Below, piece after piece: positions 1 to 64,000 of a stretch of DNA of 64,000 bases. This stretch comes from Carallia brachiata (Eukaryota > Streptophyta > Magnoliopsida > Malpighiales > Rhizophoraceae), in the NCBI GenBank assembly GCA_021464245.1, contig JADCRB010000067.1, forward strand, positions 1,519,908-1,583,907. Reading direction: 5' to 3'. The number at the start of each line of letters is the position of its first letter. Within the stretch, counting starts at the first letter, position 1. Made by a program: the position numbers and the translations under genes. The notes under the pieces were generated by a model that made no database searches, was not told the origin of the DNA, and saw nothing but the letters and a program-made list of their open reading frames with translations.

Positions 1-206
1 CAATAACCAGATGGTCCAGATTTTATTTTAATTATTATTAGGGCTTTTTAAATCTTTTAAATTTTTTTGGTTTTTCTTTTTCCGGTGGAGAATCGAAGAC
101 GCATTAGGGCACTGCCTCCATCCCCGATGGCGAAACTTCCCGCGCATACCGTCCTTAATCCCGACAACCGCCCACCGCGCTTCGCCTCCGTTAAACGAGA
201 ATCTGA

Positions 207-3200
207 ATGCCCGCCGCCTCAGCACAACCGTCAAAGCCTCCTGTCGCCGTCTCCGCCCGGCAGTCGGCGCCGCAATCGCGTGTCAAGGACGAACCACTCG
301 ACCTACCTTTGGTTCCAGTCTCACAACCAGCACCACAACCGCCGCGACGAGAGCAACAGCTAAAGGATAAGGGGCCGGAGCTTTTGAATCAAATTAACCA
401 ACTGGACAGTCTCTCCTCCGCGATCAACGCATTCAAGAACAAATTCGATGAATTGCAAAAGCACCTCGTTTTTATCAAAAACGCCATCGATGCTCGCTTA
501 GACGATATCGCCTCGCGGCCGGCTCATCAAGAACAACCGTCAAAACCGAAGACCACCGCCGCGGCCCCGCCGTCCACGCCAATGCTCGCAGAAACAGCAA
601 AAACGGCAACAAAAACAACGCCGATGACAAGTGAGGTTATGCCGGCGGCGCCGGCGAAGTCGGAGTTGATGAATCTCTGTGAAGCCATGTCCGGCAAAGG
701 CCTCCGCAGGTACATCACATTAAATCTATCAAATATTCCGAAGCTTCGCGAAGAAGTTCCTCCGGCGCTAAAACTCTCGCCAAATCCGGCGAAGCTGGTG
801 CTGGAATGCATCGGCCGGTTTTTTCTGCAGGGAAGCAAAGCTTATACCAAGAATTCTCCAATGGTTACTGGTAGAGAAGCTTGTGTGCTAGTTTTGGAAT
901 TTTTCTTATTAAGTACTGACGATAGTATCAAAATAGAGGCGGCGGTGAGGCATGAGGCCGAGCAGGCCGCAATAGGTTGGAGAAAGAGGCTTGTACTTGA
1001 GGGTGGTATAGGTAGAGCCGGTGAGATTGATGCCAGGGGTTTGCTTCTTCTTATCGGTTGTTACGGGATTCCCAGGTCTTTTAAGAATGAGGATGTTTGG
1101 GATTTGGTTCTGTCAAGCAATTCAGGGCAGATTGCAGATGCGCTCAGAAGGTCCCATAATCTTGTGGCTAGGGTTTCAGGTATTTACTGTAATCTTTATA
1201 TTTGCAGAAGTTGTTGGTTTCTAAGTATTGTTGATTTCTAAGGTGATTTTATTTACTAGTTTGTGAGTCTATTGTCCTTGATGATAATAGTTTTTGTCTT
1301 GAACTTGGCAAAACTATCAAATATATATCTCATCTGGTTGGCTTAGTCTCTGCTGTTGGCATGATTTGAAAATAGGATGGATTTACAATTACATGTAAGG
1401 AACGAAAAAAAAAATACTGTCTTTGAGAGAAAGTGGACAGGAAGATAAAGTAGTAGGTGTTTTTGAAATGAGAATCTCACTTGATTGAGAAGGTGTAAAA
1501 ATATCCCATGAGAGCATATTGAGATGCTGCGAATACCTAACTCATGGCTAATGTATGACAGCTCATTTGTCAAACCGTACAATGCAAACTAAAACTTTGA
1601 GCCCTATAATGTGCAGATGGTATCACTGGTGTTGTATTTGTTTTATGGTTGAGGACACTCTCTTCTATTTTTTGTTCTTTCTTTTTTGTGACGAACTGGA
1701 TCCTGGATGTGGCGTGGAGCGTGACTGATGGATGCTTCTAAGTTCTGTCGTATCCATACCCTTGGTCTTTGCTCCTAAAGTGATGATTTGGCTTTTGATG
1801 ACCACACAGCTTGAGATCTTGTGTGTGGACAGATACGGGTCGAACATCTTAAAATGAAAGAGTGATATGCATGGTCGGGATTTCATCATTAATTGTGGTT
1901 GCTATGCTAACAGTTGTTGCTGCTTTGGAATGATTGTAGAGGATCATGCGACATAGACTTTGATGCCATTGGCTTATAAGTAGTAAGAGATCTCTGCTGT
2001 TTGCCAATGTAAATAATGTCCTGGCTACACAGAACATATTTACAATTTTGCATTAGATTTCTTGGTCATTTTAGCTGCAGTTTACATCTAGAAGCACAAT
2101 ATTTACTAATTTTACACCTGTTTTGTTGTTGACTTGTGGGGACCTGAAATTCTTTGAAAGTTGTCAACATATCTGAGAGTGTGGAAACTGTTAAGAAACT
2201 TTTTGTTACTTGACAAAGATTACCTGCTTTATTTGACATAGATCCGTGACGAGTGAAATGTAACGTCTCCTTGCTGTTTATGTGTGAACAAGTGGCCATT
2301 ATGGTGTGTGACCTCTTCCTCGATTAACCTTTTGTAGATATCATAGAGGGAAAGATGAAGAATGGAATGAAAGTTGAAGCTGTTGAGGTGGCTAATACTT
2401 TTGGGATCGAGGAAAAGTTTCCTCCTCAAAAACTTTTGACTTCATTTTTGCAGGAGTCAGAGGAAGCACTAAAGAGAATAATAGGAGCTAATAATTCACC
2501 TTCCTTACTGGTATGGACTATTTCATCCTTTGATGCTGAGGCAAGTTTTCAATCCTCCTTTTGTGTTGATAGTGCCTCTTTTGGTCACTTTTAACAGAAA
2601 GAAGCGAAGGAAAAGCATTTGGCTGCTCTGAAATCTGTTATGAAGTTTGTTGAAGATCGCGAGCTTGATCCTGCAATGCTTCTCCCTGGATGCCAAGTCA
2701 AGGAAAAGATCACACAAGTGGTGAAAGATATTGCTGATCTCACCCAACAAATAAATGAAGAAGCGATTCAAAAGAGGAAAGCAGACAATGAATTGAATAG
2801 ATTCAGGAGTGAAGAAACCAAACGTGCGCGATTTGCAGAAAAAAGTTCACCCATGGTCTCTCCAGGTATTGGGCTACATGATCAAAGGACTGCTGGCATT
2901 TTGGATGGCAAGAACTTGTACAATAGTTCCATACGAGTAGATATATTGGATGGTGGATATTCTGGTCGTGTCAACAATTTTCCTTCTGCCACACCTATAT
3001 CGTATGGGTCTGTTACAGGATATTTGCCTGAAAATGTTCTTGGCACAATACCGGGAGGTGGGAGTGTCATGCGCTCTACTGGAGTTGGTCTGCAAGCTCT
3101 GTATGGTGTCCCATCAACTAGTTCATTTGCTGGAGTTCAAAGGGAAGCGATAGCAGATAGGGGTGGTCAAACCGTGGTTAACTATGGTCAGCAATTTGGC

Positions 3201-3389
3201 TGGCACGGGGTTGGATATACTGTCCCCAGTGATGTATCAGGGGGGCAAAGCTTTGTTCGGCAACCTGTTTCTGGCTTGGTCGAGCAATCACCATCAGTAG
3301 CAACTTTTGTGGGCCTGCCAAGTTCGCCCTCAATTGGTAATCGGACCTCAGCCGTTGATCTTTATCGTTTTGCTGATACTGTACTGTGA
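207..3389 (+). CDS. FRI: FRIGIDA (FRI) protein, three exons
   Basis: FRIGIDA is a nuclear scaffold that, in Arabidopsis, raises FLC transcription and so delays flowering until vernalisation. Exons by GT/AG and phase: 207-1179, 2338-2510 and 2598-3389, giving about 645 aa (Arabidopsis FRI is about 609). The ATG at 207 is the first in frame. Residues about 50-95 form an N-terminal coiled coil (LDSLSSAINAFKNKFDELQK). The conserved domain starts near residue 150 (LCEAMSGKGLRRYI, ALKLSPNPAKLVLECIGRFF, AIGWRKRLVLEGG, DARGLLLLIGCYGIP). It continues across the first splice (VSDIIEGKMKNGMKVEAVEV, NTFGIEEKF) and into exon 3 (LAALKSVMKFVEDRELDPAM), followed by a second coiled coil and a long Gly/Ser/Val-rich tail. 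The match is to FRI itself rather than the shorter FRL1-4 proteins, because the N-terminal coiled coil and the GRFFLQG region follow FRI. No frame damage is seen. Whether it controls flowering in this species cannot be told from sequence. Confidence 0.87.
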
Positions 3390-4047
3390 GTACACCAGCA
3401 GCAACGGCAAGGGGCTCAACCCCAGACCAGCTGATTCGGGGAGTCTATAACAATTTTTACATATATCTAACAAGTTAAGATGAGTGGTTTTTTGTCCATT
3501 TAATTTATGGATGATATATATTCAGTTTTCTTTACCAGAGAAGTTGGTCTAGATGGGATTCTATCATTTCTTAGGTTGTGGGGGTGTAGCTGCTCAGCGT
3601 TTAAAACTCCTTTCTTTGGTAGATTCATTTTTAATTTTACCTCCCACATAATTCAGTTTCAATAAGGCAAATTCAATTGGCCACAAATATTTTCATTTTC
3701 GAACAGTGTGCGCTACTCGAGGGTTGGACTTCAGGACCTTTCTTTCGGCCTAGTCCGGCCCATTTGGTATCTATTCATCGCCATCGGATTACGTGTAATG
3801 CAGCATTATTCCTAACATTAGCCGGGAAATATTGCGTTGATGAGCACATTAACAAGTCCAGCACCATACAATATGCATGCACAAAGGTTATGATGACAAA
3901 GAACCGTTCATGCCTCCAACCCATCCAAGCTCCTCAGCTGGACAAGAAACTCCAAGGTCTCTTCTTTCTGTTCTCGTAATTGTCCAAGTTTTTCTTCAAT
4001 TCCTCTGTGGGCACTCCTGAAATGGCTACATTTCTACGTTGAGGAAG
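3390..4047. other. FRI-peroxidase intergenic region
   Basis: Contains the FRI 3' flank and the peroxidase promoter. Open frames here are short, start at non-ATG codons and resemble no family. No RNA gene or element with clear ends was seen. Confidence 0.5.
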
Positions 4048-6389
<2,342 letters not shown>

Positions 6390-8516
6390 TGCTATTTTTA
6401 CCTCACATTACAGGACCTTATCTATTCCCATCTTGAATTTAGAACGGTAATTTTTTTGGGGTAAATTGATAAAATAATTTTCACATAATTTATCACTCAT
6501 GTGATGACTTGTGTAAAATACTAATTTTGTTTTTGGTGCATAAAATAGCGCCTTTTGCTTTGATTTCTCCTTTTGCTTTGGATACTAGTTTTTGTTTTTG
6601 GTGCTTTAGCATAGCCTTTTTTTTTTCCAATGCTTGTGAATATTTCTTATTCGGTATTAGAATTAATAAAAAATAGAAACACGACTTAACTTTAATAAGA
6701 AATAGATAAACTATTAGATATTATTAGATGAATTGTATAATTAATTTATCATTACTTAATATTTTCCTAAGAAATATTAAGATTGTGTGGAATTGTGACA
6801 AGTAGGAGAATAAGTCTAAATCTAGATAACAGAGAGGTTTGACCTACAAATAACATTAATTTGCCAAACAGAAATATGCCAAACGACTCCTAAACAATTG
6901 TCATGGGCCCGGGAAAAGGACCAGGAGGACTGTTAAGGTACGATGAAATTCGGCCTAAAACTGTGTGTGTTGAGGGGGTTGGACAAAACCACCCTCCTCT
7001 TGCCGGCAGCCTATCTGGTACGTGTTACCTGGGTCAAAGGTTCGAGGACTGGTTGAAACAATGAATCAATCAAACACCCAAGGAATTGGCAAGCAGAAGA
7101 ACGGATCCTGAGTGGAAACTGGGCGGCCCAAAATTAAACCAACCCGTTTCATGGACCCGGCTCTAACTACTCGTCGCATATTTAAACCAGGAGGACCCCT
7201 TCCCAACGAACCAAACGTTAGCAATAAAAGAATGGTTGCTCTACCGGCAGGGTTCAAATAGCATAGATCTAAATTTGTTTAATTAAAAGTTTAAACTTTA
7301 AAAATATATTTTTATTAAAAATTTATTTAAAATTTTTTGTCATTTTTTAAAATTTTATTCGGTTCGATCTAAATTAATTATTTTATTAGACTAAATATTA
7401 GGTGAGTTGCTATTTACGGGGGATTAACGCTATATTTCTTCTCTCATTTTATCTCTCCTCACAGAAAGTGAAAATTCAAGAAAGAAAGAAAGATAATGAA
7501 AACCCAAGGAAGGAGAGAAATGGATCAAAGCAGGAGGACGAGGCTTTGTTGTTGTTGTTTTTTTTTTTTTTTTTTAGAGTTTCTTTTGATGTGTTATCTC
7601 GTTTCTTGCTAGCCCCCTTTGTGAAAAAAGGGGATATCTGTTTGTACCAAAAAGGATTTTGGTGAATCTCGATCAAGCCGAGACCTTGACGACCAAAGGG
7701 ACGCAAGAAGTGCGCGGTCCCAACTTTGGGGTGCGTTTCTTCTATCTTCGAAACGTTCTTTATGCTGGGGGAGATGGGTTCTTCGTGACCAAGTTTGTGA
7801 GAATGTGATAGCTGACTGAGGTTTGGGAATGAAATTTCTCTTGGAAAATTTTGATATTATTTGGAGGGTTCTGGGTTTCTTATGCCTTTTTCAGTTCTAT
7901 CATGGGCATAACTAGTAGATTCATTGTGCCGCAGGCGCTGCGGAGGAGAATAAAAGCCGCAACAAAAATTGTGCGGATGACAAAAGTAAATGGATTTCCT
8001 TTGCATCACTCGGAGGAAATTTTGTAATTGAAGACCATATTCCCTCACAAAGGGACAATTTTTTACGATTGAATTATCATATTCCCAGCTTTTAAATTAA
8101 AGCTTTTTCTTTGGCCCACTTGTCGATTAGAAGATTTAGCTTGTATGAATCAATATTTGATTTAATACCAATAACGCTAGTTGGTTCAGTGCGTTATCAA
8201 ATGCAAGTGTATAACTCTATACTGTGTCAGAGAACAAATTATAGAATTTCAACCAAGCATCAGCAAAATGGCCAACAGAAATAATTTGGAAGATAGGATT
8301 TAACTCGAAACTTACTGAATTCAACATTGGAACAGTATTTGTTTCCCAGCTAAGACTGAGGGCAAATACAAAACCCTGCCATGGATTTGACATTATTTGT
8401 ATGCTCTGATCAAACTGAGTTCATACCAGAAGAAACTAGAAACTCAATGACGATAACTGCAAGCAAACTAGGTCAATTGGATACAGGATATTCACTTTCA
8501 CTATCCGCCAACATTC
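6390..8516. other. Intergenic region, no gene recognised
   Basis: Mostly AT-rich. A GC-richer block at about 6885-7260 stands out, and 7440-7850 has purine-rich then T-rich tracts, but no open frame there resembles a known protein. The block at 6885-7260 could be an old repeat fragment; no ends or duplications were identified. The 3' UTR of the minus-strand SOD gene must lie at the right end. Confidence 0.4.
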
Positions 8517-10674
8517 CTACATATTGCAGTTTGCCACGGTCACCTCCGAGTCCTCACTTTTCTTCTCTTGCTCTCCATTTCCTTTCTCGGCAACTTGAGC
8601 CTTGGCAGTTTCAAGTCTATGACTGACTGCTTCCCATGATACAAGGTTCGCCATAAAAATCGATATGTAATCAGGTCGTCGATTCTGCAAAAGGAAACCA
8701 ACAAGGTCTCGATCCTTAGACTCTCAATTAGCAGTGTAGTGTAAAAAGGAAAGATTGATTTCGTGTCGTAATGCTGAAAGACTTGTGTTTTGCTAAATCA
8801 GTCTCACCTGGTAATCAAGGTAGTAAGCATGCTGTCGAGCCAAACAGCCAAATTCCACAAAGAGACAAATAGCCAGTCAGCTTAAAATTTTGCTCATAGA
8901 GCTGTATTTCTAATATAAAGCGTCCCCCACAACAGAACAATTAACAATGTAGAGAAGCTAAAAAAATGTTGAATTACCTCCCAAACATCAATCGTAAGCA
9001 GTGGCTGCGAAAAATCAATAGCAGAACCAACAACGACATCAGTTATACAGAATTTCCAAAGACATGATATTGATAACAGACAGGTAATGCAGCATAATGT
9101 CTCCATAAAACTTTAGCATCAGCTATAGTAAAACAAAAATATGTAGCAAGCTGAAACTTACGTAATAGTCCCAAACCAGGGGATTCACAGCATTGGGACT
9201 CTTCAACACCACAAGCTCTTTGACCTCCTCTGATGGGCATGGATCCGCTGTGCTTCCCACGTCGGGCCTATTTGGTTTGTCTAGCCGAAACAGAAATCAT
9301 TGTATGCGTGAGGGAATTAAACATAAGTTGCGCACAATTGCCTCAGAAGTGAAAAAGGGGAAAAGATTACTCACATACGAGCCAAGCCCATCCAGAACCA
9401 AACTGGGTAGCAGCAGCAGCCCTAAACTCATCCACAAATTTCTCAAAAGAACCAAAATCTCTTTCGAGCAACTGCAGAAGCTCTCCGGAAGGCTTTCCTC
9501 CGCCACCCGGTTTCATGGATTCCCAGAAGAACTCGTGGTTCCATGCCTGAGATCACATAAGTTAAAAAAAGACAAAAATGAAACTAGCCATAGAAGAGCA
9601 CTGACACGTAGATGCTCGATCTTAATATTCATAGTCGTCAGATGCATGAATTTACAACCAGCAATGGGTTGGTCTAGTGGCTAAGGAACCTAAGTAAACT
9701 TACCTTACCAAAGTGCAGGGATTCGAAACCTAATAAAAACTCCCGTTACGAAAAGAATCCTAATCCCCATCCCGGAGTGGTCGCCAACTTTGGCCACCAA
9801 AAAAAAAAAAATTGATTCATGAATTTACACAAATAGAGTTGCAAGGCTCTCAAGGTCTGGAAAAAATTTAGATGATGAACAAACGAATCAGCATGAGACT
9901 GGTTCCGGGTACACGAATCTGGTCGAGTTCATTGAATCTTAGTCAGATTATGGACGAGAAAAAAAAGCATGGATGCAAGAGCACGACCAACCGATCAACC
10001 AACCAACCAACCTGTGCAGCGTTGTTAAAGGCCGGAAGGGTATCGCCCTTGTTATAAGTAGCAACGATGACATCTTCTAAGGACAAACCATGCAGCTCTG
10101 TCCCAAGAATTTGCTTGTTCAGATTGTCCACATAAGCCCTGTGGTGCTTTCCCCAGTGAAACTCCAGAGTGTCCTTGCTCATGTGCGGCTCCAAAGCATT
10201 CTGCAGCAAAGACAAGTTCATTAAACCAAGACATCAAATGCTATCATCAACCCTTTTTTTTTTTTTTTTTGACACATGAATGATTATTAGTTAATTTGTT
10301 AAGTATTCGTAGGGAGAAGGAACGAGTTTGAAACTCGACACAAGTGGAAAACATTAAAGGACCAAGGCCCCTATTATTCCCACACAATTGATTTGAGATG
10401 TTGGAATTTTATAAGATTCTATGTTAGAATCATGTGAAATTGAGTATAACATGACCAAGACATAAATAAAATAAGATTCTATGAGATTGTAATGTGAAGC
10501 ATTTGGGAGTTCAACATCAACCTCCTCGAATCACATAGGCCTAGTGGCCAATTGGTCGTGAACTCTATTTGTCACCCTACTTACAAGTGTAGCACTACCT
10601 ACCATGGGATATGGAGGAGGCTTCAGCTCAAATTTTGAGACAATAGCAGGGGTTGTTGTTGAAGTAATAGCCAT
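8517..10674 (-). CDS. FSD2: Iron superoxide dismutase, chloroplast type (FSD2-like)
   Basis: Fe-SOD converts superoxide to O2 and H2O2; plant FSD2/FSD3 act in plastids. Minus-strand exons: 10603-10674, 10012-10200, 9375-9546, 9162-9280, 8978-9004, 8808-8831 and 8517-8684, all phase-consistent, 256 aa. Visible signatures: [10 protein letters not shown], then [20 protein letters not shown] (first metal His), [19 protein letters not shown] (second His and the Fe-type Gln), [37 protein letters not shown] (Asp and His ligands), and an acidic C-terminal tail after [11 protein letters not shown]. The tail favours FSD2. The first in-frame ATG (10674) gives no transit peptide. An upstream exon may be missing from this model; a short minus-strand frame at 12447-12509 begins like a transit peptide (MGAAATAFSSWASPSAPSLK) but stops at once. 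The boundary of the tandem duplication (10056) falls inside exon 2. Confidence 0.88.
9657..9817 (+). mobile_element. tRNA-derived SINE in SOD intron 2
   Basis: A 161-bp insertion bounded by a perfect 12-bp direct repeat CATGAATTTACA (9645-9656 and 9818-9829). It has an A-box-like TAGTGGCTAAGG, a B-box-like GGGATTCGAAACC and ends with CCACC plus an A run. These are the standard marks of a SINE retroposed by LINE machinery. It sits antisense to the SOD gene. Confidence 0.8.
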
Positions 10675-13600
10675 TTCTTTCTTCTGTCTCGCAATATCCC
10701 TGTCTGTCTCTCTTTTTGCCTTAACAATGTCTGAAATGTTTGGAGACAACAGTTGGATTATAAAGAATTTCTAACGTTAATTAAAATTATTTTCCATTCC
10801 GGAAATTATAGCAAGGCTTGGGATCACCCCTTTAACACCCTTGATTTTGCTATGTCAGGGTTAATTTGTCAAATCTGAGCCGTCATTTTGTCTAATACCC
10901 GAACTGTACTAAAACTACCACGCAAAGTACAAATGCTACCATGGGAAGTACACATTGCAGTACTCTCCCCACTGATGGAAGGTTGTTCGGTAGATGACAT
11001 ATAAGTCAAAGATTTTTGGATCATTTAATTGTGTTCTTATCACAATAGACCAGATTTCTAGTAAGACCATTAATATAGTTGATTGTATATTAATAAAAAA
11101 AATGATAAAATAATAGAATTCTTTAATTTATTTTGTAATTATTTTAGTACTGTTTAAAATTATGTGGTAAAATTTATTTTTTAATTTTTTTCTTTTTTCC
11201 TATTGTACAAAAAAATTTTGGTAAAATATTTTCTTTTCATCTTTTCTATTTTCATTTGGATTTCAGCACCTTTGCTAAGTTACACTGCAGGTGGTAACAA
11301 ATAAATTTATTAACTAGTATAAATTGAAACAAATTTTTAATGGTAAGTTACAGTTATGGGTAACGACTATTAATTTTTTTCAATGGCCAAAATAGGTGCT
11401 TAATATTTTTATTCACCTTTTTGGTTATAATATACATATAATTTTATACTATAAAAATTTATTTTATTATTTTTAATTTTAAGTAGAGTTCACTTATTAT
11501 ATATTTTAAAATTATAAGCGAGTTTACTATTTAAAAAAAATACAAATCATATTTCTCCTTTTTATTGAGGGAGTTGGCGTACTGACATAGGCTAGTGGAT
11601 AAAGGAAATATTAATAATGTAATAATTATAATTATTTTTGTGATAATATTAATAAAATATAATATAAAAAATTAATATATTATTTTTTATTATAAAAAAT
11701 TAATATTGTTACAAAAATATTTTTTTATTATAAAAATATTTCTTACTATTACATTACTAATACTCTTTTGTTTCTTTCTGTCCTCCCATCTTTTTCTTTT
11801 TCGTTTTATTTAAAGTGCGTTGGACAAATACGAACTTGTGGATTATCCTTTTCTATGTTTTTCCTCATCACTCTTCTCCTTTTTAGTTAACTTATTTAAT
11901 TTGAGGTGCATCAGAGAAATACGGACCTGCCGTGTTTGCCAATAAATAGCAGCACCACAATTCTCTGGTTTATTCTTATTCTGACAGCGTTCCAATTAGA
12001 ACCAAAGGAAAAAAAAAAAAAAGCCTCTGAACATTCAAGAGAAAGTTTTTCAGCAGGTATGATTGCTCATGTTATTCACCAACCCATACAGCTGAGGCCT
12101 CCGAGCCAGTGAAAGGTAAGACTAACAGCGGTATGGGTTGGTTGAATAATATGGGCAGTCATGCCTTCTGAAAATCTCTCTATTGAACTTTTAGAGGTTT
12201 TTTTTTTTTTTCTTTGATTCCTTATCCGTAACGAATCTAAATTAATTTCAACGTTTTCAACGCTTATGGGAATGATGTAAGAATAAAGATAAATGAGAGA
12301 ATTGTGGTGAGGCCTCCGACCACGAAACTTCCGAGCCAGTGAAAGATGAGGCTAACAGCGGAATGGTCGACGTCATCAATTTTCGACGACGGCGACAGCA
12401 ATAGCAACTCTTGCAACAGAGACCTTATGAGAACGACAATCCAAAGCTATTTAAGGGAAGGAGCAGAAGGAGAAGCCCATGAGCTGAACGCGGTAGCCGC
12501 GGCGCCCATGTGCTCCCTCCGCTGGACTGGCGCTCGCCAACATCAGATCATCCGGCTGATCGTCGGGAACCCAAACGACAGCGTTTGAACAGTGTACTAA
12601 CATGAACATGGTGGTTTGGTGACGCTGATTTTTACTACCGGCACGGGGTTTATAGCAGCCTTGACAGTCAAGAGAACAACTAAAATGTAGACCCCCACTT
12701 AATTAAAAAATAAAATTTTGTTTTCTGCATTTTATTTTTTTTCCTAAAATAATTAGATTTATAATTAGCACGAATAAAATGTGTGAATAGAGATATAATT
12801 GTGTAATCAAACGTCATTTACCGTGTTTTATATTTTATTTTGAATATTCTATATATGGGTGTCGTGACTGCAAATTTACTGATTTTTTATCATAAAAAAT
12901 AAAATTTAAAAAATTATATTTTTTTAATATGAATGAAGTGACCACTACTATTAATAATAAAAGAAAATTTGTGTAAAAATAATTGATTTCCCAAATTGGT
13001 ACTGTGACTTGTGATTTGTGTCAAAATGGGTCATCAGGTTTAACTCGGGTTGAGTCATTTCGAGTCGAATTATTTATAAGTCAAGTTATTTTTGGGTCAT
13101 TTTGATTTGAGTTATTAAAATGATGACATGACATTTTTTTATTAAAAATTTTAAAAATTTTAAAAATTTTACTAAAAATTCTTTAAAATCAAAGAAAATT
13201 ATAGGATAAAAAATAATTTAAAAAACTTCTTTTAAAATATTATAAAATTTTAAAATAAAATTTAAAACTACATAAAAAATTTATAATTAAATTTCTATTA
13301 AAAATAATACAATATATACTTTTTATAATATAAAATATGTTAAATTTTTTTATTTTATTTTTTTCTTAAGAAAAAAAATAAAATGCCACACTAGTGATTT
13401 AAGTTGAGTTTTAGTTTAATTTAAGATTTTTGGATTATACCCAAAGTTTTTGAATTAGTTCGAGTTCAATTCATTTTGAATTTAAATTATTTTAGTTAAA
13501 TTTAAGTTATATTTTTTTAAATAAATTTAAATTAATTTATCAGATCAAGTGAAATTTTGACATTCTAAATTGACCAGGCAGGCCTAATAAATAGATTTGA

Positions 13601-14067
13601 TTTTTTTTTTTTGTCTATAAAGAACCTTATTGGACATTTAGGGAGGAGAAAGTAAAATTTGATAAAATTTAAACCCTCCACTATGATCGAGAGACAAACC
13701 TCTCAGCTAATTGAGCCAATAGTCAAACCCGTAGATTTTACCTTTCTTTGTTTTATTTGGTGCAAAGATTTGACTTTTCTTATCAAATCGCTCAACGGAA
13801 ACTGACTTGCCATGGGCTTTCCGTCAGTGACAGTGCCAGTGACAGTGACCGTGGGCTAAAGCATGCAAAGCCCAAAACCAGCCCGAGGAAATTGCCTCAA
13901 ATTACCAAATTAACCAATTCTTTCTTGGATAATAATCTAATCCACTGACCCCGTTCTTCTGACTACTAACGCGCATTTTACTTTTAGCCCCAAATAGAAA
14001 CCCCGAAAGCAAAATGCCCCAAAAAGCAAAATGCCCCTAAACTTTCAAGATTTAACAGAACAAGAGC
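10675..14067. other. SOD to PABN intergenic region (copy 1)
   Basis: Divergent spacer between the minus-strand SOD and plus-strand PABN genes, duplicated at 33689-37241. It holds the inverted repeat at 11955-12307, a GC-richer patch at 12320-12600 and very AT-rich sequence. The block at about 13010-13735 is absent from copy 2 and includes a stretch with repeated GAGTC/GGGTCA motifs and a tRNA-like patch (13600-13735), so it is likely insertion-derived. No complete protein gene is seen. Confidence 0.5.
11955..12307. repeat. Long inverted repeat, copy 1
   Basis: Left arm 11955-12089 and right arm 12131-12307 are reverse complements apart from scattered mismatches and an insertion in the right arm; the loop is about 41 bp. 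The arm tips read CCACAATTCT and AGAATTGTGG; the arms meet at ACCCATAC and GTATGGGT. A transcript would fold into a long hairpin. The counterpart in copy 2 is at 34932-35268. Confidence 0.85.
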
Positions 14068-16915
14068 ATGGATCAAGAGCAAGAGCAAGATGACGTGTAC
14101 GGCGGCGATATTCCCGACGAGGGAGAGATATACGCCGATGAAGAAGAAGAAGAAGAAGAAGAAGCATACGACGTCCAGCATGACCCTGATGCCAAGGTTC
14201 GTGTAGGCTGGCTTGAATTTTTGGTTAATTTTGACTTTTTGTTATTTTCTGATGGAAAATTGGATTAGGATTTGGAGGAAATGAAGAGAAGACTGAAGGA
14301 GATCGAAGAAGAAGCTGGCGCGCTCCGTGAAATGCAAGCTAAGGTCGAGAAGGAGATGGGCTCTGTCCAAGGTTTACCAGATTCGCAATCCTAATTTTGT
14401 AAAATTTGATTTCAGTTTCGGAAAAATAGCTGTAAATTTGTGTTCTTTTGCTTGAAGATTCTGCGAGCTCTTCTGCGTCTCAGGCTGAAAAGGAGGAGGT
14501 GGATTCCCGCTCTATTTATGTTGGTAATGTGAGTGTCTTTCTTCTCTGTTTTATTATTCTTATTTTTTTATTTTTTTTTTGGATTCTTTGCTTGCATTTG
14601 AATGACGTGCTTCCTTTTGCCTTTACCGCATAAATTTCCCCGAAGACCAGCAGTGGTCTTTTACGTCGTTGATCCTGGTTCATTTATTGGAGAAAATAAT
14701 TTGCCATACGTGATTTGAGTTTGAGCTGTTTGTAACATTGTCATTGAGGATTAGAATGCTTTGGCTTTGATTCTAATGTTACCCCAATGGTGGCAATTTG
14801 AACTAGATGGTCTAATGGGGGGATTATTTTCGCTTCTGTAAAATTATATTTTGAACTTCAGGTGGACTATGCGTGTACTCCGGAAGAAGTGCAACAGCAT
14901 TTCCAATCTTGTGGATCGGTGAACAGGGTGACAATTTTGACTGACAAGTTTGGCCAACCAAAGGGGTTTGCTTATGTTGAGTTTGTAGAGATGGATGCCG
15001 TTCAGAATGCTCTGCTTCTCAATGAATCAGAACTTCATGGTCGTCAATTGAAGGTACTTGGAACATTATCTCTGGTAGTAAATACTCTGTGGAATTTGCT
15101 TTGCTGATTATGACAGTGGTTTTTGTGCATGTTTCAGGTCTCTGCAAAGCGAACTAATATTCCGGGGATGAAGCAGTATCGTGGAAGGCGCCCCAATCCT
15201 TCCATTGGGTTCAGATCTCGAGGGCCGTTTATGCCTACTCCCCCTTTCTATGCCCCATATGGTTATGGGTAAGGCTTTAGGTGTCTTTATTCTACTTCGT
15301 CAAATAATTGAGAACATGATTTTATTATTCTAAATGCTATTGATGTTTGCCTTGGGATCTTATATACTGGCTAGTTGTATGATGTTGACTAATATGGTGT
15401 CTTTTGCCACGTATGCGTTAATTCTTTCCTTTCTTTGATAATTACATGGCATCTAGGCGCTCTCTTTTATTTTGAGGCTTTGTGGAGAAGCAAAAACCTT
15501 AGGGGGCATTTGGAGTGAAAGGAGTTAGATTACCATCAATATTACTAGATTATGGGAATGTAAGATTGTTGGGGATATTTGTTGGAATATGAGATAACTA
15601 GGTTTTGGGTTGCTTTAACATATATGGGAAAGTTAACATTGGCTTGTTTGGTGTAGAAATGAGAAATTTTGGAATCTTAACTTTATTGTTATAAATACCT
15701 TGTCCTATAATAATCCTTTCCACATATTTTTAAACTAATTTGATGAAAACTAAAAAAAAAGTGTTTTAGTGCACGAGGCTCTTTACTATGGGGTTTGGGG
15801 AAGGGCTCAAGTGTACACAACCTTACCCTTGTTTTCTCTATTGGATAAGAGAAATTGATAGAACTTCTGTAATAATTGGCAATTTATAACCATTGTATAA
15901 AAATTTTGGTAAATTATGTAAAACCCATAATAAATTAATGACATATAGTCAATTATATATCATTACAACCATTAAGATAAAATTTTCATCAGTTACGTAA
16001 CACCGACAATATGACGTAAAATGTTGTTTTTGATTTGTTTATATCTATCTTAGTGTATATGTACACACACACACAACCTAAAATTGGCAGTAATATGATA
16101 AGACAACCTCCCCCATGGTATTATGGGATTACTACAATTGAGATATTGTGAGTTTCCAGGCAACATGACATTACCATGTTTTTACACCTCACGCTGGAAT
16201 GTGAGATTACTAACTAGAATCCCGTGAATCTTACCCACTCCAAATGCTTCGTTGCCCCCTTATATATACTGCTCGGGTTACAGTGTTTTTGCCACATTTT
16301 CCACGGGAAATACTGATTTTGGTCTGTCTACCAGAAGAGTATTTTGTTAATTTTGTCCATGTAGTGGAAACCAATTTCTACACATCTAAGATGGGTGTAT
16401 TCACTCTTGGCTGGCCTTTTTCTGAGTATAAGGGAAGCCCTCAATCACAAGAACCCAACTATTGTTGCAGTTGTATTCTCATTCTTGGGTTTAGCAGAGC
16501 ATCAATGTGTTGTGGGACAGTGACTGTTACCTGCCCAAATGGAGACATAGCTAGGGGGGTCTTCGTTTTTTTTGTCATCCCTTGCAAATCAGTATTCCTG
16601 CCTTAGTGATGATTGCGTGGATTTTGATGGGGGTGGTCTTGTTTTGGTGAGTAATGCCATTGAACCTAGCTTGTATGGAGGCATTAGAGAGCAGTGTTTG
16701 TTTTACCCTGTCTATGCCATTCAACTTTCCATAATATCATTTATCTGTAGTTAACAGTTGCTCTATTTGTTTTTGGGCTATTCAGTATTCATCAATTAAT
16801 TTGTCCATATGAATGCCCTTTAAAGGAAAAAGATGCTTTTAAATTGATGTAATTCAATCTCATATGCAGAAGAGTTCCAAGGTTCAGGATGCCCATGCGA
16901 TACAGGCCATATTGA
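14068..16915 (+). CDS. PABN1: Nuclear poly(A)-binding protein (PABPN1/PABN type), copy 1
   Basis: Nuclear poly(A)-binding proteins bind the growing poly(A) tail and control its length. Six exons: 14068-14196, 14269-14371, 14458-14528, 14862-15053, 15138-15268 and 16870-16915; 223 aa. Order: acidic N terminus with a Glu run (residues about 25-32), a helical stretch [20 protein letters not shown] (44-63), one RRM with RNP2 SIYVGN (96-101) and RNP1 KGFAYVEF (135-142), then an Arg-rich tail ending RMPMRYRPY. This is the PABPN1 architecture. The final exon lies 1.6 kb downstream and encodes only 15 residues; it was assigned because phase and the RG/RPY tail fit. The paralogue at 37242 has the same structure. 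No frame damage is seen. Confidence 0.9.
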
Positions 16916-18891
16916 TAACGTGTACTGACTTAGTACTGGCCACAATTGTGACTCGTAGTTGGATGCTTTGTGATTGTCATGTCAATATATAGGCAACGTT
17001 AAAGATACAGAGATGCTTGTACCATAATTTGCATGGCAAAGCCAAAACTTGGTGCTTTGAAATTGATTGCTTGCAGCAGTGCTGAATTTGTGTTCAGCAA
17101 GCGTCACATCTACATGCTCGCAATGCAGATAAGGGGTGCCAGATATGTAGACATTGTTGAATTGTTCTTGTATTTGTACGCGAATATTTATTTTTAGATT
17201 TAGGTTTTTTCGTTAACATTAGAGAATCCATAATCAACCAAAGGGTGCTATGATATTGTAGATCTTTAGGTGGCTTGTTCTAGGGTTTAATTTACTTTAT
17301 GTCACCTGGGTTTACGGATATTTGACCGTGTGAGCTCAACATTTTGGCTTGACTTATCTGCCTTTATATGGCTACATGTCCTGTACTAGACACTGTTTCG
17401 ATCACAATTGGCAAGTTATATGACTTGAAAACTTGAACCAGTCTTCTTTAATGCGCTAGGGAAATATGATATCTCGTGTCAAGTGCATCTACGTCTTGGA
17501 TTCTGCATAAAACGTTGAGATCCAACTGTTGTGAAAAAATAGACATTTATTTGGTACATTGAACGTAATTTTTCGACGTGCCAGAAAACAAATTGTGAAC
17601 AATAACTAATTTATCTAAGTACTTAATGATTAGCTCTGGGTATCTTAATTTCAAAATAGTGTTATCGACAAATACACATACCGATACTCGCTGTGTTACG
17701 TCGATTTCTTTCTTTTTTTTGTTGTCCATTGATATGTTGATTTCTAACGCACAAAACTATAATCCCTGAAGCTCTTTTTCTAACTATAGAGTAAATTTTA
17801 AGAATATAAACGGAATGATCTTTTTCCTCCAGTCTTCCCCTTTTTTTTTTTTTAAACTAAAATTTAAGTACAAAATTAAAAAATTTCAACATAGTCCTTA
17901 GTCGGTTATTATTATTAATTTTTTTATCTACAAAGAGATTAGAGAAGGAGAAGTGAGATTATATGAGATTTAAATTCCTACTTATTAATTGAGAGGTACT
18001 CCCCTCAACTAATTGAATAAATTCTCAACCTCTATTACTTTTTTTTTATCAAATCAAGCCAATTACTCTCCCACCCTACTCTTCTCAGGATTTAAACTTA
18101 AAATTTTTAAAATATAAATCCTAAACTTCAACTAGCGGAATGTCCCTGAGGAACCAAAATCAGTTACTATGAATGCTTGTCCTTGTCTGTTTTAGGACCA
18201 ACCCGACCCGTGAGGATCGTCTAGGCCTCGGGTCCTGAGTCTGGTTTGACCCACACCCGTAAGGATTTATGTTAATCCTTTCGCCCTCTTCCTAGCCGAT
18301 TTGGATTTGTGGAGACTGTCGGGTTAGTCTGATAAAATAAAATCTCAGGCAATTATCAGAACCCATACAGCTGGAAAGGGCAGAGTAGTATGAAGCCCAA
18401 AAATAAAAGCCCAGTTAAGAGTAGAGCCATGTGGCCAGCTGCCATGGATATAGAATTCTGTTTCCATTTTATTTTACATAATAACCTTTTTAGAACGTTC
18501 AATAATTAAAATTTAAAATTTTTATTATATAAATTTTAATTTTAAATTAAAAAAATTAAAAAAATTAAAAAAAAATTACTCTTATTATATATAATTCATA
18601 ATTTAATAAATTTTTTAATAAAAAAAAAATCTATATAATTAGTCGAGGAGAGTTCTAAAAAGATTCCATTTCAGTATTTAGCTATTTGCGTGAGCTAGAG
18701 GGAGTTGGTTATGCAATTGTGTCTGATGACCCATCAGTAAAATTCTCTCTGAAATTCTTTCTGTTCCCGTCCTTTTCTCCCTTTCCTCTATTTTCTCTAG
18801 GTCCTTTCTCAAATTACAGGCTTGGTCGTTCCAGCAATTGATTGCTGGTCATCAATTGCTTCTATTTCACAGAACTAATAGGTTTCAATCA
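16916..18891. other. PABN 3' flank and MED31 upstream region (copy 1)
   Basis: The first 0.9 kb matches 40243-41090 of copy 2 and includes the PABN 3' UTR. About 17920-18060 shows a tRNA-like patch. 18190-18350 matches 41945-42115. Nothing protein-coding was recognised. Confidence 0.45.
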
Positions 18892-20687
18892 ATGGCTTCT
18901 TCTAAAGAAACCGATGATGCACCGGACACCCCATCCTCGTAAGCCTTTACTTCTCTTCTTGTTCTCCTTTTTTTAATTTTTTTTTTTATTTTCAATGTTT
19001 CGCGGCGCCAGTTCATTTTTCTTGTTTTTTTATTGGTTCGTTGCCCTAATCTCACTAACTAATTATTGGAACCTAATTTCATTTCAAGGTTTTTGTCTTC
19101 TTGTCGGTTTACTTCATGTTTGTCCGTTACGCGTTTAAGTGTTACGGTTTTTTGTTTTTTGGATAAACAGTTTAGTTTACTTATTTTGGAGGAATAAATT
19201 TTCAGGCCGAAGAATGTATTCTATGCTTTGGAAGGTTCTGTTTGGATAATTTTTTATTTTGAATTGTGCATCGTGGCCTTCTTTCTCTGAGTATTATATT
19301 TGTGCTGCTTCTGTCGTCTGCATTAGCAGACTGGGGCCTCAATAATATTTCGCTGGTGCTATCCAATTTGTTCCTTTTTACACTGATGCTATGCTTGTGA
19401 ATTTTCTTAAATTGTAGATTTGGTTCAGAATCGCTATTTCGAAGATGAAGCATTTATTGGCTACTTGAAATACCTGCAGTATTGGCAACAGCCAGAGTAC
19501 ATAAAGTTCATAATGTGAGAACCAAACCCCTCCCCCAGCCCCAGGGTAGAAAAAAATAAAAATAAAAATAAAAATAAATCTTTTTTGTTTTGTTATCAGG
19601 CTTATGCACTCATCATTACGGATGATTCCAGGTATCCTCATTCTCTTTTTTTCCTTGAACTTCTGCAAAATGCGAACTTCCGTAATGCAATGGCACATCC
19701 TGGCAACAAGGTTTGATTCTTATGCTTCTTTATGAAATTTTACTGTGCCTTCAGGATCTATTGTTTCCTTCTCGACTTTTGCTTGATTGAAAACATTTAT
19801 TCGGAATAAAGTTGACAATCCTTTCAGATCTCCTGTATCCTCATTTTTTTAACGAGGGTCTGTCTGCTATCGATGTCTGTTCCAGTTAATTATATCTTCT
19901 TATGCTACAAATTAGTTTCATTGTGACATGCAAATGGTCTTCCTGCTTTATGTGTTCCTATGACTATGATAATGTCTGCTCATTTTCTCTTTCACTTAAT
20001 CCACTGGATTGATAATGACAAGAATTTCTACCTAACGTGGAATTCAGTCATCTTGCCTGCCTGTTCTTCGAATGGTCATGAAATAATGGATTTTTTCTTT
20101 ACCATGGTCTAAGGTCCTTCATCAAGTATTTCTTATGGAGAGTCAGAGTTGCATGCGTAATGAGATCGGCTTGTTTCTCTGATAGAAATATGTAGTATAA
20201 TATTTGAAAATCTTGCAAAGCTGGTTATATGCATGTCCTTCACTAATTCAAGGTTTACTTGGAACTTTTTAGGAGTTGGCGCATAGACAGCAATTCTTTT
20301 ACTGGAAAAACTACCGAAACAATCGATTGAAGCACATTTTACCAAGACCCCTTCCAGAGCCTGTTGCTGCACTCCCTGCCCCAGCTCCACCTCCACCTCC
20401 AGTGCAATCTGTGCCACCTGTGCCTCCAATGACTATGTCCATGGCAGCTGCTCCTCCCCAAGTCCTTTCATCTATGCCTTATGGGATGCCTTCTGGATCT
20501 ACACTTGCAAAGAATGATATGAGGAATAGTGGAATTGATCGAAGAAAGAGAAAGTACGTTCAATGACCTAATTTAGCTGTTGGGAAAACATGTTAAAGCC
20601 CAACCCCACCTCCCTTCTAGCTCTCAGAAGACAGTTTCTAGTTTTTTGGCTCTAACTTGGTTTGATCATTTCAGGAAAGAAGGTTAA
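18892..20687 (+). pseudogene. MED31: Mediator subunit 31 (MED31), copy 1, exon 2 deleted
   Basis: MED31 is a middle-module subunit of Mediator, the co-activator bridging transcription factors and RNA polymerase II. Recognised pieces: exon 1 18892-18938 (MASSKETDDAPDTPS), a 14-nt remnant of exon 2 at 19206-19219, exon 3 19418-19514 (NRYFEDEAFIGYLKYLQYWQ), exon 4 19632-19710 (YPHSLFFLELLQNANFRNAM), exon 5 20273-20553 (ELAHRQQFFYWKNYRNNRLK then a Pro-rich tail) and exon 6 20675-20687. Against copy 2, the rest of exon 2 and most of intron 2 are gone (copy-2 positions 42516-43374). Joining exon 1 to exon 3 changes frame and soon stops, and the lost exon encodes part of the conserved MED31 fold. 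Exons 3-6 are otherwise intact, which suggests a fairly recent loss. An N-truncated product cannot be excluded. Confidence 0.85.
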
Positions 20688-21026
20688 CATGCTGATATGA
20701 GGTATTTATACATGCTCGTCAATTTAGTTTACGAGGTAGAAGGCGTATCAAAGACTGCATGTGGTTATCCACTTTCACTTCAATGGTGTGTGATCCCTCT
20801 TTTCTGCTCTCCACAGTGCCTATCTGCTCATTACTCTTTTTCTTTCTTTTTCTTTGTAAATTGTAATATCTGTTTATGTTTAACACTAATGAAACCTATG
20901 TGGAGTAACCGTCAAAAACTCATATTGATAGAAAGAGATTTTGCATCCATAAAGCAACTCTTTCATGTTTGCCTCACACTGTATTCTGCTAACTGTCTGA
21001 TATTGCCAGAAGAGCTAAATGTTCCC

Positions 21027-21669
21027 TGTAAAGCGTAAATTTCGAGCCTAAAAGAATTTAAACTCAAAAATACAAAAATAAATTACAAATAAAAATTGTA
21101 AAAGAAAAGAAAATTTACGTGGGGTCGATCTCCGTAGATCCTCCGATTAGTGTTCTTTTTTTGACTCCGTCAAGGGCTGCACGAGCTTGATCTTGACAAA
21201 TAATTTCCACCGCTTTTTCTTGAACTGGATATACTGAAACTGTATCTGATTTGGACGTTTTGACTACGTTTTGGAACCGTAGAGATTTGATCTGAGCCGA
21301 TCTGGCTTAATTTCACCGAGTGTCGAATGGACTTGTTCTCGGATGAGTTGCCTGGATTTTGCTGAGGGCCGTATGAGGCTTAATCCCAGCCGGATTTGTA
21401 ATATTTTGATTTTTTTTTTCTATCTCTCTCTGTTTTTTTTTTTTTTTTTTTTCGCTTCGCTGCCTCTTCTCCGCTTTCTTCTTTTTTTTTCCCTTTTCTT
21501 CTGCTGGCTTTTGCTGGCTCCCCTCTGCATTTCATTCAATTGGGGAGGCCATTTATAGGCCTCCCCCATGCCTGCCTGCCACCAACCATTTGGTTGGTGG
21601 CATTAATTAGGTTGACAGCTGCCAACTATATAATTTTTTTTTTTTTTTATAAAATTCGATTAGTTTACA
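21027..21669 (-). repeat. 3' LTR of the retrotransposon
   Basis: 643 bp; on the plus strand begins TGTAAAGCG and ends AGTTTACA. Matches 30368-31006 throughout, with small indels and substitutions. Confidence 0.93.
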
Positions 21670-21683
21670 AATGCCCCTACTTC
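21670..21683 (-). other. Polypurine tract
   Basis: On the minus strand GAAGTAGGGGCATT lies directly against the 3' LTR, the usual place for the plus-strand primer of reverse transcription. Confidence 0.65.
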
Positions 21684-22620
21684 AAGGGTCGGTAAAAAAG
21701 ATTTTTTACAGAGATAATTCGAACCGAGTCTTGAAGTCCAGTTTGAAATTTGGAAAGTCCTGATGAACATTGAATCTTGGAGTCTTCTATCTTTGACCAT
21801 GCCTGCTGTTGTTGGATCGCAATAGGAATCCGATACGATCTTGAGAAAGTTAGCAGCCTAGCTAATATAAAAATTGAAGTCTTGGCTCCAGGTGCGTTCG
21901 AGCTTCCATGGCTGGCAAAGGCTGGCAAAGGTTCTTTGAAATTCCAAAGCTCTGGTGAGGATGATCCGGTAGGCAAAGAACTTGAACCTCCCCAAGAGGA
22001 AGGCCCAGGACCTTGGAACTTCAAGACCGGCACACAGAGAGACTGACTGTAGTGATGATACCTAAGTCTGCTTCGACGTAAGGAGAGTAGTTGGAACTTC
22101 CCCGTACATCGCCGCATCCAAAGGAAAATTAGGATAATTGCAGCGTCTCATCCCTCTGTAGTAGATGCGAACTAAGGAGAGTAGTTGGAACTCTATGACA
22201 CCGATAGCGTTAGGGATCCCTCGAGAAAGACTACTCCTTCTTTTCTTAGCTTGTGCGCCTCCAACTTCTTGATCGAAGAACTTCCTGATCGAAGAACTTC
22301 CTGAGACAAGTGTAGAGACTAGCCATTTTCTTTTAAGAAAGAAGAGCTGAGGCGTGAGTATTATAACTCGGGAATGCAAGATATATATATACATGCGATA
22401 AAGTTTTTTTTTTTTTTTTTTTTTTTTAAAAAGTCAAAAAGAAAGTACACAGATTCGAGTAGGGCCATCCACGTCCCTTTCCTGCATTAGAGACAAAAGA
22501 GGCAGCGGCTGACGCGTGTCACGAAAGTCGTTACCATATGTTGCAGAAGTCGTTGCCGTGTGCTGCAGAAGTCGTTACTGTGTGGTGCCAAAGTCGTTGC
22601 ACTTTATCTTGTCGGCCGTC
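21684..22620 (-). other. Retrotransposon 3' non-coding region
   Basis: Between the WOX-like stop and the polypurine tract. Short direct repeats are visible (CTGGCAAAGG twice near 21912; GATCGAAGAACTTCCT twice near 22270; AGTCGTT with TGTGCTGCAGA-like units near 22530-22590) and a T run at 22408-22427. Open frames here resemble nothing known. Confidence 0.5.
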
Positions 22621-23357
22621 CTAGCGGGGCCCAAGGTGCAACTTCAAGTCAAGCTCGACCTCGTCTGGTGGGCCGATGATGTTGACGTCGACGTCGACGT
22701 CACTTTCCAGCTGGTTGATGCTGTCGGAATATTCTGGAAAGAGAGGCAAAGTTTCGCCAGAATAACTCCTTTCTGCTAGAAAAGTTCCTCCTTGACTTAA
22801 GTATCTAGGAGGGATGAACCCTTGGCTGACTCCGTAAGACCACCAGGACCAGCATGCATGCTCCCATGGGCTACGGCTTTGATGAACATACCGTGGAGAG
22901 ACCATTGCAGTGGAAGAACTCGGACCTGCTTCATTTGAAGGCGAAGCTGTACCAGTGAGATTTACTATGGGAACGACAGACTGTTCTTTGGAAAAAATAG
23001 TTCTCAGTGCTGGTTTCTTCCTGCTTCTTCTTCTCGATTCTGGAACCAATAAAACATTTTTTCCTTCGATTGCCCCGAGCGGGCGAAATCGTGAGAAAGT
23101 TGGTAAATTTGAGATGCACTAGGAATAATATCTCCATTGTTGTGGAAGACTTCCTCCAAAATTTCCAGTTGTGCCATGGTCGGTTGCCACCTTGTGCGGG
23201 GTGATCTTTCTTCTCCCTTGTCTTGAGGTTCAACTGGTTCCATCTTTCCTGTGGCAGAGGGGCAAAGGTCTTGGTAATGTGGTGAAGATCGGTTGAGACT
23301 GATGCTGAGTTTCAGACTCAAACCCCCGTTGCTTTTATATTTTTGGGCGCCGTTCAC
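22621..23357 (-). pseudogene. WUSCHEL-related homeobox (WOX)-like sequence inside the retrotransposon
   Basis: WOX proteins are plant transcription factors that maintain stem cells and pattern organs. A minus-strand frame from the ATG at 23357 encodes RTRWQPTMAQLEILEEVF then IPSASQI and KMFYWFQN, the WOX homeodomain with its helix-3 signature (residues about 52-107). After one frame change near 23035 the second frame continues with RRRSRKK, a Ser-rich linker, the WUS box ETLPLFPE and, just before the stop, the EAR-like repressor motif ELDLKLHLGPR. The three elements are in the order found in WUS-clade proteins, total about 245 residues. It has no introns, unlike most WOX genes, as expected for a sequence copied through RNA. 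It is in gag-pol sense between integrase and the polypurine tract. The single-nucleotide lesion could be decay or a consensus error. Helices 1-2 are divergent, so the nearest WOX cannot be named. Confidence 0.8.
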
Positions 23358-23620
23358 AGTTTATACTCATGCCGGCCAGGAGTTGGATTGGATTTTGAAC
23401 TTGGGTTCTGGACTGTGTCTGGAATTTGGAATTTTTGGCTTTTGGGTTTTGGATTGGATTGGGTCGAGTGTTTGGGCTTCTAGACTTGGATTTTTGGACT
23501 TGGGTCGAGTGTTTTGGTTTGGAATGAATTTTTGGATTTGGGTGAGTGTTTGGGTTTTGACTCTGAATTGGGCTCAAGTGTTTGGGTTTGGACTTTCGCT
23601 TGGTCTTTCAGATCGGGACT

Positions 23621-23647
23621 TCGAATTTTTTTTTTTTTTTTTTTTGA

Positions 23648-23678
<31 letters not shown>

Positions 23679-23716
23679 TTTTTTTTTTTTTTTGATTTTT
23701 TTTTTTTTTTTTTTAA
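23621..23716. repeat. T-rich low-complexity tract in the retrotransposon
   Basis: Nearly pure T broken by single GA or C bases; it lies between integrase and the WOX-like sequence. A GGATTTTGGG/TTTGGACTTGG-rich block (23380-23610) precedes it on the plus strand. Confidence 0.85.
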
Positions 23717-23871
23717 ACATATTTACACATAATACTGTTTCAGAAATTTACCATTGATTGGGCCGATTCGGACGCCTTCTTGGTCTGACAGCATGTAAGC
23801 GTTGTGAGTAGGCCTCCTGCACTAGTATGGCCCGTCCCATTTGGAAGTAAGCTTGTCACCAGGCCGATGCT

Positions 23872-26800
23872 TCATGTTGATGGGCCGTCGCACTGCAAGA
23901 ACAAGGTCTCCAACTTGAAAAGATCGAGGGCGGACCCTGCGGTTGAATGTGTTGGTGAGCCGGGCTTGGTAGCACTCAAGTTGCTGTTGTGCTTCGAGCC
24001 TCCTTTCATCGAGGCTTCTAACTCATCCAGACGTAGGCGAGCATTCTCCTCCTGTGTGAGTCCTTCCAGAACAGCCATGCGCAGGGATGGAATCTGTGTT
24101 TCCAACGGCAGTATTGCTTCGACACCGTAGACAAGTGAGTATGGCGTCGCCTGTGTTGGAGTCCGGTAAGTTGTACGATACGCCCATAATGCCTCCGGAA
24201 TTCTGTCATGCCAATCTCTTTTGGATTTAGAGACTACCTTCCGCAACAGGTTGCATAAGGTCTTGTTGAATGCTTCGGCCAAGCCATTTGCTGGGGCATT
24301 GTACATGGATGACTTGTACTGCTTGAACTTGAACTTCTCGCAGAGCTTGTCGATTAAGCTGTTGTAGAACTGCTTACCATTATCAGTGATGATGAATCGA
24401 GGGACTCCATAGCGATAGATCAGCTGAGTCCGATGAAATTGGCAACATGCTCCTTCTTTACCTCTCTAAGTGGAATGGCTTCAGCCCATTTTGAGAAGTA
24501 GTCGGTTGCTGCGAGGATGTACAGGTGACCCAGGGATGACTTTGGCAAGGGCCCCACTAAGTCGAGACCCCAAGCTTCAAAGGGCCAGGATGAGACAGTT
24601 GGATGCAGTGGCTCCGGTGGTTGATGTATGTAATTGGCATGAAATTGACAAGCTTGACAAGTTTTAGCAAACTCAATGGAATCACGTACCATGGTTGGCC
24701 AGTAGTATCCCATCCTTCTGAGTTGGAAGTGCAACTTAGGCCCCGATTGATGTCCGCCACAAACTCCTGAATGTGCTTCAGCGAGAGCTTGTTTTGCCTC
24801 TTCATTGCCTAGGCAGCGAAGTAAAACTCCATCAAAAGATCTTCGATACAGAGCATCCTTGAGATATATGAAGCGGGGAGCTCGTCGTTGAATTTCTGTC
24901 TTATGACGGCGATCTTCAGGCAGCTTCCCGTGCTGTAGGTAGTCAATGATTGGTTGGCGCCAATCCTCGTCCTCCGCGAGACGTACAGATACAGCGTTGG
25001 CTGCTGTAGTTTCTTCATCATCCTTTTGTGGCACTATCCATTTCTGACATACAGCAACAACTGTAGCCTGGATTTCTGACTTTGCAAGAGAAGTAGCCAG
25101 GTTAGCCAACGCGTCTGCCTGAGTGTTTTCTCGTCGAGGCACATGCTCCAAGGTGATGCTTTCAAATTCATCCATTAGCTGTCGAGCACGTTGATGGTAA
25201 GGCGCAAGGTCCTCTTTCTTCACGTCATACAATCCTGTAAGTTGGTTGATGACGAGCTGGGAATCTCCATGGACTTCTATAGTTGGAATCTTCATATCGA
25301 CAGCCATTTGAAGACCAATGATCAAAGCCTGGTATTCAGCAACATTATTTGAACATAACTCACCGAGAATGATAGCATATGGTAGTATTTGTCGTTGAGG
25401 GGTGACAAACACTATGCCGGCACCAGCACCATCACGCCTTGCTGCACCATCAAAGAACATCGTCCATGGTGGCAGTGTCTCAATGTAAAAGACCTCTTCA
25501 TCTGGAAGATCATCTGTGAACTCCCAATCTGACGGAACAGGGTGATCTGCAAGGAAGTCTGCTAGAGCTTGTCCTTTGACTGCTTTTTGAGGCACGTAGA
25601 CAATGTCGTAGCTTTGTAGGATTACTGCCCACTTGGCAAGTCGTCCTGACAAGATTGGTCTAGATAAGATATATTTGACAGGATCAGCTCTGGCAATGAG
25701 ACGTACCGTGTGAGCTTGCATGTAGTGCCTCAGCTTGTCAATGGCAAAGAACAGTGCTAGACATGTCTTTTCAATGGGCGAATAACTCAGCTCCGGACCG
25801 TTTAGTGTTCTGCTCAAGTAGTACAGGGCAACTTCCTTTCCCTGCTCGTTTTCCTGTGCAAGCAAGGCTCCCAAAGATCTTTCCTGCGCTGCAATGTAGA
25901 GAATCAACGACTTTCCTTGAATTGGAGCACCTAGGACCGGTGGATTGGAAAGGTACTTCTTTATGCTCTCAAAGGCTTTGCTGCAAGCTTCGTCCCACTC
26001 GAAGTTGACATCCTTCTTCATCAACCGATGGAAAGGTTGACATCTCCCAGCTAAATTGGAGATGAAACGGCGAATGTAGGCCAGCTTTCCTTGTAGACTT
26101 CGCAGCTCGTGCAGGTTTTTAGGTTCAGGCATCTTTTGAATTGCCTCAACCTTTGACTGATCAACTTCGATTCCACGATGGCGCACCACGAACCCAAGAA
26201 ACTTTCCTGATGTGACACCGAATGCGCACTTGAGAGGGTTCATTTTGAGCTGATGCCTCCGAAGTCTTTCGAACACTGTCTTGAGATCCTCGAGGTGGTC
26301 TTTGCGCTTCTTAGTCTTTACAACTAAGTCATCAACATAACATTCTACAATCTTGTGCAGCATGTCATCAAAAATTTTTTGCATAGCACGTTGATAAGTG
26401 GCGCCAGCATTTTTCAATCCAAACGGCATAACTTTGTAGCAGTATATACCTTTTGGGGTGCGGAATGCTGTCAACTCCTCGTCTTCTGGTGCCATTCTGA
26501 TTTGGTTATAGCCTGAAGAACCATCCATGAAGGACAATGCTTCGTGACCCGTTGTTGCATCGACTGTGATCTCCGTTATGGGCAATGGAAAGTCATCTTT
26601 CGGGCAGGCCGTTAAGATCTCGAAAATCAACACATACCCTCAACTGTCCATTCTTCTTTCTTACCGGGACAATGTTGGCAATCCACGTTGGGTAGGTGAC
26701 CTCTCGGATGAAGCCAGCATTGATCAGCTTGTTCACCTCCTCCTCGATTTGTGGAATGAGTTCCGGGCGGAACCGTCGTTGTGGCTGCTTGACAGAACGA

Positions 26801-26940
26801 ACACCCTTCTTTACTGCTAGACGATGCACCGCAATTTTTGGGTCAAGCCCAGGCATTTCTTTGTAACTCCATGCGAACACGTCCCTGTATTGACTTAATA
26901 CCTGAACATATTCTTGCTCTTCCTGCAGTAAGTAAAGCAC
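23872..26940 (-). pseudogene. Retrotransposon pol: RT, RNase H, second RNase H, integrase
   Basis: Three consecutive minus-strand frames. 26940-26593 holds the RT start (FRPELIPQIEEEVNKLINAG, VRKKNGQLRVCVDFRDLN). 26633-24420 (737 codons) holds the RT core with YVDD at about residues 99-102 and LKCAFGV/KFLGFVV, a gypsy RNase H, a second RNase H starting MFFDGAARRDGAGAGIVF with DSQLVINQL and NTQADALANLA, then the integrase zinc motif (HSGVCGGHQSG, CQACQFH) and the core start GLDLVGPLP. 24306-23872 continues integrase (NGLAEAFNKTLCNLLRK, EALWAYRTTYRTPTQ). Frame changes near 26600, 24420 and the 3' end interrupt the polyprotein. These enzymes copy the RNA into DNA and insert it. Presence of both RNases H points to the Tat lineage. 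Confidence 0.92.
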
Positions 26941-27666
26941 TTACAAATGTAGGTCGAGGATCTTCCGGAGAGCCAAGATTGACCTCCTTGAGTTCATCAA
27001 CAGTTGCTTGGCCACCATCTTCAAGTTCCGGGGGAGCCTCCTTCACTTCACCATCTGATGAGTCGACCAGCCTCCTCGCTAATTGTGACATGAAATGCAG
27101 AACCTCTGACTTCACCTTCTTTGTTTGACTGGATAAGCCTGTCTTGTTTGGTGGTGGTGCTGATGGGACGTGCATCAGCTGCTCGGCTTCGGCTCTTTAG
27201 CGTGATCCGCACAGGTGACTTCTCCTGATAGCCTAAGCCAGGTCGGGACTGTGATAATTGAGAAGCGGCGCCATGTGTGGATGGCAGCGTACCCATTGTG
27301 CTCGGGTTTGAGAAGTCATAGCCCGCCTTTGCCAAAAGCTTGTATGCATTAGGATCAAATCCTTCATGTGTTCTTCTTGGAAGTGAGCCGCCTTCGACTG
27401 CCCCTGTGTGGTTTGACGAAGCCTTTTAATGGTTTTGAGGACAAAACCGGCTCAATCTTTGGTATCGGCAGAGTGTAAGTCTCCTTCAGGTTGTGCAGCT
27501 CCTTTGTTTTGGGTTGGCTATGACCTTGCTCCTGTTTAAGATCAATACAATAAGAGAAAGGGGGTTGACCTTCTGAGCGTCGTGACTTCGGCACATAGCG
27601 TAGGACTGGAGTGGAGCTTGAAGATGCAACATCCTTCGGACGAGTTCAGCAGGCTGTGGCAGCTTT

Positions 27667-28517
27667 TCATTTGTTGGAGCTGGGTTGAGCATTGGCAGGT
27701 TCTTCGACAGCTTTTCCCTTTTTGTGGATGCCCCCAGTCCAAGTAGCTTTTGATGGAATGATCTCCGGATTGTCTGTGTCGGTGTAGAAGACTGCATCCG
27801 CCAAATGTGATTCAGCATCATCGAACGGCTTTAAGTCAGCATTGACCTTTTGAACGCCACCATTGTAGTACTTGAAGCACTGATGCAGGCTTGAGAGCAC
27901 AACTCCATTTCCATGAATCCACGGTCGTCCTAGCAACATCTTATATGTGGTACGTGCATCATCACGTGAAATAGAGTGCTAGAAGTGAGATTACCGATAG
28001 TTAGCTCCAAGCGAATCATCCCAATTGCTTTGTCCTCTCATCCCAATTGCTTTTGTCCTCCTTGATTAAAGCCATGAATCATCAAGCGGCTGTCTGATAA
28101 TTCATCAATGCAATGCCGAGCTCCTTTATGGTGGATTTTGGGATAATATTGACTGTCAAAGCGCGAGCCATCGTCGATCAGAATACGTCGGACCTTCTGT
28201 TCTCTCACATAGCCTGATACATACAGCGGCCGATTGTGGGGTTTGGACCCCAGCAGGAGATCCTCATCTGAAAATGAGATAGCAGAGTAACATCCGACGT
28301 GATTTTGGTCCGCCTGATACCTCGTCGAGCTGGAATTACTTGATGGCAGAGGTTCAGCTGAGGTCTGAAGAGTATTGCCGACTTGATTTTGCCACACTTC
28401 TGTTGTTTGCAAAGCTGTAAACAGCTGAGGGTTAGCGAGAAGGGTTTGGAGAGCTTCATATACCTTCTCCGTTGTCGACTTTTTGTTGTCGAGCGGCTCC
28501 TCCTTACGGTGTGTCAC
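27667..28517 (-). pseudogene. Retrotransposon protease region
   Basis: The frame 28517-28038 carries a degenerate aspartic-protease site: RILIDDGS follows the usual hydrophobic-D-G-S pattern, but the next residues differ from the common form. The frame 27939-27667 begins LLGRPWIHGNGVV with HQCFKYYNGG, a segment typical of plant gypsy polyproteins just after the protease. At least one frame break separates them. Up to the RT start at 26940 the sequence is linker with no clear domain. Confidence 0.75.
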
Positions 28518-28534
28518 CTCTTCTGATGGTTTTG

Positions 28535-30208
28535 AAGTGATGGTGGTCTGGTTTGCAGGTTATGCCTTCCTGGTCCAGAATGATTTTATTCTGGCTTTTG
28601 AGCTTCATGATTAGCTCCTTCAGGACGAACACTTCTCAGTTGGATGACTTACTATCCGGTGATATTTGCAGAATCTCGGATCGCTGACTCGATCCTTTTC
28701 ATTGGGCCGCTTGCACTCTGGGAGTTCGATCAGCTTCGCCTCCAAGAGTTGTTCAAGAATGTCGGGACGTCTGAGTCGGGGAATGGATACTGCTTCTGCT
28801 CCAACTCTCGCAATGTCACCTTCCGCCTTTCCTGTTGTTTTGGCTGAGTTATTTGGGTCGGAGGATTTACCTTAGCTTTGGCGCCCACTTTTACTGGTGC
28901 GGCTTCAACAGTCATCACTTCTTTCCTTTTCCGGAGCTGTTGGGTTTCTTAATCTCCCTTCTGCCCCCTTGCTGGTCCAACTGGATGGGAACCGTGCCTC
29001 CGGAAGTCTGGATGCTTATCTCCATATCATGTGCGCGGGTCGCCAGTTCTTCGAAAGTTCGGGGTTTGACACCCTGCAGGATGTATAACAGCTCCCAATG
29101 CATTCCCTGGATGCACATCTCTACGGCAGAAGTCTCCGTCAGGCGATCTTTGCAGTCCAAGCTGAGGGCACGCCATCTGTTGATGTATTCGACAACGGGC
29201 TCTCCTTTCCTTTGTTTGGTGCTGGTAAGCTCCATCATACTTACCGTCCTTCGAGTGCTGAAAAATCTGTTGAGGAACTCTCGTTGTAGCTGTTCCCAAC
29301 TGTCGATCGATTCTGGTTCAAGATTTATGAACCAGGTGAAAGCGGTCTCCCTGAGTGAACGAACAAACTGCTTCACCAAGAGATCTCCATAAGTCCCTGC
29401 GTTGTTGCAGGTTTCAACGAAGTGGGCGATGTGCTGTTTGGGATCGCCTCGTCCGTCGAATTGTTGAAATTTGGGCGGCTGGTAGCCCAAGGGCATGTTG
29501 AGACTTTCGATCCGTCTGGTGTACGGTTTGACGTACATCTGTGATCCTTGGAAGGATGTAGCTTGTTGCAGTCGGATCGTATTGGCTATCATTTCCTGCA
29601 ATTGTTGAACAGATAGCGAAGCTACAGAATTTGAGGGTGGCAGCTGTGTAGAACTACCTGGTCGCTTTTCTGCAGGGAAGACGTCGGCTGGTGTGGCTTC
29701 TGGAGTGAAACCGGGTGGATATGGTTGCTCCTCGCGGATTCGGGATCAACTTGGATCGGGGCTTTTCCTTTGAGAGCGGCGATCTGTTGATCTTTTTCCT
29801 CCACGACTCTGATCAGCTGCAAAATTTTGTTCTCCAATTCTGAAATTCTTTCCTCTGTGCTGGTTGTGTTGGTCATCATGACGGCAACAGATGAGGCTCC
29901 GGAAAGACTGGGGGAGAAAACTCTTCTGATTCTTCTGTGTGGTCGAATGATTTTGTTGAGCAGGCTTCGTCGTGTTGCCCCCCTTCGATCGGGGTGGGTG
30001 ATCGACTCCTCCATGCGGCAAGAGAGTCAGGGGAGAGATCCTGTTGTGCGAGCTGTGGACTCTCCATTTCGACATTTTTGGGTTTGGACGGCAAGAAATT
30101 GTGTCCGTCCCCGGGTTTCTGGACCTGCGTACCCAGGTAGGGTAGTTGATGCAGGCAATGGAGCCGTTGCCTTCTTTTGGTAGCAGTTGTACTCCTTTTC
30201 GGTGCCAT
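28535..30208 (-). pseudogene. Retrotransposon gag
   Basis: The likely start is MAPKRSTTATKRRQ at 30208, followed after a frame change by a coiled coil (ERISELENKILQLIRVVEEK). The gag domain is at 29601-28915: PKFQQFDGRGDPKQHIAHFV, FVRSLRETAFTWFINLEP, WEQLQREFLNRFF and KQRKGEPVVEYINRWR, the plant retrotransposon gag family. Downstream, 28918-28730 continues with a basic linker and RELEQKQYPFPDSDVP. Frameshifts break it at about 29610 and elsewhere. Gag packages the element RNA in virus-like particles. Confidence 0.87.
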
Positions 30209-30343
30209 TTGATGTGCTGAACACCTGTAAAATTTTTTTTTTTTTTTTACTTTTTTTTTTACTTTTTACTTTTTTACTTTTTTTTTACTTTTTTTTTTAC
30301 TTTTTTTTTTTTTTTTACGGAACAAGAGATGGGAGGTGAAGAT

Positions 30344-30361
30344 GTCCCACTGGGCGTGCCA
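30344..30361 (-). other. Primer-binding-site-like sequence
   Basis: On the minus strand TGGCACGCCCAGTGGGAC follows the 5' LTR after a spacer of about 6 nt, begins TGG like most tRNA 3'-end complements, and is where minus-strand DNA synthesis would start. The cognate tRNA was not identified. Confidence 0.6.
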
Positions 30362-30367
30362 AAAATT

Positions 30368-31006
30368 TGTAAAACGTAAATTTCGAGCCTAAAAGAATTT
30401 AAACTCAAAAATACAAAAATAAATTACAAATAAAAATTGTAAAAAAAAGAAAATTTACGTGGGGTCGATCTCCGTAGATCCTCCGATTAGTGTTCATTTT
30501 TTGACTCCGTCAAGGGCTGCACGAGCTTGATCTTGACAGAAATAATTTCCACCGCTTTTTCTTGAATTGGATATACTGAAACTGTATCTGATTTGGACGT
30601 TTTGACTACGTTTAGGAACCGTAGAGATTTACTGAGCCATCTGGCTTAATTTCACCGAGTGTCGAATGGACTTGTTCTCGGATGAGTTGCCTGGATTTTG
30701 CTGAGGGCCGTATGAGATTTAATCCCAGCCGGATTTATAATATTTTGATTTTTTTTTTCTATCTCTCTCTTTTTTTTTTTTTTTTTCGCTTCGCTGCCTC
30801 TTCTCTGCTTTCTTCTTTTTTTTTTCCTTTTTTTCTGCTGGCTTTTGCTGGCTCCCCTCTGCATTTCATTCAATTGGGGAGGCCATTTATAGGCCTCCCC
30901 CATGCCTGCCTGCCACCAACCATTTGGTTGGTGGCATTAATTAGGTTGGCGGTTGCCAACCATATAATTTTTTTTTTTTTTTTTTATAAAATTCGATTAG
31001 TTTACA
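30368..31006 (-). repeat. 5' LTR of the retrotransposon
   Basis: 639 bp, TGTAAAACG to AGTTTACA on the plus strand, matching 21027-21669. A T-rich tract with TTTTAC units (30231-30317) lies just inside the element. Confidence 0.93.
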
Positions 31007-31011
31007 TTCCC

Positions 31012-32486
31012 TTTTTCTGGTTCGTTGCAATTAAAATCCACATTTGGTGGAAATTTAAAAGAGAAGAGGTTTGAATCCTCAACCCCATAAAGAGATTTGC
31101 TTATTTGTTCAGTTCATTTGTGTCTATAATTTTGTTTATCAGGGCGAGAATCGGCCAAATGTATTTTGAATAATGCTTCGTAATACATAATTAAACGTTG
31201 CTATTTCGTGGATGTGTTCTCCGGCAGGCGCAGAATCTTAAATCCGGAAATTGTAAATTTTTTGTGGGTTCTACTCTTTACCTTAACAGTAAGTAGTACT
31301 GAAATAGTTACGATAATTTATTTAACGATATCTGACAATTAATTTTTTTTAATTTTAATTTCAACTATTGAAAGGTATATTTCACTTTTATTTTATTTTA
31401 TTTTTATTTAAAGAATCTTTTCAAGTGTTTCTCTTTATTTTCATTCGGTTCCCATCGCGCTCCCATGGGATGGACCGTCGGTGCTTCTCATCAGAATAAA
31501 AATGCGCTTTAGGACAACAGGCATACAAACGTTCTTTAGATAAAATTTGTTTGAGCTGTGACCCATTGCAACTTTTTTTTTTTTTGGTTCGTTCTTTATC
31601 AATGGCTAGTAGGTTGATGCCAGCCGTAATGCAAATTCTTATTTTCCTCTTTCCGCTTATGAACAAGGAAACCAATTATACACTCACGAGAATCAGAATC
31701 TTTATACTGTACGCTTAGTATTATCTGTTGAAAAATAATTTATTATAAAAATAAATTATAATAAATATTTATAGGAGAAAATATTTTGAGTGAAAATAAT
31801 TGTTTTATCTTATTACTCATTTAAAGTACACTTTATATTTTTTTAAAAAAAATAATTTCATTTCAAAAAAAACGTAAATTATTTTCTTTGAAAATCTTTA
31901 AAAAATTTTCAAATTTTTTCAAAATTTTTTATTATAAAATATTTTACATAAAAAAATATCAAAAAAATAAGAAAATTATTTCTTATAAAATATTTTGTTA
32001 CAAATAAATACACTCTTATACCACGCAACTTTCTAGTACACTACTTGATAACGAGGATTAGTGCTTAGCCATTGCACTTCCATTCTTGCGTGAATAGAAA
32101 GCTGTGAGCGGAATCCGCGTTAAATCACATCAAAATTTGCAGAGACTCGGTGGATTCAATTCTAGGGCAGCCACCGCTTACTATGGTGTAATGATTTCAA
32201 AATTTTGTTTGCACTCATGGAATGAGTTTACATTTTTTGTTAAAATATTTAATAAAATTAAAAAGATATTTGATCATACACAATTATAGAAAATACTGAT
32301 ATTTTTATTAAATATTATAAAATTTATTCTTTTATAAATTTAATATAAAAGTTCAGTTCGTTTTGCTGCAAAACTAATATAATTTTTCTGTCTTTTTGTT
32401 GCTTTTAAAAAAAATGATAACATAGTCAAACAGTCCCATGTCAAAAGGTCTGGTGGCAGCTTCAAAACTTTTCTTGGCCATTAACA
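31012..32486. other. Copy 1 downstream flank
   Basis: Continues the MED31 3' flank interrupted by the retrotransposon and matches 45140-46537 apart from AT-rich differences and the SINE present only in copy 2. No gene was recognised. Confidence 0.6.
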
Positions 32487-32965
32487 CTGTGTTTGGATAA
32501 AATTCTTGAGGGAGAGGAAAGTGAGGGAGAGGAAAGTGGAGGAGAGGATCATTAGAGGAAGAAAATATTTTCTATCCTCTCTTGTGTTTGGAAAGAGGTG
32601 ATGAGAGGGAGAAAAATTATAAATTCTTTTGTTTGGGAAATGGTGGAAAGTGAGGGAGAAGAATATAAAATATGTTGAAATAACAATTTTATCCTTCATA
32701 ATAAATTCTATTAAGATATTTTGTTTAGGTAAAATTGTAATTTTTAAATTATGTAAGGGTAATTGAGTCATTTAATAAATTTAGTATGAGAACTAACAAC
32801 TTTCCTCCCATTTTTGGGAGGATTGGTTTTGGTGGGGTAGGGAGGATTAGAGGAATTAAAAACTTTCCTCTCCCCCACTTTTCAAACATTTTCCAAACAC
32901 AACAATTTACCTTAATTCTCTCACTTTCCTCTCCCTCTCCCCACTTTCCCCCCTCCCAAACACAG
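32487..32965. mobile_element. 479-bp MITE-like element, copy A, at the duplication junction
   Basis: Begins CTGTGTTTGGATAA and ends CCTCCCAAACACAG, an inverted terminal repeat CTGTGTTTGG, flanked by CA on both sides. Inside, GGGAGAGGAAAGTG-type repeats face CACTTTCC-type repeats at the other end, so the subterminal regions are also inverted. The same-length relative is at 42668-43146. It has no coding capacity. It occupies most of the gap between copies 1 and 2. Confidence 0.75.
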
Positions 32966-33041
32966 CATAAGTGAATTGATGATTCCGAAATTACTGGTGG
33001 ATACGGAAAATGGGAGATAAGAGAGAGCGATGTATTATAAC

Positions 33042-33688
33042 AAGTAGCAACGATGACATCTTCTAAGGACAAACCATGCAGCTCTGTCCCAAGAATTTGC
33101 TTGTTCAGATTGTCCACATAAGCCCTGCGGTGCTTTCCCCAGTGAAACTCCAGCGTGTCCTTGCTCATGTGCGGCTCTAAAGCATTCTGCAGCAAAGACA
33201 AATTCATTAAACCAAGACATCAAATGCTATTATCAACTTTTTTTTTTTTTTTTTGACACAAAAATGATTATTAGTTAATTCGTTAAATATTCATAGAAAA
33301 GAGAAGCGGATCTAAAACACCGCACAAGTGCAAAACAGTAAAGGACCAAGGCCCCAATGATTCCTACACAATTGATTTGAGGTGTTGAAATTTCATAAGA
33401 GTTTACGATAGAATCATGAGAAATTATGTATATAATTTTATAATCAATAAAAATTCAACCTATATGATACGACCAAAACATAAATTAAATAAACTTTTAT
33501 ATCTAATATGAAGAGGTTGGGAGTTCAACCTCAACCTCCTCAAACCATATAGGACTAATTGCCAACTGGTCATCAACTCTTTTTGTCACATTACTTACAA
33601 GTATAGCACCACCCACCATGGGAAATGGAGGAGGCTTCAGCTCAAATTTTGAGACAATAGCAGGCGTTGTTGTTGTTGTAATAGCCAT
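33042..33688 (-). pseudogene. Truncated Fe-SOD remnant at the duplication breakpoint
   Basis: Contains copies of only SOD exon 1 (33617-33688, [20 protein letters not shown]) and most of exon 2 (33042-33186, [20 protein letters not shown] to LEDVIVAT). The sequence stops matching where the duplication ends, so the rest of exon 2 and exons 3-7, with three of the four metal ligands, are missing. HWGKHH has become HWGKHR. It cannot make an enzyme; it marks the right-hand breakpoint. Confidence 0.92.
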
Positions 33689-34424
33689 TTCTTTTTGGTG
33701 TCTCGCAATCTCCCTGTCTGTCTGTCTCTCTTTTTGCCTTCAAAATGTCTGAAATGCTTGGAGAAAACAGTTGGATTATAAAGAATTTCTAACCTTAATT
33801 AAAATTATTTTTCATTCCGGAAATTATAACAAGGCTTGGGATCACCCCTTTAACACCCTTGATTTCGGTATGCCAGGGTTAATTTATCAAATCTGGGCAG
33901 TCGTTTTGTCTAGTGCCAGAACTTTACTAAAACTAGCACGCAAAGTACAAATGATTCCATGGGATGCACACATTGCGGTACTCTCTCCACTGATGGAAGG
34001 TTGTTAGGTAGATGACAAATAAGTGAAAGATTTTTGGACCTTTTATTGTGTTCTTATCACAATAGAACAGATTTCTAGTAAGAACATTATTATAATTGAT
34101 TGTATATTAATGAAAAAAAAACGATAAAACAATAGATTTCATTAAATAGATTTTGTGATTAGTGTTACCTGAAACTATGCGGTGAAACTTATTTCCTAAT
34201 TTTCTTTTCTTTTTTCCTATTGTACAAAATTTTTTTTGGTAAAATATTTTCTTTTATCTTTTCTTTTTTCATTCGGATTTCAGCACGTTTGCTAAGTTGC
34301 ACTGCAGATGGTAACAAACAAATTTATTAACTGCTATATAAATTGAAAGAAATTTATAATGGTAAGTTATACTTATGGGTAAAAACTATTAATCTTTTCA
34401 ATGGCCAAAATGCCTTTTTAATTA

Positions 34425-34460
<36 letters not shown>

Positions 34461-34931
34461 ATATTATACTGTATAAATTTATTTTATTATTTTTAATTTT
34501 AAGTAGAGTTCACTTATTGTATATTTTTTTAAAAAAAATTAGACTTCTAGAAAAAAGAAGCTCAATTTTTGTGTCTGAATGCAACAAAATTCTGTATTTC
34601 GCATTGATATATTGTGAAACAAAAAAATAAAATTATTTTTTTCACATTTTATCTGTTATAGAAAAATGAAGATTTATTGCAATTCAGGAAAAAATTTAAA
34701 CAAATTTTATTTGAAAACTTACCCATTTTAAAATTATAAGTGAGTTTACTATAAAAAAAAAATGCAAATCATACTGTTCCTTTTCATTTAAAGTGCGTTA
34801 GAAAAATACGAACCTGTGTATTATCATTTTCTATGTTTTTCCTCAGCATTCTTCTCCTTTGTAGTTAACTTATTTAATTTGAAGTGCATCAGGGAAATAC
34901 GGACCTGTGTATTTTCCAATAAATAGCAGCG

Positions 34932-35268
34932 CCACAATTCTATGGTTTATTCTTGTTCTTACAGCGTTCCAATAAGAACCAAAGAGAAAAAAAAAAAAAA
35001 AAGGAGCCTCTGAACGTTCAAGAGAAAGTTTTTCAGAAGGCATGACTGCTCATGTTATTCACCAACCCATACAGCTGAGGCCTCCAACCACGAAACCTCC
35101 AAGCCAGCGAAGGATGAAGCTAACAGCGGTATGGGTTGGTTGAATAATATGGGCAGCCATGCCTTCTGAAAAACTCTCCCTTGAACGTTTAGAGACTCTT
35201 TTTTTCTTTTTTCTTCTTTGGTTCTTATTGGAACGCTGTAAGAATAAGAATAAACGAGAGAATTGTGG
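34932..35268. repeat. Long inverted repeat, copy 2
   Basis: Left arm 34932-35072 (141 bp) and right arm 35129-35268 (140 bp) are reverse complements at roughly nine bases in ten; the loop is 56 bp. The loop sequence (GAGGCCTCCAACCACGAAAC and on) is repeated directly just after the right arm (from 35271). The pairing runs the full arm, including the T/A-rich tract. Confidence 0.88.
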
Positions 35269-35345
35269 TGAGGCCTCCAACCACGAAACCTCCAAGCCAT
35301 TGAAAGATGAGGCTAACAGCGGAATGGTCGACGTCATTAATTTTC

Positions 35346-35509
35346 TTTTTTTTTGGTTTAATTTAAATGTGGGAGACATTGCTTTCACATTCCGATTTAG
35401 GTGTGGTGAAAGTCAAAGGTCTCCCCAAGAGTACGGCTCCAATAATCGAACTTTTAACCTTAGGGTTCAAACAGCCACTTTTAATCACGGTAACCGGCAC
35501 ACATTGGGT
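35346..35509 (-). mobile_element. SINE inserted after the duplication
   Basis: Flanked by a perfect 16-bp direct repeat GACGTCATTAATTTTC (35330-35345 and 35510-35525); copy 1 has a single version near 12370. On the minus strand it starts near CCCAATGTG, has a B-box-like AAAGTTCGATTATTGG and ends in an A-rich tail (T run on the plus strand at 35346). Confidence 0.82.
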
Positions 35510-36126
35510 GACGTCATTAATTTTCAACGACGGCAACAGCTGTAGCAGCTCTTGCAACAGAGACCTTATGAGCAAGACGGTCCAAAGCTATTTAAGGGAA
35601 GGGGCAGAAGGACAGGCCCATGAGCTCACGAAGGCGAACGACAAGCCCAAACGACTGCGTTTGAACAGTGTACTAACATGAACACGGCGGATTGGTGACG
35701 ATGATTTTTACTACCGGCACAAGGCTTGCAGCAGCCTTGGAGTTGACAGTCAGGAAAACAACTAAAATGTAGACCCCACTTAATTAAAAAATAAAATTTT
35801 GTTTTCAGCATTTTAATTTTTTTCCTAAAATAATTAGATTTATAATTAGCACGAATAAAATGTGTGATTAGAGCTATAATTATGTAATCAAACGATGATT
35901 TGACAATTTCATGCCTTGTTTTATATATTATTTTGAATATTTCATATTTTAGTGTCTTGACTGCAAATTTACTGATTTCTTATCATAAAAAATGAAATTT
36001 AAAAAATTATAATTTTTTTAATATGAATAAAGTGAAGTCGTGCTTATATTTAAATTTTTTTTAAAAAAACCGAACTTGCCTGGACGACAAGAGATGTTGT
36101 GTCCCTTGTTATATGTGAACATCAAT

Positions 36127-36617
36127 GTTGTAAAAACCGGTTCGGACCGGCCGGTCCGACCGGTTTAAAAGGTCCGAACTGGTTTATGGCTACATTTACC
36201 CCTTAATTCGGATCGGTCAAAACCGGTTTGAACCGGTCAAAACCTTTGAAAATCGGTCAAAAATCGGACCCGGTTCAACCGGTTTAAATTGGGTATAAAA
36301 AGTTTTATAAATTATAATTTGATCCCAATGTTTATTTAAATTATAATTTGAGTTTTAAATTTAATTAAAATTAAAATTTAGTCCTAAATTTATCAAAACT
36401 TTCAATTTAGTCCTAAATTTATCAAAATTTTCAATTTAATCCTTAAAAATTAAAAAAGTAATATTTAATAATCATGTATAAGTATTATTTTTTTAAATTA
36501 TTTTTATAAATATATATATTAATAAATATCGGTTCAAATACCGGTTCGACCGGTTGAACCGGTTGAATCTTGACCCACTAATGTTTCTGGTTCGATAACC
36601 GGTCAGATTCTGACAAC
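36127..36617. mobile_element. CCGGTT-rich non-autonomous element, copy A
   Basis: Starts GTTGTAAAAACCGG and ends with a GACAAC terminus, rich in ACCGGTT motifs at both ends and AT-rich in the middle, with no coding capacity. The relative at 41100-41574 is in the opposite orientation. Absent from copy 1. Confidence 0.65.
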
Positions 36618-36639
36618 TTTGGTGGATATAAGACCACTC

Positions 36640-36670
<31 letters not shown>

Positions 36671-37241
36671 GACCAATTGTGCAAAAAAAATTGATTTCCC
36701 AAATTGGTACTATGGTGGGGCCTGGCCCAATAAATACTTTGACTTTTCTTCTAAAATCGCTCAACGGAAACTGGACTTGCCGACGGGTTTCGTCAGTGAC
36801 AATGACTGTGACTGTGACTGTGGGCTTAAACAGTCAAAGCCCAAAAAATAGCCCGATGAAGTTGCTTAAAATTACCGAATTAACCAATTATTATTCCACA
36901 ATAATCTAATCCGCTGACCCGTTCTTCTGACCATTAAACCTTTGAGCATCTATACATGTGTTAGGTTTTTGTTGTGAAAAATATTTTAAGTGGGGTTATA
37001 ATTATTATTTTTAAAATAATAATTAATATTTTTATAATATAAAAATAATAAATATTTAAAAAATAATTATTATTATTTTACTTAAAATTAATATTTTTAA
37101 AATAAAAATTATTTAGGTGCTGACTTTTTTTTTATTTCTTTATTTTTAAGTTCACTTTTAGCCCCAAATAGAAACCCCAAAAGCGAAAAGCCCCAGAAAA
37201 CAAAAAGCCACTAAACTTTCAAGATTTAACAGAAAAAGAAC

Positions 37242-39356
37242 ATGGATCAAGAGCAAGAGCAAGAGCAAGAGCATGACTTGTACGGCGGCGATATTCCCGA
37301 CGAGGGAGAGATATACGCCGAAGAAGAAGAAGAAGAAGAAGAAGAAGAAGCATACGACGTCCAGCATGACCCTAATGCCAAGGTTCGTGTAGGCTGGCTT
37401 GAATTTTTGGTTAATTTTGACTTTTTGTTATTTTGTGTTTTGTTTTTTTTCTGATGGAAAATTGGATTAGGATTTGGAGGAGATGAAGAGAAGACTGAAG
37501 GAGATCGAAGAAGAAGCTGGCGCGCTCCGTGAAATGCAAGCTAAGGTCGAGAAGGAGATGGGCTCTGTCCAAGGTTTACCAGATTCGCAATCCTAATTTT
37601 GTAAAATTTGATTTGGGTTTTGGAAAAATTGCTGTAAATTTTTGTTCTTTTGCTTGAAGATTCTGCGAGCTCTTCTGCGTCTCAGGCTGAAAAGGAGGAG
37701 GTGGATTCCCGCTCTATTTATGTTGGTAATGTGAGTGCCTTTCTTTCTCTTTTTTTCTGTGTTTTTTTTTTTTTTTAATTTTGTTGGATTCTTTTGCTTG
37801 CACTTGAATGATGTGATTCCTTTTGCCTTCGCCGGATAAAATTTTGACCTAAAACCGGTAATGGTCTTTTACGTCGTTGATTCTGGTTCATTTATTGGAG
37901 AAAATAGTTAGGCACGCGTGATACGAGTTTGAGATGTCTGTAACATTGTCGTCGAGGATTAAAATGGTTTGGCTTTGATTCTAATGTTACCCCCATAGTG
38001 GCAATTTGAGCTGGATGGTCTAATGGGGGATTATTTTCGCTTCTGTAAAACTATATTTTGAACTTCAGGTGGACTATGTGTGTACTCCTGAAGAAGTGCA
38101 ACAGCATTTCCAATCTTGTGGAACGGTGAACAGGGTGACAATCTTGACTGACAAGTTTGGCCAACCAAAAGGGTTTGCTTACGTTGAGTTTGTAGAGATT
38201 GATGCTGTTCAGAATGCTCTGCTTCTAAATGAATCAGAACTTCATGGTCGCCAATTGAAGGTTCTTGGAACATTATCTCTGGTAGTCAATACTGTGTGGA
38301 ATTTTGTTTGCTGATTATGACAGTGGTTTATGTGTATGTTTCAGGTCTCTGCTAAGCGAACTAATATTCCGGGGATGAAGCAGTATCGTGGAAGGCGCCC
38401 CAATCCTTCCTTCGGGTTCAGATCTCGAGTGCCGTTTATGCCTGCTCCCCCTTTCTATGCCCCATATGGTTATGGGTAAGGCTTTAGCTGTCTAATTATA
38501 CTTTATCGAATAATTGAGAACATGATTTTTATTATTCTGAATGCTATTGATGTTTGCCTTGGGATCTCATATACTGGCTAGTTGTATGATGTTGACTAAT
38601 ATGGTGTCTTTTGCCATGTTCATGTTAATTCTTTGCTTTCTTTGATAATTACATGGCATTTAGGCGCTCTTTTTTATTTTGAGGCTTGGTGGAGAAGCAA
38701 AAACCTTAGGGGGCATTTGGAGTGAAAGTAGTTAGATTAACATCAATATTATTAGAGCATAGGAATGTAAGATTATTGGGGATATTTGTCGGAATATGAG
38801 ATAACTTGGTTTCAAGTTGCTTTAACATATATGGGAAAGTTAACATTGGCTTGTTTGGTGTACACATGAAAAACTTTGGAATCTTAACTTTATTGTTATA
38901 AATACCTTGTACTATAATAATCCTTTCGACATATTTTTAAACTAATTTGATGAAAACTAAAAAAAAAGTGTTTCAGTGCACGAGGCTCTCAACTGTGGGG
39001 TTTGGGGAAGGGTTTAGGTGTACACAACTTTACCCTTGTTTTCTCTATTGGATAAAGAGAAATTCATAGAATTTTCGTAATAATTGGCAATTATAACCAT
39101 TATATAAAACTTTTGGTAAATGATATAAAATCCATAATAAATTAATTACATATAGTAAATTATACATCATTACAACCATTGAGAGAAAATTTTCGTCAAC
39201 TATGTAGCACCCACAACATGACATAAAATGTTGTTTTTGATTTTTTTATATCTATCTTAGTATATGATGTGAGCCTAGCCAGTCTCCTCACTGCATTATT
39301 TGGTGTGATTTAAATCATACCAAATGATGTAGTGAGGAGACTGACTAGGCTCACAT

Positions 39357-39401
<45 letters not shown>

Positions 39402-40242
39402 ACCTAAAATTGGCAGTAATATGATAATACAACCTTCCCCATGGTATTATGGGATTACTACAATAGAGGTATTGTGAGTTTCCTGGCAACATGACATTAC
39501 CATGTTTTTACACCTCATGCTGGAATGTGAGATTACTAACTAGAATCCTGTGAATCTTACCCATTCCAAATGCCCCGTTGCCCCCTTCTATGTACTGCTC
39601 TGGCTACAGTGTTTTTGCCACATTTTCCACATGAAACACTTATTCTGGTCTGTCTACCAGAAGAGTATTTTGTTAATTTTGTCCATGTAGTGGAAACCAA
39701 TCTTCACATCTAAGATTGTTGTATTCACTCTTGGCTGGTCTTTTTCTGAGTGTAAGGGAAGCCCTCAATTGCAAGAACACAACCATTGTTGCAGTTGTAC
39801 TCCCATGCTTTGGTTTAGCAGAGCATTAATGTGTTGTGGGACAGCGACTGCTACCTGCCCAAATGGAGACATAGTTACGGGGGGCGTTGTTTTTTTTGTC
39901 ATACCTTGCAAATGAGTATTCCTGCCTTAGAGATGATTGTGTGGATTTTGATCGGGTGGTCTTGTTTTGGTGAGTAATGCCATTGAAACTAGCTTGTATG
40001 GAGGCATTTTGAGGGCGGTGCTTGTTTTACCTGGTCTGTGTTATCCAACTTTTCATAATATCATTTATATGTGCTCAACAGTTGCTCTGTTTGTTTTTGG
40101 GCTGTTCAGTATTCGTCAATTAATTTTTCCATATGAATACCCTCTATAAAGGAAAAAAAATGCTTTTGAAATGATGTAATTCAATCTCATATGCAGAAGA
40201 GTTCCGAGGTTCAGGAGGCCCATGCGATACAGGCCATACTGA
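37242..40242 (+). CDS. Nuclear poly(A)-binding protein (PABPN1/PABN type), copy 2
   Basis: Tandem paralogue of 14068-16915 with the same six-exon structure: 37242-37382, 37471-37573, 37660-37730, 38069-38260, 38345-38475 and 40197-40242; 227 aa. It has the acidic N terminus, the helical [14 protein letters not shown] segment, an RRM with SIYVGN and KGFAYVEF, and a tail ending RRPMRYRPY. It differs from copy 1 by an extra EQ repeat near the start, a longer Glu run and a few substitutions (FGFRSR for IGFRSR, RRPM for RMPM). All exons are open, so both copies look functional. Intron 5 contains the 92-bp palindrome at 39266-39357. Confidence 0.9.
39266..39357. mobile_element. 92-bp palindromic (foldback) element
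   Basis: Starts GATGTGAGCCTAGCCAGTCT and ends with its near-perfect reverse complement AGACTGACTAGGCTCACATC, centred on GATTTAAATC. Copy 1 intron 5 lacks it at the matching position (about 16060). Next to it is an (AT)n tract (39358-39391). Confidence 0.85.
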
Positions 40243-41099
40243 TGATGTGTACTGACTTAGTACTGGCCACAATTGTGACTTGTAGTTGGATGCTTTGTGA
40301 TTGTTGTGTCAGTATATTGGCAACCTTAAAGATACAGAGATGCTTGTACCATAATTTGCATGGCAAAGCCAAAACTTGGTTCTTTGAAATTGATTGCTTG
40401 CAGCAGTGCTGAATTTGTGTTGAGCAAGTCTCGCATCTACATGCACGCAATGCAGATAAGGGGTGCCAGATATGTAGACATTGTGGAATTGTTCTTGTAT
40501 TTGTACGCGAATTCCTAATTTTTAGATTTAGGTTTCTTTGTTAACATTGGAGAATCCATAATCAACCAAAGGGTGCTATGATATTGTAGATCTTTAAGTG
40601 GCTTGTGCTACGGTTTGATTACTTTATTTCACCTGGGTTTACGGATCTTTGACCGTGGTGAGTTCAACATTTTGGCTTAAATTATTAACATCTACTTTTA
40701 TTCGGCAACATATCCTGTAGTAGACACTGGTTCGACACTTAGATCACAATTGGCAAGTTATATGATTGGAAAACTTGAACCAGTCTCCTTTCATGCGGGA
40801 GGGAAATGTGATATCTCGTGTCAAGTGCATCTACGCTTCGATTTTGCATAAAAACGTTGAGGTCCAGCTATTGTAAGAAATTTTTTGACTCTTTTTCGCT
40901 ACATTTATTTTTCGCCGTACCATAAAACAAATATTGAACAATAGCTAATTTATCTAACAACTTCATGATTAGCTCTGAGAATCTTTTCAAAGTAAATTTT
41001 ACATACAAATACACATACAGAATTATCTTTTTCCTCCCATTTTTTTTAAGACTAAAATTTGATTACAAAATTAAAAAGTTTCAACAACATGCTCCAAAG

Positions 41100-41574
41100 C
41101 AAGGTTGTCAGAACCGGACCGGTTATCGAACCGGAAACATTAGTGGGTTAAGGTTCAACCGGTTGAACCGGTCGAACCGGTATTTGAACCTGTATTTAAT
41201 AATATATATGTGTATAAAAGTAATTATAAAAATAATATTTATAAATACTGATTAAATATTAATTTTTTTAATTTTAAGGATGAAATTGAAATTTTTAATA
41301 GATTTAGGACTAAATTGAACTTTTAAATTAAAGTTAATGCTTAAATTATAATTTAAATAACATTTGGAGTCAAATTGTTAATTTATGAATTTTTTAATTT
41401 TATTGGACCGGTCCAACCGGTCCGGTTTTCACCGGTTTTTACCGGTTCTGACCGGTTCTTGACTGTTTTTTTTTTATTTTGACCGGTCCGAGTCACCCTT
41501 CGAAATTTGTCAACACCGGCCCGGACCACCGGCCAATCCCCAGTTCAACCGGTCCGGTCCGGTTCTGACGACAG
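41100..41574. mobile_element. CCGGTT-rich Mutator-like non-autonomous element, copy B
   Basis: Flanked by a 10-bp direct repeat TGCTCCAAAG (41090-41099 and 41575-41584), the length range of Mutator-like transposons. Termini resemble GTTGTCAGAACCGG and its inverse. Interior is AT-rich without coding capacity. Orientation is opposite to 36127-36617. Confidence 0.72.
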
Positions 41575-41673
41575 TGCTCCAAAGTAGTTATTCTTTGTTT
41601 TTTTAACGGGCCTTCCAAAACTAGTTGTTCTTTTTTTTTTTATTTTTTTCTTGGTTTACCCAAACTAATTGTT

Positions 41674-41898
41674 TTTTTTTTTTTGGAAAGCGAGGGTGAT
41701 ATCCCAGTTTATCCTGTTAAGGATTATTGTACTGAAACTTAGGGCGGATGCGAACAGTCCAGATGGTTATATCATGGCTCATACCAAGTTCCAACGTAGA
41801 GTTAACCCTACCGATCATCCTAACAAGCGCTCAAACCCAAGATTTGACCTAACAACATTCAGCGCTTCTACCGCTAAATCATAACTTTCCGTAGTCCG
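41674..41898 (-). mobile_element. SINE upstream of MED31 copy 2
   Basis: Flanked by the direct repeat AACTAATTGTT (41663-41673 and 41899-41909), with a T run at the left end (A tail on minus). On the minus strand TTTAGCGGTAGAAG resembles an A box and CTTGGGTTTGAGC a B box. Confidence 0.68.
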
Positions 41899-42186
41899 AA
41901 CTAATTGTTCTAAAGGCTAATCCTTGTTATTTTTAACACAAAATCTGCCCCCAACCCGACCCGTGAGGATTGTCTAGGCCTTGGGCCCGCTAAAAAAAAT
42001 TTGGGCTTCAGTCGGGTTTGACCCACACCAGTAAGGCGTTATGTTAATCCTTTTGCCCTCTTCCCACCCGGTTTGGATTTCTGGAGACTGTCGGGTCAGT
42101 CTGATAAAATAAAATATCAGGCAGTTTATTGCTGGTCCTCAATTCCCCAATTGCTTCTGTTTTGCAGAATTTATAGGTTTCAATCA

Positions 42187-44804
42187 ATGGCTTCTTGTAA
42201 AGAAACCGATGATGTACCGGACACCCCATCCTCGTGAGCCTTTACTTCTCTTTTTCTTTTCTTTTCTTTCTTGATTTTGTTATTTTCAATGTTTCGCCAC
42301 GCCAGTTCATTTTTCTTGTTTTTTTTACCGGCTCGTTGCCCTAATCTCACTAACTGATGAGTGGAACCTAATTTCATTTTAAGGTTTTTGACTTCTTGTC
42401 GGTCTAGTTCATGTTTGTCTGTTACGCGTTTGAGTGTTACGGTTTTTTGTTTTTTTGATAAAACATTTTAGTTTATTTATTTTGGATGAATAAATTTTCA
42501 GGCCGAAGAATGTATACAAGGATCCAGACGATGGGCGACAGAGGTTTCTGCTGGAGTTGGAATTTGTCCAGTGTCTTGCTAATCCTACTTATATCCATTG
42601 TAAGTTTTTGTGCTGGTTTTCGGTTTGGAGCTCTTCTGTTTGCCCTATTGCATTGAATTCTGTTATACTGTGTTTGGATAAAATTCTTGAGGGAGAGGAA
42701 AGTGGAGGAGAGAAAAGTAGAGGAGAGGATCATTAGAGTAAGAGAATATTTTCTATTCTCTCTTGTGTTTAGAAAGAAGTAATGAGAGGTAGGAAAATTA
42801 TAAATTCTTTTGTTTGGAAAATAGTGGAAAGTGGGGGAGAACAATATAAAATATGTTGAAATAACAATTTTATCCTTCATAATAAATTCTATTAAAATAT
42901 TTTATTTAGGTAAAATTGTAATTTTTAAATTATGTAAGGGTAATTAAGTCATTTAATAAATTTAGTATGACAATTAACAACTTTCCTTCTATTTTTGAGA
43001 GGATTGTTTTTGGTGGGGTAAGGAGGATTAGGGGAATTAAAAACTTTCCTCTCCTCCATTTTTCAAACATTTTCCAAATATAACAATTTACCTTAATTCT
43101 CTCACTTTCCTCTCCCTCCCCCCACTTTCCCCCTTCCCAAACACAGTATTAGTGTCGCCTCGCAATCTATGGCTGGATCAATTGTAAAAAATTGCGAGAA
43201 TTAGCTATTTACTTTGGCATTTGATGTGCATGTTTTAGCTCGCGAAAACAAACTGCTTTTCTGATTGAATGAAGAGGTTTTGTTTCTAAAGCTTATGATT
43301 TTGTTGGTTATAACAGTTTGCTGAATTGACTTGTGATTGAATTCTGAAATTAATTATTTGCTGCTTCCATAATGCTATGCTTTGGAAGGTTCTGTTTGGA
43401 TAATTATGTATTTTGAATTGTGCGTTTTAGTCTTCTTTCTCTCAATAACATTTCACTGGTGCTACCCAATTCGTTTCCTTTTACACTGATGCTGTGCTCG
43501 TGAATTTTCTTAAATTGTAGATTTAGCTCAGAATCGCTATTTCGAAGATGAAGCATTTATTGGCTACTTGAAATACCTCCAGTACTGGCAACGACCAGAG
43601 TACATAAAGTTCATAATGTGAGAACCAAACCCCTCCCCCCCCCCCCCTTTCCCCCTCCCCGGCCCCAGGGCAAAGAAAAAAAATAAAAATAAAAAAAAAT
43701 CTTTTTCGTTTGTTTATTAGGCTTATGCACTCATCATTGCGGATGATTCCAGGTATCCTCATTCTCTTTTTTTCCTTGAACTTCTGCAAAATGCGAACTT
43801 CCGTAATGCAATGGCACATCCTGGCAACAAGGTTTGATTCTTATGCTTCTTTATGAAATTTTACTGTGCCTTCAGGATCTATTGTTTCCTTCTCGACTTT
43901 TGCTTGATTGAAAACATTTATTCGGAATAAAGTTGACAATCTTTTCAGATCTCCTGTATCCTCATTTTTTTGACGAGGGTCTGTCTGCTATCGATGTCTG
44001 TTCCAGTTAATTATATCTTCTTATGCTACAAATTAGTTTCATTGTGACATGCAAATGATCTTCCTGCTTTATGTGTTCCTATGACTATGAGAATATCTGC
44101 TCATTTTCTTTTTCACTTAATCCACTGGATTGATAATGACAAGAATTTCTACCTAACGTGGAATTCGGTCATCTTGCCTGCCTGCCCTTGGAATGGTCAT
44201 GAAATGATGGATTTTTTCTTTACCATGGTCTAAGGTCCTTCATCAAGTATTCTTATGGAAAGTCAGAGTTGCATGCGTAATGAGATCTGCTTGTTTCTCT
44301 GATAGAAATATGTAGTATAATATTTGAAAATCTTGCAAAGCTGGTTATATGCATGTCCTTCACTAATTCAAGGTTTACTTGGAACTTTTTAGGAGTTGGC
44401 GCATAGACAGCAATTCTTTTACTGGAAAAACTACCGAAACAATCGATTGAAGCACATTTTACCAAGACCCCTTCCAGAGCCTGTTGCTGCACTCCCTGCC
44501 TCAGCTCCACCTCCACCTCCACCTCCAGTGCAATCTGTGCCTCCAACGACTATTTCCATGGCAGCTGCTCCTCCCCAAGTCCTTTCACCTATGCCTTATG
44601 GGATGCCTTCTGGATCTGCACTTGCAAAGAATGATATGAGGAATAGTGGAATTGATCGAAGAAAGAGAAGGTACGTTCCATTACCTAATTTAGCTGTTGG
44701 GAAAACATGTTAAAGCCCAACCCCACCTCCCTTCTAGCTCTCAGAAGACAGTTTCTAGTTTTTTGGCTCTAACTTGGTTTGATCATCTCAGGAAAGAAGG
44801 TTAA
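42187..44804 (+). CDS. MED31: Mediator subunit 31 (MED31), intact copy 2
   Basis: Subunit of the Mediator middle module, acting in the nucleus with RNA polymerase II. Six exons: 42187-42233, 42502-42599, 43521-43617, 43753-43831, 44393-44670 and 44792-44804, all in phase; 203 aa against about 196 in Arabidopsis. Exon 2 supplies PKNVYKDPDDGRQRFLLELE and FVQCLANPTYIH, joined in frame to YLAQNRYFEDEAFIGYLKYL and QYWQRPEYIKFIMYPHSLFF. The tail is Pro/Ala-rich and ends IDRRKRRKEG. Intron 2 contains a 479-bp MITE-like element. This is the only copy in the window that can make a full-length MED31. Confidence 0.93.
42668..43146. mobile_element. 479-bp MITE-like element, copy B, in MED31 intron 2
   Basis: Begins CTGTGTTTGGATAA and ends CTTCCCAAACACAG, flanked by TA on both sides; identical length and high similarity to 32487-32965. 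The homologous stretch of copy 1 lies inside the deletion that removed exon 2. Confidence 0.78.
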
Positions 44805-51782
<6,978 letters not shown>

Positions 51783-52587
51783 ATTGGATCCTCGTCAACC
51801 CACACAAAGATTTTTCCTTTTATTTCTTGTTGCTGACTGAAGGAGCGAATTCACAGGCTATTTTAACCTCCCATCAAAGTTCATTTTGTTTGTCTTTCTA
51901 GTTTCCTAGAATATATCCAGATTCAAATGTATTTTTGGGAGGGCTGATTCTTATTCGAAACTTAAAACCCCACATCAGCTTTTAGAAAATATTGCTAAAT
52001 GATTTGGAGATCAATTGCATCTTTTCTATGTTTTGACTTATTGTTGTGGCCATTTGAGGTCAAGTGGAATTGTTTGGCATTCAGTCCCTTGGCAAAAAAT
52101 GAACCATTTTAAGGCCTTCACCGGCTGTTTTGCTATGGTCACCGTGGCATCATTGTTTGTGCCCCTAACCATTGGAGTGGATTCTTCTGTTTAGTTTTCC
52201 AAAAATGACTATTCTGATTCTCTGAAGGTGCAATATTCAAAACGCCCATCGAAATTGTATGTAAACGGTAAAAGTGGTTCCATTTTGGTTGATCTCTCAT
52301 GTTTCTTTTGCTCTTGTTTTAAAGTCTGAGATTTACGACATCAAGGATTTTCAAAGCAGAAGTTAATTCTGCCCAACAAAGATGGCTGCTTCAATTATTG
52401 GACAACTTCCTGGAAAGCGATGCCTTCTGTGAAACGCAGCGAGTGTCAAAAGAAGGGCAAAGATATGATCTCTTGCCCATACTGTTACTGACAGAAAAGG
52501 ATGAGACAAGAAAATTTATTTTATAGGGAAAGCATGGCTCCGTATCCTCCCACTGTCACCAGCAGAAGCCGAACTCTTTCAACAAAC
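51783..52587. other. GDH to LIL3 intergenic region
   Basis: GDH 3' UTR and LIL3 5' flank, including a short frame at 52382 (ATGGCTGCTTCAATTATTGG) that stops early. No further feature was recognised. Confidence 0.45.
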
Positions 52588-53616
52588 ATGGCTTCCATTT
52601 CCATTTCTGCCTTGTTCCATAGAGCTTACCCTTCATACGATGCCACAAAGAAACAACAACCTTTAGCCAAACCTACACGCTCGTTGGGGTCAAAGCAGGT
52701 GACCCGCGTTGCCACCCTATTAATCTTGAGGGACAGAATGACTTTACTGTTTCTGAACAACAGGAGAAATCTACTTTCCACTCCGATGGACCAAAGAATG
52801 CTGATGTTTCAGAGCATGGCTTGGAAAAAGAACCTGCTGTTCCAAAATTTATTGATGAGCGCTGGAAGACGGGGACCTGGGATTTGAATGCGTTTGTAAA
52901 AGATGGCAGGATGTATTGGGACAGTCTAATTGTTGCAGGTGAGTAAGCACCATTTACTCCGTGTAAGATGTGGAACAAATACATGATGCTATCATTGCAA
53001 TGTTAATGGTTTCAGGGCCAACAGTGCAAGTCCATATGTTGCTAAATAAATTGATCAATTACTCAATACTGTAATCTGGTTTCTAAAATCTGTTGGCCTT
53101 GTAGAAGGAAAGAGGAGAAAATTTCTTGAATTGTACCCAGAAGCATCAACAAATGAAGAACCAGTGCTCTTTCGGAGCTCTATAGTACCTTGGTGGGCGT
53201 GGCTCAAAAGGTCATATCTTCCAGAGGCAGAGCGGCTCAATGGCTGGTTCCCAGTCTAAGAACTTTGATACATGCCTCACAGATTTTCTTCAATTTTATA
53301 TCTTATCAATTATATGCACAAATATGTTGTTTCTATTGCAGGTAGAGCTGCAATGGTGGGCTTTTTCATGGCATACATTGTGGATGGATTGACGGGGCTT
53401 GATCTGGTTGGCTAAACTGGGAACTTGGTATGCAAAGTGGGACTTTTTGCGACTGTTGTTGGCATTTTACTGCTTAGACGGACTGGAGATTTCGCAAACC
53501 TGAGGAAGCTGGCCGACGAAGCTACTTTATATGACCAGCAACGGCAGGCATCTTGGCAAGACCAAAAGCCAGCAAGAAGTTCTGCTGCCCGTGGAAAAAA
53601 TGACAGTAAGATGTAA
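52588..53616 (+). pseudogene. LIL3: Light-harvesting-like protein 3 (LIL3), damaged
   Basis: LIL3 is a thylakoid protein with one LHC-type helix that anchors geranylgeranyl reductase and supports chlorophyll and tocopherol synthesis. Exon 1 52588-52938 starts MASISISALF (plastid transit peptide) and, after a 1-nt frame slip near 52725, reads DERWKTGTWDLNAFVKDG. Exon 2 53105-53242 reads [28 protein letters not shown] and LPEAERLN. Exon 3 from 53342 reads GRAAMVGFFMAYIVDGLTG, then TAA at 53413, and continues TGNLVCKVGLFATVVGILLL to a second stop at 53616. The LHC motif is present; the second membrane segment lies beyond the premature stop. The exon 2 donor would be GC rather than GT. The slip may be a consensus error like those in neighbouring genes, but the CAA-to-TAA change is a substitution. 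Pseudogene is the cautious call. Confidence 0.82.
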
Positions 53617-55200
53617 CGTAAAAGAACATACGCGAGAACTGGATGTGCGTTAAAGAACAAGTAAAGGTCAGATAATGCGTATTGAATGTGCTCTGTAAAG
53701 CAGGCCTTCTATGTGCCTTTACAATTAGTAGTAGTATTATAACTCGGATAAACACGTTTTGAAAAGAAAATGTTCGTGTGTTTAGTAGGTGTTGAATTCA
53801 ACCAGATGAATAGTTTTTATAAAAAATTGATAATATTTGTAATATAAAATAACATATTTAATTTTTCTTATATATATTATCTATCTTGTTATATTTAAAA
53901 TATTAATTGATGCACAATAGGTATATTAGCGCTTCTTTGGAAACACATCCAAAATAGAAGTTTAATGCAAACCTGTCAGAAATGCCGGGCCGTTGGTACT
54001 TGTTATTGTTATTGTTATTGTTTAATACATATTTTAGACCTCTTTGATAACAATGAAATTAAGATAAAAAAAAAAATTCAGCAACCTCAGTTATAATTAA
54101 TTTCCTCTTTCTTAATTTGGTTGGACAAAAAAAATTTTCACACTTTGTGTTCCAAAATTACCAAAGTTAACTTTAGAGGCCAACCTTGGTGTAAATGTTA
54201 ATTTTTTTTTTAAAAATTAAGATGTAAAAACGACTCCTCTACAAATATTTTCCTCCAGCTCGACGACGGCACTTTGACCATTAGGAGAATGCCATAGTTT
54301 CTCAAAACAATTTTTGGATACAACGTAATATTTGTATAAATTTATGCATTCTAAATGGAACCATTATTATTGGGGCGATGGATTCTGCATATGAAAGATT
54401 TGAATTAAGATGCAACAACACAAGTGCGATAACATAATGACCCTTTTACGATGTTAGAAAAGGATTAAATATATAATAGAAGGAACAGTTGTTGGAAAGT
54501 GGACAAAAGAGACGGGGAAAGGAAAATTCTTTACGATAATAATATGTAAATGAAAAAATATTTTATATTATATAAATAATATTTATAAAAATATTAGTAA
54601 CAGTCATTTTTATGTTTTTTTTTATAATTACTGTTTACGTGATAGGTGTTGATTGGTTGTCAAAAAGTTGAATGTCAAAAATATTACCGAAATATCATTA
54701 AAAAGTGTTGATATGTTGATTTGTAATTAATGTCTGTAAAAAAAAAAAAAAAAACTGCCTGTAACAAATCTCATTACCAATGTAATACGAGGACAAAATC
54801 TTTAACTTTGTATGTATAATTACATAATTAAATTTATAAAAGAAATAAATTTAAATAAGACGTTTAGTGGAAGAAGAGAAAAACCATAATGCTCTGGTTT
54901 TCGGAGCGGTTGCCGCCACCATTTTTTCTGGCATCATGAAAAGTGTGCGCAGTCGTTACCGTGAGCAAACGCAATCAGAAGCTCAGCCCAAGCATCCAAT
55001 GTACTGCTAACGTGAAAAGCAACTATTAGCGAATAACGAAACACCTCCCACCGCCACGTCATCACCCACCGCCTCTCCACGGCCGTCTCTATTCTCCGTT
55101 CCAAACACTAGAAAAAAAAAAAAACACACAAAAATCGACTCAACAGCTTTCCATTTATTACAAATTGCTCCTTCCACATTAAGCAAATGCCAAAGCCAAA
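53617..55200. other. LIL3 to TMEM135-like intergenic region
   Basis: AT-rich with TTGTTA repeats near 54000 and an A run at 54737-54754; the last 250 bp become GC-richer toward the next gene. No gene or bounded element was recognised. Confidence 0.45.
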
Positions 55201-58200
55201 ATGCCGTCCCTCTCAGACTCCCACTCTCCTCCGCCGCTCCCTCAGCAACATGACAACTCCGACGCCGAACGCCGCCTCCGGGAGGCCGAGGAGCGGTTGC
55301 GGAGGCCATAGAGGAACTGCAACGCCGGCAACGCAGGGTGGCTCCCGGCGGCCTACACTCTCACCCGCCCTGCGATCACCCGCCCGACGAATCGTGTGTC
55401 GCACACGCTATTGGCAACCTCTGCCAGAGCTTCCTCCTCTCTTATGGCGTTAGAGTCGGTATCGGCATCTTGCTTCGGGCTTTCAGGCTCGCTAAGGACA
55501 GTCCTACTCTTCTCTTCTCGATCTCAAGGTCACGCTCTTGTCTAATTCCAATGCGCCGTCGTTCTCGTAATTACGATCAAAATTATTCTTACTTTCTAAT
55601 CGATTCAACTATCAACGGAAATTGATGATAGAGAATGCGAATTTATTATTCTTATTATTATTTTGCAATGGATGAATTTCTGAATTATGTTGGCAGCAAC
55701 TTGTATCAGAGAAAGATTTGATTGTAAGAGAAGAAGCATGTCGTATCGGCTTACTTTTCGGTGGATTTTTTGGTTCTTATCATGCCCTAAGGTGCTTTTT
55801 GAGAAAGTTTAGAAGGAAAGAAACTCCTCTGAATGCGTATGTATACAGCATTTTTCTTTTCTTTTTTTTTTTTCGTTTCCGTTACTTATTTATTGTTGAT
55901 AAATTATAACATTGTTTAAGGGGATGATTGGAGCAGATTTTTAGCAGGTTCAGTTGCAGGATTGTCTGTGTTAGCATTAGACGATTCAAACTGGAGGCGT
56001 ACCCTTGCTCTTTATCTTTTAGCTAGGGTAGCTCAGGTTTGCAGTTTACCTGTAATACGATAGGGAGATTTCGATTCGGTTTTGGAGTTGTGTCAAGAAG
56101 GATCTTGTCTGTCTAATTCTAGCTTTTCTCATCAGTGTGCTTATAATTCAGCGAAAGCTAAGAACAAGTTTCACCTTTGGGGGAGTCACTGGAGGCATGG
56201 TGATTCATTGCTTTTTGCATTGACAAGTGCCCAGGTACATTGAATTTCTTGTTGATCTGGTTGTATTGTATCAGTTATGTTTTAAGAGTTGGTGGATTTC
56301 TGGTGTTCTCTTACTATTACATGCTCATGTCGTTGTCATTGTATAAATTGCCAAGCTTGTTTGAAGCTAAGCGTGTTGTCTGTTACCCTGGAAAATATCA
56401 ATTTTTTCTTTTCAGGTTATGTATTCCTTTGTCATGCGTCCTGAGAGCTTGCCAAAAGCATATCGCGACTTTATTCAGAAGACTGGACCAGTTACACTGC
56501 CCGTTTACAAGGCCGTAAGAGAGAACTGTAGAGGAGGCCCAGTAGATGTTGCATCGCTGTCAGCTTATTTATCCAAAATGGGGAAACTCAACTCTGAGAA
56601 GTTGGAAGTGTTCCCCTCCATTATTCCTTGTTCGGTTATTCATCCAAATACAAATTCATGTTTGGTTCATAATGGTAATGCAGCATCAGCTACGTTCAGA
56701 AAAACTTTTCCGCTTTATTTCTCACTGACTTTTGTACCATACGTGGTTCTGCACGTACAGAAGGTAACTCTTTTACTCTAAATTTTCTATTACACTCTTT
56801 AAGTTTCCTAATTATATGACTTTTTTGTGGAGAAAAGAAATGAAGGACTCTGGAAAGTATTTTATGTGCATTGCATGGTTAACATTGATGCAAAAGGTCC
56901 TGGGAGAAAAAAATGGGAAAAACATTTGTAGCTTCAGGCACAAACAGAAATTTAATTAGACATTCCTAACGTTTATATCTCATCCAATTATTACAGTCTC
57001 TGATTTCAGCAAATCTTGCAGAATGTTTGACTTTACTGATTTTCATCTGACCTCCGCAATTTTCTTCTGCATGTACAGATAGAATTTGATTTCCATGTCT
57101 CTCTCCCTCGCATAATTTCTTATTCATTTTAGTGCTTTTATTTTGTGCATTGGATACCAAGGCATCAACCTTGTTGTTTCTGCGAGTCAATAATTACTAT
57201 CTGGACTGACTTGTTATTGTCTCCTTGTTATCATACTCTTACTTTTAGTTCATGGGTGCACCTGCTCGTACATGTTGGCTTGCTTTGAGGGATTCTGTTC
57301 GCTCAACAACCTTTTTATCTGCATTTGTTGGAATCTTTCAGGTATCAGTTAAATTCATTCTCGTTTGCTTTTTTCCCCCTTAAACTGGTGAATATCCTCT
57401 CACCAGTTCATGGATGTTGCAAGGCTGTGATATGCCTCCATAGAAAAGTCGCAAACAAAGACCACAAGCTTGTATATTGGATTGCTGGTGGAATAGCTTC
57501 CCTTTCTGTGTTACTGGAGAAAAAGTCCAGACGTGCTGAACTAGGATTGTATGTTCTTCCTCGAGCTGGAGATTCATTGTGGTATATATTAGTGAACCGC
57601 CACCTGGTTCCAGATATCAAGAATTCCGAGGTACTGGTCTCTTTCTAAGATATTGTTGTGACAGCATTCTCGTCTTCAATTAAGCTGCATGTGGATCGAC
57701 ACTAGGTTAATTTGTTTTTGCTATTGCTGGCTTCTTTCTTATGATGCTTCTAGTCAGTTTTCCATATAAGATTTGAGGACTTGTCACCAGGAAAAGGCAT
57801 CAGAAACAATTCTCATTAGGCTTGAACAGAGCAAGCCAACTCTGTTGAGATCCTATGCATAAATTCCCTTCTTTCTCCCAACCTTTACTTGATAATGTGT
57901 GTGCATAGGTCCAGTGCCCTTGTGTGCTGTAGCGCTGTTGGGGATTTAATATGTTGTTTGTACTTTGGATGGTGATCTCTGTCATGAATGGCCAATTCCC
58001 TGCATTTTTCCATGTACTGTTCTTTCAAGTGCACTGTTGACAGCTTTTTAAGTGAGACTTTATATTGGCGATTCTGCAGGTGGCCTTATTTTGTGCATGC
58101 ATGGGGGGAATTATGTACTACTTGGAATATGAACCTGAGACAATGTCTCCCTTATTGCGGGGCCTGATACGTCGCTTCCTTGCGAGCAGACTCAGCAGTC

Positions 58201-58343
58201 CGGGCCCCCCAGCTAACCGGACTGCTTCCTACACATATCTGCAGACTCTAGATGCCGTAAAGCGGCCAAAATTGCAGGAGAGCAAACAGGCTGAAAGATC
58301 ATCTTCTCAGAAATACAATCTTCAATCCATTCCAGGACTTTAG
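55201..58343 (+). CDS. Tim17/22/23-family, TMEM135-like membrane protein; two 1-nt deletions in exon 1
   Basis: A conserved plant protein related to animal TMEM135 and annotated in Arabidopsis (At5g51150, from memory) as Tim17/Tim22/Tim23 family; its role is not settled. Exons: 55201-55528, 55697-55836, 55937-56036, 56136-56234, 56416-56763, 57249-57341, 57424-57630 and 58080-58343. Recognisable blocks: GNLCQSFLLSYGVRVGIGIL, REEACRIGLLFGGFFGSYHA, AGSVAGLSVLALDD, NKFHLWGSHWRHGDSLLFAL, VFPSIIPCSVIHPNTNSCLV, FPLYFSLTFVPYVVLH, FLSAFVGIFQ, VALFCACMGGIMYYLEYEPE and RGLIRRFLASR. An N-terminal charged coiled coil precedes the membrane part. Exon 1 is one base short near 55301 and again near 55496, both where GGG would be expected and GG is read. 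Allowing for these gives 526 aa. Confidence 0.85.
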
Positions 58344-60191
58344 ATGTCCTCCAGTGGATCAATTTGTTGGTGGCACCAGACCTCTAAGTCAAATTATTCT
58401 TCTAAAATTGCATTCACATTCATTTGACAGAGCAGACAATTTCTGCTTGCTATATTAGTACCATACACAAGGAGGTTAATAATCATTCATGCTGTAAAGG
58501 CTCTCTTAGATGTCCTGGCTAGAGGATTAAATTTACAGGTATTTTCCCCTTGCCCTCTCTAATTTTCTTCCCCATCAGGACATAACTTTTCAGAGAAGTG
58601 GAGTGATGAGGCAAATAATGACTTTTCTGATTACCTCGTAAAGAAGTTTTCCTCTCTGCATGTGTGTGTGTGTCTGGGTGCTTGAGGGACGTAATTTAAC
58701 CGTCTTATGTGAACTTCTTTCGATTAGGTCTATCGGTGGCTCCATTTTGCTTACCTTCAGTTTTGAAACCTTTGGATCATCGAGCAATTATCAATGGTCC
58801 TGTTCAGAAAACTGTTGCCTGCTCGTCACAATCTCCTTGCATGTTCTCTCTGGAGATCCAGATCGGTATCAGCGGAGCGGTTGAAAAAGGAAGATTCAGC
58901 AATACCAATCTAGAGTACCACCTTACAAGACACCACTGCAATTCTAATTGCTCTCTCTCGTCGTATTTTCGTAGATCGAAACGGTATAAAGATAGCGCAA
59001 GTTTTAAAGTTGTTTGGTAAAACTGAGGATACGTGGGGGGCGAGTGGCCAGAATAAATAATCATACGATGTCAAGTAAAATAAAATCACCAAAGGCGGCT
59101 TCAGAAATTTTATACGCCTCCTAAGACGTCTAAAAGAGCTTTATCACAGCGGACAAAAGAAAGCTGGTTGAGGAATCTCAAATTGGAAACAAGGATTACT
59201 TGCAGTTGCTCCGGGACAAAACAGTCGTCCTCCACGGCCTTCCACCATTTCAACAGAACCCCTTGGGTATGTTGACTTTGCTAAAGAGATCATACCGTTG
59301 ATCAATGAATCTGCGTTAAAATTCTTGACCCAGCGAAGTAAGCTACATGTTATAGGTGCATACTATAATTTTGCGGAAATCATCAAATCTTATGCCCTTA
59401 GCCATATTTATTTCTTATTTTTTTGTTGGGGGGGGGTGGGGGGCACATTGGAATCAAACTACTTTGAACGGTAAAGATTACATTGTAGGCATCGAAAAAG
59501 GAGGGCAAACAAAAAAAAAAAAATCAATTTGTAATTTGGCTTGGATTAGTAGTTATGATCGTCCAAGTACCGATGGCCCACTCGATTCAACTCCCAGAAG
59601 TGAATTCAAAGTAGAGACCTAATGAAGATGTGCACAAAAAAACAGAAAAAGGGGAAGAAGAAAATACGAAAGGCACGTGGAAGCCAAAATGGCTGTTTCG
59701 TATGCTGGTGCTGCTGTTCTGTGTACGAGCAAATAACGGCCGTTATGCATGAAACTTGAGCATGACGAGCAATTATTTCTGCCGCAGAATCTGATATACA
59801 ATTGGCCAACAAATAAAGCCTATTTTATTGACATCAGCTACATAAACAAGGGGGAACAAGAAAACTGATCAGGAGCCTTGCAGACGATGGAATTGTTAAT
59901 TGGGAATGGAACGTTTGTTAATCCAGCCCCGCAGGAATGAATGCTATAAATCATACTGGCCCTCCCCCACCCCACTCATTGTGCTCCCAACCCTCCCAAG
60001 CATGGGAGGCGATAAAGATAGCCTTCATGGCGCTGGAGCCATGAGAGCGATAGATATTACTACTCCTCCAGCCATTTCTTTGCTGTGATAAGTTCAGAAC
60101 CATACTGCACCAAAGACATGCCAAATATTACAACCATATAACTTGGTGGAGTATTTCAAATTCCAAAAGGGTGTAGCAAAGCTCGGACTAC
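58344..60191. other. Intergenic region
   Basis: 3' flank of the membrane-protein gene, a (TG)n patch at 58660-58673, a G-rich patch at 59427-59443 and A runs. Near 59255-59340 a frame reads VDFAKEIIPLINES, which could be a worn ankyrin-repeat piece related to the PGG fragment downstream, but this is too weak to call a gene. Confidence 0.4.
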
Positions 60192-60659
60192 ATGGATGTC
60201 ATAGCAGATCTAGCCGTGACTACAACATTCCGAGTTGGAGTTAGCCCTGGAGAGGTGTTTGGCAAGATACTTATATACCAGATTACACCAGTAGCCATGG
60301 AACGAAACCATTGGCAACAAAAGAACAAATTGCAGGCTAGCAAACTAGCACACATTAATGGAAGTTACATTTTGTTTTTGTTTGTGTTTTTCAACACGAT
60401 AGGATATTCTGCGTCCCTTGTTATGATCAACAGGCTCACAAGGACATTTCCCTGTCAACTGGAGCTACATATTTGTATGGTTGCAATGTTCATCACATTC
60501 AACACAACATTAACAAACACGGCAACAGATAAAGTCAAGCTCTATGTTCTATTAAGCACAACATTCGGGAACATTTTTAACACCACTCATAGCCAGGCGT
60601 GCGGGATTGAATTCGAAAGAGGAGAGAGACTTCATTGCTTAGTTCACGGAATCATTTGA
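60192..60659 (+). pseudogene. PGG-domain (ankyrin-type membrane protein) fragment
   Basis: The 155-codon frame opens with IADLAVTTTFRVGVSPGEVF, resembling the first helix and PGG motif of plant ankyrin/PGG proteins. A neighbouring frame reads GVWQDTY at the expected place, so one or more indels interrupt the motif. It continues with YILFLFVFFNTIGYSASLVM and HICMVAMFITFNTTLT, matching the later membrane helices. The ankyrin repeats that should precede it are missing or unrecognisable. PGG proteins such as ACD6 are plasma-membrane regulators of immunity, but nothing suggests function for this piece. Confidence 0.55.
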
Positions 60660-61480
60660 AAGATGGTTAGTCAAAATGCATGATCATGCATTGTGATCGA
60701 AAAATTAAATTCTGATTAAATGTAAGAAGCAAGCTTCTCAATGAAAACTCTCTCTCTCTCTCTCTAAATGGATGGATGAGTGGGTGCATTGTTCTCATTA
60801 GAAGAGGCATCAACAGTTTTTCCTTCAAATTTTTCAGTAAGGGTGTGTCTGTTTGCAGTAAAATATTTTACAAGAAAATTTTTTTCTCATTTTTCAGCAT
60901 TTGTTTCATATAAAATGAGTAGTCAATGGAAAATTTTGAGAAAATTTAGGAAAAATTTTAAGATTTTCAAGGAAAATAATTTACGCTTATTCTGAGTTGA
61001 AGTTATTTTTTGAAATAAACACTAAGTGTGCTTTAAATGAGTGACAAGAGAAAATTATTATTTTCACTGAAAATATTTTTTTCTGCAAATATTTTACAAA
61101 AATAAGTAATTTTTCAACAAACAAACGGACCTTAAGTGGAAGATAACATACATCTATTAGCCTGAAGTCCATCAGCCTCCATACCAGAGATTAGAGACTT
61201 CAGGTACATAGAAGAAAAGGAAAATCAAAGACCAAGCAAGCAACAAAATCCACATCAAAAAACACTGCAAAGGGGTTAACCTTTAACTCTTTGCTGTTCA
61301 GTATGAAAGGGTCTGAATTCGAAAATTATCACCGCAAGCTGGTCCTTGTTTGGTCATAAATATATTCTTCGGACAAGTCTCAATGGGTCCTAACATAATT
61401 TAAAGTAAAATCTAAACAAAAGTTCCAACTTCTTTGAAATAAACATGGATTGTATGAAACTTTATCATTCAGAAGTTTTC
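60660..61480. other. Intergenic region
   Basis: A (TC)n tract at 60747-60765, then AT-rich sequence with two facing TTTTC/GAAAA-rich blocks (60830-61000 and 61010-61130) that could pair as an imperfect inverted repeat flanked by GTGTGTCTGTTTG-like and CAAACGGACC-like ends. It may be a degenerate MITE. The USB1 3' end lies at the right. Confidence 0.4.
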
Positions 61481-62948
61481 TCATTCATCGGGAATTTTAC
61501 AAATTTTGTACAACTTATCACCAATTTTACACTGAATACCACTAAATTTACAAGCAAATATAGTTTCTGTGCAAACCCACCCATGACTAACCTCTTCATT
61601 TCTTCTTCAACAGCTATCTTTAAGGAATGACTGATGTTCCCCAAAGCCCAAGCCAAAGATATGTGGGGGCGTGGATCCTATCGGCAACATCCCGTATAGC
61701 ACAGTAGCATTGCAAAAGATATAAAAAAAACATGCTCAATCAATTACTCATAAACACGAAAAGAATAGTCAAATAGCCAAAAGATCACGAGACATAATAT
61801 GCTCACCTTATAAAACTCAGGAAGATTGTGGAGCCTATAAACCTCATTAACACATTGAATTTGTTTAACAATCTGAAGCAGTGAAAAGGGAAATTATTGC
61901 AATGCAACCATACAATGAACGAGGATACACAAGTTGAGTGCGCAAGGGTGCCAGAGTATTCAGAAAATTAAACCTATCACCTGGAGAAGCAAATGCACCC
62001 AACAAAAAAAAAAAAAGAACATAAAAGAAAAGAAATCATACCTCAGTCAGTCCTCCTGTAACGACTTCCACTGAAAGAAAGGTTCTTGTTTGATCATCAT
62101 TAACGAAAACCTCCCACTTACTAAAATCAATCCAATATCTGCTTCCAACGAAAACACTGCTGTCAAATTCATACTTCAAGAATGCAAATGAAATTCTTCA
62201 CACATGTAAAGACTAGAGATGTAATTACCGACCGTTTCTGGAATTGGAGCTTCTGGCGAAGCATTGCAACAACGGAATCAATGTGGTGCACTCGGATAGG
62301 TACAGTTCTTCCCAAGCTAATATGAAATTCTCTTCCCAAGGCAATTTGCTCAAGCTTGTCACCATCTCTGCCCAAAACATTGAGTGGAATGTCAGCGTCA
62401 ACAACATGGAGACCAGGCACCAAAGATGACACCTTCTTCAACAATAGGGCCACTTCCTTCTTCACCGAAGCCGGTATATAAACTGCAAGCAACAATAATT
62501 AAGCAAAGCTCTAAGTCGCACAGCCGATGGCACTTGTATATCTAAAAACAAAGGGCATAGAAGAACCTGGGATGTACACGTGCAAAGCGTAGTTGCCTTC
62601 GACATGGGGGAAGCTCCTGACGCGACTAGGCTGAGAAGTTCCCAAGTAATCGGCGAAACCTTCATTGTCAAAACGTCGAACAAATTGTGAGCACAGGAAA
62701 AAAAAAAAAAAACTAATTTTCCGAGAACGATTTAAAAAGCGGAAGTTACCGAGAGAGTTGGGAGGCGTAAGAAGAGACAGTGGAGGAGGTGGCAAGGCGA
62801 CGGTTGCCGCTTCCGTTTCCGGCGTCGAGACGGCTTTGATCACCGTCTTGGTTGGAGAAGAAGCGTCGGAGTCCGAATCTGAGGAGGCGTCGCCGTATGA
62901 GGCTCTCAGAGCTTCCATTCTCCGGAGCAGGGGATACGAGTACGACAT
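61481..62948 (-). CDS. USB1: U6 snRNA phosphodiesterase USB1 (Mpn1), one 1-nt deletion
   Basis: USB1 is a nuclear 2H-family 3'-5' exonuclease that trims the U tail of U6 snRNA and leaves a blocked end, protecting U6 for splicing. Minus-strand exons: 62750-62948, 62567-62659, 62233-62482, 62042-62138, 61807-61872 and 61481-61677. Start MSYSYPLLRRMEALRASYGD (a second ATG at MEAL is also plausible); FPHVEGNYALHVYIP; the two catalytic HxS motifs are EFHISLGRTVPIRVH (His about 151) and PRPHISLAWALG (His about 240); between them IDFSKWEVFVNDDQTRTFLS. After residue about 270 the frame slips by one base near 61577, inside a G run (minus strand); beyond it the expected C terminus ACKFSGIQCKIG...ICKIPDE is read. 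With one base allowed the protein is 300 aa. Both active-site histidines are intact. Confidence 0.9.
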
Positions 62949-63193
62949 AGAGAGTTGTTTGCCGGTTTAAATTAAAGCTGAAACGGCAACGTTTAATCTG
63001 CTTAACCATCCCAGTTTTGGGCTTAATCGAAGCCCAATTCTTGTAAGGTCAGCCCATCATAATGTACGGCCCATTAGTTCAAACGCCATTTAAAATTTCA
63101 AATCAATCGTGTGCTTCCCGAAGTGGGAGGGAAAAGAAAACTGATCATAAGCTTCGCCTGAATCCCGAAGTCCCAGGCTATTGAGAGCACCGG
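62949..63193. promoter_or_regulatory. Short bidirectional promoter region
   Basis: Only 245 bp separate the divergent start codons of USB1 (minus) and the next gene (plus), so both promoters and leaders must share it. It contains repeated AGCCCA/GGCCCA motifs (GGGCTTAATCGAAGCCCAAT, GTCAGCCCATC, ACGGCCCATT), similar to site II and telo-box-associated TGGGCC/T elements common in plant housekeeping promoters. Confidence 0.6.
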
Positions 63194-64000
63194 ATGTCAA
63201 AGGAAAGCGATTACTGGGCGCCGCCGCATGCGGCAGCAAGCAAGGCCATCATATCACAGGAACAAAGGGCGCGAATCTCGCAAAACTTGAGTGCCGCCAG
63301 GGCACGCCTTGCTCGCAAACGGCCGCCAGACACCGCCGCCGCCGGTTTTTTCAATCGATATCCACACAAGTAAGCGTTCTCTATTGGACTAGGCCTAAAT
63401 CCCTATTTAATTATTCAGCTTTCGTTGTTTTATTTTTTGTTTCTTTGTGAAATAATTAAGCTAATTGTTTGGTTATGCAACACACGATTAGTTGAGCTAA
63501 TTGCTGTTATTTTCAATTCCGGAGCTAGGGACGGAATGGTAACCGGATCGCCGGCTTCGGTTACTAGCGTCAAAAGAGTTCCTCTTTTGGAGATACCTGT
63601 GAAAACGCCGTCAAGGTCTCACATAAACAGGCTCGAGTCAACAGATTTTAATTTTAGTAGAATTTCATGCAAAAAAGAGAATCTTCCTGTGGAAAACGAG
63701 AGTTCATTGGCTTCTCTTATGACTCCATTGAAAGAACAACCGGAATGTTTGGGTGGTTCAAGCCACTGTTTTTCGACCCCTAACATTCTGGATGACGATT
63801 TTGATGAATCCATCTTGGAAGAGATAGATACTATATGCCAACAGAAGCCTGCTGCAAAATCGGAAATGCAAACTCCAAATAGTTTGGATTCTATGGCTGC
63901 CAGTAAGAATATAGCGACCGAAGGAGCTCTGGACTCGTTGAATATTGAATTAGGATCTACCACAGATGAAAAAGGTTCCTCTCGGGCAATAAAGCCCGAC
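63194..64000 (+). CDS. Unidentified protein, first two exons, cut by the window end
   Basis: Exon 1 63194-63369 encodes MSKESDYWAPPHAAASKAII, QEQRARISQNLSAARARLAR and KRPPDTAAAGFFNRYPH. Splicing AA|G to exon 2 at 63529 keeps frame through the window end with KDGMVTGSPASVTSVKRVPL, EIPVKTPSRSHINRL, TPNILDDDFDESILEEIDTI and further Ser/Thr-rich acidic sequence. The frame is open for 470 bp. I do not recognise the family. The Arg/Ala-rich N terminus followed by an acidic, low-complexity linker looks like the disordered head of a nuclear, perhaps DNA-repair, protein; that is inference. The 3' part, with any folded domain, is outside the window. Confidence 0.6.

What the first reader, a model, noticed from the sequence alone, without database searches (positions are those of the whole stretch)
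22621..23357. A WUSCHEL-related homeobox gene captured inside an LTR retrotransposon
Seen: between integrase and the polypurine tract, in gag-pol sense, two adjoining frames encode a WOX homeodomain (RTRWQPT... to KMFYWFQN), a WUS box (ETLPLFPE) and a terminal EAR-like motif (LDLKLHL), without introns. Known: WUS-clade WOX proteins have these three parts in this order, and their genes usually have introns inside or just after the homeodomain. Inference: an mRNA-derived WOX copy was transduced by a Tat-like element and would be carried and expressed with it. A mobile stem-cell regulator, or a dominant-negative or siRNA source against WOX genes, would be a notable system. The single frame change near 23035 leaves open whether this copy is dead while siblings are intact.
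Basis: partly seen in the sequence, partly recalled or inferred. Interest (0 to 1): 0.88.

Follow-up and report, generated by a model that had tools for sequence, protein, structure and literature searches.

The report
Jumping gene carrying a WUSCHEL-type regulator
In this plant genome a jumping genetic element present in hundreds of copies carries its own version of WUSCHEL, the plant stem-cell control gene; it was likely captured long ago from a messenger RNA, likely stays useful to the element, and would let the element influence the cells it lives in.

Summary
Confirmed, and larger than one window shows. The minus-strand element at 21027-31006 is a complete Ty3/Gypsy insertion with two RNase H domains (Tat-type), two LTRs and a GGGAA target duplication. 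Between integrase and 3' LTR it carries an intronless WUSCHEL-type gene: homeodomain, WUS box, terminal LxLxLxL. The window's copy is broken. A 20-base homeobox pattern has 868 sites in the 337.5-Mb genome (reversed control 5), and 40 of 40 fetched integrase-selected copies carry the sequence. 16 of 70 aligned copies are uninterrupted. dN/dS between copies is 0.49 (homeodomain 0.40), and shared changes are enriched for silent ones (p=0.004) only in the true frame. DNA-contact residues known from WUSCHEL crystal structures are nearly invariant; a one-residue insertion seen otherwise only in WUSCHEL points to WUS as donor, though trees do not resolve it. I infer an element-encoded transcription factor; expression, targets and benefit are untested. 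WUS sites are not enriched in the LTRs, and no shared 18-mer with sampled host WOX loci supports an siRNA role. Prior art: a 2023 meeting report briefly mentions LTR-flanked WOX amplification in two Vigna species; this genome gave no good leghemoglobin match, so is probably not Vigna.

The parts
30368..31006 (-). 5' LTR; target duplication GGGAA at 31007-31011
   Evidence: 95.7% identical to 21027-21669; flanks
30343..30361 (-). predicted primer binding site, TGGCACGCCCAGTGGGACA, six bases inside the 5' LTR
   Evidence: sequence printed; primer tRNA not tested
28918..29601 (-). gag frame
   Evidence: PF03732 E=3.1e-15
24420..26633 (-). pol frame: reverse transcriptase, RNase H, second RNase H (RVT_3), integrase zinc finger
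   Evidence: Pfam order RVT_1, RT_RNaseH, RVT_3, Integrase_H2C2
23875..24306 (-). end of integrase; frame change at about 24010 in this copy
   Evidence: two pieces in two frames, kept apart
23331..23397 (-). conserved TATA-like block 88-154 bases before the WOX ATG; predicted internal promoter
   Evidence: matches the least divergent 60-base stretch between integrase and LTR: 0.85% mismatch, median 6.6% over 408 overlapping windows, 65 copies; position
22621..23243 (-). WUSCHEL-type gene from its ATG to its stop, interrupted in this copy by three frame-changing indels
23010..23195 (-). homeodomain (partly out of frame in this copy)
   Evidence: PF00046; WUSCHEL 6ry3
22736..22755 (-). WUS box, ETLPLFP
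   Evidence: position; TLxLFP in 45 of 66 copies without a gap there
22633..22653 (-). terminal EAR-like motif LDLKLHL
   Evidence: position; LxLxLxL in 63 of 66 copies
21670..21683 (-). polypurine tract before the 3' LTR
   Evidence: sequence printed
21027..21669 (-). 3' LTR; target duplication GGGAA at 21022-21026

Best explanation
A Ty3/Gypsy LTR retrotransposon family with hundreds of copies in this plant genome carries, between integrase and 3' LTR, an intronless WUSCHEL-type homeobox gene that was likely captured once from a WUSCHEL mRNA and likely serves the element as its own DNA-binding transcription factor. Shown: presence in each of the 40 fetched integrase-selected copies, the three-part WUS layout, uninterrupted frames in a minority of copies, nearly invariant DNA-contact residues, and dN/dS below 1 in the true frame. 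Inferred: the gene would be transcribed from the LTR or from the conserved TATA-like block before its ATG; the protein would enter the nucleus, bind TGAA- or TAAT-type sites as WUSCHEL does, and recruit a co-repressor through its WUS box and LxLxLxL tail. Most likely, but untested, this would push or hold the cell in a stem-cell-like or permissive state in the shoot lineage that gives rise to germ cells, so that new insertions are inherited.
For: 868 pattern sites against 5 in the reversed control; same place in 40 of 40 copies, also in lineages whose integrase is only 81-83% identical (L079-L081 lie next to such hits). 16 of 70 copies uninterrupted. dN/dS 0.49 (CI 0.38-0.64), homeodomain 0.40 (0.26-0.62); shifted frames 0.75 and 0.99 for the whole frame. 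Changes shared by 4 or more copies 39 silent:59 replacing, singletons 47:156, p=0.004; shifted frames p=0.42 and 0.22. Contact residues R38, W39, N90 kept in 70 of 70, Q89 66 of 70, R94 63 of 67 (WUS numbering from PMC7203112, passages). Spacing RW-WFQN 49 in WUS and 15 of 16 element copies, 48 in 12 other host WOX and STENOFOLIA. Conserved block before the ATG; ATG kept in 69 of 70.
Against: No expression data. No enrichment of WUS-type sites in 28 LTRs. The C-terminal part shows no protein-level constraint beyond shifted frames (0.64 against 0.62 and 0.60; shared against singleton p=0.15 the other way). Most copies are broken: 54 of 70; of 20 homeodomain-selected copies only 2 are uninterrupted. 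The samples are not random: some were chosen by homeodomain score, which may lower homeodomain dN/dS, and the integrase-selected ones share an integrase frame change. The tree does not resolve the donor: element with WUS p=0.34, with STENOFOLIA 0.41, with the other two clades 0.26 and 0.27, none rejected, and a long-branch warning stands. A transcription factor acts in trans, so it is not obvious how selection keeps it in single copies.
Confidence: 0.6

Rival explanations
1. Passenger: the WOX sequence was transduced once and rides along without function; the copy number reflects the element's burst alone.
For: 54 of 70 copies are interrupted; the C-terminal part shows no excess constraint; no WUS sites enriched in the LTRs.
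Against: dN/dS below 1 in the true frame only, with silent changes enriched among shared changes; contact residues nearly invariant; retained in lineages with integrase down to 81% identity.
Confidence: 0.2
2. Competitor of host WUSCHEL: the element protein keeps DNA binding but differs in partner contacts, so it would occupy WUS sites and blunt host WUS or WOX function (dominant-negative), for instance to escape WUS-linked defence in the meristem.
For: Base contacts kept while the residues between them differ from all host WUS-clade genes (RRSRKK against HKARER); variable WUS box (45 of 66 keep TLxLFP).
Against: LxLxLxL is kept in 63 of 66 copies, so a repressor of WUS type is the simpler reading; nothing functional tested.
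Confidence: 0.13
3. Small-RNA source against host WOX genes: transcripts of the element would yield siRNAs that silence WOX genes.
For: High copy number.
Against: No exact shared stretch of 18 or more bases with 14 host WOX loci, five of them held only around the homeodomain; longest shared stretch 17. In one element copy scanned at every third position the best 21-base match has 3 mismatches. Constraint is on the protein frame.
Confidence: 0.03
4. A normal host WOX gene or pseudogene put here by mis-assembly.
For: None found.
Against: Hundreds of copies at the same place in the element; the insertion is bounded by a precise GGGAA duplication; element homeodomains form one group apart from 14 host WOX.
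Confidence: 0.01

Closest known systems
LTR-flanked WOX amplification in Vigna marina and V. riukiuensis (PMC10714607, meeting report, section read; the preprint behind it, 10.1101/2022.03.28.486085, is not held)
   Same: WOX genes in very many copies (over 1000 in V. riukiuensis), mostly between identical LTRs with target duplications
   Different: Only three sentences there: no sequence, clade, integrity, selection or element type given. The genome here is probably not Vigna. Kinship of the two elements is untested.
Gypsy elements with acquired host domains, e.g. the Phalaenopsis AlkB element; a screen of 121 angiosperm genomes (PMC9289625, outline, one results section and passages read)
   Same: Ty3/Gypsy element with an added host-derived coding region kept through the family's diversification
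   Different: That screen's text names 15 extra domains found often enough, among them B3 and a LONELY GUY-type YgdH domain; the words WUSCHEL, WOX and homeo- do not occur in its main text
Retand/Tat elements with extra frames between pol and 3' LTR (PMC11963269, passages; review PMC7264820, passages)
   Same: Tat-type pol and extra coding capacity between pol and 3' LTR
   Different: Their named extra domains (mainly TRP28) are antisense; the gene here is in gag-pol sense and is a homeobox gene
WUSCHEL (WUS-clade WOX transcription factors)
   Same: Homeodomain with the same base contacts and the WUS-specific spacing, WUS box, terminal leucine motif, in that order
   Different: About 51% identity in the homeodomain to the host WUS genes and no convincing similarity in the linker; no introns, mobile, hundreds of copies

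Membership tests
WUS-clade WOX protein | WOX-type homeodomain | tested here: met
   PF00046 and best structure match WUSCHEL, E=2.7e-18 for an uninterrupted sibling
WUS-clade WOX protein | WUS box TLxLFP | tested here: met
   45 of 66 copies, the window's among them
WUS-clade WOX protein | EAR-like terminal LxLxL | tested here: met
   63 of 66 copies
WUS-clade WOX protein | groups with WUS-clade genes in a tree | tested here: inconclusive
   on the WUS-clade side at 93/89, but other placements not rejected and long branches present
WUSCHEL itself as donor | one-residue longer homeodomain than other WOX | tested here: met
   distance 49 in host WUS (2 genes), Arabidopsis WUS and 15 of 16 element copies; 48 in 12 other host WOX and STENOFOLIA
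Ty3/Gypsy, Tat lineage | pol with a second RNase H between RNase H and integrase (definition recalled) | tested here: met
   RT_RNaseH 241-342, RVT_3 394-513, Integrase_H2C2 611-664 of the 737-aa frame
LTR retrotransposon | paired LTRs, target duplication, gag and pol | tested here: met
Retand element | antisense TRP28 frame between pol and 3' LTR | not tested
   no search for TRP28 was made
Vigna WOX-LTR element | sequence kinship to the Vigna elements | not testable with these tools
   no Vigna genome held; viral contigs gave no relative

The most novel reading that the evidence does not exclude
A selfish retrotransposon that encodes its own stem-cell master regulator: by expressing a WUSCHEL-type factor it makes or keeps the cells it occupies part of the shoot stem-cell lineage and so buys passage into the germ line, a plant counterpart of a transforming retrovirus that keeps its oncogene because it pays. 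The Vigna cases would be a second instance of the same strategy.
Probability: 0.22. Interest if true: 0.94.

Novelty: new variant of a known kind. Interest (0 to 1): 0.74.

Why it matters
Retrotransposons rarely keep a captured host gene in working order. Plants set aside germ cells late, from the shoot stem cells that WUSCHEL governs. An element that has kept a WUSCHEL gene through its own radiation makes it directly testable whether plant transposons manipulate development to reach the germ line. It also shows how one genome can hold hundreds of homeobox sequences that would mislead gene-family surveys.

Tried and rejected
LTR self-regulation: WUS-type motifs were counted in the 28 of 40 integrase-selected copies whose LTR start was found, without enrichment over shuffles; the single TGAATGAA in the window's LTR was in 1 of 28. 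siRNA against host WOX: no shared 18-mer with 14 sampled loci. Relatives elsewhere: the two window frames alone found none at E<=0.001; an uninterrupted sibling frame found 46 proteins among 131 candidates, at 28-52% identity over the aligned part, the names shown and the four read being ordinary WOX proteins; viral contigs gave none; Rfam none in the window. Host WOX DNA as source of the conserved block: only 11-15-base matches. I first took the integrase-selected copies as an unbiased sample; that was wrong, since the query piece carries a frame change that all 40 fetched copies share, so dN/dS is also given for 23 copies chosen without regard to integrase. The count of integrase sites in the genome, for the fraction of elements with WOX, did not complete. 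Related Tat elements without WOX were not found or looked for beyond the capped lists. Structure prediction was not used: the window copy is out of frame in the homeodomain, and loci of the genome search are not on that tool's list. Three further papers opened by passages said nothing on LTR-borne WOX (PMC7004133, PMC13051636, PMC10149957).

Full report
The element. On the minus strand, 31006-21027 is a whole LTR retrotransposon: LTRs 95.7% identical, K2P 0.024 over 634 sites, a 5-base duplication GGGAA on both sides, gag (PF03732), and pol with reverse transcriptase, RNase H, a second RNase H and the integrase zinc finger in that order. The second RNase H is the mark of the Tat lineage (recalled). 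With 1.3e-8 changes per site and year (recalled) the LTRs would date this insertion to about 0.9 million years. A second copy, with an uninterrupted WOX frame, has LTR K2P 0.0185 over 822 sites. The window copy is defective: integrase changes frame at about 24010, pol is open in different frames on either side of about 26600, and WOX has three frame-changing indels.

The captured gene. Between integrase and 3' LTR lies a gene with homeodomain, WUS box and terminal LxLxLxL, in gag-pol sense. The window frame hits Pfam Homeodomain and the WUSCHEL structure; an uninterrupted sibling scores far better (E=2.2e-12 and 2.7e-18). It is one continuous frame there, whereas in both host WUS loci the WUS box lies more than 1 kb beyond the homeodomain, past stop codons of the homeodomain exon, so the host genes have introns that the element copy lacks.

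How many. The window lies in a 337.5-Mb genome of 164 contigs. DNA search scored 39 other copies at 93-96%. A WUSCHEL homeodomain query gave 150 scored matches, the first nine of which are ordinary host WOX genes (L009-L017). A 20-base homeobox pattern with up to two mismatches has 868 sites, the reversed pattern 5; these include broken copies. All 40 have WOX-like DNA after integrase; in L049 only its first part is left. This sample is biased: the integrase query has the window's frame change and all 40 share it. Among 28 other loci chosen by the WOX region or the homeodomain, 19 have the two integrase pieces in one frame, 5 have a frame change and 4 could not be judged, so the family as a whole is not integrase-dead.

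Is it kept working? 70 different copies with a complete WOX region were aligned (two duplicates, L001 and L032, and the truncated L049 dropped). 16 of 70 have no stop or frame change: 4 of 7, 2 of 20 homeodomain-selected, 7 of 39 integrase-selected, 3 of 4 hand-picked. Pooled pairwise dN/dS is 0.49 (95% CI 0.38-0.64 by codon bootstrap), homeodomain 0.40 (0.26-0.62), the rest after it 0.58 (0.41-0.83); the same columns in shifted frames give 0.75 and 0.99 for the whole frame and 0.67 and 1.49 for the homeodomain, with wide intervals. The 22 codons before the ATG give 1.57. In the 39 integrase-selected copies the values are 0.52 for the frame and 0.41 for the homeodomain; in 23 copies chosen by the WOX region or homeodomain they are 0.46 and 0.33, with 0.11 for integrase. 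Changes seen in four or more copies, which mostly passed through active elements, are 39 silent to 59 replacing; singletons, mostly decay after insertion, are 47 to 156 (p=0.004). Neither shifted frame shows this (p=0.42 and 0.22). The homeodomain (p=0.03) and linker (p=0.0004) carry the signal. The C-terminal part does not (p=0.15 in the other direction), and its dN/dS equals that of shifted frames, so constraint there rests on motif retention alone: LxLxLxL in 63 of 66 copies, TLxLFP in 45 of 66.

What the protein would do. The WUSCHEL structure paper (PMC7203112, passages read) names R38, Q89, N90 and R94 as base contacts, W39 as anchor, and I66 and F85 in the dimer interface. Mapped by position onto the element, R38, W39, N90 and I66 are kept in 70 of 70 copies, Q89 in 66 of 70, R94 in 63 of 67, F85 in 60 of 69. 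The residues between contacts differ from the host WUS-clade proteins (RRSRKK for HKARER or close variants), so affinity or partner choice may have shifted.

Where it came from. All 16 uninterrupted element homeodomains form one group (99/94) on the WUS-clade side of the tree (93/89, below that tool's star) on a very long stem, with a long-branch warning. Holding the element with WUS (p=0.34), STENOFOLIA (0.41) or either of the two other clades (0.26, 0.27) is not rejected, so the tree does not name the donor. A discrete character does better: the distance RW to WFQN is 49 in both host WUS genes, Arabidopsis WUS and 15 of 16 element copies (the other has 46), and 48 in 12 other host WOX and STENOFOLIA. 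The four best database relatives, at 43-50% identity over 33-44% of the query, are a named WUSCHEL and three that read as WUSCHEL. I conclude one old capture, most likely from WUSCHEL; whether in this host lineage is open.

Expression. The least divergent stretch between integrase and LTR is a 60-base block about 90-150 bases before the ATG: 0.85% mismatch against a median of 6.6% (408 overlapping windows, 65 copies). It holds TATAAA and, in the window, ATATAAAAG. A core promoter is the plain reading; an RNA signal is possible. The ATG is kept in 69 of 70 copies.

What it is for. WUSCHEL maintains shoot stem cells (PMC7203112 abstract); descendants of these cells give rise to germ cells, and transposable elements are transiently more expressed in stem cells before flowering (PMC7560203, abstract and passages). 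An element that carries WUS could gain by steering cell fate or defence there. I found no sign of the simplest alternative, control of its own LTR through known WUS sites. This last step is inference.

Prior art. Ten paper searches were answered; eight bear on the question (not 46 and 70). They turned up one account: three sentences in a 2023 meeting report (PMC10714607, section read) that Vigna marina and V. riukiuensis have WOX genes amplified between LTRs. The preprint behind it is not held. In the parts and word counts that I saw of PMC7264820, PMC9289625 and PMC11963269, WOX, WUSCHEL and words beginning 'homeo' do not occur. The kind, a Gypsy element with a captured host gene, is known; a WUSCHEL-derived gene with protein-level constraint as a regular part of a Tat-type family is, as far as these searches show, a new variant.

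Noticed in passing
23875-24306, and L039-L078: All 40 integrase-selected copies share the window's frame change at the end of integrase, against 5 of 24 judged copies chosen otherwise: selected by the query, but a sizeable sublineage with a broken integrase tail may have been amplified in trans, or the site is a mutation hotspot.
   Followed up: partly
L002-L038, integrase against WOX region: In the same 23 copies integrase is much less divergent at silent sites than WOX (0.037 against 0.095), and divergence rises sharply after integrase, as if one pol had been recombined onto older, diverse 3' ends.
   Followed up: partly
L066:2271-2350: A second stretch of low divergence (down to 1.4% mismatch) between WOX and the 3' LTR, function unknown.
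   Followed up: no
3' LTRs of L039-L078: The first part of the LTR differs in length and sequence between copies: its distance to the conserved part ranges from about 190 to 930 bases in 28 copies.
   Followed up: no
L070, L075 and others: A minor WOX subfamily (7-8 of about 66 copies) has NVYFWFQN and RRHRET at the recognition helix; L070 and L075 still have open frames.
   Followed up: no
207-1241: Host gene with a Frigida-like domain (PF07899, E=2.3e-54).
   Followed up: no
PMC9289625, section read: Citrus Gypsy elements are reported to carry a LONELY GUY-type YgdH domain (cytokinin-related): with WUS here, a second shoot-meristem pathway gene taken up by Gypsy elements.
   Followed up: partly
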